Part shown: in pieces, positions 1 to 64,000 of the stretch
How the letters are laid out: each line of letters opens with the position of its first letter
Numbering within the stretch: the stretch's first letter is position 1
Origin: Synechocystis sp. LKSZ1
Lineage (GTDB): Bacteria > Cyanobacteriota > Cyanobacteriia > Cyanobacteriales > Microcystaceae
Direction of reading: 5' to 3'
Assembly: GCF_040436315.1 (NCBI RefSeq)
Contig: NZ_AP031572.1
Location: 558,001-622,000 of the forward strand
Length of the DNA: 64,000 nt
Notes under the pieces: generated by a model
Seen by the model: the letters and a program-made list of their open reading frames with translations, nothing else
Databases searched by the model: none
What the model was told of the DNA's origin: nothing
Program-made: the position numbers and the translations under genes

Positions 1-1470
1 GCCACAAGCAAACCCGGAAAAGGCTACAGCGTTGAGGCCCTGGCCCGGAAAGGTACTATCCCCTACACAGTAAAGGCCGGGTATCTGCGTCCGGTTAAAG
101 GGCATTCCCAGCAGACCCGGTAATTTTCGTTGTGGGATTGGGCCGTAGGTGCCATCTTGCCGACCCAGAAAACGACGATGGGTACGGGGCGTTCCCACTT
201 CCTGATAATCCAGCCCTACACTCAGATCCGGAAAGAGGGCCTCTAGGCGCTGGATGACTCGCTCCGCTGCCTGCTCTTTTTGGGACTGATAGGCTTGGGG
301 AGAAAGGCCCTGCCAGGCCTGCAACCAACTGGGGGTAAAGGCATGGATAATGTGATGTCCTGGGGGAGCCAGGCTCGGATCAAGGAGCGTAGGAATAGAG
401 ACAAACAGGGTTCCCTGCTCGGCCTCCAGGTCGTCCCAGTCCTCCAAGAGAATATGGTGACATTCCGTACCGGGGGGCAAAACATTCGCCTGAACCCCTA
501 AATGTAAACTCAGAAAACTGGGGGATTTTTGATAGCGTTGTTGCCAGCGTTTTTCCTGGTTCGGGGCCTGTTCCGGGGCCAATAATTGCTCAAAGGTATC
601 CCAGCGGGTGGCATTGGAGACAATGCGCGGAGCGAAGTATTGTTCTCCGTTGGCTAATTGCACCCCCACGGCCCGTTGGTCCTCCGTCAGAATTTTGGTT
701 ACCCGGGCCTTGTAGCGAATCGTTCCCCCGGTTTTTTCTAGGCCCTCCACCAGCTTCTGGGCAATTTTGCCGACCCCGCCTTTGGGATAGTTGATGCCCC
801 CGTAGTGGCGATCAGAAAACACCATGCCCGCATTGATCATAGGCGTCCGTTCCGCAGGCACCACCGACCAGCAATAGCATTCCATGTCGATAAACTTCAG
901 CAGTTGGGGATTGCGCAGATAGCGCCGGGCAATATCACCCACATTTTGGGGAAGATATTTCACCAGGCCAAGACAGGCCAGAGGATGCTGGAAAAAGACC
1001 CGCAGGAGGTAGCGGGGTTCCTCCAGGGAGAGCAGTTCCATAGCATTGAGGCAGTTAAAGACCTGCCAACATTCATCGTAGAAGCGACGAATCCCCTCGG
1101 CTTCTTCCGGAAAATGCTGGCTTAATTCTTGCAAAAACTTCTCATAGTCTCGGTGGACTTTTAGATCCAGGCCCTGGGGTAGGTGGTAATGGATTTGCAC
1201 CGGATCGGGGATCGTCTCCAGGGCCATACCGACGGCATCGAGGGCCCGTGTTAACAAGTTAGTTGTACCTTGCTGGCCAAAGCCAAAAATCATAGAGGCC
1301 CCCACATCGAAGCGATAGCCTTGTCGTTCAAAATAACCTGCACTACCGCCGGGAATCAGATAACGTTCTAGAACTAATACTTTCGCGCCTTTAGCAGTGA
1401 GTTGGGTCGCCGTGACCAACCCACCAATACCCGAGCCAATCACAATTACGTCGTAGTCAGAGGACTGCAT
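1..1470 (-). CDS. crtH: Carotenoid cis-trans isomerase CrtH (partial, C-terminus cut by window edge)
   Basis: This is an FAD-dependent enzyme that isomerises poly-cis lycopene to all-trans lycopene, as part of carotenoid synthesis at the membrane. The frame stays open for 490 codons to the left edge. Residues 8-17 form the Rossmann dinucleotide-binding motif VIVIGSGIGG. Near the end comes GDSTFPGQG followed by AVAFSG, the C-terminal FAD-contact block of the CrtISO family. Family members are about 500-520 residues, so only a short tail is missing. The protein resembles CrtISO more than the CrtI/CrtP phytoene desaturases. The gene is divergent from the dienelactone hydrolase gene. The start is the first ATG, directly before the Rossmann fold. 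Confidence 0.9.
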   Translation of the reverse strand, partial: MQSSDYDVIVIGSGIGGLVTATQLTAKGAKVLVLERYLIPGGSAGYFERQGYRFDVGASMIFGFGQQGTTNLLTRALDAVGMALETIPDPVQIHYHLPQGLDLKVHRDYEKFLQELSQHFPEEAEGIRRFYDECWQVFNCLNAMELLSLEEPRYLLRVFFQHPLACLGLVKYLPQNVGDIARRYLRNPQLLKFIDMECYCWSVVPAERTPMINAGMVFSDRHYGGINYPKGGVGKIAQKLVEGLEKTGGTIRYKARVTKILTEDQRAVGVQLANGEQYFAPRIVSNATRWDTFEQLLAPEQAPNQEKRWQQRYQKSPSFLSLHLGVQANVLPPGTECHHILLEDWDDLEAEQGTLFVSIPTLLDPSLAPPGHHIIHAFTPSWLQAWQGLSPQAYQSQKEQAAERVIQRLEALFPDLSVGLDYQEVGTPRTHRRFLGRQDGTYGPIPQRKLPGLLGMPFNRTQIPGLYCVGDSTFPGQGLNAVAFSGFACG

Positions 1471-1725
1471 ACACTCCAGTGCCCATAAATATTTGCTGAC
1501 TGTCCAGTGTAGGCCAAAAAAAGAGAGGGACAACCCGTTATCATACCGAGCAATCCCACCTACTGAATCCTTGAGAAGAGAACACTGTAAAAAATCATGG
1601 AGCTAAATGAGAATTTATGTCAACTTGCTGAAATGAAATTTTTCCAAAATCCCCGAGTGATGGCGATAGGGAGAGGAAGGCTATACGCTAAACTTCAGAT
1701 CAAGGTTCTCTTTGCGGAAGGTATT

Positions 1726-2466
1726 ATGACTGACTCCAACCTCGGCCGCTGGGTGACGATTCCCAACCAAGACCTCTTGATTGACGGTTATCTTGCCCAA
1801 CCCCCAGGAACCGGCCCCTTTAACGCCATTGTGGTATTCCAAGAAATTTTTGGGGTGAATGCCCATATCCGAGATGTGACCGAACGCTTGGCCCAGGAAG
1901 GTTATGTGGCCTTGGCTCCGGCTCTTTACCAGCGCCAGGCCCCAGGTTTTGAGACGGGTTATACACCAGCCGCCATTCAGCAGGGCAGGCACTACAAGGC
2001 TGGGACAAAAACCGAAGAACTATTAAGTGACCTGACGGCAGCTATTGATTATCTTTACCAACTTCCTCAAGTCCGTAAAACAGGCGTCGGCACCATTGGT
2101 TTCTGTTTTGGTGGACTGGTGGCCTACTTGGCGGCGACCCTGCCGGAGGTTCGGGCAACAGCTTCGTTTTATGGCGCAGGGATTCCCCACTGGAGTCCCG
2201 GAGATGGACAAGCGACCCTGGCCTACACCTCCCAAATCACTGGTACGCTCTACGCCTTTTTTGGCCTGGAGGATGCGAGTATTCCTCTCACTGACATTGC
2301 ACAGATTGAACAGGCTTTGATTCAACACCAAGTGCCCCACCGCATCTTTCGCTATAGCGGCGCTGACCATGGTTTTTTCTGCGACCAGCGGGCCAGCTAT
2401 GAACCGAAGGTTGCCACCGCAGCCTGGCAAGAAGTCCTTCAGCTTTATCGGACTTGTCTGCCGTGA
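1726..2466 (+). CDS. Dienelactone hydrolase family protein
   Basis: This is an alpha/beta hydrolase of 246 residues. It carries the expected catalytic layout of dienelactone hydrolases: Glu40 in FQE, nucleophile Cys127 in GFCFGG, Asp183 in GLEDAS and His215 in GADHGFF. The frame could be extended upstream to 1597, but those 43 residues do not look like the family, and the ATG at 1726 has a GGAAG ribosome-binding site just before it. Its physiological substrate in cyanobacteria is unknown. Its last codons overlap the possible start of the next gene, so the two are probably co-transcribed. Confidence 0.85.
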   Translation: MTDSNLGRWVTIPNQDLLIDGYLAQPPGTGPFNAIVVFQEIFGVNAHIRDVTERLAQEGYVALAPALYQRQAPGFETGYTPAAIQQGRHYKAGTKTEELLSDLTAAIDYLYQLPQVRKTGVGTIGFCFGGLVAYLAATLPEVRATASFYGAGIPHWSPGDGQATLAYTSQITGTLYAFFGLEDASIPLTDIAQIEQALIQHQVPHRIFRYSGADHGFFCDQRASYEPKVATAAWQEVLQLYRTCLP

Positions 2467-4511
2467 CCGTGTCACCACGACCAGGGATTAACGTTAGAGG
2501 ACTCTTTTCTCGCCGCAGCAGCAGTATTTTACTGTTACTGGGGTTTCTTCTCATTGGATTAGGGGGTTTCTTAGCCCAGAAGGCTTTTTCCCCTGAGGCG
2601 TTTTCCGGTGCCTCGGCTTTGACCCCCGTCACCTTACAACTGAAGTGGAAGCATCAGTTTCAATTCGCGGGCTACTACGCTGCGAAAGCCCAAGGTTACT
2701 ACCAGGCGGCTGGTCTAGATGTGTCCTTTGTCGAGGCCCCCGCTGATGGGAGTGATCCGGCCCTACCCGTCTTAAAGGGCCAAGCGGACTTTGGTATTGC
2801 GGATTCTAACTTAGTATTACTCCGTAGTCGCGGCTATCCGGTTGTGGTGCTTGGGGCTATTTATCAGCATTCACCACTCATCTTTCTCCTCCTCCAGCGC
2901 TCTGGCATTGAGAATATCCATGAATTAGCGGGTAAACGGGTCATGCTCCAACAGGGAGCAGACGAAGCTCTCTTGGCCTACCTCATTCAGGAAGGCATTG
3001 ACCCCGCACGGATTATTCACGTTCCCCATAGCTTTGATCTCCAGCCCCTGATCAAGGGAGAGGTAGATGCCATTTCCGCCTATTCCACCGATGAACCCTT
3101 CTACCTCAAGCAAGCGGGCCTAGAATATCTGATTTTTAATCCTCGGGCCGGTGGCATCGACTTCTACGGTGACTCCCTCTTTACTACTGAACAGCAACTC
3201 CGTCAGCACCCCGAGCGTGTTAAGGCCTTCCGTGAAGCTTCCCTTAAAGGGTGGGCCTATGCCATGCAACATTCTGAGGAAATGATTGATCTTATCTTGC
3301 AGGAGTACGGTGACCGCCTAGACCGGGCCCATCTCCAGTTTGAAGCGGAGCAAAGCCGACGCTTGATTCTCCCGAATACCGTGGAAACTGGCTATATGAA
3401 TCCTGGCCGCTGGCGGGCCATTGCGGACGTGTACACCCACCTGGGGATGCTCCCCAAACCCTTGGATTTGACTGGCTTTTTGTATGAAACCCAAGCCCCC
3501 AGCCCTCCACCGTGGGTGTATGTTGCCCTAGGACTAGCCTTAACCCTTCTGACCATTGTTTCCTGGATAGCCTGGCGTTTTTATCAACTCCAGCGGAGCC
3601 TCCGCTACGAAATAGCCGAGCGCATTCAAGTCGAAAAGGAACTCCAGGCCTCGGAAAAACGAGCTCGCGTCCTGGCAGACCATGCGCCCTTTCCGGTGAT
3701 CATTACTGTCTGGCCCACGGGCCAGATTCTCTACGTCAATTACCAGGCCCTACAAAAATTTGAGCTAGACCCCCAGACGCTCCCAGCAACCACTATCCTG
3801 AACTTTTATGGGGAACCCACCGATCGACAGCGATTACTCAAGGCGTTAGAACACGAGGACTTTATCCAGAACTGGCAACTTCAATTACAGTCGGCCACGG
3901 GCAAACCCTTCTGGGCCAATTTATCGATCAGTAAAATCGAGTTTGACCATCAACGGGCCCTCTTTACCGCCGTGGTCGATATTACTGAGCAGCGGCAACT
4001 GCAAAAACGACTCACTCGTTTAGCGATCACCGATGATCTGACTGGCTTGTACAATCGCCGCTATTTTATGCAGCGGGGCACGGAGGAATTTAACCGTGCC
4101 GTTCGCTATCCAACGGCCCTCAGTGTCCTGATGTTGGATATTGACCACTTTAAGCTGATTAACGACCACCACGGCCACGAAGCCGGTGATCGGGTTCTCC
4201 GTCATCTGGCCCAGTTAATTCAGGAAAATGTGCGTCCTTTTGATCTAGTGGGGCGCCTAGGGGGCGAGGAATTTGCCGTCCTGTTGCCCAACTGTGCTCT
4301 AGCGGAAGCTATCGATCTCGCGGAACGACTCCGCTACCTGGCCCAACAAGAATGCTGGAGTGTAGAGGAAGCGGACATTAGCATTAGTGTCAGTGGGGGG
4401 GTAGCCAGTTTAACGCCGGAGATGGATAATCTCAAAGCACTCCTCAAGCAAGCGGATCAGGCCCTGTACCAGGCTAAACGAGACGGCCGAAATCGGGTTA
4501 TCGCTGGCTAA
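2454..4511 (+). CDS. Diguanylate cyclase with periplasmic NMT1/THI5-like ligand-binding domain and PAS domain
   Basis: This is a membrane sensor predicted to make cyclic-di-GMP. The order is: a hydrophobic segment at about residues 24-43; a periplasmic NMT1/THI5-like substrate-binding domain at about 58-330 (starting near LQLKWKHQFQFAGYYAA); a second membrane helix at about 353-375; a PAS domain at about 408-510; and a C-terminal GGDEF domain. The active site is GGEEF at 603-607, and RPFD at 594-597 is a well-placed product-inhibition (I) site, so the cyclase should be active and feedback-controlled. The start is uncertain: TTG 2454 overlaps the previous gene, and GTG 2463 or 2469 are alternatives. 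The ligand is not known; THI5-like domains bind pyrimidines and other small molecules. Confidence 0.87.
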   Translation: MSAVTVSPRPGINVRGLFSRRSSSILLLLGFLLIGLGGFLAQKAFSPEAFSGASALTPVTLQLKWKHQFQFAGYYAAKAQGYYQAAGLDVSFVEAPADGSDPALPVLKGQADFGIADSNLVLLRSRGYPVVVLGAIYQHSPLIFLLLQRSGIENIHELAGKRVMLQQGADEALLAYLIQEGIDPARIIHVPHSFDLQPLIKGEVDAISAYSTDEPFYLKQAGLEYLIFNPRAGGIDFYGDSLFTTEQQLRQHPERVKAFREASLKGWAYAMQHSEEMIDLILQEYGDRLDRAHLQFEAEQSRRLILPNTVETGYMNPGRWRAIADVYTHLGMLPKPLDLTGFLYETQAPSPPPWVYVALGLALTLLTIVSWIAWRFYQLQRSLRYEIAERIQVEKELQASEKRARVLADHAPFPVIITVWPTGQILYVNYQALQKFELDPQTLPATTILNFYGEPTDRQRLLKALEHEDFIQNWQLQLQSATGKPFWANLSISKIEFDHQRALFTAVVDITEQRQLQKRLTRLAITDDLTGLYNRRYFMQRGTEEFNRAVRYPTALSVLMLDIDHFKLINDHHGHEAGDRVLRHLAQLIQENVRPFDLVGRLGGEEFAVLLPNCALAEAIDLAERLRYLAQQECWSVEEADISISVSGGVASLTPEMDNLKALLKQADQALYQAKRDGRNRVIAG

Positions 4512-4557
4512 GCATACCCCAAGAGTGCTCCCCCCTTCCTTTCCCCCAGTGCTTCCC

Positions 4558-6348
4558 ATGCCTTTGAAATCATTGCCTATGTCGATGCAATTTCCTTACC
4601 TGGCTTCGGCCCGGATGCGCTGGATTCTAGCGGTTCTCTGGCTGGCCCTGTTAGCCGGGTTCGGCTTTCTCAATCAACTGGGTACCCTCGGCGTGATGGA
4701 TAAAACTGAGGCTCTCTTTGTGGAAGTGGCCCATCAGATGTACCTGTCCGGGGATTGGGTGACGCCGCGTTGGAACGGGGAAACTTTTTTTGACTATCCG
4801 GTGGGAGGCTACTGGCTCGTCGCTTTGAGTTTTAAACTCTTCGGGGTTAGTGAAGGGGCCGCGCGTCTGCCGGTGGCCCTAGCGGCCATGGCCGTGGTGA
4901 TCGCAGTCTGGTTGACGTTGTATCACTGGGGGGACTCTGGCAAGCCGCCTTGGCCAACACCGCAACAGCGTTGGCTCAGGGCCAGTCTCGGGGCCGGCAT
5001 CATGGCCCTGAATCCGGGCTGGATTGGTTGGGGCCGGACAGCCGTCACCGATATGTTTCTCTCCAGTACCATGGCCCTGACGCTGCTTTGCTTTTTTGGG
5101 GGCTATGCCCAGGGGCCGGCCTCCCCTCGACGGCACGGCTACTACCTAGCGGCATCGGTGTTTGCCGCGGGGGCCGTTTTGGCCAAAGGGCCAGTGGGCC
5201 TATTGTTACCAGGGTTGATTATTGTGGTCTTTTTGGCCTATGTCGGACAGTTATGGGTTGTGCTGCGGGAAATGCCCCTCCTGCCCATGCTTGGAATTTT
5301 TGTTCTCCTCTGCTTTCCTTGGTATATCCTGGCTACCCAGGCCAATGGCATCGAGTTTTTGGGTCATTTTCTCGGCTTCAGTAATTTTCAGCGCTTTACC
5401 TCCGTTCTCTACCGCCATGCCGGCCCCTGGTATTTCTACCTTCCCTGGTGCTTTATTCTGCTCTTGCCCTGGTCGGTCTTTCTACCCCTGGCCCTGGCCC
5501 GGCTCCGCTTTTGGCTACCGGCCCTGTGGTGTTCTAAGCCTCGTTCCCAGCAACTGGGCCTGTTTTGTGTTGCTTGGTTTTTCCTCGTTTTTCTGTTCTT
5601 TTCCGCTGCTGCCACTAAATTAGCCGGTTACATCTTGCCCCTTGTGCCAGCGGGGGCGCTGATCCTGGCCCTCTTTTGGGGGGAGGTCGGACAGCAGGCC
5701 AGTACTCGTCCTCTGCAACGCTGGCCCTTTTTAGTGAGTGCCATGCTGAATAGCCTATTGCTTCTGCTGATGGCTGTAGCCGCATTTCTCAGTCCTCGCT
5801 TGGTGGGCAATGATCCGGCCTATCCCACCTTTGCCCAAACCCTACAAAATACTGGCTTACCGCTGGGATTGGGGGGGATTTTACTGCTCAGTTTTGGCCT
5901 ATGGCTTTACCTGGCGAGTACCCGTTCCCGCCGCCGTTGGCTCTGGTTGCCTAATCTATTCGGCTTTTTGGCCACTCTGATCGGGGTGATCCCTGGTCTA
6001 GTGGGGATGATGGATCGGGAGCGGCAATTCCCCCTACGCCAATTGGGCCAGGCCCTGGGTCAGGCCGCTCACCCCCAGGAACCAATTTGGATCATGGGCT
6101 ATCCCCGCTATAGTTTTGTTTTCTATAGCCAACACTCGGCAGTATTTTTAGATAATGTTGACTACGCCTGGGAATTGCTCGAGCCCCAACGAGATCAGAC
6201 CACCTCGCCGACGATTTTAATGGTGGCTGAGCCGCGTTTTATCGAGGCTTTTCACCTGCAGGCAGGGGATTATCATATCCTAGCCCAGGGAGGAACCTAT
6301 CAACTTCTGCGGGTGTCCAAGCAAACTCTACTGGCTCGTAAACCCTAA
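4558..6348 (+). CDS. GT39/ArnT-family integral membrane glycosyltransferase
   Basis: This is a polytopic membrane protein of about 596 residues. It has the N-terminal signature of dolichyl/undecaprenyl-phosphate-sugar glycosyltransferases: a first helix, then an extracytoplasmic loop with MDKTEALFVEVAHQM, GDWVTPRWNGETFFDYP and, after the next helix, AARLPVALAA. About ten further hydrophobic segments follow, and a soluble periplasmic tail of about 100 residues. Members move a sugar from a polyprenyl-phosphate donor onto lipid or protein. Acceptor and donor cannot be told here. Several starts are possible (GTG 4525, ATG 4558, ATG 4579); 4558 is a compromise and none has a clear ribosome-binding site. 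The gene runs tail-to-tail into the next with 4 bases between stop codons. Confidence 0.82.
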   Translation: MPLKSLPMSMQFPYLASARMRWILAVLWLALLAGFGFLNQLGTLGVMDKTEALFVEVAHQMYLSGDWVTPRWNGETFFDYPVGGYWLVALSFKLFGVSEGAARLPVALAAMAVVIAVWLTLYHWGDSGKPPWPTPQQRWLRASLGAGIMALNPGWIGWGRTAVTDMFLSSTMALTLLCFFGGYAQGPASPRRHGYYLAASVFAAGAVLAKGPVGLLLPGLIIVVFLAYVGQLWVVLREMPLLPMLGIFVLLCFPWYILATQANGIEFLGHFLGFSNFQRFTSVLYRHAGPWYFYLPWCFILLLPWSVFLPLALARLRFWLPALWCSKPRSQQLGLFCVAWFFLVFLFFSAAATKLAGYILPLVPAGALILALFWGEVGQQASTRPLQRWPFLVSAMLNSLLLLLMAVAAFLSPRLVGNDPAYPTFAQTLQNTGLPLGLGGILLLSFGLWLYLASTRSRRRWLWLPNLFGFLATLIGVIPGLVGMMDRERQFPLRQLGQALGQAAHPQEPIWIMGYPRYSFVFYSQHSAVFLDNVDYAWELLEPQRDQTTSPTILMVAEPRFIEAFHLQAGDYHILAQGGTYQLLRVSKQTLLARKP

Positions 6349-6352
6349 GTCA

Positions 6353-7102
6353 TTATTGTTGGGTATGGCTTATTGGGATCGCTCTTTCCAGTTCTCCTTG
6401 GTCGGTAAACCAGGTGTCAAACGCTGTCCAACCAGCCGCCCAAAACAAAGGAAAAGCATAGCCGCCCCGTTGTAGAAGTCGTCGATGTTCTTTGTAAACA
6501 ACCAGAGCCATGCCGAGAAAAAGTAGGCGATGTAAAGCCTGAATTAAAACCCTTTTGGGAAAAGCTGTTTGACGGCCCAGGGCCTTGAGGATCGAAGCTT
6601 CGTAGGCCACATGGGCCCGTTCATCCTGCAAAATTTTTTCGCAGATGGCCCTGAGAGTCAGGGATTGCGTGCTATTTCGCAAGGCTTGGTAGTAGACAAG
6701 GGCAATAATTTCTGCACTGACTAGAACAGTAATTGAGATGGGATAACTGACATTTTTTCTGAGTTTTCTAAACAGGCCATCCGTCCAATTATTTTTGAGG
6801 AGCGGCATTTGATGCCTATCCATAAACTGCTTGAGCAGTAGGGCATGGTGTTGTTCTTCTTTAATAAAAAGCCGGGTGATTGGGGGCAGTTCAGGCAGAT
6901 CGTGTTGTTGGGAAAAGTACTGGGCCGCTTGCATCAGGCCCTTGCCCTCTGAATATTCCCCCAGTTGAAAGGCCGCAATAGAGGGCGCAATACACTGTCG
7001 CTCTTCCGGAGTCAAGGCCACTTGTAGATGCCAAGGAATAGAAGGCGGTTTGACAGCGTTTTGTTCAAAATAGACAAGCCAGGGTCGGAGGTCGATTAAC
7101 AA
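6353..7102 (-). CDS. Ferritin-like diiron protein of unknown substrate
   Basis: This 249-residue, mostly helical protein has a pattern of acidic and histidine residues typical of a ferritin-like diiron site. Glu49 or Glu52 lies in helix 1, EEQHH at 82-86 gives an ExxH pair, Glu131 lies in SAEIIALVYY, and DERAH at 160-164 gives a second ExxH pair. That is enough for a four-helix diiron carboxylate centre. I do not recognise the subfamily; N-oxygenase-like or acyl-oxidising enzymes are possible. The following minus-strand region ends in the DUF2779 gene, 36 bases upstream in transcription order, so they may share a transcript. Confidence 0.65.
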   Translation of the reverse strand: MLIDLRPWLVYFEQNAVKPPSIPWHLQVALTPEERQCIAPSIAAFQLGEYSEGKGLMQAAQYFSQQHDLPELPPITRLFIKEEQHHALLLKQFMDRHQMPLLKNNWTDGLFRKLRKNVSYPISITVLVSAEIIALVYYQALRNSTQSLTLRAICEKILQDERAHVAYEASILKALGRQTAFPKRVLIQALHRLLFLGMALVVYKEHRRLLQRGGYAFPLFWAAGWTAFDTWFTDQGELERAIPISHTQQ

Positions 7103-7138
7103 GGGAACGTCCTCTAGGTATTCACTGACGATATTCGA

Positions 7139-8629
7139 CTATATTTCAAGGCCCTCTGATCTCATGAGAGTGACCAGAAATCTATAAATTTCTACCATAC
7201 CCAGGGTATCTAAAGAACAATAGTCCTGAAGATGTTGCATCATTTCTGCTCGTTGCTGGGGATCTTCGCAGGCTACCATCGCCTCCCACACCAAGGGGGC
7301 CTCCTGACCACTTTTCACTGTTAGGAAATCGTAGGAGAGGGCCGGCACAAGCACCGGCAGAATTCGTTTCAGGGAGGTGGAACCTTGGAAGCCGGGATGA
7401 TGATAAGTCTGTTTGAAGATCAGTTGCAGATCCCAAAGGCGGTCAATGATCGATTGGAGGGGTTTCGCATACTCTGGAAAGTCACTGGCTAATTGCCGCA
7501 GAACTGAAGCTTCAAAGGATTGGTTATAAACCACAATTGACCCCTGGGGCTCAATATGATTCATGAGAGATTCGACCAAGGAAAGGCGGGGATCACTATT
7601 GACAGGATGGAGATAACTGTAATGCTCGAGGGTATGCCAATCCCGCAGAATATGACAACTATATTGGAAGACACAACGGCTGTAGGGACGCAGACCGGGG
7701 AAACGGGGCATGGCCGGATTCAGCGTTTCTACATCGAAAAAATGGAGAGGGAATTGGAGTTGGGCCAGCTTAGCCTGGATGTCCGCAGAATCGTACAGCG
7801 GTTGATTGGCAATCATGCGCTCCACAAAACTTCGTTGGGCCGTTGTCAGAGGAAAATCAGCCGGAATATCCTTCAGTTCCAGAATATTTTGCTCGAGTAA
7901 TTGCTGGAGTTTGTGGGTGGGTAAGCGGGGAATATTGAATATCGATAAGGAGGGAATACCTTGCCAGCAATGGGCCTTAAAGACGCAGGGATAAGGTCGG
8001 TCACAATGCTTGCCAACGAGGGTATCAGGGGGGTCAGATTGGCTCAGTAAATAACGAAACTCCCCTAGACGTTGGGGGAGTTGTTTAAGCCAGGCCTGTA
8101 CCTGTTGGGTAACATCATTAATATTGAATCGTTCCTGAACATCCTGCCAATTGTGAGCCAAGGGATTAACGGACATGAGGCTAGTGCGTTCAATCACTAG
8201 GCCCAGGCCCTCTAGAACGTACTGCTGTAGGGCCAGGTCGGGAATATGTTCCTCTTTAACCTTGGTAGAAGACTTGACTTCAATAATTTCCCAGTGGCCC
8301 GTCGGTAATTTCCGCAATACATCACAGCGAACCAGAATATCATCAAAGATAAAGGCGGGTTCCAACAGGCAAGTTACGCCCTGTTCAATTAATTGTTGCG
8401 TCTGCTCTAGAACAACATCTAAGGTTCCCTGGAGCAGAATTCCCTCTGGAAAAGATTCACGGGCGGCGATCCCTATGGCCAGACCTTGTTTAATGCGCTG
8501 TTGCTCCGCAATGGAAGGCGGCGTTCCCCATTCTGGTTTGCAAATTGCGAGCCACAGCCGCTTCGGACATTGTAACCCTGCCAAAAAGTAGGTTTTACTG
8601 ATCGGAAAAGACATATTGGCCTGGTCCAT
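7139..8629 (-). CDS. DUF2779 / RecB-like nuclease-family protein
   Basis: This 496-residue protein matches DUF2779 proteins, which combine a RecB-type PD-(D/E)XK-like region with an RNase H-like fold. Visible landmarks are KTYFLAGLQCPKRLWL near the N-terminus (the Cys and Arg typical of Cas4/RecB-like Fe-S nucleases), EVKSST near residue 118 (a catalytic-type E-x-K), a Cys-rich CDRPYPCVFKAHC block in the middle, and FFDVETL starting the RNase H-like half, with DYCSLDT near the end. Function is unproven; DNA or RNA processing is an inference. ATG 8614 is an alternative start. No CRISPR or restriction genes lie nearby. Confidence 0.75.
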   Translation of the reverse strand: MDQANMSFPISKTYFLAGLQCPKRLWLAICKPEWGTPPSIAEQQRIKQGLAIGIAARESFPEGILLQGTLDVVLEQTQQLIEQGVTCLLEPAFIFDDILVRCDVLRKLPTGHWEIIEVKSSTKVKEEHIPDLALQQYVLEGLGLVIERTSLMSVNPLAHNWQDVQERFNINDVTQQVQAWLKQLPQRLGEFRYLLSQSDPPDTLVGKHCDRPYPCVFKAHCWQGIPSLSIFNIPRLPTHKLQQLLEQNILELKDIPADFPLTTAQRSFVERMIANQPLYDSADIQAKLAQLQFPLHFFDVETLNPAMPRFPGLRPYSRCVFQYSCHILRDWHTLEHYSYLHPVNSDPRLSLVESLMNHIEPQGSIVVYNQSFEASVLRQLASDFPEYAKPLQSIIDRLWDLQLIFKQTYHHPGFQGSTSLKRILPVLVPALSYDFLTVKSGQEAPLVWEAMVACEDPQQRAEMMQHLQDYCSLDTLGMVEIYRFLVTLMRSEGLEI

Positions 8630-8791
8630 AAGTCTTTAGCCTTTAGGGGTAAATTGAGTCGAGCTCTGGCCAAGCTCCGGACAGGAGAGGGCTTAAAATC
8701 AATACGCTCAGATGTTTACTTATCATAAAGGGCAACGACTCCCCGGACACGAGAATGTTAGCGGGAATCTTATCGCTCGGTTCCAAGGATT

Positions 8792-10024
8792 TTAACTCCG
8801 TTGGGCAATTTGAGGTTGACGGCCCAAGAGGCCGGTCATGAGTCGCAGAGCCAGCACCTTCGCCGGGGGGACGTGCCGTAGAAATTCTAGTCCTAAACGT
8901 CGAACCGCAACAAGGGGCCCAATCCGATGGGAAAAGAAACGATCCAGAAAATCGGTAAACCCGAGGATGACGAAATTTTCGGGCCGCCGCCAGCGTTCGT
9001 AGGCCTGGAGCGTGGCTAAACTGCCGAGGGCTTTGCCTTGCCGATGGGCCTGTTCCAACACTTCCGCCAGGGCCGCCGCATCCCGCAGACCTAAATTGAG
9101 GCCCTGGCCCCCCACCGGATGGCAACAATGGGCCGCATCGCCAATCAGGGCCAGGTGGGGTTGAATATAGCGGTTACTCTGCATCAGTTGGACGGGAAAC
9201 AGACGACGGGCCCCGCAGAGTTGAATCTCGCCAAAATCCTCCCCGAGACGGGGCTTGAGTTGTCGGAGAAAATCAGCCTCCTCAGCTCGTAGCAGGGCCT
9301 GGGCCTGGGCGTGGGGAAGCGTCCAAACAATCTGACAGCGGTGGCCGGGCAAGGGTAATACTCCCATCGGACCACTGTACCAAAACCGTTCGTAGGCAAT
9401 GTTATTTTGGGGCGCTTGGTGTTGGATAGTAAAGGCGACGCAGGACTGCCAATATTTCCAGCCCCGGGTTTTGATCTCGGCTAGGGAACGAATTCTGGAC
9501 TTGGCCCCATCGGCCCCAACGACGAGTTGCGTCGAGAGGGTCTGGGTCTGGCCCTGATGGCGGATCTGAACCAAGGCCCCGGCCTCGGTGTAGTCAACGG
9601 CAATCACCTCTGCTGGCCGAAACCAATAAACACGGGCCTGGGAGGTTAATTTTTCCTGTAGGGCCGAGAGAATGACGCGATGTTCTCCCACATAACCCAG
9701 GTGCGGGGTCTGGAGATCTGCTTGGGAGAAGGGAACAACGCCAGGATAGTCGGCATCTGATAGACGAATCTGCTCAAAATGACCGACCTGGGGCGCAATT
9801 TGTGACCAGAGGCCCAACCCCGCCAAAATACGGCTGGACAGTAGGGAAAGGGCGTAGGCCTGGGGTTTATACAGGGCCTGTTCTGCCGGTAAGGCCTCGA
9901 TAATGGCAATGGTTAACGGCGTGTTTTGAAGGGCGCAGGCGAGGGTTGTCCCGACAATGCCTCCCCCCACAATAACCAGGTCAAACGTCGTGTTAGGTGC
10001 TGGGCGAGGAATTTCGGAGAGCAT
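8792..10024 (-). CDS. UbiH/Coq6-family FAD-dependent hydroxylase
   Basis: This is a flavoprotein monooxygenase of 410 residues. GGGIVG at about 20-25 starts the Rossmann fold, VVGADGAKSRIR is the conserved DG motif, and ALIGDAAHCCHPVGGQG is the C-terminal GD motif that binds FAD. The family hydroxylates aromatic rings of isoprenoid quinones. Cyanobacteria make plastoquinone instead of ubiquinone, so a role in a quinone or related aromatic pathway is plausible but not shown. It is divergent from the UDP-glucose dehydrogenase gene across about 180 bases. Confidence 0.8.
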   Translation of the reverse strand: MLSEIPRPAPNTTFDLVIVGGGIVGTTLACALQNTPLTIAIIEALPAEQALYKPQAYALSLLSSRILAGLGLWSQIAPQVGHFEQIRLSDADYPGVVPFSQADLQTPHLGYVGEHRVILSALQEKLTSQARVYWFRPAEVIAVDYTEAGALVQIRHQGQTQTLSTQLVVGADGAKSRIRSLAEIKTRGWKYWQSCVAFTIQHQAPQNNIAYERFWYSGPMGVLPLPGHRCQIVWTLPHAQAQALLRAEEADFLRQLKPRLGEDFGEIQLCGARRLFPVQLMQSNRYIQPHLALIGDAAHCCHPVGGQGLNLGLRDAAALAEVLEQAHRQGKALGSLATLQAYERWRRPENFVILGFTDFLDRFFSHRIGPLVAVRRLGLEFLRHVPPAKVLALRLMTGLLGRQPQIAQRS

Positions 10025-10207
10025 TACGGTATTGTCTTTATAAGGAACTACATCGTATTGTGACTTAACTGTTTAGGGAGAGCAAGGTCGCATTCAAGAC
10101 TGACTTTCTCTTGAGGAGATGAGGCAGATCACGAAAAACGTTAATCCTTGCTTGCGTTGTATTCAGAAACAGGCCACAATAATCGCGGATTCAACGGAGT
10201 GTTAGCG

Positions 10208-11581
10208 ATGCGAGTGTGTGTCATTGGAACGGGCTACGTAGGCTTAGTCACCGGGGTTTGTCTAGCCCAGATCGGCCATCAGGTCATCTGTGTGGATAAC
10301 AATGAGGAAAAAGTCAAGCTAATGAAGGCCGGGCAGTCCCCCATCTATGAACCGGGCCTGTCAGAGTTAATGGTCAGCAATATGCAGGCTGGCCGCCTCG
10401 ATTTTTCTTCGGATCTAGCCCAGGGCGTTCAGCACGGCGAAATTCTCTTCATTGCCGTCGGGACACCGGCCCTGCCAACGGGAGAGAGTGATACCCGCTA
10501 CGTCGAGGCCGTGGCTCGGGGGATTGGCGCCCATTTAGATGAGTCTTACCGCGTTATTGTTAATAAATCGACGGTGCCCATTGGTTCTGGGGACTGGGTG
10601 CGGATGATTGTGCTAGAGGGCCTGAAGGAGCGCTACGGGGCCACAGGGCCTGGGGACAAAAAGGCCCTGGTGGAAAATTTTGATGTGGTGAGTAATCCAG
10701 AATTTCTACGAGAAGGCTCTGCTGTCTATGACACCTTCAACCCAGACCGAATTGTTCTGGGCAGTAATAGTGACAAGGCCATTGCTCTCATGCAAGACCT
10801 CTATCAACCCCTGGTTAACCGACAATTTGCTGAAGATCCCTCCCTACCGCCGGTGCCGGTTGTGGTGACAGACCTCAGTTCCGCGGAAATGATTAAGTAC
10901 GCGGCTAATGCCTTTCTAGCGACCAAGATTAGCTTTATTAATGAAGTGGCTAACATCTGCGACCGGGTCGGAGCCGATGTGACCCAAGTGTCTCGGGGAA
11001 TTGGCCTCGATTCCCGCATCGGTAGTAAGTTTTTACAGGCTGGAATTGGTTGGGGCGGTTCCTGTTTTCCCAAGGATGTTTCGGCATTAATCCATACGGC
11101 GGCAGATTACGGCTACACCACGGAAATTCTGAAGGCGGCTGTCAACGTCAACCAACATCAACGCTTGATTGTGGTGGAAAAACTCCAACAGGAACTGAAA
11201 ATTCTCAAGGGCAAGATCATTGGTCTATTGGGATTAACATTTAAACCAGACACCGACGATATGCGCGATGCGCCGGCCCTGGGCATTATCGACCAGCTAA
11301 ATCGACTCGGGGCCAAGGTCAAGGCCTACGACCCCATTGTTTCTCAATCAGGGTTAAGCCATGGCCTGTCCGGGGTTCATATTGAAACCAATCCCGAAAT
11401 GCTCGCCGATGATTGTGATGCCCTGGTACTGATCACCGAGTGGCAGGAATTTCTCCGCCTCGACTTCGACAAAATGCGTCAACGGATGCACCATGCCTTA
11501 ATCATTGATGGCCGTAACTTCCTCGACAAGGCCCAACTTCAGCAGAGTGGCTTCCATTATGTTGGCATTGGTCGTAACTAG
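10208..11581 (+). CDS. UDP-glucose 6-dehydrogenase
   Basis: This enzyme oxidises UDP-glucose to UDP-glucuronate with two NAD+, in the cytoplasm, feeding envelope and exopolysaccharide synthesis. The start MRVCVIGTGYVG places the NAD-binding glycine motif at the very N-terminus, which favours ATG 10208 over an in-frame start 60 bases upstream. The catalytic Cys286 sits in GWGGSCFPKD. Near residue 345, GLTFKPDTDDMRDAP is the conserved C-terminal domain motif. The length, 457 residues, is normal. The next gene on the right is a tRNA on the other strand, starting one base after the stop codon. Confidence 0.92.
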   Translation: MRVCVIGTGYVGLVTGVCLAQIGHQVICVDNNEEKVKLMKAGQSPIYEPGLSELMVSNMQAGRLDFSSDLAQGVQHGEILFIAVGTPALPTGESDTRYVEAVARGIGAHLDESYRVIVNKSTVPIGSGDWVRMIVLEGLKERYGATGPGDKKALVENFDVVSNPEFLREGSAVYDTFNPDRIVLGSNSDKAIALMQDLYQPLVNRQFAEDPSLPPVPVVVTDLSSAEMIKYAANAFLATKISFINEVANICDRVGADVTQVSRGIGLDSRIGSKFLQAGIGWGGSCFPKDVSALIHTAADYGYTTEILKAAVNVNQHQRLIVVEKLQQELKILKGKIIGLLGLTFKPDTDDMRDAPALGIIDQLNRLGAKVKAYDPIVSQSGLSHGLSGVHIETNPEMLADDCDALVLITEWQEFLRLDFDKMRQRMHHALIIDGRNFLDKAQLQQSGFHYVGIGRN

Positions 11582-11582
11582 A

Positions 11583-11656
11583 CGAACACGGAGGGACTCG
11601 AACCCCCGACCCTCAGGACCGGAACCTGATGCTCTATCCAACTGAGCTACGTGTCC
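11583..11656 (-). tRNA. tRNA-Arg (anticodon CCG)
   Basis: Read on the minus strand, a complete cloverleaf is visible. The acceptor stem GGACACG pairs with CGTGTTC (one G-U pair). The D arm contains AGCTCAGTTGGATAGAGC. The anticodon stem TCAGG/CCTGA encloses the loop TTCCGGT, so the anticodon is CCG, which reads CGG (Arg). The T arm is GGGGGTTCGAGTCCCTC-like. CCA is not encoded. Confidence 0.95.
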
Positions 11657-11683
11657 AAACACTTTTCCTAGGATAGCATTGTT

Positions 11684-12808
11684 CTAGGGGTTTTGGATTA
11701 CAAATTTGGCCCCCCGGGCCAACAGGCTGGCCTGGAGACTGGCCGTCATACCAGGATTATCCCCAAAGCGAGTATTGGTAACGATGGCGTTGGTCAAATT
11801 GGCATTTTGTACTGAAGTACCTACCAAATTGGCATCGGTTAGATCGGCCCCAATCAGATTTCCCAGGGCTAAACTACTGCGATGGCAATCGGCGCCCCGG
11901 AGGTTAGCCCCTTCTAGGTAGGCCCCACTCAGGTCGGCCCCGCTGAGATTGGTAAAACTGAGGTCGGCCTCACTGAGATCGGCATCGGTTAAGATTGCTC
12001 CCCGAAAATTACTCCGACTGAGGTCGCTACGGTGCAGTTCAATCCCCTGGAGGCTGGCTCCGACAAATTTCCCGCCGGCTAAATTAAGCTGGGGATCGAG
12101 GCCCGCAAGACGAGCCAGGGCATGGAGATCTTCCGTCGTAGCCTGGTAAATTTGTTCAATCTGCTGGCGCAGGGCCTGGCAATCCTCTGGGCTGGGGTGT
12201 TGGCCAGTGGCCAGGTTACGGCGATAGTCCTGGTATAAGTCCTCCCAGATTTCCAACTGACCGAGACTCAGTTGAACCCAACTCAGAGCCGGTGGGAAGA
12301 CCTGTTTAACTAAAAATTGGGCCAGAAGACGCTCAATAATGCCGTGTTTATTGGGACTCAGATCGGGCCGCCACAGGCCCTCGGCATCCGTAATTACTAA
12401 GGAAACGGGGTCTAGGGTCAGGGTAGCAATGATATGACAGGGCGCAGAGGATAGGGGTAGACTCCCTAACTCCAATCGCTGGGAGGATAGTTTGAGCCAT
12501 GCTTGACCCGGGGCCGGCAGGATCTGCCAGTGAAATTCGGGGGGCACAGAGGCTAGTCGTGGAAAGCTCGCGGGAGTTAACGCAGGCGTAAAGTCTCTGC
12601 TGTGAATTTGTAGGTTAAATTGTCCTGTTTTAAGGGCGAATTTAAGGCGGCCACTGGCCAAGTTCAGCCATTGTTCCTGCAAACTCAGATTGGCAACGAG
12701 ATTCACTAGCGGCTGTTCCGTATTCTCTGCCTTAACTCGGGCTTCTAAATCCATGAGAATACCGTTGGCATAGGGATTTTGAATTTCAAGCAGATGAATA
12801 TCAGGCAT
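11684..12808 (-). CDS. Pentapeptide-repeat protein with N-terminal domain of unknown type
   Basis: This is a protein of about 374 residues. The last 130 residues are tandem pentapeptide repeats of the A(D/N)LxX kind, for example LTDADLSEADLSFTNLSGAD, which fold as a right-handed beta-helix. The first 240 residues look like a lipid-binding DUF2993-like domain, but this is uncertain. The start is taken at ATG 12808 (MPDIHLLEIQNPY). The frame continues to 13036, but that would run through the ntcA promoter and into ntcA, and the extra residues have no domain character. It is divergent from ntcA. Molecular function is unknown. Confidence 0.75.
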   Translation of the reverse strand: MPDIHLLEIQNPYANGILMDLEARVKAENTEQPLVNLVANLSLQEQWLNLASGRLKFALKTGQFNLQIHSRDFTPALTPASFPRLASVPPEFHWQILPAPGQAWLKLSSQRLELGSLPLSSAPCHIIATLTLDPVSLVITDAEGLWRPDLSPNKHGIIERLLAQFLVKQVFPPALSWVQLSLGQLEIWEDLYQDYRRNLATGQHPSPEDCQALRQQIEQIYQATTEDLHALARLAGLDPQLNLAGGKFVGASLQGIELHRSDLSRSNFRGAILTDADLSEADLSFTNLSGADLSGAYLEGANLRGADCHRSSLALGNLIGADLTDANLVGTSVQNANLTNAIVTNTRFGDNPGMTASLQASLLARGAKFVIQNP

Positions 12809-12945
12809 GGTAAGCAGAGACGAGGACGGCAGAAAACGGACTGGAGGATTAACCACTGATTTCCAGCTTATTATTGATCGGGCTTTCTGGGGCCTTTCTG
12901 CTAGTCTTCCGGGGGCACAACTCCCCCTAGAACCGCAGGAGTTTG

Positions 12946-12962
12946 TGTATAATTGCGATACA
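12946..12962 (+). promoter_or_regulatory. NtcA-like palindrome overlapping a -10 box upstream of ntcA
   Basis: TGTA at 12946-12949 and TACA at 12959-12962 form a palindrome like the NtcA consensus, but the spacer is 9 bases instead of 8. A perfect TATAAT lies inside it at 12948-12953, about 55 bases before the ntcA start. No good -35 box is seen. The site may therefore be a -10 element with a chance palindrome, or a site for negative autoregulation. Confidence 0.35.
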
Positions 12963-13005
12963 GAATTGGGGGAAATTATCTCGTTATCCCCTTGTGTGAG
13001 GTTGA

Positions 13006-13683
13006 ATGGACCAGTCCCTGACCCAAGAAAGACCACTAACCGCCCTATTCCGACGCTTGGGCAATGAAGCCTTCCCGCCGGTGGTCGAAACCTTTGAGCG
13101 GAGTAAAACGATTTTTTTTCCGGGGGATCCGGCTGAGCGGGTCTATTTTTTGCTTAAGGGAGCGGTTAAGCTATCGCGGGTGTACGAAGCGGGTGAAGAA
13201 ATTACCGTGGCCCTTTTGCGGGAAAATAGTGTCTTTGGGGTTCTTTCCCTAATTACCGGTCAACGCTCCGACCGTTTTTATCATGCGGTGGCCTTTACCC
13301 CCGTCGAACTGTTATCGGCCCCCATTGAACAGGTGGAGCAGGCCCTGAAGGAACACCCAGATTTAGCGATGCTGATGCTCCAGGGCCTGTCTTCTCGGAT
13401 TTTGCAGACGGAGATGATGATTGAAACCCTCGCCCATCGAGATATGGGATCACGGCTAGTGAGTTTTTTATTAATTTTGTGTCGGGATTTTGGAGTTCCC
13501 ACCCCTGAGGGGATTCGTATCGATCTTAAACTCTCGCATCAAGCCATCGCCGAAGCCATTGGCTCCACGCGGGTTACTGTGACACGACTCCTGGGCGACC
13601 TGCGGGAAAGTAACATGATTTCTATCTTTAAAAAGAAGATCACGGTACATAACCCCGTTGCCCTCAGTCAACAATTTACCTAA
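13006..13683 (+). CDS. ntcA: Global nitrogen regulator NtcA
   Basis: This is a CRP-family transcription factor that binds 2-oxoglutarate and activates nitrogen-assimilation genes in cyanobacteria. The 225-residue sequence matches NtcA end to end: [10 protein letters not shown] at the start, [20 protein letters not shown] in the cyclic-nucleotide-type sensor fold, [17 protein letters not shown] in the dimer helix, and the helix-turn-helix [20 protein letters not shown] at about 170-190. It ends [11 protein letters not shown]. Neighbours are not nitrogen genes. The next gene starts 9 bases after the stop, suggesting read-through into DUF3084. Confidence 0.97.
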
Positions 13684-13692
13684 ACCATCCCG

Positions 13693-15165
13693 ATGACCAG
13701 TGCTTATATTCTGGTAACGGCCGTACTTGTCTTGGGCGGGATTATTGCCGCGCTCGGCGACCATTTAGGCAGTAAAGTGGGCAAGGCCAAGCTCCGTCTT
13801 TTTGACCTCCGGCCCCGGCAAACGGCGGTGGTACTGACGGTGCTAACGGGAACCCTGATCGCCGCCTCAACCCTAGGAATTTTGTTTACCTTTAGTAAGT
13901 CCCTGCGGGAAGGGGTTTTTAAGCTCGATGAAATTTTGCAACAGTTGCGGACGGCCCAATCGGAACTAGAAAGGGCCAGTAGTGAAAAAAAGGCCATTGA
14001 ACAGCAGTTAGCTGACGCCAAAACCAAGCAAATTCAAGTTCAAAAACGCAGTCAGGAAATTGATGACAACTACAATCGCGCCCTAGCCAAGCTGAGACGG
14101 GTCTCTCGGGATGCCAAACGACTCCAGGCCGATGTCCAGACCTTGACGAAAGAGCGGGAGCAACTGCGTCAACAAAAATTGCAGTTAATTGAAGAGATGA
14201 GCAAACTGCAGGCCTTGGTCAAACAGCGGGATATGGAATTGGGAAAACGCCAGACCAAAATTGCGGAGCAGGATAGAATTCTAGCCCAGCGTCAAGAACG
14301 TCTCCAATCCCTAGAAAAACGATTTGCTTCCCTAGAGCAACAACGCCAGCAACTCCAAACGGAAATTAACCAACGGGATGAACAGATTGACCGTCTTGAC
14401 CAATCCATTGCTCTGAAGGACCGGAATATTCGTCAACGGGAATCCAAATTACAAGACCTGGAAAAACAATTAGGTTTCCTGAACCGAGAGGTGCAAGTCC
14501 TAGAACAGTACTATCAAAACTACCAAGACCTGCGAGAGCGGAAAATTGCTCTCCTGCGGGGCCAGGTCTTAGCCTTTGGGGCTGTACGGGTGGTTGATCC
14601 GACCCTGGCCATTGAGGCGGTGGATGAACTCCTGCGTCAGGCCAATCGCAATGCTTGGCAGGCCACCCGAGATCCCGCCTCCCGGCCCCTACCGGGGAAT
14701 GACCCCATTGTCCGTATTACGACGGCCCAGGTACAACAACTGGCGGAACAACTGAAAACAGGGGAAGAATACGTTGTTCGTATTCTCTCAGCCGGTAACT
14801 ACGTCCAGGGTGAGGAGGAAATTCGAGTCTTTGCCGATGTGGCCCCCAACCGCCAGATCTTTCGGGACGGGGAAACCATTGCCACTATTTCCATGGACTC
14901 CTCTAATTTTAGCGAAGAGGATATTCAAAAGCGTTTAGACTATTTGCTTTCTGCTGCCCAGTTCCGGGCCCGCCGAGAAGGCATTCTGGGTAATATTCAA
15001 ATTGAAGATGGCCGCATTAAAACCCTAATTCAGTTTGTAGAAACAATTCAGCAGACTAACGAACGCCCTGATGAAATTCGGGTGATTGCCACGGAAAATA
15101 CCTCTGTGGTAGGGCCACTTAAGTTGCGGCTGGTGGCCCTGCGGCGCGGTAATGTTATTTTTTAA
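13693..15165 (+). CDS. DUF3084 membrane-anchored coiled-coil protein
   Basis: This 490-residue protein has two N-terminal membrane segments (about 5-22 and 46-68) separated by a basic loop. A long glutamine- and lysine-rich coiled coil follows at about 75-280, and then a globular C-terminal domain with VVDPTLAIEAVDELLRQAN and a terminal RLVALRRGNVIF. This is the layout of the cyanobacterial DUF3084 family. Function is unknown. Placed directly after ntcA and directly before a YqgF-like gene, it may belong to one transcript. Confidence 0.85.
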   Translation: MTSAYILVTAVLVLGGIIAALGDHLGSKVGKAKLRLFDLRPRQTAVVLTVLTGTLIAASTLGILFTFSKSLREGVFKLDEILQQLRTAQSELERASSEKKAIEQQLADAKTKQIQVQKRSQEIDDNYNRALAKLRRVSRDAKRLQADVQTLTKEREQLRQQKLQLIEEMSKLQALVKQRDMELGKRQTKIAEQDRILAQRQERLQSLEKRFASLEQQRQQLQTEINQRDEQIDRLDQSIALKDRNIRQRESKLQDLEKQLGFLNREVQVLEQYYQNYQDLRERKIALLRGQVLAFGAVRVVDPTLAIEAVDELLRQANRNAWQATRDPASRPLPGNDPIVRITTAQVQQLAEQLKTGEEYVVRILSAGNYVQGEEEIRVFADVAPNRQIFRDGETIATISMDSSNFSEEDIQKRLDYLLSAAQFRARREGILGNIQIEDGRIKTLIQFVETIQQTNERPDEIRVIATENTSVVGPLKLRLVALRRGNVIF

Positions 15166-15177
15166 GCTCTCTCGTTT

Positions 15178-15585
15178 ATGTACTATCTAGGCTTTGACCC
15201 CGGACGAGATAAATGCGGTGTTGCGGTGCTGGCTGATGGGGGCCAGTTAGCTTATCACGAGGTTATTCCTGCTGACCAAGTAACAGCAAAAATTCCTGCT
15301 CTCTGTCGCCAGTATGCCATTCAGTGCCTGATTATGGGCAACCAGACCACCGCCAAGCAATGGCAACAAACCCTCCAGCAGATTAGTCCCCCAGAGGTCA
15401 CGATTATCCCCGTTGATGAGCGAAACAGTTCCGTCGAAGCGCGAGCCCGCTATTGGCAAATGTATCCCCCCCGTGGCCTCCAGCGTCTACTGCCCCAGGG
15501 TCTACGCGTCCCTCCCCGGCCCATTGATGACATCGTTGCTATTTTATTGATTGAACGTTTTTGGGCCGGAGGCCAACCCCAATGA
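15178..15585 (+). CDS. YqgF/RuvC-fold resolvase-like protein
   Basis: This small 135-residue protein has an RNase H-like fold. It starts with YYLGFDPGRDKCGVAV, where Asp7 is the first acidic residue of the YqgF/RuvC site. VDERNSSVEA matches the family's DER motif, and IDDIVAILLIE supplies the last acidic residues. The family includes the pre-16S rRNA nuclease YqgF and Holliday-junction resolvase relatives. The spacing and low similarity to standard YqgF suggest a cyanobacterial paralogue. Its stop overlaps the next start as ATGA, so translation is likely coupled. Confidence 0.8.
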   Translation: MYYLGFDPGRDKCGVAVLADGGQLAYHEVIPADQVTAKIPALCRQYAIQCLIMGNQTTAKQWQQTLQQISPPEVTIIPVDERNSSVEARARYWQMYPPRGLQRLLPQGLRVPPRPIDDIVAILLIERFWAGGQPQ

Positions 15586-16688
15586 ACTGGTGGCAGAAAT
15601 TACGCAATAATGGCTTGGCGCGCCTGGGATTTGGGGTATTGTTGGTGTTTTATCTCGCTGTCCTAGGGGCCGATTTTATTGCACCCTACAGTCCCTACAG
15701 TGCTCAAGTCGATGGTTCTCTCCTGCCTCCTACGACCATTCATTGGCGCCGGGCCGATGGGCAATGGCAAAGGCCCACCGTCTATCCCACCCACCAAAGC
15801 GCCACGAATCTGCAAACCGGTGAGCGTTCTCTGCAAGTCGATTGGCAAAATCCCTCGCCAGTGCAATTTTGGGTACAGGGAGACCCCTATCGAATCCTAG
15901 CCATCCGTCTTCCCCTGCCTCCCCGTTTTCAGACAGTGGAAATTTTTCCGGGTTTTCGCAGTGACCGGCATTTATTTGGCACCACAGGGCCGGCGAAAAT
16001 CAACCTCCTGGGTACTGATGAGCAGGGCCGAGACCAATTTAGCCGTCTCCTTTTTGGCGGCCGGATTAGCTTATTCATTGGCCTGGTGGGCATTCTGGTT
16101 TCCTTTCCCCTGGGACTGATCATGGGGGGTATCGCCGGTTACTTTGGGGGATGGCTGGATGGCGTGATTATGCGCGGCGTGGAAGTCTTGATGACCATTC
16201 CCGGTATCTATCTACTGGTGGCCCTGGCGGCAGTATTACCCCCCGGCCTCAGTAGTGGTCAACGCTTTTTACTGATCGTCCTGATTACATCTTTGATTAG
16301 CTGGTCGGGCCTGGCACGGGTGATTCGGGGCCAGGTGTTATCCCTTAAGGAACAGGAATTTGTCCAGGCCGCAAAGGTGATGGGGGCCGCCGATGGGCGG
16401 ATTATTTTGCGCCATATTTTGCCCCAAACCGCCAGCTACATCGTGATTTCGGCAACCTTGACCGTGCCTAGTTTCATCGTGGCAGAATCGGTTCTGAGTT
16501 TAATTGGCCTGGGCATCCAGCAACCCGACCCCAGTTGGGGGAATTTACTCTCCGTCGCCACCAATGCCTCTATCCTCGTTCTGCAACCCTGGTTGGTTTG
16601 GCCACCGGCCCTGCTGATTATTCTGACAGTCCTCTGTTTTAACCTGTTGGGGGATGGCCTCCGCGATGCCCTGGATCCCCGCAGTTAA
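15582..16688 (+). CDS. DppC/OppC-type ABC transporter permease
   Basis: This is an inner-membrane permease of the peptide/nickel ABC family, about 368 residues long. It opens with a cytoplasmic basic segment and one helix. A large periplasmic loop follows (about 35-150), and then five helices with the DppC signatures LGTDEQGRDQFSRLLFGGR and, in the coupling loop, EFVQAAKVMGAADGRIILRHILP. It ends DGLRDALDPRS, typical of DppC. ATG 15582 overlaps the previous stop. No partner ATPase, second permease or binding protein is adjacent, so the transporter must be assembled from loci elsewhere, and its substrate is unknown. Confidence 0.85.
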   Translation: MNWWQKLRNNGLARLGFGVLLVFYLAVLGADFIAPYSPYSAQVDGSLLPPTTIHWRRADGQWQRPTVYPTHQSATNLQTGERSLQVDWQNPSPVQFWVQGDPYRILAIRLPLPPRFQTVEIFPGFRSDRHLFGTTGPAKINLLGTDEQGRDQFSRLLFGGRISLFIGLVGILVSFPLGLIMGGIAGYFGGWLDGVIMRGVEVLMTIPGIYLLVALAAVLPPGLSSGQRFLLIVLITSLISWSGLARVIRGQVLSLKEQEFVQAAKVMGAADGRIILRHILPQTASYIVISATLTVPSFIVAESVLSLIGLGIQQPDPSWGNLLSVATNASILVLQPWLVWPPALLIILTVLCFNLLGDGLRDALDPRS

Positions 16689-16691
16689 GGC

Positions 16692-18575
16692 CTAGCGAGC
16701 GTCCCAAAGGGCCTGGATACGTTCATCGAGCTCTTGTCCGAGATCAATGTGCTGTAAACTGCCTTGATTTCCTTCCCAGGTAGCCGCGAGACATCCCAGA
16801 CGACCAACGGGGGCCAGAGCGGTGAGCGTCGCTCCTAGTTCAAAATGGCCAATCCGAAAGCCTTCGTGGTTGAGTAACAACACTTGGCCCTGGGTATCCG
16901 CCAGGAGGTAGCCCCAGGCAAAGGGCAGGATAAATTGGGGTTTGAAATCCAGCGCAAAACGAGTCACCTTCAGCGGTTGCAATCGCACCAATACCGCCGT
17001 TGTGGGCTCCCTCAGGTCTAGGCCGAATAGATGATTCCGGGAACAGGGATTAAAGGTCAAGGCGCTGAGGAGAAACGCCAAGGAAAAGGCAGACATCACC
17101 TGGCCCCGCCGATTGAACAATTGCACAAGCGTGCTCTGTCGTTGGCCAGTTTTGATTAACAGCACCAAAAGGCCATGGCGATGGTCTAGGGTAATCAGTT
17201 GGGACGGGAGGAGCGTTCCGTGGGGTGTTCCGAGGGACTTTCCCTGGCAGAGATTCCAGACCTGAAAGTAACCCTTCCCCGACTGGGGCAAAGGCTCTCG
17301 GCTTTTAATACAAGCTAACCATTGGCCCTGGGGGTCTAGACTCCAGAGTAAACGTTCCGCCGACCAGCAGACCTGGGCCTGGGGAGAGCGACGATTGAGC
17401 GCCAGGGTTTCAGGAAATTGGTAAAAACAGTAGCGTTGACTCGAGCCTGGGGCCATCAGAGGAAGGGCTTGGCCAACAACATTTAGACCGCGGTCATTGA
17501 CCTGGAAACCAATGATGGCCGTATCTAGGCCCACTTCCCAAGCAGGTTCATAGGCTCCTTGTAAATCCTCTCCAGGATACCGCCAACAACTCAGTTGATT
17601 CTTAAGGGCCAGATAAACCTTGGTATTCACAACGGCCAGATGGCGGACAGGAAAGGCCAAGGGATCACTCTGGGTAACTTGGACTGGGTAGGGAGAGGTG
17701 ATAGGAACGGTGTTGAAGAAACCCGATAGCTCGCCCGTTGAGGACTGGGATACTTGACGAGAAATCGACTGAACCGCTTCTAGCATGGCCTGGGCACTAC
17801 TAAACCGCTTTTGGGGGAGTTTTTCGAGGGCCTGGGCCACAATGGGCACCAGCAGAGGCGGGAAATTTGGTGGAAACTGAAGACGATAATTCAAATGGGC
17901 TGTTTGTAGCTCTCCCGGCCGCCCAGAGAAGGGCCGCTCTCCCGCCAGTAACTCGTAGAAGAGAACCCCGACGGCGTAGAGATCGGAGACCGAGGAAACT
18001 TTGCCATAGAAACGTTCCGGGGCCATATAGGCCGGAGAGCCCGTGTAGCCCTTGCCAAAGTTGGGATTACCGGTAACGGCGGCCAGTTGAGCAATGCCAA
18101 AGTCGGTAATCTTGGCCTGCCAACCTTCAGCGGTGGGGACTAGGAGAATATTTTCTGGCTTAATATCACAATGGATAATATTTTTACGGTGGGCATGGTC
18201 TAGCGCGGAGAGAATATCCTGGATCAGTTGCAGTTTATGGCCGAGGGGAATATCTCCCTCCTGTTCTAGAAGGTCTCGGAGGGTGCCCCCTGCACAGTAT
18301 TCCATCACCAGATAGCGACCCGTCCTGTGGTACTCCAGCGCATAACAGGCCACAATACGTGGATGACGCAGGGTCACCAAGTAGGATAGTTCCCGTAGAA
18401 AGCGATTAGTGGGAAAAACGCCATGCTCTAGATCCTTGAGGGCGTAGAGCTTCCCCGTAGTACGATGCACGGCGCAGTAAACGCGTCCGAACTGTCCCTG
18501 GCCAATTTGTCCCAAAATACGATAGTGTGAACGCGACTGCTGGGGCCGAGGCAATACATTCCAGGGAGACGCCAT
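16692..18575 (-). CDS. Non-RD Hanks-type Ser/Thr kinase with C-terminal sensor-like domain (Pap cluster, slr0152-like)
   Basis: The N-terminal half is a complete kinase domain. It shows a glycine loop at 22-32 (GQIGQGQFGRV), Lys47 in YALK, Glu62 in RELS, HCDIKPEN at 135-142 with catalytic Asp137, and DFG at 158-160. The usual HRD arginine is Cys136, so it is a non-RD kinase. The remaining 330 residues have no membrane helix and look beta-rich, perhaps a propeller. It is the last gene of the nine-gene cluster matching slr0144-slr0152, which in Synechocystis 6803 was described as an operon for photosystem II assembly. Targets are unknown. Confidence 0.88.
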   Translation of the reverse strand: MASPWNVLPRPQQSRSHYRILGQIGQGQFGRVYCAVHRTTGKLYALKDLEHGVFPTNRFLRELSYLVTLRHPRIVACYALEYHRTGRYLVMEYCAGGTLRDLLEQEGDIPLGHKLQLIQDILSALDHAHRKNIIHCDIKPENILLVPTAEGWQAKITDFGIAQLAAVTGNPNFGKGYTGSPAYMAPERFYGKVSSVSDLYAVGVLFYELLAGERPFSGRPGELQTAHLNYRLQFPPNFPPLLVPIVAQALEKLPQKRFSSAQAMLEAVQSISRQVSQSSTGELSGFFNTVPITSPYPVQVTQSDPLAFPVRHLAVVNTKVYLALKNQLSCWRYPGEDLQGAYEPAWEVGLDTAIIGFQVNDRGLNVVGQALPLMAPGSSQRYCFYQFPETLALNRRSPQAQVCWSAERLLWSLDPQGQWLACIKSREPLPQSGKGYFQVWNLCQGKSLGTPHGTLLPSQLITLDHRHGLLVLLIKTGQRQSTLVQLFNRRGQVMSAFSLAFLLSALTFNPCSRNHLFGLDLREPTTAVLVRLQPLKVTRFALDFKPQFILPFAWGYLLADTQGQVLLLNHEGFRIGHFELGATLTALAPVGRLGCLAATWEGNQGSLQHIDLGQELDERIQALWDAR

Positions 18576-18653
18576 AGGAAAGGGGAGGACAGGGCTTTCT
18601 CATTGTACCCTCCCTCCCTGGAGCTGTTGTTGTTGTTAAGCAATAACTACGAT

Positions 18654-19595
18654 CTAGTTAAACAGGTTGTCCGCCGTCACGTCACTCTCCACCGCTAAGA
18701 GGGGTTTCATCGGGGCTTCGTCGTCGTTGCCATTACCGCCATTGACGTAGGCAAAGGCTTCGGTAGGCTGTTCGGTCTTGGTGGGGAGAACGCCAGTAAA
18801 GGGTTCCTGCAGATCATAGAATTCTTTCCCCAATTCTCGCGCCCGGTCGTAGTTTTCTAGATCTCCCTGATCAAAGAAGAGTTTCGCCGCCTGACGTAGG
18901 TCTTCCACCGCCGGTTTGCGCTCTCCCAATTCAGCGTAGATAATGCCCCGTTGGTAGTAGGCTCCAGCCAGTTCACTATTGAAGCGGATGGCCTCACTGT
19001 AGTCACGGATCGCTTCGGGACGGTCCCCCAATTTTTGATGGCTCAGGCCCCGTTGGTAGTAGGCCTCCGCTCTGGGGCCAGCCTCTAGGTGGTGGGAGCA
19101 ATTCACCATTTGCCGGAGTTCCGTTACCACACCGACCAGGTCTTGATGCTGTTGGGCCTGGCTTTGGGCGGTTTGCTGGGCTTCGACTTGGAGATTCGCC
19201 AACTGGGATTGGAGTTGTTCCCCTTGGCGGGCTAGGGATTGGCTCAGGGCCTCATGATTGCTGACTTGGGCCTGTTGTTGTTGGTCGAGCTGATGCTTGG
19301 TTTCCTGCTGAAACTTTTGCAAATAATCCGTTAGGGCCGCTTGGTGTTGGTTAATCTGCTGAACCACCTGGGCCGTTGCCGCCTCTTGGCGCTGGAGCAT
19401 TTGCTCTGCTAACTGCCGACGATTTAAGAGATGGAGTCCCACGGCCGCCGCCACGGGAATTACCCCTGCGGCTGGATTAGCAGGAATGGCAATAGAAGCA
19501 ACGGCACCCCCTAGGAGGCCAAAGACGGATAGGCCATCCAGCAAGTTTGCCTGACCGGAGGCTGGGGAAGTCGGGGTATTGACGGAATTTTCCAT
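18654..19595 (-). CDS. TPR and coiled-coil protein (Pap cluster, slr0151-like)
   Basis: This protein of about 313 residues has a Gly/Ala-rich hydrophobic stretch near 20-55, probably a membrane hairpin. A long glutamine-rich coiled coil follows, about 60-160. Two or three TPR units come next, including AYYQRGLSHQKLGDRPEAI and AYYQRGIIYAELGERKPAV. The Synechocystis counterpart Slr0151 has been linked to photosystem II assembly and repair. The frame extends to a TTG at 19607, but ATG 19595 is preferred because AAGGA lies upstream of it at a workable distance. It sits 48 bases after the ferredoxin gene in the same direction. Confidence 0.85.
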   Translation of the reverse strand: MENSVNTPTSPASGQANLLDGLSVFGLLGGAVASIAIPANPAAGVIPVAAAVGLHLLNRRQLAEQMLQRQEAATAQVVQQINQHQAALTDYLQKFQQETKHQLDQQQQAQVSNHEALSQSLARQGEQLQSQLANLQVEAQQTAQSQAQQHQDLVGVVTELRQMVNCSHHLEAGPRAEAYYQRGLSHQKLGDRPEAIRDYSEAIRFNSELAGAYYQRGIIYAELGERKPAVEDLRQAAKLFFDQGDLENYDRARELGKEFYDLQEPFTGVLPTKTEQPTEAFAYVNGGNGNDDEAPMKPLLAVESDVTADNLFN

Positions 19596-19643
19596 AGTAT
19601 TTTTCAATCCTTAGACTTACAAACGAGAACAATGAGCACAAAA

Positions 19644-19955
19644 CTAACCAAAAATCTCCTCCGATTGGTGGGTTAAAACCTTGCAATTAGAGGTAGGGGT
19701 CGCGGAGCAGAGGAGAACATAGCCGGACTTCAGCTCATCGGGCTTTAGGAAGGAGAGGGCCTTTTCCGTCTGTTCGACAGTTCCTTCCAGTAGAACACCG
19801 AGGCAATCAAAACAAGCCCCCGCACAGCAGGAGTAAGGTAATTCAATCCCGGCTTCTTCGGCGATATCCAAAATAATCTCATCCTCGCCGACCATGATGG
19901 TCTGGTTCAGTCCCTTGGCTTCATTCACCAGGGTTACCGAGAATTTTGTACTCAT
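19644..19955 (-). CDS. Plant-type [2Fe-2S] ferredoxin (Pap cluster, slr0150-like)
   Basis: This is a 103-residue electron carrier. The cluster ligands are Cys43, Cys48, Cys51 and Cys83, in the C-x4-C-x2-C spacing of photosynthetic ferredoxins (SCCAGACFDC and LLCSATP). The N-terminus has the usual beta-grasp start (VTLVNEAKG). Inside the Pap cluster it probably gives electrons to a redox step in cofactor or photosystem assembly. That is inferred from position; the donor and acceptor are not known. It is only 6 bases downstream of the preceding gene. Confidence 0.92.
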   Translation of the reverse strand: MSTKFSVTLVNEAKGLNQTIMVGEDEIILDIAEEAGIELPYSCCAGACFDCLGVLLEGTVEQTEKALSFLKPDELKSGYVLLCSATPTSNCKVLTHQSEEIFG

Positions 19956-19961
19956 TTTTGT

Positions 19962-20465
19962 CTAGTTACTCAAAATGGTGTGGTCGAGTTTCAGGGCCGG
20001 TAAGACCAGATTCGCTTCCTCGGGGGTGAGAAATTCCTGGATCACATCCTGAATTACCTTGTAGCTGATCTTGGCGTAGTCGGTGTAGTTGTAGGCCCGG
20101 ACAATGGTTTGATACCAAATCAGTAGGCCTTCCCGCAGGCGATCCAGGTCATTAAACAAAACGGCGGTCACCGAACAGCGAAAGACATTGGTCATATCGC
20201 GGCGACAGATTTCCGTCACATCCCGTTCTCCCATGTGGAAGGTGTCTTGCTTGAGGCCGTGCTTGACGGCTTCCCAACGATGGATAATTTGCTCTTCTTG
20301 GTCGCGGATTTTTTCGTAAGCACTCAGGCGCTGGTCAGCGGAGTCGAGGTAATCCTGTAAAAATTGCAATTCCGCATCGCTAGCGTAGCGGCCGTCGGCA
20401 TCGATACTGAGGCGAGTGAGTTGTTTGAACATGGGCGTCAATTCCTTAGGATAAAAAGTCATCAT
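19962..20465 (-). CDS. Phycobilisome-fold protein with conserved bilin-site cysteine (Pap cluster, slr0149-like)
   Basis: This is a helical protein of about 167 residues with the phycobiliprotein globin fold. IDADGRYASDAELQFLQDYL matches the region after the N-terminal helices, and a later helix carries ICRRDMTNVFRC. Cys87 with Arg89-Asp90 copies the C-x-R-D motif that carries the chromophore in allophycocyanin and phycocyanin. A GTG at 20474 would give 3 extra residues, but ATG 20465 follows an AGGTGG ribosome-binding site. Whether it binds a bilin is unproven. It lies between the two ferredoxin genes. Confidence 0.75.
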   Translation of the reverse strand: MMTFYPKELTPMFKQLTRLSIDADGRYASDAELQFLQDYLDSADQRLSAYEKIRDQEEQIIHRWEAVKHGLKQDTFHMGERDVTEICRRDMTNVFRCSVTAVLFNDLDRLREGLLIWYQTIVRAYNYTDYAKISYKVIQDVIQEFLTPEEANLVLPALKLDHTILSN

Positions 20466-20474
20466 GGAGACCAC

Positions 20475-20957
20475 CTAGGCCTCTCGGGTTTTAGCCAGAA
20501 AATCCTTGGCTTCCACTTGAGTGTCTTGGAGTTGGCTAATCATGGAGCGGGTAATCAACTTACCGGCTTCTACCAACACAGCCCCCGTAATGGGATGGAG
20601 GATATTGTCTTCCGCACGGCGGCCAATTAAGTCTTCGATGTTGTCAACCGCGCTGATGTAGAGACCAGAGGGGAGTTCCACCACGACCCCTTCACCCAAG
20701 ACCCTCGCCTGACAGGCGAGGCGGGAAAATTTATTAGAGGTCGTAATCACTTCTAGGGTGCGCTGTTCCCGACGATTGAGAGGAGAAAGGCTTTCCATGC
20801 CCTGGGTGATATAGACATGACAGGTGGCGCACATGCCCCGGCCACCGCACTCCTTCATGACTTGCAGGTCTTTACTGAGCAGGCCCGATAGCAAATTATC
20901 GTTCGTTTGAATGGCGACTTCAACATTAATCGGGTCCAGCTTAATAATTTTGGCCAC
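20475..20957 (-). CDS. [2Fe-2S] ferredoxin with C-terminal extension (Pap cluster, slr0148-like)
   Basis: This is a 160-residue ferredoxin. Ligands Cys37, Cys43, Cys46 and Cys82 follow C-x5-C-x2-C (ECGGRGMCATC, then ACQARV), closer to the adrenodoxin or Isc type than to the photosynthetic type of the neighbouring ferredoxin. About 60 residues follow the fold, from SAVDNIEDLIGRR to the end, and are not part of a standard ferredoxin; they may dock with partners in the cluster. Two different ferredoxins in one operon suggest two separate electron-transfer steps. Confidence 0.88.
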   Translation of the reverse strand: MAKIIKLDPINVEVAIQTNDNLLSGLLSKDLQVMKECGGRGMCATCHVYITQGMESLSPLNRREQRTLEVITTSNKFSRLACQARVLGEGVVVELPSGLYISAVDNIEDLIGRRAEDNILHPITGAVLVEAGKLITRSMISQLQDTQVEAKDFLAKTREA

Positions 20958-20975
20958 GGAAGCATCCTCCTCGGG

Positions 20976-21641
20976 TTAATTTTGCTGACGGCACAATAGT
21001 TCCATGATGGTAGCGTGGTCATGGCCCTCTGTCAGCCAAGCAGGAACGGATTTCAGCCGTTCGGCCAAACCGATGATCAACAGATTCCGGTCGGCCCCCA
21101 AGGACTCACACTGGGTTTGTTCGCAATGCAAATTTTGGCCGGTTAACTGGCTAAAAAAGGCACTCAAGATACCCGCTTCTAGAAAGCCCATGGGCCGTTT
21201 ACCCTGGGGTGCCGTGGCAATAAAAGGAGAATTGCTGACCTCTGCCACAATGAAACCCTGCTGGTAATATTTCAGATCAATATCGAGTACCCCCCAGCCG
21301 TGGGACTTCCAGCATTGCTTCAGGCATTGCAAAAACTGTACCATTTCCATCTGGGCCAAAGGCTGTTCGTAGTATTCCGCCAATTCGTCAGCAAAGCGCT
21401 TGTAGAAGGCTGTTCCCCAGGTTTTGCCACAACTCCGCAAGGCAATCCCTGCTCCACTGCCGAGTTCCGCGTCCAGGGCCGTAAACAGGCCCTTGAGCAG
21501 GGTATCGGGCAGGGCCAGCAGACGGGCACCACTGCGGTTTTCCAATAGGCCAAATTCATTGTCCCCCTGGAGATAAACATCGGGGGCAAAGTAATTGCCC
21601 TTGAGGGGACGGGATTGAATTAAATTACTAACGTTAATCAT
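20976..21641 (-). CDS. V4R-domain protein, incomplete Cys triad (Pap cluster, slr0147-like)
   Basis: This 221-residue protein has a V4R (4-vinyl reductase) domain, a small-ligand-binding fold related to BchJ and linked to tetrapyrroles. Landmarks are GAGIALRSCGKTWG, HGWGVLDIDLKYYQQGF and LEAGILSAFFSQL. The C-terminal cysteine motif starts Cys173-x4-Cys178, but where the paralogue at 22530-23255 has a third Cys, this protein has Asn186. Its start overlaps the previous gene's stop by 4 bases (ATGA). A role in cofactor delivery to photosystem II is inferred from the cluster. Confidence 0.83.
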   Translation of the reverse strand: MINVSNLIQSRPLKGNYFAPDVYLQGDNEFGLLENRSGARLLALPDTLLKGLFTALDAELGSGAGIALRSCGKTWGTAFYKRFADELAEYYEQPLAQMEMVQFLQCLKQCWKSHGWGVLDIDLKYYQQGFIVAEVSNSPFIATAPQGKRPMGFLEAGILSAFFSQLTGQNLHCEQTQCESLGADRNLLIIGLAERLKSVPAWLTEGHDHATIMELLCRQQN

Positions 21642-22144
21642 CCTTGCTCTCCTGCCATACTAAGTTGCTCGGGTTGGGGTTGGGCCTGGCCTAGCACCGT
21701 GGTCTCTGCCTGGGCCAAGAAGGGCCGGAGCAGGGTGAATTGGGCTTCCGGTAGGGCTTCCTGGAGGTATTGGACGAGGGCCTCAGCGAGGGTATTTTCA
21801 ATGGCATGTAGATCATGGGCAGTGACCATATCCCCCAGCCACTCCAGTAGTCGATACTGTAAATATTCGGGATTGCTGAGGAGCATACCCATGGCACTAT
21901 AGCGGAGGATACTAATCCAGTGGAGCAGGGCCTTTTCTAAGGTCGGGGTTGGGGTATCGGGGTAGGCCATCTCCAGACGATCTGCTAGGGTCTGGAAAAT
22001 GTCGAGTTCATGGTCTCGTAGGTAACGGTAGGCGGCGAGGCGTTCCTGCAAGAGTCCCAAATGCTTTTGAAAGGAAGCGACCTCCAGGGCATGGAGGTAA
22101 TGATCCTCAGCACGGTGAAATAAACGTTCAAAATCTCTTTGCAT
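21638..22144 (-). CDS. Phycobilisome-fold protein without cysteine (Pap cluster, slr0146-like)
   Basis: This all-helical protein of 168 residues is the likely counterpart of slr0146. It shares length and helix pattern with the phycobilisome-like protein encoded at 19962-20465, including HLGLLQERLAAYRYLRDHE and ILRYSAMGMLLSNPEYL. Unlike that paralogue it contains no cysteine at all, so it cannot bind a bilin covalently in the usual way. It may be a structural partner of its paralogue, as alpha and beta subunits pair in phycobiliproteins; that is inference. It overlaps the following V4R gene by 4 bases. Confidence 0.7.
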   Translation of the reverse strand: MQRDFERLFHRAEDHYLHALEVASFQKHLGLLQERLAAYRYLRDHELDIFQTLADRLEMAYPDTPTPTLEKALLHWISILRYSAMGMLLSNPEYLQYRLLEWLGDMVTAHDLHAIENTLAEALVQYLQEALPEAQFTLLRPFLAQAETTVLGQAQPQPEQLSMAGEQG

Positions 22145-22155
22145 GGCGGTAGAAC

Positions 22156-22533
22156 CTAAAATAAACCGGATAAATCAGTGAGATCAAGGTCGGGAGCCGT
22201 TGCGACGAGGGGAGTAGGCCGGGCTGCAGAAGCTTCTTGCACGGGGGCCTGGGCATTAAAGCGCCGGAAAAAATCAGCAACGGATAGGGTCAGAGCCGGG
22301 GGAGTTTCGGTCACGGCCACTGGTGGGGAGATCTCGGACTGAGACGGATGGGCCTTACCCAGCCAGTTAACCTGTTGGAGGAAATTCCCCACGCTTAGAC
22401 AAACAAGGGAGGGTAGGGAGGATACCTCTTCCGGGGAGAGGCTCGGACTCAGGACTACGGCATCGCCTGACCAGTTGTAGCCTTGGAAAAATTCGTGAAC
22501 ACTCACCCCAGCCCAATGGACTTGTGGGCTCAT
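22156..22533 (-). CDS. Small protein with three short repeated motifs (Pap cluster, slr0145-like)
   Basis: This 125-residue protein has no known domain. Three similar segments stand out: SVHEFFQGYNW at 11-21, SVGNFLQQVNW at 47-57 and SVADFFRRFNA at 84-94. They are separated by Pro/Ser/Ala-rich, probably disordered linkers. Each repeat looks like a short amphipathic helix of the form S-V-x-x-F-(F/L)-x-x-x-N-W. The layout suggests a flexible scaffold that binds three copies of a partner, perhaps one of the cluster proteins. The start overlaps the slr0144-like stop by 4 bases. Confidence 0.75.
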   Translation of the reverse strand: MSPQVHWAGVSVHEFFQGYNWSGDAVVLSPSLSPEEVSSLPSLVCLSVGNFLQQVNWLGKAHPSQSEISPPVAVTETPPALTLSVADFFRRFNAQAPVQEASAARPTPLVATAPDLDLTDLSGLF

Positions 22534-23255
22534 TTCAAATACTCTCCGTGGTTGAGTTTGGTCTCAATATCCTTGGCGTTGGCCCCCTCATTGAGCCAGA
22601 AGGTGGCTGCATCAATACGGTCTTGTTTGCCAATCAGGAATTTGCAGTAGGTTTCCCCCATGGCGTAGCACTGGATTTCAATGCAATTCAGGGATTTTTT
22701 CACTAATCGGCTAAAGAAGCCCGCCAACAGGCCAGCGTAGATATGACACACGGGTTTGCCAACATTCCCCAGGGTGCGTGCCACGGCCGAATCGAAGATA
22801 TCGACGAAGAGAAAACCATTTTTCTGCTCACTGAGGTCAATGGCCCAGTTCCCCCAGCCTTGGGCTGTAAATGGCCACCACCATCCTTCGAGGACGTAGT
22901 TGAGGTTTAATTCATTAAGGGAGCTGGTGTAGCCAAATTCTGTCAGAAACCATTGGTGGAAAAACTCTGCGTCGTAGTGCCCCCATTCCTTACCAATGTT
23001 GTACATAACCACACTAGAGGCATTGCCGACTTCTTCTTGTAATCCATCGATCAGGCCGATAATGAAATCTTCGCTGGTGAGTACGTTGCGACAATTATTC
23101 CAATCAACGATCGACCCCGTGGCCATCTGGAAACAGAAAAAATCCTCCACTTGGTAGTGATGATGTTTTTGGGGATGAATTTTTCTTAAGGTATGCTCAA
23201 GCATCGCGTTAGACTGAGCAGCAGATGTCGTTTGATTAAGGGAGGTTAAAACCAT
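22530..23255 (-). CDS. V4R-domain protein with complete Cys triad (Pap cluster, slr0144-like)
   Basis: This first gene of the cluster encodes 241 residues with a V4R domain. It shows VVMYNIGKEWG, GWGNWAIDL and HIYAGLLAGFFSRLV. The C-terminal motif has Cys191-x4-Cys196-x7-Cys204 (LNCIEIQCYAMGETYC), and Cys170-His171 precede it, so a metal or thioether ligand site is plausible. In Synechocystis the counterpart was implicated in photosystem II assembly. The gene follows a long AT-rich intergenic region that must hold the operon promoter. Confidence 0.85.
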   Translation of the reverse strand: MVLTSLNQTTSAAQSNAMLEHTLRKIHPQKHHHYQVEDFFCFQMATGSIVDWNNCRNVLTSEDFIIGLIDGLQEEVGNASSVVMYNIGKEWGHYDAEFFHQWFLTEFGYTSSLNELNLNYVLEGWWWPFTAQGWGNWAIDLSEQKNGFLFVDIFDSAVARTLGNVGKPVCHIYAGLLAGFFSRLVKKSLNCIEIQCYAMGETYCKFLIGKQDRIDAATFWLNEGANAKDIETKLNHGEYLK

Positions 23256-23692
23256 GGATTGAATCCCCTCAAGAGAGTTGAACTGACATTAGAAGTTATA
23301 GGTAGCGCTTCCGTATTCTAAACACTTTTTCCCAGGGAATTCCTCGGTGTTTTCGAGGAGGCTTGATGTAATTCCCCCGACCTATCCGTATTTTTTCGTA
23401 GGCTAAAACGCTACCGATACAGGCCTTTCGACCCAGAAATAGCCACCCTCGCAACCCAGTGGCCAAGAGAGCTCCCTTGGATCACTTAAGTTTATATTTA
23501 TTGGTATATTGCCCATCCTAGGGATAATTAATAAAAATTACCGAGGGAAGAGAATAACGACTTGAGACCGGCTTTTTATTACTTTTATCGTGCCATATTA
23601 AAAGGTGACGTTTGATTTCTCTGTAACAAAACGTAGTATGAAATCCCGCTACATTTTTTTATATTTCTTCAAGAAAGATAACAATCCCGATT

Positions 23693-23721
23693 TTGTTAAG
23701 AATTGATCATTTTGTTATCAT
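23693..23721 (+). promoter_or_regulatory. Candidate plus-strand promoter in the intergenic region
   Basis: TTGTTA (23693-23698) and TATCAT (23716-23721) are separated by 17 bases, giving 4/6 and 5/6 matches to the standard -35 and -10 boxes. Transcription would start near 23728 and run towards the terminator at 23992-24037. In AT-rich DNA such matches also occur by chance. Confidence 0.35.
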
Positions 23722-23727
23722 AAATTT

Positions 23728-24037
23728 TCACTGCATCCTGTCGGAACGATTCATTAAACTCGTTCTTATATACCATGTATACATAATGAGACCGGTGTCT
23801 TCCCTTAACCTAAGATTAAGGTAAAGGCTTAAAAATAGAGAAAATGTGATCTTAAAGTTAGCAGAATTTGTCTTTTAGGGTTTCTTAGCCGTCGCTTGGT
23901 TCGAGCATGAGCTGTTGCTTGCTTCAGACATACCCAATATTTCCATTTTTGATACTTAATGGTTGCTTAACCCCTGAGCTATCCGCTTTCTGGTAAAGGC
24001 GTTACCTCAGTAAGGGGAGAGCCTTATACCTTTTTTT
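23728..24037 (+). ncRNA. Candidate small RNA or attenuated 5' leader
   Basis: A plus-strand intrinsic terminator lies in this region although no plus-strand gene precedes it; the gene to the left runs the other way. The region upstream therefore probably encodes a short transcript of up to about 310 bases. Either it is a free small RNA, or it is the leader of the FHA-PAS-GGDEF-EAL gene that starts 184 bases further on, with the terminator acting as an attenuator. The 5' end is only guessed from a promoter match. No known RNA family was recognised. Confidence 0.45.
23992..24037 (+). terminator. Strong intrinsic terminator, plus strand
   Basis: GGTAAAGGC (23992-24000) pairs with GCCTT-A-TACC (24021-24030) with one bulged A, giving nine base pairs. 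An inner TTAC/GTAA hairpin can form in the loop. Seven T follow at once (24031-24037). There is no A tract on the left side, so it works only for plus-strand transcripts. Confidence 0.75.
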
Positions 24038-24221
24038 GAGAGCATTGTGGTCTTACCAAGGTGGCAGGGGGATGACGAAAAACCAGATTGTTAGGATAAT
24101 TTTAGAACAGATTCTCCTCAACCAATAGCTCAATTCGCGCCAGAATAACAACGCTAGAGTTGTTTTGTTAGACACTATTATCTTTGTACTTTCCTGACTT
24201 GTCCTGCTCGCCGCCTCTGCC

Positions 24222-26333
24222 ATGTTGCATCGCCTGGTTATCGATTCACCATCCTTCAAACAGGTTATTCGTCTACAAAATGCTTGCTATTCCATCGGCA
24301 GACACCCCAGTAATACCATCGTTATCCCCTCTCCCCAAATTTCCCGCAAACAAGCCACTCTCCTCAAAAAAATTGGGGCCATGGGAGAGACCTCCTTCCA
24401 CATCATCGACGGAGACCTAGAGGGAAATCGAAGTCGTAATGGATTATGGATTAATGGGGAGTCTTATTTAGAGTATGAGCTTCAGCATGGGGATGTGATT
24501 GCCCTCACCGAAGAGATCAAACTGTTCTATCAGGTCTTGGTGACGCTCCCGGACGAGGATACCAGTCCCAGTCAACCCCAGCGCTATTTCTTGGATACCG
24601 AGCCTGAGGGGGCCCTGCGTTTGCCCCAGGAACAATGGGAAGTCACCTTTGCGAAGGTTAATGACCTAGGCGACCTACCCCAGGAAACCCTCAAAAAACT
24701 GGCCTCAATCATTGAATACAGTCCCTATCCCATGGTGGAAACGGATTATTTCGGTGAAATTACTTATGCCAACAACGCAGCACTCCAACGTTTTGAAACC
24801 CTCTACGACCTCAAGACCGAACACCCCATTCTCAAGCATCTTTTACCTCAGGCCACAGAAACCAAGGACTATTCGATTCAGGTTCGCGAAATTAAGATCA
24901 AAGACAAGTTCTACGAGCAACATATCCACTACTTGCCCGAAAGCCAGTTTATCCGCAGTTATATTTTCGACATCACTGAGCGCAAAGTGGTGGAGCAGTC
25001 CCTCAACTACCAGGCCTTTTACGATCCCCTAACGGACTTGCCCAATCGTTTTCTGTTTAAGCAAGAACTCGGCGCGGCAATCCGCAAACGAGAAAAAGAA
25101 CGGGATTTTTTAGCGGTAATTTTTCTAGGCTTTCGGGATTTTCAATCTCTGAACGATACCCTCGGCCATACCATCGCCGACGAGGTGCTCTGTTTTGTGA
25201 CAGAACGCCTGGGGGCCTATATCCGAGTGGGGGATCTCCTGTGTCGTTGGCAGGGGGATGAGTTTGCCTTGCTCTTAACCTCCTGTCCCGACCGAGGCGA
25301 GGTGGAAACCGTGGTGGAACGCATCCTGGGGGCCTTGAAACGTCCTTTCTTGATCGCCAATAACCCTCTCTATCTGCAAGGTCACATTGGCATCGCCTGC
25401 TATCCCCAGGATGGTGATAATGCCGAGGCCCTGTTGATGAACGCCAATGCCGCCCTCAATGATGTTAAAAGCCTCAGCGGTCGCCGCTACGCTTTCTATG
25501 AGGCCTCGATGACCTCCCATCAATTTACGCGGATTCAACTAGAGCACGCCCTGCACCAGGCCCTGGAGCGGGAAGAGTTTCTGCTCTATTACCAACCCCA
25601 GATTAATGTCCGTACGGGGCAAGTCTCCGGGGTGGAGGCCCTCTTGCGTTGGCAACACCCTGAGCAAGGTTTAGTCTCTCCGGCCAAATTCATTCCTGTT
25701 CTGGAGGAAAGTGGCCTAATTATTCCCCTAGGTGAATGGGTGATTCGCAAGGCCTGTCAGCATTATCTCCAGTGGCAATGTCATCTCGACCCCAATTTTC
25801 GCATTAGTATCAATCTCTCCCCTCGGCAGTTCCAGGAGCCCGATCTCTTGCCCATGGTTTTGCGAGTTCTCGAAGAGGTGAATCTAGATCCCCAGTACTT
25901 AGAATTGGAGGTAACGGAAAGTGTGGTGATGCACAACGTCGCAGCGGCCAAGATTACGCTGGATGCCTTTCGGGCGGCGGGGATTCACCTGTCTATGGAC
26001 GACTTTGGCACGGGCTATTCTTCCCTGGCTTACCTTAAGAGTTTTCCCTTTAATACCCTCAAAATTGACCAGGCCTTTGTCCGGGATTTACTCCATACCC
26101 CCGAAGATACGGCCATTATTCAGGCCATGCTCACCCTCGGCCAGGGCTTCCAACTCAAGATCGTGGCCGAAGGAGTGGAAAGTGAGGCCCAGGCTCGTCT
26201 GCTTTACCAATTAGGTTGTGAGGAGATGCAGGGCTATTGGTTTAGCCACGTGCTATCCCTTGCCGAAATGACGGATTTTCTACAGGCTGGCCCGGTTGCC
26301 CGCTATGGCTTAGGCCACGAGTCTAGTCCGTAA
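24222..26333 (+). CDS. FHA-PAS-GGDEF-EAL cyclic-di-GMP signalling protein
   Basis: This 703-residue cytoplasmic protein has an N-terminal FHA domain (about 15-105; SIGRHPSNTIVIPSPQISRKQA then NGLWING), which binds phosphothreonine. A PAS domain follows (about 165-265), then a GGDEF domain (about 270-435) and an EAL domain (about 440-690). The GGDEF site reads QGDEF at 344-348, so the first glycine is lost and cyclase activity is doubtful. The EAL domain looks complete: EAL at 472-474, EVTES, DDFGTGYSSLAYL, KID and EGVES. It is thus most likely a phosphodiesterase controlled by phosphoproteins. The gene ends overlapping the VWA gene tail by 11 bases. Confidence 0.9.
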   Translation: MLHRLVIDSPSFKQVIRLQNACYSIGRHPSNTIVIPSPQISRKQATLLKKIGAMGETSFHIIDGDLEGNRSRNGLWINGESYLEYELQHGDVIALTEEIKLFYQVLVTLPDEDTSPSQPQRYFLDTEPEGALRLPQEQWEVTFAKVNDLGDLPQETLKKLASIIEYSPYPMVETDYFGEITYANNAALQRFETLYDLKTEHPILKHLLPQATETKDYSIQVREIKIKDKFYEQHIHYLPESQFIRSYIFDITERKVVEQSLNYQAFYDPLTDLPNRFLFKQELGAAIRKREKERDFLAVIFLGFRDFQSLNDTLGHTIADEVLCFVTERLGAYIRVGDLLCRWQGDEFALLLTSCPDRGEVETVVERILGALKRPFLIANNPLYLQGHIGIACYPQDGDNAEALLMNANAALNDVKSLSGRRYAFYEASMTSHQFTRIQLEHALHQALEREEFLLYYQPQINVRTGQVSGVEALLRWQHPEQGLVSPAKFIPVLEESGLIIPLGEWVIRKACQHYLQWQCHLDPNFRISINLSPRQFQEPDLLPMVLRVLEEVNLDPQYLELEVTESVVMHNVAAAKITLDAFRAAGIHLSMDDFGTGYSSLAYLKSFPFNTLKIDQAFVRDLLHTPEDTAIIQAMLTLGQGFQLKIVAEGVESEAQARLLYQLGCEEMQGYWFSHVLSLAEMTDFLQAGPVARYGLGHESSP

Positions 26334-26943
26334 TGGCCTTAAGCAGAACATCCCCCAGACTCATTCCCTGCATATCCTCCATGGTGATCGTGTCTACAAT
26401 ATCGAATTTGGCCCCAGCGGCCTGGAGTTGGTCATCCAGGGCCTGGAAAAAGGCCGTGGCCTGTTTATCGCGGCCTACTTGAATTAGGGAAATGGCCAGC
26501 TCTTCATCTCGGTCAATGGCATTACTGGCCTCGAGGATCAACCGAATGACCGCTTTGCGGTCGCTGGGTTCCCCATCGGTAATAATCAAAAACGTTTCGC
26601 CGTTAGCCTTCGTCTGGTTATTAATCTTGCGCTGGAAGTAGTTGTCTAGAGCATCCTTGAGAGCACTAGCCAGGTCAGTTTTACCCATGGGTTCATTGAG
26701 GCGATAGATCTGGCTGATCTTATCTGCGGTGACATTGTCGTAGCGTCGAAAGCGACCGGAAAAAAGATAAACCGTGATGCCATCGGGGTCAATTTCTTCA
26801 CACTTTTGGGCCAGGGCCAGGGTAGATTCCTGGGCCAATTCCCAACGGGTTTTTCCCCCCGGACTATCGGCAGTGGCCATGCTACTGCTTTTGTCGATCA
26901 TGAGGGTGTAGTCTCGGTTTTCGAGCATTGAATGGCTGGTCAT
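26323..26943 (-). CDS. von Willebrand factor type A (VWA) domain protein
   Basis: This is a single VWA domain of 206 residues without a signal peptide. The metal-ion-dependent adhesion site is complete: D-x-S-x-S at Asp17-Ser19-Ser21 (DKSSS), a threonine in GKTDLASAL, and an aspartate in ITDGEPSD. Cytoplasmic VWA proteins like this often work with partners in tellurium-resistance, chaperone or signalling systems, but none is adjacent here. It is convergent with the preceding EAL gene, with an 11-base tail overlap. ATG 26928 is an alternative start. Confidence 0.85.
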   Translation of the reverse strand: MTSHSMLENRDYTLMIDKSSSMATADSPGGKTRWELAQESTLALAQKCEEIDPDGITVYLFSGRFRRYDNVTADKISQIYRLNEPMGKTDLASALKDALDNYFQRKINNQTKANGETFLIITDGEPSDRKAVIRLILEASNAIDRDEELAISLIQVGRDKQATAFFQALDDQLQAAGAKFDIVDTITMEDMQGMSLGDVLLKAITD

Positions 26944-27131
26944 AACATCTCTAGAAAGATCAATAAATCTTGTGAAAAGTCTGCTGGGAGCTGGGGGAAC
27001 GGGCCATTCCTCCCATTGTTTGAGGGAAAGGAAAACGGTTTAGGCTCGTCCCCATCGGTTTTGAACCCAATTTGGCTTTAAGTATAGCGAGGGGCCCGAC
27101 TTTGCGCACCTTAAGACTTTCCGGCCTTGAG

Positions 27132-27160
27132 TTGACACGGCTTTCGCGGGATAATAATCC
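27132..27160 (+). promoter_or_regulatory. Promoter of proS
   Basis: A perfect TTGACA at 27132-27137 is followed by AATAAT at 27153-27158 (15-base spacer) or TAATCC at 27155-27160 (17-base spacer). Transcription would begin about 20 bases before ATG 27186, which supports that start over an in-frame codon further upstream at 27072. Confidence 0.6.
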
Positions 27161-27185
27161 GGCAATGCTTGCAAGGAAATCAGCT

Positions 27186-29189
27186 ATGCGACTCACTCAG
27201 ATGCTCTTGGTCACGTTGCGGGATGACCCGGCGGATGCCGAAATTCCTAGCCATAAACTGCTGTTGCGGGCGGGCTACATTCGGCGCATCGGGAGTGGGA
27301 TTTATGCTTATTTACCGCTGATGTGGCGGGTTTTGCAAAAGGTTTCCCAGATTGTCCGGGAAGAAATGAATGCTACGGGGGCCCAGGAATGTCTATTGCC
27401 CCAACTGCAACCCTCGGAACTCTGGCGGGAGTCGGGGCGCTGGGACACCTACACCCAAGCGGAGGGGATTATGTTTGCCCTCACTGACCGCCAAGAACGG
27501 GAACTGGGCCTGGGGCCGACCCATGAAGAAGTGATCACTGCCATTGCCAAGGATATGATCCGCTCCTATCGGCAACTCCCCGTCAACCTCTACCAGATTC
27601 AAACGAAATTTCGGGATGAAATTCGCCCGCGTTTTGGCTTGATGCGGGGCCGGGAATTCATTATGAAGGATGCTTACTCCTTCCATGCCGATGAAGCGAG
27701 CTTGAAACAAACCTACGCCGCTATGGATCAGGCCTATCGCCGCATTCTGAGCCGCTGTGGCCTTGCCTTCCGGGCCGTCGATGCCGACTCCGGGGCCATT
27801 GGCGGATCGGGTTCCCAGGAATTTATGGTGCTGGCCGATGCCGGCGAAGACGAAGTGCTCTATACCGAGGATGGGCAATACGCCGCCAACGTCGAAAAAG
27901 CGGTTTCCCGGCCCGCCGAGGCAGTGGCTTCTCCCTTTCCAAAACTGGAAAAACGCGCCACCCCTAACTGCAACACCATTGACAGTCTGGCCCGTTTTCT
28001 AGATTGTTCGCCCACTTGTATTGTCAAAAATGTCCTCTACACCGCTGTTTTTGATAATGGTAAAACGGTGCTGGTGCTAGTGAGTATCCGGGGTGATCAA
28101 GCGGTCAATGAGGTGAAACTCACCAACGAATTAACCAAATTAGCCGCCAACTACCAAGCAAAAACCATCCTGGCCCTGACGATTCCCGATGAAGCTAACC
28201 TGGATAAGTTGACTGCTCGACTTTTACCGCTGGGCTATCTGGGCCCAGATCTCAGCGATGACTATATTGATAAGATTCGTTTAGCATGGACAGAAAATGA
28301 TTTACGAAATGAGTTAATTAACCGGACTAGCAAAGACTTTATTAAAGATCTGATTGAGAATCTGAGTCCTGCCAGCAAAGGACTATGGACATGGCAAGAG
28401 ATTAAAAACTACGCTGAGAAGTACAAAAATCGTTACTATGACATATTCGTTGAGCTTATTCGATTGGAGGGAAGCAAACCACAGTCTGAATTTCTGCGCC
28501 TAGTAGATCAAACGGCTGTGGATCTCAAGCATTTTGTCACCGGGGCCAACGAACCCGGCCAGCATCTACTGGGGGCTAACTGGGGGCAAGACTTCCCGCA
28601 ACCTACCCGGATTGTGGATGTGCGGACTGCTCAAGTTGGCGATCAGGCGATTCATGATCCCCAGCAGACCCTTAAAACCGCTAGAGGGATCGAAGCGGGC
28701 CATATTTTCCAATTAGGCACCAAATATTCCCAGGCCCTGGGGGCCACCTACACCAACGAAGCTGGGGAAGAAGTGCCCTTGGTGATGGGTTGCTATGGCA
28801 TTGGCGTTTCCCGTCTGGCCCAGTCCGCCGTTGAACAAAGCTACGACAAAGATGGCATTATCTGGCCCGTGGCTATTGCCCCCTACGAAGTCATCGTGTG
28901 TATTCCTAATATCAGTGATACGGAGCAAGTCCAGGCCGCGGAAACCCTCTACCAAGAGTTACAGACGGCGGGTATTGAGGTGTTGTTGGACGACCGCAAT
29001 GAACGGGCCGGAGTGAAATTTAAGGATGCGGATCTGTTGGGTATTCCCTACCGCATTGTGACCGGCAAATCCCTGAAGGAGGGCCGAGTAGAAGTGGTGA
29101 CGCGGGCCAATAAAGAGGCCCAATTGTTACCCTTAGCGGAAGTCGTGGCGACTCTTAAAAATTGGATTACGGCCGCTAAACAAGCCTAG
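27186..29189 (+). CDS. proS: Prolyl-tRNA synthetase with an unusual internal insertion
   Basis: This class II synthetase charges tRNA-Pro. The bacterial-type protein starts [15 protein letters not shown] and shows the class II motifs ([49 protein letters not shown]). A YbaK-like editing insert lies between motifs 2 and 3, and an anticodon-binding domain follows ([22 protein letters not shown]). It has 667 residues against roughly 600 expected for cyanobacteria. The surplus is a block at about 362-435 in the editing region, after [12 protein letters not shown] and before [15 protein letters not shown]. The reading frame is intact, so the gene is probably functional. MenH starts 2 bases after the stop. 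Confidence 0.93.
28269..28490 (+). other. AT-rich in-frame insertion inside proS
   Basis: These 222 bases encode about 74 residues where other ProS proteins have, from memory, about ten. The codons are clearly AT-richer than the rest of proS (for example many aaa, gat, att, tta). The peptide is charged and helical, with [36 protein letters not shown] and VELIRLEG. It has no intein splice motifs and I see no flanking repeats. Origin and function are unknown. Confidence 0.65.
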
Positions 29190-29191
29190 CA

Positions 29192-29986
29192 GTGGCCATC
29201 CATTTCTACGCTGAAACCTGCGGCAACCAGAAGGCTCCTCCCCTACTGTTGCTCCATGGCTTTCTGGGGGATCACCGGGATTTTGCCGCTGTCATTGCTG
29301 AATTAAAGCAGGATTTCTACTGCATGGCAGTGGATTTACCCGGCCATGGCCAGACGCAAGTAGTGGGCGATCTAGATCAATATAGTTGGCAGGCCACAGC
29401 CCAAGGCCTGATCCAATGGCTTCCCACCCTGGCCCGGCCCCCCTGGCATCTGTGGGGTTACTCCCTGGGGGGCCGTTTGGCCCTGTACTTGGCCCTCACC
29501 TATCCCCATTATTTTGCGCGGGTTATTTTAGAATCCACCTCACCGGGCTTAACCACGGAAGCAGAACGTCAGCAGCGCCGACAGCAAGACCAGGCCTGGA
29601 TAGAACAACTCCAAAGTCGGCCCTTCGAGCAATTTTTAAAAAACTGGTACGCTCAAGCCCTTTTTCAATCTCTGCGGAGTCATCCTGAATTCCCAGCCCT
29701 GTTCCAACAACGCTTAGACAATCGGCCCCAGGCCCTGATCCAATCCCTGCGTTACCTTGGCCTTGGGAATCAACCCAGTCGTTGGCCTGACTTGGCTATG
29801 TTGCCGATGCCCGTCCTGCTTTTAGCCGGAGAACAGGATCCAAAATTCTGTCAGCTAAACCGGAAAATGCTGGACTTGATTCCCCAGGGCCAGTTCCATT
29901 GCTTTCAACAAGCGGGCCACAACCTCCATTGGGAACAGCCCCAAGCCATTGTTGCCGTCGTCAGAGATTTTTTAAATAGTCACTGA
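29192..29986 (+). CDS. menH: MenH-like 2-succinyl-6-hydroxy-2,4-cyclohexadiene-1-carboxylate synthase
   Basis: This is an alpha/beta hydrolase of 264 residues that probably catalyses the MenH step of phylloquinone synthesis. LLLHGFLGDHRDF forms the oxyanion region, Ser91 is the nucleophile in GYSLGGR, an aspartate lies in LLAGEQDPKF and a histidine in QAGHNLHWEQP. GFLGD and GYSLGGR with the following ALTYP are typical of MenH. It starts with GTG two bases after proS, so it is translated from the same message. Another alpha/beta hydrolase activity cannot be excluded. Confidence 0.78.
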   Translation: MAIHFYAETCGNQKAPPLLLLHGFLGDHRDFAAVIAELKQDFYCMAVDLPGHGQTQVVGDLDQYSWQATAQGLIQWLPTLARPPWHLWGYSLGGRLALYLALTYPHYFARVILESTSPGLTTEAERQQRRQQDQAWIEQLQSRPFEQFLKNWYAQALFQSLRSHPEFPALFQQRLDNRPQALIQSLRYLGLGNQPSRWPDLAMLPMPVLLLAGEQDPKFCQLNRKMLDLIPQGQFHCFQQAGHNLHWEQPQAIVAVVRDFLNSH

Positions 29987-30047
29987 CTGTAAAGCAGGGA
30001 AAGTAGCCGTGGCGACAGACCGTGATGTAACATTACTTTAAGTTTTG

Positions 30048-30076
30048 TTGACGCTGTTTTCTTGTTGTGCTTTAAC
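30048..30076 (+). promoter_or_regulatory. Candidate promoter of the CpcS-like lyase gene
   Basis: TTGACG (30048-30053) and TTTAAC (30071-30076) lie 17 bases apart. Transcription would start only about five bases before ATG 30088, giving an almost leaderless message. Confidence 0.45.
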
Positions 30077-30087
30077 TACCTATCCCT

Positions 30088-30627
30088 ATGACGTCCCCCG
30101 TGCTGACTGCTTCATCCTTGGAAACCCTGGCCACCTCTTTTTTTCAGCAGAGTGCTGGCCAGTGGCATTCCCAACGCCGTTACTACACCCTCAATCCCAC
30201 CATTGAAACCCAAGAGGTGGAAAGTGAAATCCAGGTGCGGTTTTTGCTGCCCGATTGTCCAGAATTAGAACATTTAGCCAAATTGCACGGCTTAGAGGAC
30301 TCCCGGCCCTTTGTCTGCGGCACCCATGTCAGTTGGCGCAGTAGCTATCCAGGACAGACCCGCAAGCCGGGTAAAGGCGAAACCCTGTTTGGAGTGCGGG
30401 GTAATCTCTTGTACCGAGACCGGGGCTTTGCCACTCCCAAGCCGATTATGGCCCTCTATAACTTTTCCAATGCTCAAACCATGACCCTGCGCAGTGAGTA
30501 CGGTGGTTCGGTATTTGAGGAGGAACTCAAATTGATCAGCCAACAGTACCGCACACGGCAAACGATTATTTCCCGAGCTGGCGAAGAGCAAATGATTGGC
30601 CAATACCTGGAAAAACGCCTCAGTTAA
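30088..30627 (+). CDS. CpcS/CpeS-family phycobiliprotein lyase
   Basis: This 179-residue protein attaches phycocyanobilin to a cysteine of phycobiliprotein subunits. The family start FFQQSAGQWHSQRRYYTL is clear, followed by the lipocalin-like barrel strands EVESEIQVRFLLPDC, GTHVSWRSSYPG, GETLFGVRGNLLYRDRGF and MTLRSEYGGSVFEEEL. Its length fits CpcS or CpcU; I cannot decide between them. No phycobiliprotein genes lie nearby, which is common for this family. The 3' end overlaps convergent murG by 8 bases. Confidence 0.88.
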   Translation: MTSPVLTASSLETLATSFFQQSAGQWHSQRRYYTLNPTIETQEVESEIQVRFLLPDCPELEHLAKLHGLEDSRPFVCGTHVSWRSSYPGQTRKPGKGETLFGVRGNLLYRDRGFATPKPIMALYNFSNAQTMTLRSEYGGSVFEEELKLISQQYRTRQTIISRAGEEQMIGQYLEKRLS

Positions 30628-31678
30628 GACTGGCCCTGACTAAAACGGCCAACTGCTCGGCACTATCAACGATGGCTAAACGACGACTGGCTTCGGCCAT
30701 GGCCCGGCGTTGGTCGGGGTTCTGGAGTAATGCCAATACTTGCTGTTCTAATTGGTCGCTGGTGAGTTCTCGCTGGGGATAAACCTCGGCGGCCCCGGCC
30801 TCTGCAAAGACGCGCGCATTATAACTTTGGTGGTCTTCGGCGGCAAAGGGATAGGGAATGAGGATTGCCGGGGTTTGGGTAATAGCCAATTCCGTTAAGG
30901 TTCCGGCTCCGGCTCGGCTAATGGCTAGATCGGCCCGTTGCAGGAGACCGGCCATGTTGTCGTAGAAAGGCAGGGCCTGGTAATGGGGATGCTGAAAGGT
31001 TTCGGCTTCTGGATCGTTCTGGCCGGTCAAGTGGATAATTTCGGCCCCAGCGGCCACCCAAGCCGGAATACAGGGCCGCACCCGTTGATTCAGGGGCAGG
31101 GCCCCTTGGGAGCCTCCCGCCACTACGATTAAACAACGCTCTGGGGAAATGGGCAGGTCTAGGGGCTGGGGAGAGCGAAAGGGTTCTCGGACAGGAGTCC
31201 CCACCCAGTGGGTCGTTATTTTAGGCAGATATTTTGCCGTGCCTGCAAAGCCAATGGCCACACAATGGCACCAGCGCCCCAGCCAGTAGGTGACTTTCCC
31301 CGGAATAAAATTGGATTCGTGGAGAATGACGGGAATGCCCAAACTTTTGGCGGCCAAAATCGTGGGCCCGGCAATATAGCCACCAGTGCTACACACCACA
31401 TCAATGCGACGCTCCTGGAGCAGACGACGCACCTGGAAGATCGCACCAATCAATTGGCCCAGAATTTTAAGGGTTTTCAGACTGGGTTTCCCCTGGAAAC
31501 CCGTGACGGTAATGGTATGCAGGGGATAGTCCTGTGGCACCAGGGTTTGTTCCAAGCGGTTAGGAACGCCGAGCCATTCGATCTGGTAATCGGGCAACTG
31601 CTGGGCCAGGGCCAAGGCCGGAAATAAATGGCCCCCGGTACCACTGGCGGCAATCAGTAGGCGAGTCGGCTCAGTCAT
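30620..31678 (-). CDS. murG: MurG, lipid II-forming GlcNAc transferase
   Basis: This GT28 enzyme adds GlcNAc to lipid I at the inner face of the membrane, forming lipid II. The 352 residues start TRLLIAASGTGGHLFPALALAQ, the donor-side glycine loop. They include SLGIPVILHESNFIPGKV, VVAGGSQGALPLNQ (third glycine motif) and AISRAGAGTLTELAI (UDP-binding). Length is normal. It stands alone and is not in a division-wall cluster. Its tail overlaps the CpcS-like gene. Confidence 0.94.
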   Translation of the reverse strand: MTEPTRLLIAASGTGGHLFPALALAQQLPDYQIEWLGVPNRLEQTLVPQDYPLHTITVTGFQGKPSLKTLKILGQLIGAIFQVRRLLQERRIDVVCSTGGYIAGPTILAAKSLGIPVILHESNFIPGKVTYWLGRWCHCVAIGFAGTAKYLPKITTHWVGTPVREPFRSPQPLDLPISPERCLIVVAGGSQGALPLNQRVRPCIPAWVAAGAEIIHLTGQNDPEAETFQHPHYQALPFYDNMAGLLQRADLAISRAGAGTLTELAITQTPAILIPYPFAAEDHQSYNARVFAEAGAAEVYPQRELTSDQLEQQVLALLQNPDQRRAMAEASRRLAIVDSAEQLAVLVRASLN

Positions 31679-31758
31679 AATTTTTGCAGTCGCATGTCAG
31701 TTGGTAAGGGCCGAGAGTTAATATATCTTGTACGGAGCTTCTCCGAGCAATTTTCCTG

Positions 31759-32592
31759 ATGCTTCCTTCCGGTAGGCTTTCCTCAGTAATGCTGTCATTT
31801 TCTTCCTTGTCTCGCCCTTCTGGGCATCGCCCCCTGTCCTGGTTATTAGCGTTCCTTTTGGGAGCTGGAGGGGCCTGGCTAGGCCAGCCTCGCCAACTCC
31901 AGGCGGCGGAACCGGTTCCGTCCCAACTCCAGGGCCTGGTGACGAAGTTTGATACCGTAGCTAATCGTCATGACCTGGCCCTCCTCAAATCTCTCTACAG
32001 TGATAATTTCAGTACGGTCGATGGCCTGAATTTTGCGGCTTTTGAACAGGCTTTGCAATCCCTATGGAAACAGTACCCTAATATTCAGTACCAAACGCAA
32101 ATTCAATCCTGGCGTCAAGAGGACCAGCAATGGATTGCCCAAACTCAAACTAATATCGAAGCTAGTACTGAATGGCAAGGCCAACCGGCTAAATTTCGTA
32201 GTGTCATCGAATCCGAACAAACTTTTGCTGGGGAAAAATTAGTACGTCAGAAGATTCTGTCGGAAAAAATCAGTTTAACGGCAGGGGCCAAACCGCCGGA
32301 AGTCGAAATCCGCTTACCCCAGCAAGTTAAACCTGGCCAGGAATACGATTTCGATGTCATTTTACAGGAACCTACCGGGGATAATCTCTTGGCGGGTGTC
32401 GCCTTTGCCCAGGGAATTACACCAACCAATTACACCCGCCCCGCTCCGATTAACCTAGAACTGCTCCAAGCGGGGGGCCTCTTCAAACGTGGCAAAGCCC
32501 CGAGCCAAGCGGCACCCCAGTGGTTATCGGCCGTACTGGTCAGCCCGGAAGGCATGACTTGGGTAACGCAACGATTACGAGTGGAGCCCTAA
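31759..32592 (+). CDS. Exported NTF2/SnoaL-like protein of unknown function
   Basis: This 277-residue protein has an N-terminal export signal (hydrophobic PLSWLLAFLLGAGGAWLG near 25-44, with an ALA-type end at QAAEP). A cone-fold NTF2/SnoaL-like region follows (LQGLVTKFDTVANRHDLALLKSLY, then STVDGLNFAAFEQAL) and then a beta-rich tail with EVEIRLPQQVKPGQEYDFDV. ATG 31789 is an alternative start. It is followed after 3 bases by a small membrane-anchored protein and then by a hydrolase, so the three form an operon. Function is not recognised. Confidence 0.65.
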   Translation: MLPSGRLSSVMLSFSSLSRPSGHRPLSWLLAFLLGAGGAWLGQPRQLQAAEPVPSQLQGLVTKFDTVANRHDLALLKSLYSDNFSTVDGLNFAAFEQALQSLWKQYPNIQYQTQIQSWRQEDQQWIAQTQTNIEASTEWQGQPAKFRSVIESEQTFAGEKLVRQKILSEKISLTAGAKPPEVEIRLPQQVKPGQEYDFDVILQEPTGDNLLAGVAFAQGITPTNYTRPAPINLELLQAGGLFKRGKAPSQAAPQWLSAVLVSPEGMTWVTQRLRVEP

Positions 32593-32595
32593 CCG

Positions 32596-32904
32596 ATGGG
32601 AGTCGATACCAAAACCATGCCTAAATTGCCTTTACTATTATTGTTTGCCACCCTAAGCGGTATGGGAATTAGTGCCTGGATTACCTTCCACTTGGGGGAC
32701 AAGGCCCTCCAGGGCGTGGCTCAACCCGCAACTAACCCTGTCCAGAAATTATTTGACCAGACCAGTCCAATAGCTGGGGAAAGTAAACCACTGGTTAAGT
32801 TCCAACCCCTAGATGCAACCAAGGTCGAAAAGGAAGTCCGGGTCTATATTCAACAACAACAAAAGAAACAACGGCCGCCCCAACCGAGTGCTTCTAAGTC
32901 CTAA
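32596..32904 (+). CDS. Small membrane-anchored protein of unknown function
   Basis: This 102-residue protein has one hydrophobic segment at about 10-28 (PLLLLFATLSGMGISAWI) and a hydrophilic, Gln/Lys/Pro-rich tail. I recognise no domain. It lies tightly between the NTF2-like gene (3 bases) and the hydrolase (6 bases), which supports it being a real gene. ATG 32620 would give a shorter form. Confidence 0.6.
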   Translation: MGVDTKTMPKLPLLLLFATLSGMGISAWITFHLGDKALQGVAQPATNPVQKLFDQTSPIAGESKPLVKFQPLDATKVEKEVRVYIQQQQKKQRPPQPSASKS

Positions 32905-32910
32905 CGCGCC

Positions 32911-34011
32911 ATGTCTTTATCGTTTAAACCACCTTGGTTCCTGCGTTCAGGCCTGGCAATGACCCTCTACACGGCCCTCGGGGCTCAACGTCAGGGCTTT
33001 CAGCAATTGGCCCTAGGAGAACCGCTCTACGAAGCTCAGGTTTTGTTCGGGGCCGGCGGTGTGCCGCTGTTTACTTGGTTGGCCCGACCGGCCCGACCCA
33101 AGGGAACCCTGATTGCCACCTACGGCATTACGGGAGACCTAGAGAATCAATGGTTTTTACGTCTGCTAGGCCAGCAGGCCTACCGCCAAGGCTATGCGGT
33201 TCTGTTATTTGACTGGCGGGGCCATGGTAAGACGGCTCCATTGTCGCCGACCCTGACCTCTGATGGCCTCTACGAGGGCGAGGATTTTGTCCACCTAGCG
33301 GCCCAGGCCAAGGCCTTGGGGTGTCCGGCCCCTTTCTGGTTAGCAGGCTATTCCCTGGGGGGCCAATTGGCCCTGTGGGGGATCTACAAATCTCAATCGG
33401 TGCAGGATTGGGGGCCGCAACTAGCGATCCAAAGTGAAGAGATTGCCGGTGGGGTAGCCCTCTGTCCCAGCCTGGAGTCGGAACGTTCCCTGCGTTATCT
33501 CATGGCCCATCCCATTGGGCGTTTCTTGGAACAGCGCATTACCCAAAATCTCAAGCAGTTGGCCCACCAGCTTTATCAGTACCATCCCCAGGCCTTTAAT
33601 CCGGTGGCCATTGAACGGGCCAATAGCATCTGGAGCTTTGACCAGGAGTTGGTGATCGGCCGCCTGGGGTTTGCGTCGGTGCCGGACTACTACCAAGCCA
33701 GTAGCGCTCTGACCTTGTTGCCCCAACTCCATAAGCCTACCCTGATTCTTTACGCCGCCGATGACCCCCTTTTTGACCCGACCCTGATCCCGGAACTGCA
33801 AGCTATCGCGCAAGGCAATCCCGCCCTAGACCTGGCCCTTACCCAATACGGGGGCCATGTGGGCTACATCAGCAGTCGGCCCTGTCAAGCAGAGTGGGGA
33901 GATCCCGACCCGTGGTGGGCCATCCATCGGACGCTCCACTGGCTCCAGGCCGGGACATCTGCCATTCAAGCTTCTCGCGCTAACTGGGGTCTGGTTCCGT
34001 CACCAGGGTAA
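32911..34011 (+). CDS. YheT-type alpha/beta hydrolase
   Basis: This is a hydrolase of 366 residues. It shows GTLIATYGITGDLENQWF (oxyanion region), LLFDWRGHGKT, the nucleophile elbow AGYSLGGQLALW, an acid in LYAADDPLFDP and a histidine in YGGHVGYIS. This pattern fits the YheT/ABHD1-3 subfamily, whose substrates are probably esters or lipids. The last 32 bases overlap the tail of the antiporter gene on the other strand. Confidence 0.8.
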   Translation: MSLSFKPPWFLRSGLAMTLYTALGAQRQGFQQLALGEPLYEAQVLFGAGGVPLFTWLARPARPKGTLIATYGITGDLENQWFLRLLGQQAYRQGYAVLLFDWRGHGKTAPLSPTLTSDGLYEGEDFVHLAAQAKALGCPAPFWLAGYSLGGQLALWGIYKSQSVQDWGPQLAIQSEEIAGGVALCPSLESERSLRYLMAHPIGRFLEQRITQNLKQLAHQLYQYHPQAFNPVAIERANSIWSFDQELVIGRLGFASVPDYYQASSALTLLPQLHKPTLILYAADDPLFDPTLIPELQAIAQGNPALDLALTQYGGHVGYISSRPCQAEWGDPDPWWAIHRTLHWLQAGTSAIQASRANWGLVPSPG

Positions 34012-35542
34012 TCAGCACCGGGGCCAGATTTTCATCCAGACGTCCTTCTCGAATCAGCTCAGCGTAAGTTTCGGCTTCGATATCCAGCAGTTGGGTGTCG
34101 AACTTTTTGGCCGCTACCTCTTTGAGTTGAGGGTGGCTTTGCATAAGGGCCTGGAGTTTATCTTTCACACTGGCTAGTTGGCCCTCCACCAGTTCCTGCT
34201 TGTAACGGAACAGTTCCGCATCAATTTCGGGAAAATTATCCTTTTGTTCCAGTTTGGCCAGTACCCGCATCAGGGCCAGTTGCCGAGACACCAGTTCCGC
34301 GTATTCCTGCCGCAGGGGTTGGTCTCCGATCAAGTCTAGGGATTTGAGCACGAATTGCATCGTTAGGCCTTGTACCAGCAGGGTAAACAACACCACCCCA
34401 AAGACAATATCAATCAATTCTTGGCGAAAGGCGATACTCTGGGGCACGCTTAGGGCCAAGGCAATGGACACCGAGCCCCGTAAACCGCCCCACCAGAGAA
34501 CCGTTTGTTCTTGCCAACGGATATTACTCTGGGCCAACCAATTCCCCAGGGTGCTTAGGCCGAAGACACTCACCAAACGGGTCAGTACCATTGCGAGAAT
34601 AGCCACGCCGATTAAGGGAAGATGACTCGCCAAGTTGGCAAAACGAATTTGATCGCCAATCAGCAAAAAGATAATGGAATTGACGAAAAAAGCCACAAAT
34701 TCCCAAAAAATACTGACAATCAGCCGTGTGCGGGGATTCATGCCAATGCGTGAGCCGTAGTTACCCAGCACAATGCCTACTACCACGACTGAAATCACCC
34801 CTGAGCCACCGAGTTCCTCCGCCAGGAGATAGGCCCCGTAGGCCGCTACCAGGGTCAAGGACTGCTCCACAAAGGGTAAATCAAAGCGTTGAGTCAGTAG
34901 AGATAGGCTAAACCCAATGGCTAGGCCAATACCAACCCCAATACCCACAAAGGTAAAGAAATGGGCCACGGTTCCTGACAGGGAGAAGGTTTCCGTGCCC
35001 AGGGGAATGCCCACCAACAATAAAAAGGCCACCACGGCCACGCCATCATTGAAAAGGCTTTCCCCCTCCATCAAGGTCGTTAGTTTTTTACTGGCCCCGA
35101 GTTCCTTAAACAGGGCCACCACCGAGACCGGGTCGGTTGCGGAGAGGGCCGCTCCTACCAGCAAGGCAATGGGCAGGGCCATACCGTTGAAATAGTTGAG
35201 GGCTAAGGAAATGCCTAGGACGGAGATAATGACCCCGATAATAGCCAAGAGGGTAATGGCAAACCAATTGGCCTTGAGCTTCCGCCAGGATAAATTCCAG
35301 GCCGCTTCAAAGAGCAGAGGCGGTAAAAAAATTTCTAGGATCAGTTCCGGCGATAGATTGACCAAGCGTACGTCGATAAAGGCCAGGCCCATGCCCACCA
35401 TCACCAACAGCAGGGTATAGGGAATCTTACGGAGCAGGGGAACGGTGCGGGAGAGGGTTGCAACGCTTAGGGAAACTGAAAGCACAATGAGGAAGGGCTC
35501 TAGGCTTTCAGAAAAATTCACGGGATTGGCTTCAATACCCAC
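33980..35542 (-). CDS. CPA1-family Na+/H+ antiporter
   Basis: This inner-membrane exchanger of 520 residues has about 12 helices in the first 410 residues and a charged cytoplasmic tail. The ion-binding helices carry ATDPVSVVALFKELG and GESLFNDGVAVVAF, the two signature blocks of NhaP/NHE-type (CPA1) antiporters. The first residues are weakly hydrophobic and probably follow the start at 35542. Cyanobacteria have several NhaS paralogues, and I cannot tell which one this is. It is convergent with the hydrolase gene and overlaps it by 32 bases. Confidence 0.9.
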   Translation of the reverse strand: MGIEANPVNFSESLEPFLIVLSVSLSVATLSRTVPLLRKIPYTLLLVMVGMGLAFIDVRLVNLSPELILEIFLPPLLFEAAWNLSWRKLKANWFAITLLAIIGVIISVLGISLALNYFNGMALPIALLVGAALSATDPVSVVALFKELGASKKLTTLMEGESLFNDGVAVVAFLLLVGIPLGTETFSLSGTVAHFFTFVGIGVGIGLAIGFSLSLLTQRFDLPFVEQSLTLVAAYGAYLLAEELGGSGVISVVVVGIVLGNYGSRIGMNPRTRLIVSIFWEFVAFFVNSIIFLLIGDQIRFANLASHLPLIGVAILAMVLTRLVSVFGLSTLGNWLAQSNIRWQEQTVLWWGGLRGSVSIALALSVPQSIAFRQELIDIVFGVVLFTLLVQGLTMQFVLKSLDLIGDQPLRQEYAELVSRQLALMRVLAKLEQKDNFPEIDAELFRYKQELVEGQLASVKDKLQALMQSHPQLKEVAAKKFDTQLLDIEAETYAELIREGRLDENLAPVLITLVTEPDPS

Positions 35543-35584
35543 GGAGACATTTCCTCAGTGACCAATGACCCTATCATTATGCCC

Positions 35585-35620
35585 AAAAAACTAAACTCCC
35601 CGTAAAATTGAGCGAGGAGT
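35585..35620 (-). terminator. Intrinsic terminator after the 67-residue protein gene
   Basis: On the minus strand ACTCCTCG pairs with CGGGGAGT (eight pairs, one G-U) around a ten-base loop, followed by TTTAGTTTTTT. It lies about 30 bases after the stop of the gene ending at 35652. Confidence 0.7.
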
Positions 35621-35651
35621 CGAAATCACGATTGCGTAAGTCTTGTTATGG

Positions 35652-35855
35652 CTAGTAGGCCAGGGTTTCCAGGGTTTGGCGCAGGTAATGTCTCACTTGA
35701 TGATCCAGGGCCTGAACGGTGGCATCCGAGTCTTCCACTTGGTCTTCTTGCCAACATTTGAAACCAGAACTGGCAGCAATAGCTTGCTTGAGACTATCCC
35801 ACACCATGGAGTCCGTGGGTAGGGGCGGCTCGGAGAAAAGGGTTGCATTACTCAT
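35652..35855 (-). CDS. Small protein of unknown function
   Basis: This protein has 67 residues (MSNATLFSEPPLPTDSMVW...), acidic in the middle and helical towards the end (VQALDHQVRHYLRQTLETLAY). The start is set at ATG 35855; the frame extends 12 codons upstream without similarity to anything. A terminator follows directly, and the codon use resembles neighbours, so it is likely a real gene. I recognise no family with certainty. Confidence 0.6.
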   Translation of the reverse strand: MSNATLFSEPPLPTDSMVWDSLKQAIAASSGFKCWQEDQVEDSDATVQALDHQVRHYLRQTLETLAY

Positions 35856-35957
35856 TATTTTTCTCGCTCTGTCTTTAAATGATGGTCTCACTCATTCCCA
35901 AGGTTAGCGCAATCAGGTCAAGATAAACCGCCATCTTTGCTACTATTGTCCTAGAAT

Positions 35958-36653
35958 TTAGGCTGGGGCTCGTTCTAGCAAAAAAGCTTTCAATCCTGCG
36001 GTCTGGGCACCGTAGTAGTCCTCCTGGGGGCTATCGCCGATATGCCAGGCCTGGATCGCTTCTGTTTCGTGCAGGGCCAGGGCCTGGTAAAAGATCTGAC
36101 GATGGGGTTTGGCCACGGCACAGCGGGAGGAGTAGAGAATGGTCGTAAAGTAGCTATCTAAGCCCAGTAGGCGCAGGATTTGCTCCAGTCGGCTGTCAAA
36201 ATTAGAAATCACACTCAGGGTCACGCCCCGAGCTTGCCAATACTGGAGAGTCGGCAAGACATCAGGATAGAGAATCCAGGGGGCAGTAGTGGCAAAATGG
36301 TTGTACAGTTCCTGGAAAAAAGTCTCAAAGTTAGCGAACTGGGACAACAGACCCACTTGGATAAAGGCTTGGGCGGCCAACCGATACCACCACTGAAATT
36401 CTAAGCGGGCTAATTTTTCTGCATTCGCCTCCCCAAAGGCTAGGGGGGGCGCACTACGAAAAGTTTCAAAAAAAGCTGTGGTCAGGGCCGATGGCTCCAC
36501 CGTTACCCCATGGCGGGCTGCAATGGCCCCATAGATTTCCCCCACGGTTTGCCGTAGGCCAAATAGGGTGCCCATGGCATCAAAAAAAATGACTCGGGGC
36601 GGGGCCGTCGCCTCGGGGGCGCTGAGGAGGTCGTTTAGGTCAGTAATAATCAT
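35958..36653 (-). CDS. HAD-family hydrolase, REG-2-like
   Basis: This is a HAD protein of 231 residues. Motif I is FFDAMGTLF with nucleophile Asp25, but the second Asp of D-x-D is Met27, as in the REG-2/HDHD3-like group where this position is often hydrophobic. Motif II is VISNFDSR, the Lys motif is AKPHRQIF, and motif III is HIGDSPQEDYYGAQ. The missing acid/base residue makes ordinary phosphatase chemistry uncertain. The gene follows the NdbB-like gene by 30 bases on the same strand, probably one transcript. Confidence 0.8.
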   Translation of the reverse strand: MIITDLNDLLSAPEATAPPRVIFFDAMGTLFGLRQTVGEIYGAIAARHGVTVEPSALTTAFFETFRSAPPLAFGEANAEKLARLEFQWWYRLAAQAFIQVGLLSQFANFETFFQELYNHFATTAPWILYPDVLPTLQYWQARGVTLSVISNFDSRLEQILRLLGLDSYFTTILYSSRCAVAKPHRQIFYQALALHETEAIQAWHIGDSPQEDYYGAQTAGLKAFLLERAPA

Positions 36654-36683
36654 GGATGAGGAGTCAAGAAGGGAATCAAAAAT

Positions 36684-37877
36684 CTAGGTCTGGAGCAGTT
36701 TGAACAGGGGCTGAGTTAACCAATTCAGTCCAACGGTGAGTTGGTGTTGCCAGGTGGGAAAACGGTAGAGATAGACCAAACGACGGGCAATGACAGCGGC
36801 AGGGCCCGACAGTTGGAGACCCAGACCACTCAGGGTGGCCGTATCAGTTCCCAACGATAACATTTCCCCCAGGGCCTGGTAGCGGAAGGGCAAGAGGGGA
36901 CGCTGGGTCATTAAGGCCCAAAGATTCCAAGCGCAGTAGTCCGCCTGCTGGAAGGCCACCTGGGCCGTGGCAGGAACGCCTTGGCCCGTCGCATCTCGAC
37001 AATCGGCCGCATCACCGAGGGCAAAGAGATGGGGAAAGTCCATCACCTGGAGGCAGGTATTAGTCGTCAATCGGCCCTGGCTGTTGTGGGGCAGAGGCAG
37101 GGCCTGGATCAGCTCAGAAACCTGGGTTCCCACCGTCCACAGTACTAAATCCACGGGAATGCGATCTTCTTGGCCCTTGTAGCGCAGGGTCAGGGCCTGG
37201 GCTTCAAGCTGACACACCTCTGTTTCGAGATCCAACCAAACACCTTTCTCGGATAAGGCCGCTTGGGCCGCCAGACGATTGGACTCTGGGGAAGTACCCA
37301 GGATTGTGCTACTCCGTTCGATTAAACGAATCCGGCCCCGTTCTCCCAGACGGTCACTCAACTTACAGGCCAGTTCCACTCCACTGTAGCCACCGCCCAC
37401 CACCGCAATCCGGATTTTTTCAGCGAGGGATTGTTCCAACTGGCGCAATCTTTCCTTAACTCGATAGGCATCCCCTAGAGTACGGAAGCCCAGGGCATAG
37501 TCTTTAATTCCAGGGATATTTGGCACGGGCATTTGGCCCCCGAGGGCAATGACCAGGTAGTCGTAGCCCATTGCCGATGCGTCTTGCAGTTCAACTTGTT
37601 TTTGAGGAATATCAATCCGGGTCACTTCCCCTTGCACAAACTTTATATTGGTTCCCGCCAACAGTTCCGTAAAGGGAGGAGCAATTTCCCACGTTTGCAT
37701 CTCATCGCTCATCAGTTCGTAGAGAAACGGCGCAAAGAGAAAACGGTCTTGGCGGTCAATCAGGGTAATTTCCGGTACAGAGACCGGTTCCCAGGGAAGT
37801 TGGCTCAGGCGGAGGGCTGTATAGAGGCCACCAAACCCGCCACCGAGAATGCAGATACGTGAACGCGGTTCAGTCAT
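36684..37877 (-). CDS. ndbB: NdbB/NDC1-like type II NAD(P)H:quinone oxidoreductase
   Basis: This flavoprotein of about 397 residues has two Rossmann motifs, ILGGGFGGLYTALRL near the start and VVGGGYSGVELACKL in the middle. ALGDAADC is the FAD GD motif, and FLFAPFLYELMS is typical of type II NADH dehydrogenases. Among cyanobacterial paralogues it looks closest to NdbB, whose family reduces demethylphylloquinone before methylation. MenH in the same window belongs to that pathway. The start ATG 37877 is preferred over TTG 37886. NdbA or NdbC identity is not fully excluded. Confidence 0.75.
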   Translation of the reverse strand: MTEPRSRICILGGGFGGLYTALRLSQLPWEPVSVPEITLIDRQDRFLFAPFLYELMSDEMQTWEIAPPFTELLAGTNIKFVQGEVTRIDIPQKQVELQDASAMGYDYLVIALGGQMPVPNIPGIKDYALGFRTLGDAYRVKERLRQLEQSLAEKIRIAVVGGGYSGVELACKLSDRLGERGRIRLIERSSTILGTSPESNRLAAQAALSEKGVWLDLETEVCQLEAQALTLRYKGQEDRIPVDLVLWTVGTQVSELIQALPLPHNSQGRLTTNTCLQVMDFPHLFALGDAADCRDATGQGVPATAQVAFQQADYCAWNLWALMTQRPLLPFRYQALGEMLSLGTDTATLSGLGLQLSGPAAVIARRLVYLYRFPTWQHQLTVGLNWLTQPLFKLLQT

Positions 37878-38064
37878 GGTTCGCAAGGTGATAGCGGCAA
37901 AGGTTCTTTGATATTCTAAACGCTTGGCTTCCTAGAAAGGGGTTGGGAAGTGAGGAGAGACATAATCGCCGGAATAGACCCGCCCAAATAGTGTAAATGC
38001 ATTGAATCTGGCTGACATAGACCTTATTTGGCTAGTGACCACCTCTAAGCTTTTTCCCTGATAA

Positions 38065-39192
38065 CTAGGAAATAATGAACCGTATTACAATAAATAGATA
38101 ACCTAACAAAGACAAGATTTGAATAAGTTTGCCACCTATCACGATACGATTAATCGTGTGTGCTTTAAAGACTTTCTTATCAGTTTCTAGAATATTTATC
38201 CCCCAAACAAAAAAGAAAAAGACGATCATTGAAACTAAATAACTATGGGTGTATAACTCATCTAAAAATGTTAAATAAGAGGTCAAAGGCAAGCTTTCTC
38301 GATAGGCTTGCTGCATAAAAATCAAGGTTAGTAAAGCCGTGGGTGGAATTGCTAAGCGAGTCTCCCCTAAGCTGACATCTAAACTAGGGGCAATGAGAAC
38401 AATCATCATTACAATAACAATGGGAACAATCCATTTCACAAAAGATGCAAGGGCATTCGTTTGATAAAAGACTTGGACGACTACTTGACTTTTTTGATTA
38501 AATTTCTCCTGAAGGAGTTTAGATTTTGTTCGTTTAATAACAGGTTTAATAGTGGCTCCCAACAGTTGATAGCCATTGATGGTTGAACTTTCACCCAGCA
38601 ATTCTGATTGATCATCAAAGGGAATTAGGACGACATTATTATCCATCAATGATTGTAGAGCTGAGCTTTCTTCTAAAACAAAAGGTAGGATTAATTGATT
38701 AAAGGGAGAGTGATGAAAGTCAAGCTCATTGACATAAAATTGTCCTGAAAATCGATATTTTTGGCGATAGCGTTGATTACCAAGAGCTTCGACGTTGGTA
38801 GTGGCAATTTCAATACTGGAGTTCCAGGGTTCAATTTGATTCGCAAATTGAATTAAATTAAGGCGATCAATCTTATTTTTTGCCACTAAATCTTGAACGG
38901 CTTGGGGCCATTCTAACCAAAAATATCCCCCGGCAAAGTAGGTTTTATCTTTGAGGGAAGGATGGTAAATATTTTCAATATTAACCATTAATTTAATGGG
39001 CAAGATTGATGGAGATTTAAGCTCCTCAGAACTGAGCTGAAATGTCTCTTCTATCAAAGGAAGTTGGAGATCTTTTTGATGACGCCATTCCCTTGGAGTA
39101 GACTGGCTTGAGTGCAGGCCGTAAATCCCCAATAAAATGAATAAACCAATGAAAAATAATAAAAGGTAATTGAGCCTTTTTGAGGTGATCAT
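38065..39192 (-). CDS. Pentameric ligand-gated ion channel homologue (Cys-loop family without the Cys loop)
   Basis: This 375-residue protein has an N-terminal hydrophobic segment (about 8-26), an extracellular beta-sandwich domain (about 40-245) and four helices (about 251-269, 278-297, 305-335, 353-373). The Cys-loop position reads NELDFHHSPFN at 155-165, as in GLIC (L-D-F-x-x-x-P-F). TM1 has the conserved proline (IVPIV). The TM2-TM3 link reads ESLPLTSYLTF, matching the GLIC pattern N-LP-x-x-x-Y-x-T. It contains no cysteine. The gene is much AT-richer than its neighbours and is flanked by AT-rich spacers, hinting at transfer. Ligand and ion selectivity are unknown. Confidence 0.8.
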   Translation of the reverse strand: MITSKRLNYLLLFFIGLFILLGIYGLHSSQSTPREWRHQKDLQLPLIEETFQLSSEELKSPSILPIKLMVNIENIYHPSLKDKTYFAGGYFWLEWPQAVQDLVAKNKIDRLNLIQFANQIEPWNSSIEIATTNVEALGNQRYRQKYRFSGQFYVNELDFHHSPFNQLILPFVLEESSALQSLMDNNVVLIPFDDQSELLGESSTINGYQLLGATIKPVIKRTKSKLLQEKFNQKSQVVVQVFYQTNALASFVKWIVPIVIVMMIVLIAPSLDVSLGETRLAIPPTALLTLIFMQQAYRESLPLTSYLTFLDELYTHSYLVSMIVFFFFVWGINILETDKKVFKAHTINRIVIGGKLIQILSLLGYLFIVIRFIIS

Positions 39193-39342
39193 TATTAGTC
39201 TTAAAATATTTAAATAATAAGATAATTACCCATTCTCTGGCTTTCATGGCAAAGACAAGATGGCTGCTTTTTAAAACAAGCTGGCTATGGTTCTCTTCGC
39301 CTAAGCTCAAGTTGGTCATTTTTAGCTATTCCGAGGCCGGCA

Positions 39343-40119
39343 CTATTCAAGACGCTTAAGCATAGCGGCCCGGGCCTGGTTAGCGAGTTGATCCTCTAGA
39401 GGCGCTAGGGCCACTTCCGTTTGATATTTTCGCTCCAGGGCCTTTTTCAGTAACCAATCCGCAATAAAAGGATTTTTCGGCAGTAGAGGGCCATGGGCGT
39501 AGGTCGCAATGGCCTGACGATAAAAGGCCCCTTCGTACCCATCTTCACCGTTATTACCGTAACCCTTGCTGACCTTACCAAGGGGAGCCACGGATTGCAG
39601 ATAGGTTCGTCCCCCGTGGTTTTCAAAGCCAATCACAATTGGGGATTCCCCCGTCAAGGCCCGCAATTCCTGGGCCAGCGGTTCGGCCGTGATCTCAAAG
39701 ACAACATTGCCGATACAGCGTTTGGCCTGGGGGCCGGGATGTTTACTGACTAAATCCAGTAGGCCCAACCCTTCAATGCGCTGGCCCTGGGCGGGTTCGT
39801 AATAATGGCCTAATAATTGGGGCGAGCCACAGGTAAAAACCCCTGGAGTGTTGGCTTCCAGTTGTTCTCGCAGGGCCTCGGCCTTGGCCCCGCGCAGATC
39901 GCGCATGACAATTTCCTGTTGCCGGTCTTGAGCCCCACCACCAACGATCACATCTACCTGACGAAAGGCACTGGCCTCGGCTGGTTGGTCTAGGGCAACA
40001 ATTTCCACCGAAAAACCGCGCCACTGAGCTCGTCGTTGCAAACAAATCACGTTACCGCGGTCCCCGTAGGTACTCATCAGGGTCGGATAGAGCCAGCCAA
40101 TTCTTAACTCCATGGTCAT
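39343..40119 (-). CDS. gatD: GatD-like glutamine amidotransferase (lipid II amidation)
   Basis: This is a CobB/CobQ-type class I glutamine amidotransferase of 258 residues. LYPTLMSTYGDRGNVICLQRRA is the typical start, nucleophile Cys97 lies in FTCGSPQLLG, and the catalytic histidine is in IATYAHGPLLPKN. In other bacteria GatD works with MurT to amidate the D-glutamate of lipid II. No murT lies next door, so the partner must be elsewhere or the substrate differs. The start overlaps the hisD stop by 4 bases. Confidence 0.8.
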   Translation of the reverse strand: MTMELRIGWLYPTLMSTYGDRGNVICLQRRAQWRGFSVEIVALDQPAEASAFRQVDVIVGGGAQDRQQEIVMRDLRGAKAEALREQLEANTPGVFTCGSPQLLGHYYEPAQGQRIEGLGLLDLVSKHPGPQAKRCIGNVVFEITAEPLAQELRALTGESPIVIGFENHGGRTYLQSVAPLGKVSKGYGNNGEDGYEGAFYRQAIATYAHGPLLPKNPFIADWLLKKALERKYQTEVALAPLEDQLANQARAAMLKRLE

Positions 40120-41426
40120 GGTTGAGCTAAATCTTCACGGACTTGGAGAGCCAGGGCATGGGCCGGAAAATCTTCGTAATGGGCCAAGGTTTTCACTGTT
40201 TCTTTCACACCAGCAAAACCTTCAGGGGTTAGATAAGCCAGAGTCGAACGTTTGAGAAAATCAAACACTGATACCGCTGAATAGGAACGGGCAAAGCCAC
40301 CAGTGGGCAAAACTGCATTCACGCCAATGGCATAGGTAGCTGCCGAAGAAGGTGTATGCACTCCCAGTAAAATTTCCCCGGCATTGTCAATTTTTCCGAC
40401 CAGGGCCAGGGGGTCTGCAACTAGGAGTTCTAGATGTTCCGGGGCGTACTCATTAATAAAATCGAGGGAGGCCTGGAGGCTATCGGTTAACAAAATCCCA
40501 CCGTAGGCCGCTAGACCCGCTTCACAGAATTCCCTCCGCCAGGAGGGCAGTTGCTGGAGATAGGTCTCAAGATGGCCCTGGACTCGCTGGGCCAAGGTCT
40601 CGGAGTGGGTCACCAAAAGGGCCGCTGAATCTGGGCCATGTTCCGCTTCAATCAATAAATCAATGGCCGCTAGGCGAGGATCGGTGCTGTCATCCGCGAG
40701 CACAATCGATTCACTAGGGCCGGCCGGTAGGCCCACATCTACGGAGCCAAAAAGAATGCGTTTCGCCGCCGCGCCGTAGATACTACAGGGGCCAATCAGT
40801 TTATCTACTTTAGAAACGGTTTCTGTTCCCTGGGCCATAGCCGCGAGGGCCTGAATGCCTCCCAATTTGTAAACTTCAGAGACCCCCGCCATCCGGGCCG
40901 CCACCAGGGAAACTGGCTCAACCTTACCCTGGGAATCTGGTGGCGTACAAACCACAATTTTTTTGACGCCGGCCACCTGAGCCGGAACGGCCAACATCAA
41001 CATCATGGAGGGAAAGGCCCCTTTGCCCCGCGGTACGTACAGGCCCACTCGGGGAATCGGGGTAATTTTTTCACCGGCAAATACACCGGGTTCAATTTCG
41101 GCTAAATGCATCGGAGCCGGCATTTGGCCCTGGTGAACTTTTTCGATATTCCGAAAGGCATGATCTACGGCTCGACGTAGGTCTGGATCTAGCTGTTGCT
41201 CCGCTTCTGCAAATTCCGCTTCGCTTACCCGCAAATTATCAGGGGTGGCCCCAGCATAGTCAAATTGACGAGCATAGTGAATCACCCCCTCATCTCCCCC
41301 CTGACGAATACGGTCAATCACTTGTTGGGCGATAGGTAGAACTTGGTCAATATCCAGTTCTGAGCGCCGGTGGAGCTTGGCCAATTCGGCTGATGTCAGG
41401 GTTGAGAGCTTGAGAATGCGGATCAC
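40116..41426 (-). CDS. hisD: Histidinol dehydrogenase
   Basis: This zinc enzyme oxidises L-histidinol to L-histidine in two NAD+-dependent steps. All 436 residues fit the family. GLYVPRGKGAFPSMMLMLAVPAQVA binds NAD, KLGGIQALAAMAQGTETV and VGLPAGPSESIVLADDS follow, and EAEHGPDSAALLVT and NEYAPEHLEL contain zinc and catalytic residues (Glu-His pairs). Start MIRILKLST. It is upstream of the gatD-like gene with a 4-base overlap, an unusual functional pairing. Confidence 0.95.
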   Translation of the reverse strand: MIRILKLSTLTSAELAKLHRRSELDIDQVLPIAQQVIDRIRQGGDEGVIHYARQFDYAGATPDNLRVSEAEFAEAEQQLDPDLRRAVDHAFRNIEKVHQGQMPAPMHLAEIEPGVFAGEKITPIPRVGLYVPRGKGAFPSMMLMLAVPAQVAGVKKIVVCTPPDSQGKVEPVSLVAARMAGVSEVYKLGGIQALAAMAQGTETVSKVDKLIGPCSIYGAAAKRILFGSVDVGLPAGPSESIVLADDSTDPRLAAIDLLIEAEHGPDSAALLVTHSETLAQRVQGHLETYLQQLPSWRREFCEAGLAAYGGILLTDSLQASLDFINEYAPEHLELLVADPLALVGKIDNAGEILLGVHTPSSAATYAIGVNAVLPTGGFARSYSAVSVFDFLKRSTLAYLTPEGFAGVKETVKTLAHYEDFPAHALALQVREDLAQP

Positions 41427-41463
41427 AGGCAGTTGCTAGGGGTAAAAAGGCGTTGGCAGAAAC

Positions 41464-41811
41464 CTACAGACCCGGTAAATTCAGGCCACTGGTCAGCTCT
41501 TCCATTTTAGAGCGCATGGTTTCCGTCGATTCGGCGTAGGCGGCCTTCATCGCTTCGGTAATCGATTGAGCCAAGGCCTCCGGGCCATTTTCCATGGCGG
41601 AAGCAGAGAGACTAATACCGATGGGTTCTTGGTTGCCGCTCATGGTTACCGTCACCAGGCCATCAGCACTTTTGCCCTCAATTACCATTTGCTCTAATTC
41701 TTCTTGGAGCAGTTTGGCGCCCTCTTGTACCTGCTGGGCTTTCTGAAAAGCGGCTTGTAATTCTTTAATTTTGCCGAGGCCGAAGCCAAATCCCTGTTTA
41801 CCTTGTGTCAT
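41464..41811 (-). CDS. YbaB/EbfC nucleoid-associated protein
   Basis: This 115-residue DNA-binding protein has an amphipathic helix (LGKIKELQAAFQKAQQVQEG), a small central sheet (DGLVTVTMSGNQEPIGISL) and a C-terminal helical dimer arm (ITEAMKAAYAESTETM). This is the YbaB/EbfC fold, which binds DNA as tweezer-like dimers. The N-terminal Gly/Phe-rich stretch is a short extension. It is usually found near dnaX-recR in other bacteria; here it precedes hisD. Confidence 0.9.
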   Translation of the reverse strand: MTQGKQGFGFGLGKIKELQAAFQKAQQVQEGAKLLQEELEQMVIEGKSADGLVTVTMSGNQEPIGISLSASAMENGPEALAQSITEAMKAAYAESTETMRSKMEELTSGLNLPGL

Positions 41812-41985
41812 ACGTCTTGCTGAGATGAGGACTGTTTAGCGGTGGGGCGGAGAGGCCCAATTGCCTGGTTGATTATACCCTAATCTTTCCCCTGGAGGGC
41901 CTTGAAAAAGGGTCGGTTGGCCTCGTAAGTTTTCCTAGCTTGAGGAGCCAGGGGGATCGTAAGATCAGCTTAAAATGCAGGGACT

Positions 41986-42765
41986 ATGAAATTTATTGGC
42001 GTTGATTTGGGCTGGCGGACGGGAGCCAGTGGCCTGAGTTGTTTACAGTGGCAGGGTAATCAACTGCATTTACTAGAAACCACCTGTCGGCAAAGCTTGG
42101 CCGAGATCCTGGCCTGGATTGATGAAAAACTTCCCCTCGGAGAAGCGGGCCTGGTGGCCGTGGATGCACCGACCCTGATTCCCAATGCCACGGGAACCCG
42201 TTTACCCGACCGCCTCACCCATCGTTACTTTGGCAAATACCACGCCGGTTGTTATCCCGCTAATTTAGGCCGGCCCTTTGCAGAGCGCACAGTGAAAATG
42301 GGCCTCAAACTCGAACAACGGGGCTTTGTTCATGCCCCCACCATCCAACCCCAGCAACCAAGGCGCTATCAGATCGAGGTTTTTCCCCATCCAGCCATGG
42401 TGCATCTTTTTGGCCTAGAGCAAATTTTGAAATACAAAAAAGGTAAACTCAACGACCGCAAACAGGAAATTACAAAACTCCAGGCCTATTTGCAAACTGT
42501 TTTGCCAAGCCTGACCCCAGCGGTACGGTTTACAGACTCCAATGCTGACCTCTGGCAATCCCCCGCTTCTTTAACTGGCCCGAAGCTTAAGGTCTTGGAA
42601 GACCAATTAGATAGTCTTGTCTGTGCCTACGTCGGCGCCCATTGGTGGCACTGGGGGGCCGAAAAAAATTGGGTTCTTGGCGACTACGACCATGGCTATA
42701 TCGTTGTCCCGACTCCCAACAAAAAGTCCCCCACAATGGAGGGACAAGCACAATTTATTCAATAG
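41986..42765 (+). CDS. DUF429 protein with RNase H-like fold
   Basis: This 259-residue protein starts KFIGVDLGWRTG, like the first strand of RNase H/ASKHA folds, with VAVDAPTLIPN later supplying a second acid. RYQIEVFPHPAMVHLFG and a C-terminal DSLVCAYVGAHWWHWG are typical of DUF429. The acidic residues suggest a nuclease-like or nucleotide-binding site. No experimental function is known to me. It converges on the DUF4278 gene, with 18 bases between. Confidence 0.83.
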   Translation: MKFIGVDLGWRTGASGLSCLQWQGNQLHLLETTCRQSLAEILAWIDEKLPLGEAGLVAVDAPTLIPNATGTRLPDRLTHRYFGKYHAGCYPANLGRPFAERTVKMGLKLEQRGFVHAPTIQPQQPRRYQIEVFPHPAMVHLFGLEQILKYKKGKLNDRKQEITKLQAYLQTVLPSLTPAVRFTDSNADLWQSPASLTGPKLKVLEDQLDSLVCAYVGAHWWHWGAEKNWVLGDYDHGYIVVPTPNKKSPTMEGQAQFIQ

Positions 42766-42783
42766 ACTCAACGGCCGCGAGCC

Positions 42784-43215
42784 TTAGCTCATGGCGACAC
42801 CCAAGCGAGCATAGCTTTCACGGGCATTGGCGGCCACTTTGCCTTGGATTCGGCCGGCATAGTGACTGACCTGTTCCCCAGATAGACCAATTTCTTCCGC
42901 CAAACGAACCAGCAGAGATTGCTGACGCTTCTTAATTACTTGGGTTTGACGCAGCAGACGATTCCGAGCCAGATCTTGCACCGAAACGGTTGGTTGAACC
43001 GGTTGGACGGTTGCTTGCACGTCTTCTGGGCGAGTTGGGTTAAAGGCAACCCCGCGATAGGTCAGGGTTACGTGGGGAGGAATAACGTAGGCTGGTTGAC
43101 TGCGGCGGAAACGATAGTCCAGGCCCCGATATTTACCACTGAGTCCTAGGGGAGTTGCATCGACTGTAGGGACTTCAGGGGTTTCGTAGCTAACACCGCG
43201 ATAGGTTAATTTCAT
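42784..43215 (-). CDS. DUF4278 protein
   Basis: This 143-residue cyanobacterial protein has the DUF4278 motif twice: KLTYRGVSYETPE at the start and VTLTYRGVAFNPT near residue 50, with the related KYRGLDYRFRR between. A basic helical tail follows. The motif family is common in cyanobacteria and often stress-related in expression, but its function is unknown. A long AT-rich promoter region lies upstream. Confidence 0.83.
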   Translation of the reverse strand: MKLTYRGVSYETPEVPTVDATPLGLSGKYRGLDYRFRRSQPAYVIPPHVTLTYRGVAFNPTRPEDVQATVQPVQPTVSVQDLARNRLLRQTQVIKKRQQSLLVRLAEEIGLSGEQVSHYAGRIQGKVAANARESYARLGVAMS

Positions 43216-43386
43216 GATTGGCGCTCCTCTGAGAGTGATGTTTTCAGTGAGGCGCGTTCCTTCGGGAATATTTCCTTACTTCCGTCTTTTTCCGTTTGAG
43301 AAAAAGATGAACGTTTTTATTTCTGTATATATTGTTACTGTTTGAAAGAAAAATGTCAAGTTATGGGCGATACATTCTCGGCTGGG

Positions 43387-43414
43387 TTGATCCGACTGCG
43401 GCCGGTGCTATGCT
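43387..43414 (+). promoter_or_regulatory. Promoter of smpB
   Basis: TTGATC (43387-43392) and TATGCT (43409-43414) are 16 bases apart. Transcription would start near 43421, only a few bases before ATG 43424, so the message may be nearly leaderless. No ribosome-binding site is visible before the ATG. Confidence 0.45.
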
Positions 43415-43423
43415 AAATAGGCT

Positions 43424-43897
43424 ATGGCTAATCAAAAAGACACGAAAGAAGCAGTAAAAATCATCAGCGATAACCGCCAGGCCCGGCACCTCTACGAAAT
43501 TCTGGAAACCTACGAAGCCGGAATTGAGCTGAAGGGGACAGAGGTCAAGTCGTTACGGGCCGGCAAGGTAAATTTACGGGATGGCTTTGCCATGATTCGG
43601 GACGGTGAAGCCTGGTTACTCAATGTGCATATCTCCCCCTACGACGCCAGCAGTCAGTACTTCAACCATGACCCCAAGCGCACCCGTAGACTGCTCCTGC
43701 ATAACTGGGAGATTCGCAAACTTATTGGCCAGATCGAGCAAAAGGGCCTGACCTTGGTTCCTCTCAAAATGTATATGAAGGGCAGTTGGGTCAAAGTCTC
43801 CCTCGGCCTGGCTCGGGGTAAAAAACTGCATGATAAGCGCGAAACCCTCAAGCGTCGTCAGGACGAACGGGAAATGGCGCGTGCCCTCAAACGGTGA
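43424..43897 (+). CDS. smpB: SmpB, tmRNA-binding protein
   Basis: SmpB binds tmRNA and rescues stalled ribosomes. The 157 residues match the family throughout: [60 protein letters not shown] and [28 protein letters not shown] split across the barrel. The tail [21 protein letters not shown] is the basic helix that inserts into the mRNA channel. ssrA is not in this window. The aminotransferase gene follows after 60 bases. Confidence 0.95.
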
Positions 43898-43957
43898 AAT
43901 GCTATGATGAGGGGTTCCCATCGTTGAAATGTGTGACCTAGGAGAGGATTCACGGAA

Positions 43958-45109
43958 ATGGACAATAAGCAAATGCTCATGATTCCCGGGCCAACGCCAG
44001 TACCCGAAAAGGTACTTCTGGCCATGGCGAAGCATCCCATGGGGCACCGTAGCGGGGCCTTTAGTAAAGTTATTGCGGAACTGACTAGCGGCTTAAAATG
44101 GTTGCACCAGACCCAAAATGATGTCCTCATGTTGACCGTCAGCGGAACGGGGGCCATGGAGGCCGGCATCATCAATTTTCTCAGCCCCGGCGACCGGGTT
44201 TTGGTCGGCAATAACGGCAAATTTGGGGAGCGCTGGGCCAAGCTAAGTAAAGCCTTTGGTCTAGCAGTGGAAGAAATAACCGCAGAATGGGGTAAGGCTT
44301 TAAATCCGGCGGACTTCCAGGCCAAATTGGAGGCAGATACCGAAAAGACAATTAAAGCGGTGATTCTCACCCACTCGGAAACCTCTACCGGGGTTTTAAA
44401 TGATCTCGAAACGATTAACCGCGCCGTCAAGGCCCATGGAGAGGCCCTGATGATCGTCGATGCAGTGACCAGCCTAGGGGCCACCTCCGTACCTATCGAT
44501 GACTGGGGCCTAGATGTCGTGGCCTCCGGTTCCCAAAAAGGCTATATGATTCCGCCGGGTCTGGGATTTGTAGCTGTCAGTGCCAAAGCCTGGAAAGCCT
44601 ATGAAACGGCTAAGCTACCCCGCTTCTATCTGGATCTGAAGAAATACAAAAAAGCCACGGATGAGGACAGTTCCCCCTTCACGCCTCCCGTCAATTTGAT
44701 GTATGGCCTACAGGCTTCCCTGCAGATGATGCAAGCGGAAGGCCTAGACAACATCTTTACCCGCCACCAGCGCCATACGGAAGCCACACGAGCCGCCATG
44801 AAGGCCCTGGGACTTCCCCTGTTTGCTCCGGATAATGCGGCCAGCCCTGCCATTACCGCCGTGGCTCCAGTGACCGTCGAGGCTGAAAAAATCCGTAGCA
44901 CCATGAACAAGCAATTTGACATTGCTCTGGCGGGGGGTCAGGATCACCTCAAAGGCAAAATTTTCCGCATTGGTCATTTGGGTTTTGTCTGTGACCGTGA
45001 CATTCTCAGTTGTGTCGGGGCCCTGGAGTCTACCCTGATTAAGCTTGGCCATAGCGGAGTTACGCCGGGTGCTGGGGTCGCGGCGGCGGCCCGAATTCTG
45101 TCTCAGTAA
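43958..45109 (+). CDS. Class V aminotransferase (alanine/serine-glyoxylate type)
   Basis: This PLP enzyme of 383 residues most likely transaminates glyoxylate to glycine in photorespiration. It starts MLMIPGPTPVPEKVL, carries GTGAMEAGI for the phosphate site, THSETSTGVLND, and VDAVTSLGATSVPID. Lys194 in SGSQKGYM binds PLP. Some database names call this family the small subunit of soluble hydrogenase; that name is historical and not supported by the sequence. GGAGAGG lies upstream of the ATG. Confidence 0.88.
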   Translation: MDNKQMLMIPGPTPVPEKVLLAMAKHPMGHRSGAFSKVIAELTSGLKWLHQTQNDVLMLTVSGTGAMEAGIINFLSPGDRVLVGNNGKFGERWAKLSKAFGLAVEEITAEWGKALNPADFQAKLEADTEKTIKAVILTHSETSTGVLNDLETINRAVKAHGEALMIVDAVTSLGATSVPIDDWGLDVVASGSQKGYMIPPGLGFVAVSAKAWKAYETAKLPRFYLDLKKYKKATDEDSSPFTPPVNLMYGLQASLQMMQAEGLDNIFTRHQRHTEATRAAMKALGLPLFAPDNAASPAITAVAPVTVEAEKIRSTMNKQFDIALAGGQDHLKGKIFRIGHLGFVCDRDILSCVGALESTLIKLGHSGVTPGAGVAAAARILSQ

Positions 45110-45137
45110 ATTTTTACTACTTCTTTCCCGTTCCTGA

Positions 45138-45174
45138 CCACTCCAGCCCAGGGCCTGCTCAGCCGTTGGAGTGG
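45138..45174 (+). other. Inverted repeat after the aminotransferase gene
   Basis: CCACTCCA (45138-45145) and TGGAGTGG (45167-45174) can form an eight-base-pair stem about 30 bases after the stop codon. No T tract follows, so it may stabilise the 3' end or be a weak terminator. Confidence 0.5.
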
Positions 45175-45248
45175 CTTGATTCCGGCCACAAATGTCAGCA
45201 AACCCCAAAATCTTTTTTGGCGATTGCCGGCCTTTCGGAGTTCCCATC

Positions 45249-45257
45249 TGTTACAAT
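45249..45257 (+). promoter_or_regulatory. Extended -10 promoter candidate of rimO-crhR
   Basis: TG-T-TACAAT is an extended -10 element. No good -35 box is present. Transcription from about 45264 would leave a leader of about 120 bases before rimO, in keeping with the post-transcriptional control known for the Synechocystis operon. Confidence 0.4.
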
Positions 45258-45382
45258 GTCTTAACAAACAGGGGCAAAGCCAAATCCTGATGGTTTCTAT
45301 GCAGAAACTAACCCCACGGAATTGTCTGGTTGTAGTCCCTAAATAGCCACAATAGCGGACTATCAAACCTCAAATACTATTC

Positions 45383-46711
45383 ATGGGCAATAAGCCAACT
45401 GTCGCTATATCTCACCTGGGATGCGAGAAAAATCGGATTGATTCCGAACATATGCTAGGACTGTTAGTCGATGCCGGCTACGCCGTCGATGCTAACGAAG
45501 AACTAGCAGACTATGTTATTGTCAACACCTGTAGCTTTATTCAAGATGCTCGCCAGGAATCCGTCAGGACGCTGGTAGAACTGGCGGAGGCCAATAAAAA
45601 AATTATTATTTCGGGTTGTTTAGCCCAGCACTACCAAGAACAATTGCTCGAGGAAATTCCAGAGGCGGTAGCAGTCGTCGGCACTGGTGATTACCAAAAC
45701 ATCGTGGACATTGTCCAACGGGTTGAACAGGGGGAGCGGGTCAAGGCCATTTCTGCTCAGCCGACCTTCATTGCGGATGAATCCTTACCCCGTTATCGCA
45801 CGACGACGGAGGGGGTTGCTTATCTGCGGGTGGCCGAAGGCTGTGATTATCGCTGTGCCTTCTGCATTATTCCCCATTTGCGCGGCAATCAGCGCTCCCG
45901 CTCCATTGAATCCATTGTGGCCGAGGCCCGGCAATTGGCGGCTCAAGGGGTTCAGGAATTGGTTTTAATCTCCCAAATTACGACCAATTACGGTCTAGAC
46001 CTCTACGGAGAACCCAAGTTAGCGGAACTGCTCCAGTCCCTTGGAGATGTCGATGTTCCCTGGATTCGTATCCACTACGCCTATCCAACGGGCTTAACCC
46101 CTAAGGTGCTAGCCGCTATCCAATCCACCCCCAATGTTTTACCCTATCTAGACCTGCCCCTCCAGCATTCCCACCCGGAGGTACTGAAGGCCATGAATCG
46201 GCCCTGGCAGGGGCAAGTCAATGACGCGATTATTGAGCGCATTAAGACCGCGATGCCTGAGGCGATTCTCCGTACCACCTTTATTGTGGGCTTCCCTGGG
46301 GAAACCGATGCCCACTTTGAGCACCTACTTGAGTTTGTGGCTCGCCATGAATTTGACCATGTTGGGGTCTTTACCTTTTCTCCAGAGGAAGAAACCCCTG
46401 CCTATCACCTCCCCAACCAACTGCCCCAGAGCGTCATGGATGAGCGCCGTGACCGTTTGATGGCCCTCCAGCAACCCATTGCGGCTCATAAAAACCAAGC
46501 CTGCATCGGCCAAACGGTGGAGGTCTTAATCGAGCAGGAAAATCCTGAGACCGGAGAACTGATTGGGCGCTCCGCCCGTTTTGCCCCGGAAGTGGATGGC
46601 TTGGTCTATGTCAAGGGAGAAGCTCCCCTTGGGGCCCTTGTCCCGGTCACGATTACCGCTGCTGATGTGTATGACCTCTATGGTCTGGTGGCCGACCCTG
46701 AGCCGGTCTAG
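45383..46711 (+). CDS. rimO: RimO, ribosomal protein S12 methylthiotransferase
   Basis: This radical-SAM enzyme adds a methylthio group to an aspartate of ribosomal protein S12. The 442 residues include the N-terminal UPF0004 domain ([32 protein letters not shown], whose cysteines bind the second cluster). The radical-SAM motif is Cys154-x3-Cys158-x2-Cys161 ([13 protein letters not shown]), and a TRAM-like C-terminal domain follows. The linked DEAD-box helicase gene follows after 82 bases, the same pairing as slr0082-slr0083 in Synechocystis. Confidence 0.94.
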
Positions 46712-46793
46712 ATTTGAGCGCGACTGAATCCTTGCCGCTAGTTAACGAGATCCTCTATTTACCCAATATTTACCCAACTTTTTTCTTTAACCT

Positions 46794-48221
46794 ATGACCC
46801 TTACTTTCCAAGACCTCGGCCTATCTGCAGAACGTTGTCAACAGCTTGAAAGCATTGGCTTTCAGAATCCGACGACCATTCAAGAACAGGCTATTCCCCT
46901 ACTCCTGAGCGGCCAGGATATGCTGGCCCAATCCCAAACCGGTACCGGTAAAACAGCGGCTTATTCTCTGCCCTTACTCGACCGGATCGAACGCCGGAGT
47001 GGAATCCAAGCCTTGATTTTGACCCCGACGCGGGAACTGGCCCAACAGGTAGCTGAGGCCATAAAGGACTTTTCCGGGGATCGCCGACTGCACATCCTTA
47101 CGGTCTACGGGGGCCAGTCCATTGAGCGCCAGATCCGTAGTCTAGAACGGGGCGTGCAAATTGTAGTCGGGACGCCAGGACGGGTGATTGACCTGATTGA
47201 ACGCAAGAAACTGATCCTGGATACCGTGAACTGGGTCGTGCTAGATGAAGCTGATGAGATGCTGAGTATGGGCTTCATTGATGATGTCAAAACCATTCTC
47301 AAGAAAACGCCAGAAAGCCGACAAACCGCTTGCTTTTCCGCTACCATGCCTCGGGAAATTCGGGAGTTGGTCAACCAATTCCTCAAGGAACCGGCCCTGG
47401 TGACGGTAACCCAGACTCAAACCACCCCCACCCGCATCGAACAGCAACTCTACTTTGTGCCTCGGGGTTGGTCTAAGGCCAAGGCCCTCCAGCCGATTTT
47501 AGAAATTGAGAATCCAGAATCAGCAATTATTTTTGTACGAACCAAGCAAACTGCCGCAGAGTTAACCAGTAAGCTGCAGGAGTCTGGCCATACAGCGGAC
47601 GAGTACCATGGCAACCTCAGTCAATCCCAACGGGAACGCCTTGTTCAGCGCTTCCGGGATGGCAAAATTAAGTTGGTTGTCGCCACGGATATTGCCGCCC
47701 GGGGCCTGGATGTGGAAAACCTCAGCCATGTGATCAACTTTGACCTGCCGGATAACGCCGAAACTTACATTCACCGAATTGGCCGGACGGGCCGGGCGGG
47801 GAAAACTGGGAAGGCCATTGCCCTGGTGGAGCCCATTGATCGTCGTTTGTTGCGTCAGATCGAAAATCGTCTCAAGCAACGGATTGATGTTTGTCAGTTG
47901 CCCGACCGCTCCCAGGTAGAAGCCAAACGCATTGCTAAACTCCAGACCCAAATTCAAGCGGCCCTGGCTGGTGAACGTATGGCATCCTTCTTGCCTCTGG
48001 TACGGGAACTGAGCACGGAGTATGACCCTCAGGCCATTGCCGCGGCGGCCCTGCAAATGATCTACGACCAAAACTGTCCCCAGTGGATGAAAACAGATTG
48101 GGAAGTCCCAGAAACCGACTATTCCAAGCCCATTATCAACAAGCGGAAGTTCAACAAACCCAGTAAGCCCAGCCGTTACCATGGTGACCGCAGACCGGTT
48201 TACAGCGATCGTCAAAACTAA
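46794..48221 (+). CDS. crhR: DEAD-box RNA helicase, CrhR-like
   Basis: This ATP-dependent RNA helicase of 475 residues carries all core motifs: the Q motif (PTTIQEQAI), AQSQTGTGKT, PTRELAQQV, TPGRVIDL, DEAD (VVLDEADEML), SAT (FSATMPREI), ATDIAARGLDV and HRIGRTGRAG. The C-terminal extension is basic and ends in Arg-rich residues. In Synechocystis the counterpart CrhR is induced by cold and by redox change and is co-transcribed with rimO. The same order here supports identity. A clear terminator follows. Confidence 0.9.
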   Translation: MTLTFQDLGLSAERCQQLESIGFQNPTTIQEQAIPLLLSGQDMLAQSQTGTGKTAAYSLPLLDRIERRSGIQALILTPTRELAQQVAEAIKDFSGDRRLHILTVYGGQSIERQIRSLERGVQIVVGTPGRVIDLIERKKLILDTVNWVVLDEADEMLSMGFIDDVKTILKKTPESRQTACFSATMPREIRELVNQFLKEPALVTVTQTQTTPTRIEQQLYFVPRGWSKAKALQPILEIENPESAIIFVRTKQTAAELTSKLQESGHTADEYHGNLSQSQRERLVQRFRDGKIKLVVATDIAARGLDVENLSHVINFDLPDNAETYIHRIGRTGRAGKTGKAIALVEPIDRRLLRQIENRLKQRIDVCQLPDRSQVEAKRIAKLQTQIQAALAGERMASFLPLVRELSTEYDPQAIAAAALQMIYDQNCPQWMKTDWEVPETDYSKPIINKRKFNKPSKPSRYHGDRRPVYSDRQN

Positions 48222-48248
48222 GATCCTTCTTCAGGATGCTGCTTTGAG

Positions 48249-48275
48249 AGTCCCTGGGGTCAGGGACTTTCTTTT
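48249..48275 (+). terminator. Intrinsic terminator of rimO-crhR
   Basis: AGTCCCTG (48249-48256) pairs with CAGGGACT (48261-48268) around a GGGT loop, and TTTCTTTT-like sequence follows. It lies 27 bases after the crhR stop. Confidence 0.88.
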
Positions 48276-48365
48276 GTTTACAATAGCCTTCTGGCAAAAA
48301 CCTAAAAAATCTAAGTCAGTGCTTGATTTTTAGACAAAAATTGAGCTTTCTTCCTGGTATCGGTT

Positions 48366-48875
48366 ATGATGTCCGCTCAAACAATGGCTCACTACAATCG
48401 TTGGATGAATCAGCGAATCTACAATTGCTGTACTACTCTTTCTGACGATCAACGGAAACGCGATATGGGGGCCTTTTTTCGGTCTATCCACGGCACCCTC
48501 AATCATTTATTATTGGCGGATCGTGTTTGGATGGGGCGCTTCACGGGTAAACATTTTCAAGTTGAATCCCTTAATCAAGAATTATACGCTGACTTCTCCG
48601 CACTGCAAATCGAGCGAGAAAAGGAAGATCGTCGGATTATCGATTGGGTCGCTTCCCTATCTTTCCAGGACTTAGAGGGGGAACTAGTTTACACCAGTAT
48701 TGTGAATCCTGAACCCCGGCGATATCCTCTGGGTTTCGCCCTTGCTCACTTTTTCAATCATCAAACCCATCATCGTGGCCAGGTCACAACGCTCCTAAGC
48801 CAGCTAGGCATTGATGTGGGGGTAACGGATCTACTCTGGCTTCCCCATGATGAGCAAGCAGGGGCCATGGATTAA
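48366..48875 (+). CDS. DinB-family protein
   Basis: This is a 169-residue four-helix bundle of the DinB/YfiT type. Histidines expected to bind metal are visible in IHGTLNHLLLADRVW and in the pair HFFNHQTHHRGQ. The family includes thiol transferases and stress-induced proteins; the substrate here is unknown. ATG 48369 is an equally good start. It stands alone between the crhR terminator and dxr. Confidence 0.87.
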   Translation: MMSAQTMAHYNRWMNQRIYNCCTTLSDDQRKRDMGAFFRSIHGTLNHLLLADRVWMGRFTGKHFQVESLNQELYADFSALQIEREKEDRRIIDWVASLSFQDLEGELVYTSIVNPEPRRYPLGFALAHFFNHQTHHRGQVTTLLSQLGIDVGVTDLLWLPHDEQAGAMD

Positions 48876-48983
48876 TATTGCGCTCCTATCAGCCGCTTGG
48901 GTCTATCTATATTTTCTCCGCTAGTTGACTTTTCAGATGGGCCTCAACCCCGTATGATTGGGGAAAATTGATCCCCTGTAGAC

Positions 48984-50195
48984 ATGGTAAAACGGATTTC
49001 TATTCTCGGCTCCACGGGCTCTATTGGTACCCAGACCCTGGATATTGTAGCCCAGTATCCCGACCAGTTTCAGGTGGTGGGCTTAGCCGCAGGGAGTAAT
49101 TTGACGTTATTAGTTAGTCAAATTCGCCAATTTCGGCCGGAGATAGTCGCGATACGCCAAGAAAGTCTGCTTGAAGCGTTGAAAATAGCCATTGCTGATC
49201 TAGATCCCCAACCGATTCTCCTGGCTGGAGAGGCTGGCATCGTAGAAGTGGCCCGCTATGGAGATGCCCAGAGCGTTGTGACAGGAATTGTGGGCTGTGC
49301 GGGCCTATTGCCGACCATTGCCGCTATCGAAGCCGGGAAGGATATTGCCCTCGCCAATAAGGAAACCCTGATTGCTGGGGGCCCCGTTGTATTACCCTTG
49401 GTGGAAAAGCATGGGGTGAAATTATTACCGGCGGATTCGGAACATTCGGCAATCTTTCAATGTTTACAGGGGGTACCGACCGGGGGCCTGCGGCGTATTA
49501 TTCTGACGGCATCGGGGGGGGCCTTCCGGGATTGGCCGGTGGAACGTTTACCCTTGGTGACGGTGCAAGATGCCCTCAAACATCCCAATTGGTCAATGGG
49601 CCGGAAAATTACTGTGGATTCAGCCACCTTAATGAATAAAGGCCTAGAGGTGATTGAGGCCCACTATCTCTTTGGCCTAGACTATTCCGCCATTGATATT
49701 GTTATTCATCCCCAGAGCATTATCCATTCTCTGATCGAAGTCCAAGATACTTCTGTCTTGGCCCAACTGGGTTGGCCCGATATGCGGTTGCCCCTTCTCT
49801 ACGCTCTGTCCTGGCCCGAGCGTCTCTACACCGATTGGCCCCCCCTAGACCTAGTCAAAGCTGGCGATTTAACCTTCCGGGAACCCGACCACCAAAAGTA
49901 TCCCTGTATGCAGTTAGCCTATGCCGCTGGCCGAGCCGGAGGCGCAATGCCCGCAGTCCTCAATGCTGCCAATGAGCAAGCTGTCGCCCTTTTCCTGGAG
50001 GAACGGATTCAGTTTTTAGATATTCCGCGTCTGATCGAACAGGCCTGTGACCAGTTCACACCCCAGAATCGAGTAAACCCCAGCCTGGATGAGATTCTAG
50101 CAGCCGACCAGTGGGCCCGTAATATGGTGGCTCAGGCCAGCCAGGAACTCGCTCCTTCCACAGGAAGCAATAATACTCTGATGGCAGTTCTTTAG
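48984..50195 (+). CDS. dxr: 1-deoxy-D-xylulose 5-phosphate reductoisomerase
   Basis: This is the second enzyme of the MEP pathway for isoprenoids, making MEP with NADPH. The 403 residues start [20 protein letters not shown] (NADPH loop). They carry [27 protein letters not shown] (metal site), [20 protein letters not shown] and [12 protein letters not shown]. Length is normal. It feeds carotenoid, chlorophyll-phytol and quinone synthesis, to which crtH, menH and the ndbB-like gene of this window also contribute. Confidence 0.96.
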
Positions 50196-50202
50196 TTGGA
50201 TC

Positions 50203-50412
50203 ATGCAGATTCTTCTTTTTCTCAGTGCATTGTTAATCGCCTGGCTGTTGTTTACTTGGCTATGGAAAGTTTTTAAAATTAGCCTGAAAACAGCCTTGAC
50301 CATTGCAGTCATTGCTTTTATTTTGCAGTTTGCCTTTGGGATTAGTCCCGAAAAATTGTGGCAGGAGATTATCAACCTTCCCCAACTGTTTTTAGGTAAG
50401 TCGAGTCGTTAA
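50203..50412 (+). CDS. Small membrane protein after dxr
   Basis: This 69-residue protein has two hydrophobic stretches (about 3-22 and 30-48) and a short amphipathic end. It starts 7 bases after dxr on the same strand and is very probably co-transcribed. I recognise no family. Confidence 0.55.
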   Translation: MQILLFLSALLIAWLLFTWLWKVFKISLKTALTIAVIAFILQFAFGISPEKLWQEIINLPQLFLGKSSR

Positions 50413-50420
50413 ACAACCAT

Positions 50421-50514
50421 CGATAAAGTCGATTGGCCCCAACCCCACCACCAGCTAATGTTTCGATAACACGATAAATTGTTAAGATAGCTTAATAAGA
50501 TATTTCAACGATAA
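50421..50514 (+). repeat. Four copies of CGATAA before the lipoprotein gene
   Basis: CGATAA occurs at 50421-50426, 50464-50469, 50472-50477 and 50509-50514, all in the same direction, inside the roughly 120-base spacer. The last copy ends 18 bases before the start codon. They could be regulator half-sites. Confidence 0.45.
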
Positions 50515-50532
50515 ATTTCCTGCTTGAAAATT

Positions 50533-51390
50533 ATGCGTCGAGTCCTCAGTTTGTTGCTCGTCCTGCTCCTAAGTTTCACGGTCGTGGCCTGCGGAGAAAC
50601 CTCTAGCTCCCAGAAATCCCCTGGGCAGAATGCGTCCTCAGCCCAAACCCAACGGCTAGCCAATGGTCGTTATACCGTGCAACAGGCCACCTACGATGAT
50701 GGGACGGGAGTCTATACTCTTATGCTCCTGGATACGCCCCCGGGTTCTCCCTCGCTCTATCGTACCGATAATCTTCGTATGGCCCGACTTACAGATGAGG
50801 AACTGGCCCAGGGAGAAAAAACGGCCCTGAAAATCCAAGGGAATGAAGCGGAACTCTACCTCACCGAAGACTTTAAAATTGAGTACGTTCACAATGTAGT
50901 GGAAACTCAGACTGATCCCAACACCGGCCAATCGCGACCGGTGATCGTCCGCCAAGAATCGAGCTTTTGGACGCCCTTTGCTGGGGCCTTGGCCGGCCAG
51001 GCCCTGGGGAATTTGCTTTTCCGTCCCCAGTACTACGTTCCCCCGGTTTACGTCGGTGGGCCGTTAACGGGCTACGGTGGCTATGGAACCACCTACGGTC
51101 AGGCTGTAAATACCTACCGCACTCGCTATAATGCCACTCCCCCAGCCGTCAGTAATCGACAAACCTTCCGGACTACAGGGAAATTACGCACTCCCCCCTC
51201 TAGCCAAAGTAGTGCTAACCGGAAAGCCAATCCCCAGGGGACTAAGTCCAGTGGGTCTGGCTTTGGCTCGAGTCAACTCAAGTCCTCTGGTTCCTCCAGC
51301 GGTACCAAAATGAAAAGCAATCAAAGCTTTGGTAGCAATCGGGGCAGTCGCTCCCGCAGTTTTGGTAGTAGCGGCCGTCGTCGTCGTTAG
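50533..51390 (+). CDS. Putative lipoprotein with Ser/Gly-rich tail
   Basis: This protein of about 285 residues has a lipoprotein signal (VLSLLLVLLLSF) ending in VVAC, so Cys20 should be lipidated. A folded part follows at about 45-140. A short hydrophobic, Gly/Tyr/Pro-rich segment comes next (ALAGQALGNLLF, PPVYVGGPLTGYGGYG), and then a very Ser/Gly/Arg-rich tail ending in RSFGSSGRRRR. The tail is low-complexity and basic. ATG 50533 is preferred over TTG 50524. I recognise no family with certainty. Confidence 0.65.
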   Translation: MRRVLSLLLVLLLSFTVVACGETSSSQKSPGQNASSAQTQRLANGRYTVQQATYDDGTGVYTLMLLDTPPGSPSLYRTDNLRMARLTDEELAQGEKTALKIQGNEAELYLTEDFKIEYVHNVVETQTDPNTGQSRPVIVRQESSFWTPFAGALAGQALGNLLFRPQYYVPPVYVGGPLTGYGGYGTTYGQAVNTYRTRYNATPPAVSNRQTFRTTGKLRTPPSSQSSANRKANPQGTKSSGSGFGSSQLKSSGSSSGTKMKSNQSFGSNRGSRSRSFGSSGRRRR

Positions 51391-51408
51391 GCCCGTAAAT
51401 CAGTGACG

Positions 51409-51442
51409 AAAAAACCCTCAGCCGAAGAGATCAGCTGGGGGT
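51409..51442 (-). terminator. Intrinsic terminator of the clpR-clpP operon
   Basis: On the minus strand ACCCCCAGC pairs with GCTGAGGGT (one mismatch) across an 11-base loop and is followed by six T. It lies 30 bases after the clpP stop. On the plus strand it may also help end the lipoprotein message. Confidence 0.75.
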
Positions 51443-51471
51443 CGCTTTTAAAAAGGGTTCATGACCTCAGT

Positions 51472-52092
51472 TTAGCTAACTTGGGCCTGGCCATTCGTGG
51501 CGGTACTCTCAATCACTTTATCGATCAGTCCGTACTCTACCGCTTCTGCGGCGGACATAAAATAATCGCGGTCGGTATCCTTCGCAATTTTTTCGATAGT
51601 CTGACCTGTGCGCTGGGCCATAATCTCGTTGAGTTGCTGACGAATACGAAGAATTTCCTTGGCCTCAATTTCAATATCCGTAGCTTGACGGCGACCGGTT
51701 CCCCCCATGGGTTGGTGGATCATAATCCGGGCATGGGGCAGGGCCAGACGTTTACCGGGAGAACCCGCCGCCAAGAGAAAGGCCCCCATGGAGGCGGCCA
51801 GGCCCACACAGATGGTAATCACTTCAGATTTGATGTACTGCATGGTGTCGTAGATAGCCATACCAGCAGTAACGGAACCACCGGGAGAGTTGATATAGAG
51901 ATAGATGGGCTTACTAGGATCTTCGGAATCGAGGTAGAGCAAAAAGGCAACGATACGGTTGGCAATCGAATCATTCACTTCCTGGCCTAGAAAAATAATC
52001 CGTTCTTGACTAAGACGGGTATAAATATCAATCCAGCGTTCGTACTGACTGCCGGGAAGACGATAGGGAACACTGGGAACACCGATAGGCAT
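51472..52092 (-). CDS. clpP3: ClpP proteolytic subunit (ClpP3-like)
   Basis: This is a catalytic Clp protease subunit of 206 residues. The triad is complete: Ser101 (GLAASMGAF), His126 (IMIHQPMGG) and Asp176 (KDTDRDYF). [18 protein letters not shown] and the C-terminal EYGLIDKVI are standard. In cyanobacteria ClpP3 forms a mixed ring with the inactive ClpR, whose gene lies directly upstream with a 49-base gap. That pairing is the reason for the ClpP3 label over ClpP1 or ClpP2. Confidence 0.9.
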
Positions 52093-52141
52093 AGGTCACA
52101 ACAGGGAATAAAGGAATAGTTGAAAGAAGGAAGAACCACTT

Positions 52142-52822
52142 CTAGGACAGGGCCGCCAGGGGTTTGGGGAGCTCTTGAGTACTTTCGAGCACCCGGTCAA
52201 TTAAGCCGTAGTCCTTGGCCTGAGCTGGGGTGAGGTAGAACGTCCGGTCGAGGTCTTTACTAATTTTTTCGATGGCTTGGCCAGTATTCTGGGCCAAAAT
52301 TTCTAGCAGGGTGCGTTTATTGGCAATTACTTCCTTGGCCCGAATTTGAATATCGGTAGCTTGGCCCTGGGCCCCGGTTCGGTTCTGGTTCAAAACAATG
52401 GTGGCGTGGGGAAGACTGGCCCGGAAGCCTTTAGTACCAGCGGAGAGGATCATGGCGGCAGTGCCCATGGCCTGGCCAATACAGATAGTGTGTACCGGAG
52501 GCTTGATGTAGTTCATGGTGTCACAAATGGCAAAGGCCTCAGTTTCAAAGCCAATGGCATCCCCGGTGTACCAAGATGTTCCGGTGGAGTTGATATAAAA
52601 GTAAATGGGCTTCTCGGGATCATCAAATTGGAGATAGAGAAGCTGGGCAATGATCAGTTGGGTGACATCAAGCCCGACCTGCTGTTTGACCTCGTCGGAA
52701 GAAAACAACGGCATTCCCAGATAAACAATGCGCTCCTTGAGGAGAAGGGATTCGAGATCCGGGGGCGGAGTCCGGAAAGAAACATCGCCGTAGTAGGCAG
52801 ATTGAACGGCTTTAATGTCCAT
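52142..52822 (-). CDS. clpR: ClpR, inactive Clp protease subunit
   Basis: This ClpP-fold protein lost its whole catalytic triad. The Ser position reads GQAMGTAAM (Gly), the His position reads IVLNQNRTG (Asn), and the Asp position reads KDLDRTFY (Thr). INSTGTSWYTGDAIGFETEAF replaces the usual glycine-rich handle region, split by a ClpR-typical insertion. It is about 226 residues long from ATG 52822 (MDIKAVQSAYYG), which matches the family start better than ATG 52852. It is co-transcribed with clpP3. Confidence 0.9.
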   Translation of the reverse strand: MDIKAVQSAYYGDVSFRTPPPDLESLLLKERIVYLGMPLFSSDEVKQQVGLDVTQLIIAQLLYLQFDDPEKPIYFYINSTGTSWYTGDAIGFETEAFAICDTMNYIKPPVHTICIGQAMGTAAMILSAGTKGFRASLPHATIVLNQNRTGAQGQATDIQIRAKEVIANKRTLLEILAQNTGQAIEKISKDLDRTFYLTPAQAKDYGLIDRVLESTQELPKPLAALS

Positions 52823-53002
52823 GGTACTTGGGTAGTCGGATAGGAACCCCAATGAGCTATAGCGTCGCTTACCATTGAGTCGGTCTGGGGGTTAGTCGTA
52901 TTTTAGCTTACTGTGTATAAGGCCCAGGTAATCCCTCTAGAAACAAACGGACTCCCCACGGATTGAACAAGCTTTCCTGACTTTATCAAGACAGATCCCT
53001 TT

Positions 53003-53090
53003 AGCGTCATGGCCGAAAGCGGAGAACTCGATTTAAAATCGAGAGATGTTTTTGAGGGTTGAGAATTCCTGACCTTCGTTGCCGACGCTA
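53003..53090 (+). pseudogene. Degenerate class II tRNA-like element (Leu UAA-like)
   Basis: TAGCGTC (53002-53008) and GACGCTA (53084-53090) are perfectly complementary and set about 90 bases apart, the size of a tRNA-Leu or tRNA-Ser. Between them, TGGCCGA matches a class II D-arm start. CTCGA-TTTAAAA-TCGAG (53027-53043) is a perfect anticodon arm with TAA at 53034-53036. GAGGGTTGAGAATTCCT resembles a damaged T arm. The D stem and T stem do not pair properly and extra bases follow, so it is unlikely to work as a tRNA. Confidence 0.4.
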
Positions 53091-53119
53091 CTGCCGAGTG
53101 AGTCCCCTAGGAGCTAATT

Positions 53120-54397
53120 GTGAGCCAATCCAGCCTACTTGACACCCCAAACCCAATGACTGACCCCATCCCATCGACGGTCTTTAACCCGGAAGAGTTC
53201 GATACCTACGTCATGAGTACCTACGGACGTTTTCCCATTGCCATCGAGCGGGGGGAGGGGAGTCGCCTCTGGGATACGGCGGGGAAGGGCTACCTGGATT
53301 TTGTCGCGGGGATTGCTACTTGTACTCTGGGCCACAGCCATCCGGCTTTGGTGAAAACCGTTAGTGAGCAGATCCAAAAACTACACCACGTCTCTAACCT
53401 CTACTACATTCCCGAACAGGGGGCCTTGGCCCGCTGGATTGTCGAACATTCTTGCGCTGACCGCGTTTTCTTCTGCAACTCCGGAGCTGAGGCCAATGAA
53501 GCGGCGATCAAGCTCGTCCGTAAGTATGCTCATACCATCTTGGATTTTCTGGAGCAACCTGTGATCCTGACCGCCAAGGCCAGCTTCCATGGTCGCACCT
53601 TGGCCACCATTACCGCCACGGGCCAGCCCAAATACCAAGAGCATTTCAATCCCCTAGTACCGGGATTTGCCTACGTCCCCTACAACGACATCATGGCCAT
53701 TGAAGATGCGATCACTGACCTGGATGAGGGTAATAGTCGCGTTGCCGCTATTATGCTGGAACCGTTGCAGGGAGAGGGGGGCGTCCGGCCCGGAGACCGT
53801 CACTACTTCCAGCGCCTACGGGAAATTTGTGACCAGAACGACATTCTATTAGTCTTTGATGAAGTCCAGGTGGGGGTAGGCCGCACGGGAACCCTCTGGG
53901 GCTACGAGCAACTGGGGATTGAACCGGATATTTTTACCAGTGCCAAGGGCCTGGCCGGGGGCATTCCCATCGGGGCCATGATGTGCAAAAAGTTCTGCGA
54001 TGTTTTTGAACCAGGCAACCATGCCAGTACCTTTGGCGGCAATCCCTTTGCCTGTGCGTCGGCCTTGACGGTGCTACAAACCCTGGAAACCGACCACATT
54101 CTGGCCAATGTCCAGGCCCGGGGTGATCAACTCCGCACTGGCCTAAAAGCCTTAGCAAGCAAGTACAGCAATTTGTTCAGTGACGTGCGGGGCTGGGGCC
54201 TGATCAATGGCCTAGAACTGAGAACCGAAACGCCCCTGACATCAATGGATCTGGTTAAAGCCGCCATGAACCAGGGCCTGTTATTGGCGCCGGCCGGGCC
54301 GAAGGTACTCCGCTTTGTGCCTCCCTTGATCGTAACGGCGGCCGAGGTGGCAGAAGCCTTGCATTGCCTGGATCAAGCCATTGCCCAAGTCCTCTAG
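53120..54397 (+). CDS. argD: Acetylornithine aminotransferase (ArgD-like)
   Basis: This class III PLP aminotransferase of 425 residues probably makes N-acetylornithine in arginine synthesis. NSGAEANEAAIKL, FHGRTLATITATGQ, EPLQGEGGV, LVFDEVQVGVGRTG and Lys276 in TSAKGLAGGIPIGA are all canonical. A close family (ornithine or succinylornithine aminotransferase) cannot be ruled out by sequence alone. It starts with GTG, preceded by GGAGC. Two glycosyltransferase genes follow. Confidence 0.88.
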   Translation: MSQSSLLDTPNPMTDPIPSTVFNPEEFDTYVMSTYGRFPIAIERGEGSRLWDTAGKGYLDFVAGIATCTLGHSHPALVKTVSEQIQKLHHVSNLYYIPEQGALARWIVEHSCADRVFFCNSGAEANEAAIKLVRKYAHTILDFLEQPVILTAKASFHGRTLATITATGQPKYQEHFNPLVPGFAYVPYNDIMAIEDAITDLDEGNSRVAAIMLEPLQGEGGVRPGDRHYFQRLREICDQNDILLVFDEVQVGVGRTGTLWGYEQLGIEPDIFTSAKGLAGGIPIGAMMCKKFCDVFEPGNHASTFGGNPFACASALTVLQTLETDHILANVQARGDQLRTGLKALASKYSNLFSDVRGWGLINGLELRTETPLTSMDLVKAAMNQGLLLAPAGPKVLRFVPPLIVTAAEVAEALHCLDQAIAQVL

Positions 54398-54406
54398 ATC
54401 CAGCGA

Positions 54407-55567
54407 GTGGTCTTAACCGTTGCCGTTGATGCTACCCCTGTCCGGGGCCGCCTGAGTGGGGTCGGCTTCTATACCCTGAGTTTGCTCCGGGCTTTAGTAA
54501 CACTCCAAGATTCAGAAAACTTTCGCCTACGGCCCTATTTTCATCCTGGCCTCAAACCCTGGCTCCGGGGAAATCGACGGCCCAATGAGCGCCTGCAGGA
54601 TATCGCAGATCTGCACTGTGTGCCGCTTCCGGTGACCATCGCCCAGGCCCTGCTTCCTTGGCCCAATCCCTGGTTAGCGGCCTGCGCCCAGACCTTGGAA
54701 AAGCCCAGTCTGGTTCATGGGACGGATCACTTTGTCTATCCCTGTCGGGGCAGTCGCCATCTGCTTACTATCCATGACCTCACCTTTCTGAAGTATCCCG
54801 AATTTGTCCCTCCCCTCGTCAAAACCTACGGTGCGCGAATTCAACGCTGTCTGCGCTACACCGATGCCATTCTTACCTTTGCCCAGAGTACGAAACAGGA
54901 CATTGTTGAATATCTGGGGATCGCTCCCGAGCGGATCTTTGTTACCTACCAGGCCAGCCGCTATTCACCCCATTCCCTTAGCCCCCAAAAAATTGCAGAC
55001 CTCCAGACCCAAATTCCCTACGACTTCTCCCGGCCCTATTTCTTGTTTGTCAGTACACTAGAACCTCGCAAAAATGTGGCGGGACTAATTCAGGCCTTTA
55101 ACCAATTTAAAGCCCACACCGGAGGCGACGAACAGTTAGTCCTGATTGGCCAGTGGGGTTGGAAATACCAGGCCATTCGTCAGGCCCTGGTGAATTCCCC
55201 CTACCGCGCCCATATTCATCACCTGGACTATGTTGCCAACGATTGGCTGGCCCTGTTTTATCAGGAGGCCCTAGCCTTTGTTTATCCTTCCTTTTATGAA
55301 GGTTTTGGCCTGCCAGTGCTGGAGGCGATGAACTTTGGCCTGCCGGTGATTACTTCCCAGCGGGCTTCTCTGCCGGAAGTGGTCGGTTCCAGTGGGCTAC
55401 TCATTGACCCCGAGCAACCGGGAGAATTGGCGCTGGCCCTCCAGGAATTAGCTCACAATAGTGCCTTAAGGGCCAATTTAAGTCAACAATCCCAGCAACG
55501 GGCCCAACAGTTTTCATGGCTACAAACGGCCCAACAAACCCTGCGTGCGTACCAGGCCCTAGTATGA
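54407..55567 (+). CDS. GT4-family glycosyltransferase (first of a pair)
   Basis: This is a GT-B retaining glycosyltransferase of 386 residues. It starts with VAVDATPVRGRLSGVGFYT, the acceptor-side loop, and has FVSTLEPRKNVAGLIQAF at the start of the donor domain. FYEGFGLPVLEAM carries the E-x7-E-type donor motif. The pattern fits mannosyl- or similar transferases for surface polysaccharides. It begins with GTG 9 bases after argD and ends in an ATGA overlap with the second transferase, so the two are translated together. Confidence 0.88.
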   Translation: MVLTVAVDATPVRGRLSGVGFYTLSLLRALVTLQDSENFRLRPYFHPGLKPWLRGNRRPNERLQDIADLHCVPLPVTIAQALLPWPNPWLAACAQTLEKPSLVHGTDHFVYPCRGSRHLLTIHDLTFLKYPEFVPPLVKTYGARIQRCLRYTDAILTFAQSTKQDIVEYLGIAPERIFVTYQASRYSPHSLSPQKIADLQTQIPYDFSRPYFLFVSTLEPRKNVAGLIQAFNQFKAHTGGDEQLVLIGQWGWKYQAIRQALVNSPYRAHIHHLDYVANDWLALFYQEALAFVYPSFYEGFGLPVLEAMNFGLPVITSQRASLPEVVGSSGLLIDPEQPGELALALQELAHNSALRANLSQQSQQRAQQFSWLQTAQQTLRAYQALV

Positions 55568-56643
55568 CCCTGCTCGTTAATCTTTCCTTTCTCCTGCCCC
55601 AACCTACCGGCATCAGCGTCTATGCAGCCAATATTGTTCCCTATCTGGCCCCCCTCAAGCCCACACTCCTGACAGCCCAACCCCAACCGGGTTTTGATTG
55701 CTGTCCGATTCCGGCCAACTTGACCCCCGCCCAAGGGAGTCGGGGCCATCTCAATCGTTTGTACTGGACTCAGACCCAACTACCTCGTTTGTACCGTCAA
55801 CACCAGGGCCATTTGCTGTTTTCTCCCATCCCGGAAGCTCCCCTCGGGGCAGACTGTCGTACCGTGGTGATGGTGCACGACCTAATTCCCCTGCGGTTTC
55901 CCAACTGGAAATCCCCCCTCACGCCCTATTTTCGTTGGTATATTCCCGCGGTTCTCCGCCAGGCCGAACATATTGTGTGCAATTCCCAGGCCACAGCCCA
56001 GGATATGGTGGATTTTTGGCAAGTGCCTGCCCGTAAGATCACGCCCATTCTGCTGGGTTACAACCAAGACCATTTTCGGCCCCCCAGTACACCGCTGCCA
56101 CCGACCCCCTGTCCCTACTTTCTCTACCTCGGCCGTCCCGATCCCCATAAAAATGTGGCTAGATTAATCGCGGCCTTTGCCCAACTACCCGAGGGGCAGG
56201 ACTGTGAACTATTGTTAGCCGGGCCGGAAGACCCTCGTTATACGCCCCGACTCCGCGCCCAAACTGAGGCCCTAGGGATTAGCGCCAAGGTGAAATGGCT
56301 GAATTATGTTCCCTACGACCAACTTCCCCAACTCATGCATCAGGCGACGGCCCTGGTTTTCCCCTCCCTCTGGGAAGGCTTTGGTTTTCCGGTGCTGGAG
56401 GCGATGGCCTGTGGAACAGCGGTGATTACATCCCAGATTTCTTCCCTGCCGGAGGTCGTGGGGGATGCGGGCCTCTTGGTGAACCCCTACGATATATCGG
56501 CTCTCGCGGAGGCCATGCAGGCCCTTTTGCAAAATTCGTCCTTGAGACAGGCCTTGATCCAAAAAGGATTGGTCAGAGCGAGTCAACTCACTTGGCACCA
56601 AACTGGCCAGCAGACGCGAGAACTACTCCAACACTTTCTTTAG
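55564..56643 (+). CDS. GT4-family glycosyltransferase (second of a pair)
   Basis: This second GT-B enzyme has 359 residues. It starts TLLVNLSFLLPQPTGISVYA and shows VMVHDLIPLRFPNW, YLGRPDPHKNVARLIAAF and LWEGFGFPVLEAMACGT, in the same order as the preceding enzyme. The two share layout and motifs and probably arose by duplication. They may add successive sugars to one acceptor. The start ATG 55564 overlaps the previous stop. An in-frame upstream ATG at 55516 lies inside the first gene and is unlikely. Confidence 0.88.
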   Translation: MTLLVNLSFLLPQPTGISVYAANIVPYLAPLKPTLLTAQPQPGFDCCPIPANLTPAQGSRGHLNRLYWTQTQLPRLYRQHQGHLLFSPIPEAPLGADCRTVVMVHDLIPLRFPNWKSPLTPYFRWYIPAVLRQAEHIVCNSQATAQDMVDFWQVPARKITPILLGYNQDHFRPPSTPLPPTPCPYFLYLGRPDPHKNVARLIAAFAQLPEGQDCELLLAGPEDPRYTPRLRAQTEALGISAKVKWLNYVPYDQLPQLMHQATALVFPSLWEGFGFPVLEAMACGTAVITSQISSLPEVVGDAGLLVNPYDISALAEAMQALLQNSSLRQALIQKGLVRASQLTWHQTGQQTRELLQHFL

Positions 56644-56749
56644 AATTCAACCTCATCTGTAAGCGGTGGATGCTAATCTCCCTGAATCCAAAGACGACGA
56701 GCTCTAACCATTGCCCCTCGTTTACAATCACAAGACAAAACGGGTTGCT

Positions 56750-57625
56750 ATGGAAAATGTGGATATGTCCTCTTCTTCTCCCTCTGCTTGGTTTGCGGGC
56801 CGCTCAGTGGCCATTGCATCGATGCACCACAAAGAAAGGGTCATCGCCCCACTCCTCTCGGCCCAATTGAAGGTTAATCCCTTTGTCTGTGCCTTGGATA
56901 CCGATCAGTTTGGCACCTTTACCCGCGACATCAAACGACTCGGCACCCAGATCGAAACAGCTCGTCGCAAGGCTCAAGCGGCTCTGGCCCTGACAGGAGT
57001 GGATCTGGCCATTGCCAGTGAGGGAAGTTTTTTTCCCCATCCCGATGCGCCCTGGTTGGGCTGTAACCGTGAAATTGTTTTATTGATAGATCAAAAAAAT
57101 CAATTAGAGTGGCTTGGCCAAACCCTCAGTGAACGCACCAATCACCAAAACCAGCGGGTAACAAGTTGGCCCGAGGCCCTGGCCTTTGCTGAGACCATCG
57201 GCTTTCCCGACCATGGCCTGGTGGTGTTTCGGCGGAGTGCCAGTCAGGGGGAACAAATTCTGGCTAAGGGCCTTACCTCCGAGAGCGCCTTATGCCAGGC
57301 CCTAGAGTCGGCCTTGGCACAAAACCCAGGAGAGATTTATCTAGAAACTGATATGCGGGCCCTCTACAATCCCACTCGCATGGCCATTATCGAACAGGCT
57401 ACTCAGAATTTACTAGAAACGCTTCAGTGTTTTTGTCCTAGTTGTCATTGCCCGGGTTTCACGGTGCAGAAACGAGAAGCCGGACTCCCCTGTGCCTGGT
57501 GCGGTGGGCCGACAGCCTTAATTCAGACCGAAATCTATGGTTGTCAGCGGTGCGACTGCCAGCAAACGCGAGAGGTCAATCCCTCTTTTGCAGATCCTAT
57601 GTATTGTTGTGCTTGCAATCCCTAG
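56750..57625 (+). CDS. DUF6671 protein with C-terminal zinc-ribbon cysteines
   Basis: This protein of about 291 residues has a main domain with SVAIASMHHKERVIAPLLSA split by its first strand, then DTDQFGTFTRDIKR and IASEGSFFPHP. These mark the DUF6671 family. The last 70 residues hold many cysteines: CFCPSCHC, CAWCGG, CQRCDC and CCAC, likely a zinc ribbon pair. Function is unknown. The open frame extends to a TTG at 56711, but ATG 56750 is the better start. Gene order gives no hint. Confidence 0.75.
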   Translation: MENVDMSSSSPSAWFAGRSVAIASMHHKERVIAPLLSAQLKVNPFVCALDTDQFGTFTRDIKRLGTQIETARRKAQAALALTGVDLAIASEGSFFPHPDAPWLGCNREIVLLIDQKNQLEWLGQTLSERTNHQNQRVTSWPEALAFAETIGFPDHGLVVFRRSASQGEQILAKGLTSESALCQALESALAQNPGEIYLETDMRALYNPTRMAIIEQATQNLLETLQCFCPSCHCPGFTVQKREAGLPCAWCGGPTALIQTEIYGCQRCDCQQTREVNPSFADPMYCCACNP

Positions 57626-57658
57626 GGAAGAGATGGCCCTGAAAGAATAGCCCCATGA

Positions 57659-57817
57659 TTTTACATAAGTAAAAGTTATTGCCATGTTTAGCAATTCAGT
57701 CTTCATTCATTTATGTTTTCCTTTATCATTCTCTTAATCAAATGCAAAAAAGAAAAAGCATTGATTTAAGCCAATAGTTCAGGCTAGATATTATCCATCT
57801 TCTGGTTAAGGCATAAC
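57659..57817 (+). promoter_or_regulatory. Candidate operator sites upstream of cmpA
   Basis: Two inverted repeats stand out: TTTTAC-ATAA-GTAAAA (57659-57674) and GTTA-N5-TAAC (57805-57817). Both contain TTA...TAA arms like the LysR regulator CmpR's reported TTA-N7/8-TAA, but their spacers are 6 and 5 bases. CmpR is not in this window. The 272-base spacer has no gene. Confidence 0.3.
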
Positions 57818-57897
57818 TCCAACTTATGTCCTGGGGGATTTTTGTCTCTAGCACCTGGGCTGTGGTATTGACCACCAACCGTTATCAGTGACGAAGT

Positions 57898-59253
57898 ATG
57901 ACTTACCTTAATCGGCGTAAATTTTTAATCAATGCGGGGCTAGCGACCACGGGGGCCATTCTATTAAAGGGCTGTAATCCTCCGGACGCCAGTAATAGTG
58001 GGGGAAGTGGCACAGCGACTCCTAATCAAGCGGCTAACCTGACTCCAGAAACGACCCCGGAGACGACTAAAGCAAAGCTCGGATTTATTCCTATCTTTGA
58101 AGCAGCTCCGCTAATTATTGCTAAGGAAAAAGGCTTTTTTGCCAAGTACGGCATGACGGACGTGGAAGTTTCCAAGCAAGCTAACTGGGGGGCTGCTAGG
58201 GATAACGTGGAGATCGGTTCCGCCGGTGGGGGGATTGATGGTGGTCAATGGCAAATGCCCATGCCCTATCTTATTAGCGAGGGCTTGATCACCAAAAACA
58301 ACACAAAAGTTCCCATGTATGTTTTGGCAATGCTCAATACCCAAGGCAATGGCATTGCCATCGCCAAGACCCAAGAGGGCAAAAATATTGGCCTCGATAT
58401 GAGCAAGGCAAAAGACTATATCGTTGGCTTGAAAAAACAAGGTAAACCTTTTCGAGCCGCCTATACTTTTCCTAAAGTTAATCAAGATTTTTGGATTCGT
58501 TACTGGTTAGCGGCGGGCGGTATTAATCCCGATACGGATGTCACCTTGTTAACCGTTCCTGCAGCCCAAACCGTTGCCAATATGAAAACGGGCACCATGG
58601 AAGGCTTTAGTACTGGCGACCCCTGGCCGGCTCGTATTGTGGGTGACAAGATTGGGTTTATGGCTGCTTTGACTGCACAGATTTGGCCTTTTCACCCGGA
58701 AGAATACTTTGCAATGCGGTCTGACTGGGTAGACAAAAATCCTATTGCAACGAAGGCAATCCTGAAGGGGATTATGGAAGCTCAACAGTGGTGTGACAAG
58801 AAAGAAAATCGCCCTGAAATGGCAAAAATTTTGTCTAGTGCTTCTTACTACAATGTTCCTGTGGAAATTCTCCAACCGATGTTACTGGGGACGTACATCA
58901 TGGGAGATAACCAGCCTGGAATTGAAGATTTTCAAAAAGCAGCCTTGTATTGGAAATCCCCCCGAGGTAGTGTCTCTTATCCCTATAAGAGTCTCGATCT
59001 TTGGTTCTTGACTGAAAGTGTCCGCTGGGGCTTCTTGCCGGCATCTACCCTCGATAACAATGCTAAAGCGTTGATTGATAAAGTTAACCGCTCTGACCTC
59101 TGGAAAGAAGCGGCTAAAGAAGCGGGCGTTCCCGATGCGGATATTCCCACCAGTGATTCTCGCGGCACTGAAGCCTTCTTTGATGGCAAAGTCTTTGACC
59201 CAACTAATCCCAAGGCTTACCTCGATAGCTTGGCGATCAAAAAATTAGTTTAG
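57898..59253 (+). CDS. cmpA: CmpA, bicarbonate-binding lipoprotein of the Cmp ABC transporter
   Basis: This solute-binding lipoprotein of 451 residues is anchored at the outer face of the plasma membrane. The twin-arginine signal ([10 protein letters not shown]) ends at KGC, so Cys26 is lipidated. Its sequence follows CmpA more closely than nitrate-binding Nrt[58 protein letters not shown] and [15 protein letters not shown]. CmpA supplies bicarbonate for carbon concentration at low CO2. Order cmpA-cmpB-porin-cmpC is that of Synechocystis slr0040-slr0043. Confidence 0.88.
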
Positions 59254-59286
59254 GGTTTGCAAGAATAAAGCAATTTTACCGTTGGT

Positions 59287-59339
59287 GAGATACATCTAGG
59301 GCTTGCCCAGTAAGCGTTATCGCTTGGAGGCTGTATCTC
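59287..59339 (+). ncRNA. Three-way-junction RNA fold between cmpA and cmpB
   Basis: GAGATACA (59287-59294) pairs with TGTATCTC (59332-59339). Inside lie two hairpins: GGG-CTTG-CCC (59299-59308) and AAGCG-TTAT-CGCTT (59312-59325). No T tract follows, so it is not an intrinsic terminator. It may be a processing or stabilising element. Confidence 0.55.
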
Positions 59340-59431
59340 CGCCCAAGACATAATTACTGTAACCCTTGATGACGCTTGTTTCTGCCTTCTATTAACCATC
59401 TCAAATCTATTCTCCGAGGAGCACTTTTACT

Positions 59432-60262
59432 ATGGCAACGACTCTAAGAACCCAACGTCCAGCAACCAATCCCATCGCCAAGTTCTGGAAAAAGAACAGT
59501 CAGAATATTATTCCTCCTATCATTGGCATCGTCGGCTTTTTAGCCGTGTGGCAGCTCTGCTCTATGACAGGTTTGATTAAATTGCCCCCACCGACAGATT
59601 TAATCACTAACGAACGAACTCGTATTTATTTACTTTATCCCTTCTTTAATCGAGGTGGCACGGATGTGGGCCTATTCTGGCAGGCTATGGCTAGTCTCCA
59701 GCGGGTAATTATTGGTTACTCTTTTGCTGCCTTGATAGGCATCGCCGTCGGTATTATTGTTGGTCTTAACTCGTTCTGGAATAAGGCCCTCGATCCTCTC
59801 TTTCAATTTCTGCGAACGGTTCCTCCCCTGGCTTGGGTTCCCTTGGCCCTGGCGGCCCTCCAACAGAACCAACCCGCCGCACTCTTCGTAATTTTCATCA
59901 CTGCTGTTTGGCCGATTTTGATTAACACTGCCGTTGGCGTTCAACAAATCCCCCAGGACTATATCAACGTTAAACGAGTGCTACAGTTGGCCCCCCGCAA
60001 GTTTTTCTTTAAGATTCTCATTCCTTCGGCCCTGCCCTATATTTTCACGGGTCTACGGATTGCCATTGGTCTGGCTTGGCTAGCGATTATTGCAGCGGAA
60101 ATTGTGATGTCCGGGATTGTCGGGATTGGCTTCTTTATTTGGGATTCTTACCAAAATAACTACATCAGCGATATTATTCTGGCTCTAATTTATATCGGTG
60201 CCATTGGTCTGATTTTAGACAAGTTAATGGCCTGGGTGCAGACTCTAATTGTCCGGGAATAA
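59432..60262 (+). CDS. cmpB: CmpB, permease of the Cmp bicarbonate transporter
   Basis: This inner-membrane permease of 276 residues has about six helices. The coupling loop INVKRVLQLAPRKFFFKILIPSALPYIFTG is characteristic (given here as INVKRVLQLAPRKFF and KILIPSALPYI), and VPPLAWVPLALAAL resembles the NrtB/CmpB/SsuC group. It sits between cmpA and the porin gene. Nitrate permease NrtB is very similar; the label depends on cmpA and gene order. GAGGAG precedes the ATG. Confidence 0.85.
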   Translation: MATTLRTQRPATNPIAKFWKKNSQNIIPPIIGIVGFLAVWQLCSMTGLIKLPPPTDLITNERTRIYLLYPFFNRGGTDVGLFWQAMASLQRVIIGYSFAALIGIAVGIIVGLNSFWNKALDPLFQFLRTVPPLAWVPLALAALQQNQPAALFVIFITAVWPILINTAVGVQQIPQDYINVKRVLQLAPRKFFFKILIPSALPYIFTGLRIAIGLAWLAIIAAEIVMSGIVGIGFFIWDSYQNNYISDIILALIYIGAIGLILDKLMAWVQTLIVRE

Positions 60263-60395
60263 GTCGGCTCAACATTGCTTAGGCCCTACTGACAATACAA
60301 GTCACCACAATTTGTCTCGCAAATAGGGTCTAGGTCGTTCTTACAACCTCATTTTCTTGAAAACATTAACTACACTTATTGGGTCAGATTCTATC

Positions 60396-62126
60396 ATGAA
60401 AAATTCTTGGTTCCTTTGGTTAGCAAGTACACTGGCAGGCAGTTTGCTGGTAGGGTACAGCCCGGTCGTCATCGCTCAAGACGAAACTGGTGTCTCTCCG
60501 TTGTCCCTAGATAAGTCAGGGCCAGATTTATCGGCACTTCCCACTTCAGCGATGGATCAGGTGACGTCGGTTTCAGAACTCCGAGATGTCGCTCCCAATG
60601 ATTGGGCCTACGAAGCCCTCAAAAGCTTGGTCGAACGCTATGGCTGTATTGTTGGTTATCCAGACAAGACCTTTCGAGGCAATCGTGCCTTGAGCCGCTG
60701 GGAGTTTGCTGCTGGGCTCAACGCTTGCATGAATACCATGGAACGTCTACTGCAAGAAAATGTGGCCGTGCTCCGACAAGATATCGATACCCTCAAGCGT
60801 TTAGCAGAGGACTTCCAGGCTGAATTGGCGGCCTTAGGAACGAGGGTTGATAACCTAGAAGCTCGTACATCTTTCCTAGAAGATCATCAATTTTCAACGA
60901 CAACAAAACTGACTGGGGAGGTCATTTTTTCTCTAAGCGGGGCATCGGGGGGTGAGCCTGGCTCCTCGAACTCTCAGTTTACGTTCAACGATCGGGTACG
61001 ATTAAACCTCACCACAAGTTTTACGGGTAAAGATGCGCTGATCACGGGGTTGCAGGCTTATAACTTTAAGGCCGGACAACTGGTTACTGGCACAGGGAGT
61101 GTGGCTGAAGTTCTATTTCCTAATGATGGTTCAATTCTTGGGGAAGGGATGACGAGTCTCAACTATGAACCGCAATTTGCTGGGTTTAATCCCCAAGATC
61201 TTCAACCGAGTTGTGGCAATAACAGTCTCTGTCTGTACAAACTGTTGTACGTGACCCCTGTTGCAGATAATTTGACCTTTTTCGTCGGGCCCAAGGCCGA
61301 GGTAACTGATGCGTTTCCTGCCATCGTGCCCTTTGCCAGTGAGGGACAGGGGGCCCTATCGCGGGCGTTTGCCATTAACCCTGTGCTTCGCGTCTCTGGG
61401 GGAACCTCCGGAACCGGCCTGGCGTCGGCGGCGGGTCTCATCTATACGCCGAACCCAGTGGTGGATCTACGGGTGCTTTATGGCTCGGTGAATGCCGCCA
61501 TTCCTCAAAATCAGGGATTTCCTGGAACCCCACTTGGGGCAGGGTTGTTCAATGGCAGTTTTGTGGCAGCGACCCAACTTACCCTACACCCGACGGATAA
61601 CCTTGACATTGGCTTTAATTATGCCTACAGCTATCACCAGATTAATATTCTCGGTACCGGCTTATCCGGCTCTGCGTTCAATGTCTTGGGTGGTTTGCCG
61701 CTCACAACCCCTGTTAACGTCAATTCCGTTGGGACGACCCTGACCTGGCGCATTAGCCCGAGTGTTTACTTCACGACCTACGGTGCCTACTTTATGGTGG
61801 ATCAAGCCAATAGTGGGTCAGCGTTTACAAACTTGGCAAGCTGGATGGCAGGATTGTATTTCCCCAATGCTTTAGCAGACGGTAATTCTGCAGGCCTGAT
61901 ATTCGGTCAACCCCTGGCTCGAGTCGGTGCGGGGAACGGCGCTACGTTGACCCCTACCAATATCGGCAATCGGGCAACACCTTACCAAATTGAAGCATTT
62001 TACAACTACAAGATTAACAACAATATCAGTATTACCCCTGGTGCTTTTGTCATCTTTAATCCCGAAGGCGATTCCGATAACAGTACTACTGGCGTTTTTG
62101 CTTTGCGGACGACCTTCACTTTCTAG
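60396..62126 (+). CDS. SLH-domain outer-membrane porin within the cmp operon
   Basis: This cyanobacterial porin has 576 residues. It shows a signal peptide (ending near VVIAQ), an SLH domain (about 57-107; VAPNDWAYEALKSLVERYG, YPDKTFRGNRALSRWE) that binds peptidoglycan-linked polymer, and a short coiled coil (about 110-150). A C-terminal OprB-like beta-barrel ends in FALRTTFTF with the terminal Phe typical of outer-membrane proteins. ATG 60396 fits the signal; a TTG 39 bases upstream is less likely. It is the counterpart of slr0042, probably letting bicarbonate into the periplasm. Confidence 0.88.
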   Translation: MKNSWFLWLASTLAGSLLVGYSPVVIAQDETGVSPLSLDKSGPDLSALPTSAMDQVTSVSELRDVAPNDWAYEALKSLVERYGCIVGYPDKTFRGNRALSRWEFAAGLNACMNTMERLLQENVAVLRQDIDTLKRLAEDFQAELAALGTRVDNLEARTSFLEDHQFSTTTKLTGEVIFSLSGASGGEPGSSNSQFTFNDRVRLNLTTSFTGKDALITGLQAYNFKAGQLVTGTGSVAEVLFPNDGSILGEGMTSLNYEPQFAGFNPQDLQPSCGNNSLCLYKLLYVTPVADNLTFFVGPKAEVTDAFPAIVPFASEGQGALSRAFAINPVLRVSGGTSGTGLASAAGLIYTPNPVVDLRVLYGSVNAAIPQNQGFPGTPLGAGLFNGSFVAATQLTLHPTDNLDIGFNYAYSYHQINILGTGLSGSAFNVLGGLPLTTPVNVNSVGTTLTWRISPSVYFTTYGAYFMVDQANSGSAFTNLASWMAGLYFPNALADGNSAGLIFGQPLARVGAGNGATLTPTNIGNRATPYQIEAFYNYKINNNISITPGAFVIFNPEGDSDNSTTGVFALRTTFTF

Positions 62127-62158
62127 ACTTCATTTCTGTTCCTTTCTCTTGAACTACT

Positions 62159-64000
62159 ATGAGCGTTTTTGTTGCTGTTGATAACATTGATAAAGTTTTT
62201 CCCCTTGCCAATGGTGGTGAATACCTGGCCCTAAAAGGGATTAATTTGGAAATTAGAAAGGGAGAATTTGTTTCCCTGATTGGTCACTCGGGCTGTGGCA
62301 AGTCAACCCTGCTGAATATGATTGCCGGTCTAGATCTACCCAGTGAAGGCATTGTCACTCTGGCCGGCCAACAGGTGAAAAATCCTGGCCCCGACAAGAT
62401 GGTGATTTTTCAAAACTATTCCCTCTTGCCCTGGTTAAGTGTGCGGCAAAATATCGCCCTGGCCGTTGAAGAAGTGATGAAGGGGGCCTCCCCAACGGAA
62501 AAGACCCAACTGATCGAAGACCACATTGACCTCGTTGGACTGCGCCACGCGGTCGATAAATTACCGAAAGAACTATCGGGGGGGATGAAACAACGGGTAG
62601 CCATTGCCAGGGCCCTGGCGATTCGCCCCAAATTACTACTGCTCGACGAACCCTTTGGGGCCCTGGATGCCTTGACCCGAGGCAATTTGCAAGAGCAGTT
62701 AATGCGGATCTGTGAACAGTATCAGATCACCTCGATCATGGTCACCCATGATGTAGATGAAGCGGTGTTGCTGTCTGACCGGATTGTGATGCTAACCAAT
62801 GGGCCTGGTTCGGTGATTGGGGGCATTTTAGACGTGGATATTCCCCGGCCCCGTAAACGGATGGAAGTCGTTAATCACCCTAGTTACTACAGTCTTCGCA
62901 GTGAGATTATTTATTTCCTAAACCAACAGAAACGGATTAAAAAACTACGGGCCAAAAAAGTCACCACAATTGCTCGCCATGGTCTAGAAAAGGTCAATTT
63001 AGAGATTGGTTTTGTCCCCCTCACGGCTTGTGCGCCCCTGGTAGTGGCTAAAGAAAAAGGCTTTTTTGCTAAGCACGGCCTGGATGAAGTGAGTTTGGTA
63101 CGGGAAACCAGTTGGCGTGGCATTGTGGACGGCATTTCCGGGGGCTACCTAGACGGGGCCCAAATGCCCGCCGGCATGCCCACCTGGTTAACCGCCGGGG
63201 GTTACCAAGAGCAACCCCTGCCCATCGTAACGGCCCTAACCATGACCCGTAACGGTAATGGCATTACCCTCGGCCGCAAACTGTACGACCAGGGGGTTTA
63301 TACAGCGGCGGATTTTAAACAATGTCTATTAGCCTCCGACGGCAACCCCCATACCCTCGGGATGGTGCACCCTTCCTCTATGCACAATCTGCTGTTGCGC
63401 TACTGGTTAGCGGGCCATGGCATTGACCCCGACCGGGATGTCAACCTTAAAACCATTCCTCCGGCCCAAATGGTAGCTGACCTCAAGGCCGGTAGCATTG
63501 ACGGCTATTGTGTGGGGGAACCCTGGAATCTACGGGCGGCCATGGAAGGCGTCGGCTTTACCATTGCCACCGATCTAGAAATTTGGCCGGGCCATCCGGG
63601 GAAAGTGCTGGGGGTTCGGGAAGATTGGGCCCTGACCTATCCCAATACCCACGTGGCTTTGGTTAAGGCCCTGCTGGAGGCCTGTCATTACTGTGCTGAC
63701 CCAGCCAACGAGCTGGAAATCCGGGAAATGCTGGCGGCGCGGGAGTATTTAAGCACCAGTATTGACTATATTCACCTGGGCGACCCCAATCAAGTCACCT
63801 GTAGCTTGGAGCGGCCGGTGGAGTATGCCCACCATCTCTTTGCCGGGGCCAATGTCAACCGTCCCAGTCGGACAGAACACCTGTGGATGATGACCCAGAT
63901 GGCCCGCTGGGGAGAAATTCCCTTCCCCCGTAATTGGGTCGAGATTTTAGAACGGGTTTGTCGGGTTGGTGTATTTAGTACAGCGGCCAGGGAACTCAGT
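62159..64000 (+). CDS. cmpC: CmpC, ATPase fused to a substrate-binding domain (partial at right edge)
   Basis: The frame is open for 614 codons up to the edge. The first 255 residues are an ABC ATPase: LIGHSGCGKSTLL (Walker A), VIFQNYSLLPWL (Q loop), ELSGGMKQRVAIARAL, LLLLDEPFGALDA and VTHDVDEAV. After a linker, a CmpA/NrtA-like domain begins near residue 280 with IGFVPLTACAPLVVAKEKGFF split over the first strand and helix. This fusion is specific to NrtC and CmpC and may sense intracellular substrate. About 50 residues are probably missing, since the family is about 660 residues. A cmpD gene should follow. Confidence 0.88.
   Translation, partial: MSVFVAVDNIDKVFPLANGGEYLALKGINLEIRKGEFVSLIGHSGCGKSTLLNMIAGLDLPSEGIVTLAGQQVKNPGPDKMVIFQNYSLLPWLSVRQNIALAVEEVMKGASPTEKTQLIEDHIDLVGLRHAVDKLPKELSGGMKQRVAIARALAIRPKLLLLDEPFGALDALTRGNLQEQLMRICEQYQITSIMVTHDVDEAVLLSDRIVMLTNGPGSVIGGILDVDIPRPRKRMEVVNHPSYYSLRSEIIYFLNQQKRIKKLRAKKVTTIARHGLEKVNLEIGFVPLTACAPLVVAKEKGFFAKHGLDEVSLVRETSWRGIVDGISGGYLDGAQMPAGMPTWLTAGGYQEQPLPIVTALTMTRNGNGITLGRKLYDQGVYTAADFKQCLLASDGNPHTLGMVHPSSMHNLLLRYWLAGHGIDPDRDVNLKTIPPAQMVADLKAGSIDGYCVGEPWNLRAAMEGVGFTIATDLEIWPGHPGKVLGVREDWALTYPNTHVALVKALLEACHYCADPANELEIREMLAAREYLSTSIDYIHLGDPNQVTCSLERPVEYAHHLFAGANVNRPSRTEHLWMMTQMARWGEIPFPRNWVEILERVCRVGVFSTAARELS

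Follow-up and report, generated by a model that had tools for sequence, protein, structure and literature searches.

The window, a stretch of 64 kb of DNA, was found to contain a complete proS gene, whose reading frame opens with an ATG at 27186 and closes with a stop codon at 29187-29189. The class II core, the anticodon-binding domain, the tRNA_edit domain and the invariant residues of prolyl-tRNA synthetase (ProRS) are all present in the product, and the source genome (G000) gives a single proS match at E <= 1e-50. An AT-rich block, referred to here as the insert, lies in frame within the part of the gene that encodes the editing domain. The features of the locus are as follows.

27186 to 29189, plus strand: proS, bacterial-type prolyl-tRNA synthetase, 667 aa (open reading frame, Pfam and solved-structure alignments)
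27960 to 28136, plus strand: tRNA_edit (Pfam), first part of the editing domain, residues 259-317
28026 to 28028, plus strand: Lys281, invariant in 42 aligned ProS
28233 to 28247, plus strand: G-x-x-x-P stretch of the editing domain, Gly350-Pro354, 7 residues before the insert
28269 to 28490, plus strand: insert, 74 residues (362-435), GC 37%, predicted helices (alignment, composition and AlphaFold2)
28506 to 28508, plus strand: Asp441, invariant, in the predicted strand that follows the insert directly
28563 to 28565, plus strand: His460, invariant

The insert is preceded by [12 protein letters not shown] (DYI end, to 28268) and followed by [15 protein letters not shown] (FLRL, from 28491). 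The initial annotation had described an AT-rich in-frame block of about 74 residues inside proS, and composition bears this out at 28269-28490, where GC is 0.374 and GC3 0.38 against 0.54 and 0.60 in the rest of the gene. As to its size, 74 residues do stand at this position, but the usual spacer there is 8 residues in aligned relatives, so that the net gain is only about 66 codons (198 bases). None of the segments of equal length in the rest of the proS ORF is as low as the insert (0/573 in GC and 0/573 in GC3); across the 43 ORFs of the window (n = 1369) the corresponding figures are 1.7% for GC and 2.6% for GC3. The 25 segments of lowest GC in the window fall over the insert itself and in the ORF at 38065-39192. 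This ORF (minus strand, 375 residues, segments of 30-38% GC) is alone among the other genes of the window in being strongly AT-rich; it has no Pfam match up to E 0.1 and a weak PADLOC match to ThsB (E 0.0019). The reading frame of the insert is open, and stops occur in each of the five other frames. By eye, the sequence is charged throughout, with two tryptophans in mid-block and one near the start. No inverted repeat was found inside the insert, and an 11-nt direct repeat (one mismatch, spacing 170) falls within the block and does not bracket it.

AlphaFold2, run on 42 sequences (L157, which carries a stop codon, was dropped from the alignment), modelled the whole ProS well, with a mean pLDDT of 87.6. 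In this model the insert forms helices at residues 370-380, 383-392, 403-412 and 414-428, at a low confidence (pLDDT about 52-64). Folding the insert alone with short flanks gave nearly the same four helices, with one more at each end, and a mean pLDDT of 60. A charged, helical segment had been proposed earlier, and both properties were recovered, the charge by eye and the helices as a low-confidence prediction. We consider the insert to be probably folded and helical, but since the confidence of the model is low, it could be disordered. A structure search of the PDB with the insert model (mean pLDDT 60) returned nine matches, the best at E 6.3, which is uninformative for a model of this confidence.

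As proposed at the outset, the block lies within the YbaK-like editing (INS) domain. This domain is the host of the insert and retains its invariant residues, whereas the block fails to align with it; each of the three solved-structure alignments shown breaks off ahead of the block and resumes behind it. The Gly350-Pro354 stretch is presumably the GxxxP motif of the editing domain. The block starts 8 residues after Pro354, and five residues separate its end from Asp441. Many core columns besides Lys281, Asp441 and His460 are invariant among the 42 sequences. Judging from its local context, Lys281 is probably the counterpart of E. coli ProRS K279; PMC3973320 describes K279A as editing-defective. 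As far as the sequence can tell, the invariant catalytic residues and the presumed editing residues are intact. The initial annotation had also raised an influence on proofreading of Ala-tRNA(Pro); such an influence may exist, with the presumed editing-site residues conserved. Since these residues are intact and the genome holds no second bacterial-type ProS match, it is most likely that the enzyme works and that the module, which is presumably exposed, adds surface to it.

ProS was surveyed in 58 related genomes, the source genome included, and 57 of them gave a match at E <= 1e-50. The match is split around the insert site in 54 of the 56 other genomes, with a gap between the two pieces of 3-21 bases in 52 of these 54 (hand count), 90 bases in G036 and 48 bases in G129. 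The remaining two are G407, where one match bridges the site and includes an insert of its own, and G408, where the single piece comes from a fragment at a contig edge. Four genomes of the same genus (G074, G078, G091 and G386) have 12-18 bases at the site and lack the block. In a ProS tree (FastTree, 49 proteins, gappy columns trimmed; L043 and L049 dropped, L078 left out), the window ProS groups with the same-genus G078 and G074 (supports 0.59 and 0.89). From this placement and the absence of the block in the four congeners found, the gene looks vertically inherited and the block a late addition.

The survey was extended to 176 genomes of the order with an insert-free fragment of the G078 ProS as query, and 161 of them matched. 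Split matches were observed in nine; the ProS of G489 is split over two contigs, and the other eight genomes (G000, G036, G056, G193, G253, G407, G437 and G459) carry an insert at the same loop. The figure of 8/161 counts inserts large enough to split the match, and the match in G514 does not span the site. This particular block was seen in only one of the 161 ProS-bearing genomes. The segment is thus absent from most cyanobacterial ProS, in line with the initial annotation, which took the flanking residues to lie normally close together; any such insert occurs in 8/161 genomes and this one in a single genome. Fifteen of the 176 genomes, G103 among them, gave no match to the bacterial-type fragment at E 1e-20, and 11 of these 15 are at least 95% complete; they may use another type of ProRS.

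Relatives of the insert were sought at several levels. In its own genome it is single copy by both protein and DNA searches, the only two further DNA matches being of 15 and 17 bases (E 2.6 and 4.9). Among 386 genomes of the phylum, 140 (own included) gave a match at E <= 1, the best other one at E 0.002. Twelve of the weak-match loci were inspected, and all proved to be poor alignments to ORFs with no evident kinship to ProS; two protein families recur among these 12, in AT-rich distant relatives. No match was found in the plasmid collection or in PADLOC, the phage collection gave seven records at E 0.9-8 by protein and none by DNA, and none of the 19 pattern stretches in viral contigs or of the 109 in genome contigs was confirmed. 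The best match in PHROGs was at E 0.011, and those among PDB sequences were at E 0.23 or worse. No Pfam model scored above its cut-off, lipoxygenase coming up at E 0.03, with the caveat that HMMER filters remove most matches above E 0.1. The NCBIfam match was to the restriction enzyme HpyAIV (insert residues 41-70, E 0.0072), with 15.8 bits where the cut-off is 160. A captured endonuclease fragment was considered and rejected, the HpyAIV and MspI matches being far below cut-off and the MspI match lying outside the insert. The earlier suggestion of a mobile element found no backing: the block is single copy, has neither bracketing repeats nor an inverted repeat, and nothing like it emerged from the plasmid, phage and viral collections. 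A literature search, largely of open-access papers, found no paper on this insert or on inserts in cyanobacterial ProRS.

The loop that holds the block, in contrast to the block itself, is used repeatedly, an aspect which the initial annotation did not foresee. A survey of the phylum (386 genomes, 364 matched) added G276 to the carriers of a same-site insert, G655 was found through the profile search described below, and Microcoleus L090 and L091 also have inserts there. We aligned 119 ProS rows (30 from the survey of relatives, own included, nine chosen as split or long, and 80 named loci) and observed insertions of at least 8 aa at reference positions 358-367 in 16 rows from 15 genomes, L043 and L078 both being from G036. 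All are cyanobacterial. Elsewhere in oxygenic cyanobacterial ProS, an insertion of at least 8 aa occurs only in L135 among the 119 rows; insertions of 8-13 residues at other places were seen in three Gastranaerophilales rows (L149, L157 and L169), and others in further phyla. The loop just after GxxxP is therefore a recurrent in-frame insertion point in oxygenic cyanobacteria, and its contents differ. PPLxKGG-type repeats occupy it in G036, G193, G253, G437 and Microcoleus L090 and L091, and in a shorter form in G129. In L075, L076, L077, L078, L090 and L091 they are in frame and reach up to 83 residues, and those of G193 are GC-richer than their host gene. Short sequences stand at the loop in G511, L099, L111 and L135. 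The insert of G056 is an AT-rich orphan of about 86 residues, unrelated to the window block; none of 523 segments of its own is as AT-rich, and it has no match in 48 other surrounding genomes. G341, a distant relative in the phylum, has two ProS genes, on contigs 5 and 25 (L202 and L203), neither with an insert.

In four genomes (G407, G459, G276 and G655), the loop holds a domain of about 77 aa, which we call A4. Those of G407 and G459, 79 residues each, are homologous, with a local alignment score of 179 where shuffles averaged 24.5. A related form is present in G276 and G655. Scored with the family profile, G276 obtains 22 bits, whereas the highest value among 276 decoys was 6 bits and that among shuffled versions of G276 was 10. 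The A4 profile, from which L193, L194, L195 and L199 were dropped, matches 56 of 388 genomes of the order at E <= 0.02. By length of the matching ORF, 32 of these have a short ORF of 98-164 residues (among them L174-L178, L182, L184-L192, L196-L198), 14 a long one of 713-1017 residues (L207, L209, L210, L213-L221, L223, L226) and four a ProS, and the other six give marginal matches only (E 0.002-0.02). The stand-alone proteins gave no model above cut-off (four peptides against Pfam, three against NCBIfam). In all 14 long ORFs the domain follows an LNRVW stretch and an MSKSK signature, with a best match of 90-102 bits. The two that were scanned with Pfam are both leucyl-tRNA synthetases (LeuRS), with editing domain, class I core and Anticodon_1, and the name for the other 12 rests on the shared motifs. 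In these two, A4 follows the core and precedes the Anticodon_1 match, and neither CAAD nor any other Pfam model covers it. Our literature search, again largely open-access, found no domain appended to LeuRS other than CAAD.

Pairwise dN/dS among six LeuRS A4 domains was 0.09-0.45 in 14 of 15 pairs; the exception, L217/L219, gave 0.93 at a synonymous divergence of only 0.04. The domain in LeuRS thus seems to be under purifying selection. Between the ProS inserts of G276 and G655, dN/dS was 0.063/0.217 (about 0.29), against 0.053/0.377 (0.14) in the 150 residues that follow; the region upstream was misaligned and was left out. In composition, the G407 and G459 inserts do not differ from their host genes and, for this reason, are either of local origin or older. 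The ProS tree places G407 and G459 together (0.54), apart from G276 and G655, which group with Scytonema and Calothrix (0.995), and this separation suggests that A4 was gained in ProS at least twice.

Taking these observations together, we consider it probable that the block is a small, likely all-helical module that was acquired in frame, from AT-rich coding DNA of foreign origin, once this species had separated from its sampled congeners, and that entered the loop of cyanobacterial ProRS which tolerates insertions best. The capture site would be the loop that joins the GxxxP stretch to the strand following it in the INS editing domain. As no donor or homologue was found, capture, and with it the foreign origin of the block, is deduced from composition and distribution. 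The initial annotation had listed a captured gene fragment among its options; foreign coding DNA has become the best reading, while the collections searched yielded no donor. Two observations on other same-site inserts go against this reading, namely the dN/dS of the G276/G655 insert, which exceeds that of the following 150 residues, and the lack of any composition anomaly in G407 and G459. By analogy with CAAD, the module would leave aminoacylation largely intact and could provide a surface on which the acceptor arm of the tRNA, another protein or an RNA docks, much as CAAD provides membrane anchoring. Unless the insertion is neutral, docking would on this analogy be its most likely function.

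According to PMC4893482, CAAD is a membrane anchor found in class I synthetases of cyanobacteria, acquired repeatedly and patchily distributed (102 of 279 genomes), and the enzymes without it are class II or are TyrRS and TrpRS, all dimeric or tetrameric. The insert resembles it in being a lineage-specific in-frame piece of a cyanobacterial synthetase. It differs in that CAAD was found in that study only in class I enzymes, whereas the insert, a charged segment, belongs to the editing domain of a class II synthetase, and no CAAD/CURT1-type model was found in Pfam for either the insert or the whole ProS. Like the palindromic REP/RPE elements treated in PMC3733652, the block is an in-frame addition to a conserved gene, tRNA synthetases being among their hosts; unlike those elements, which are repeated and palindromic, it is single copy and has no inverted repeat.

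The captured module might itself be a very diverged member of the A4 family, which is compatible with capture and would specify what was captured. We regard this as a real possibility, though one that falls somewhat short of an even chance. The insert occupies the same ProS loop as A4 in G407, G459, G276 and G655, its length is similar (74 against 78-79 aa), its four predicted helices are matched by a sequence pattern in A4 that, by reading, also hints at four, and short-ORF members of the family exist in the same genus (G074 and G386). A profile that includes G276 and G655 gave the insert 4.9 bits in the expected register over residues 21-37 (17 residues, envelope 8-55), a score that 7 of 4000 protein decoys and 13 of 2000 shuffles equalled or surpassed. 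With G276 alone added, the score was 5.5 bits, which 1 of 277 decoys and none of 286 shuffles attained, and one further profile was equalled by 2 of 276 decoys. These better scores are partly selected, since several profiles were tried. The top-scoring local alignment between the insert and G276 runs colinearly through residues 4-54, but its score of 31 was reached by 14% of shuffles. The first A4 profile placed the insert out of register, at 4.2 bits, a level that 11 of 4000 decoys and 14 of 2000 shuffles also attained. One restricted to the inserts in synthetases gave 3.0 bits, which 8 of 278 decoys attained as well, whereas G276 as a true member stands far higher at 22 bits. In hhalign the insert was again aligned out of register, with probabilities of 0.4% and 1.6%, while four true A4 members that had been left out received about 98%. 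The A4 search of the 388 genomes of the order gave no match in G000. The insert thus shares its loop and a similar length with the A4 domains of ProS, and its predicted helices would fit their pattern, but 3.0-5.5 bits against the family profiles and an hhalign probability of 0.4-1.6% fall short of establishing a similarity in sequence.

An origin of the block by neutral expansion, in which junk or repeat DNA stayed in frame in a tolerant loop and has no function, appears unlikely to us. The loop does accept differing contents, low-complexity repeats included, and because of these PPLxKGG-type repeats presence at the loop does not imply function. The block is moreover confined to one of the sampled species, and repeat insertions into conserved genes, some tRNA synthetases among them, are on record in PMC3733652. 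On the other hand, the block is single copy and free of internal inverted repeats; it is charged, bears tryptophans, is predicted to form helices and is not of low complexity; and A4 appears to be under purifying selection elsewhere while occupying this same site in ProS.

Much less probable is an element removed after transcription or translation, be it an intein, a small intron or a translational bypass. A discrete block in an essential gene might call such elements to mind, but the models that Pfam matches in the entire ProS include no intein, a scan of 27900-28900 against Rfam was empty up to E 1, no stop interrupts the reading frame, and the site is a variable loop, not an active-site motif. 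An intein would, in addition, not fit into 74 aa, which is too short. A sequencing or assembly artefact, suggested by the occurrence of the block in only one sampled genome, is similarly improbable given that the source assembly is a single-contig genome listed as 100% complete, that the block is in frame, and that comparable blocks stand at the same site in other assemblies.

Returning to capture, it would not be unreasonable to propose, if only tentatively, that cyanobacteria possess a second synthetase-appended domain besides CAAD. This would be a small helical domain, perhaps winged-helix-like, related to stand-alone proteins and captured independently by the editing-domain loop of ProRS and by LeuRS, there just ahead of the anticodon-binding domain, with the window insert as a far-diverged or fresh member that couples these enzymes to an RNA or protein partner. 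Synthetases are among the most conserved enzymes, and a loop that takes pieces of about 10-85 residues of different origin would mark a point of docking or tolerance in the proofreading domain. That one small domain occurs in both ProRS and LeuRS suggests a repeated coupling of synthetases to other partners in cyanobacteria, comparable to the link with membranes that CAAD provides. The odd block in the window would then be one case of a wider pattern that is absent from the literature searched. With regard to the A4 domain itself, we also observed that profile positions 51-77, which cover its last helix, resemble residues 135-161 of a derivative of the I-CreI homing endonuclease over a 27-residue match, with a best E of 1.9e-4 and of about 0.5 for several I-CreI entries.
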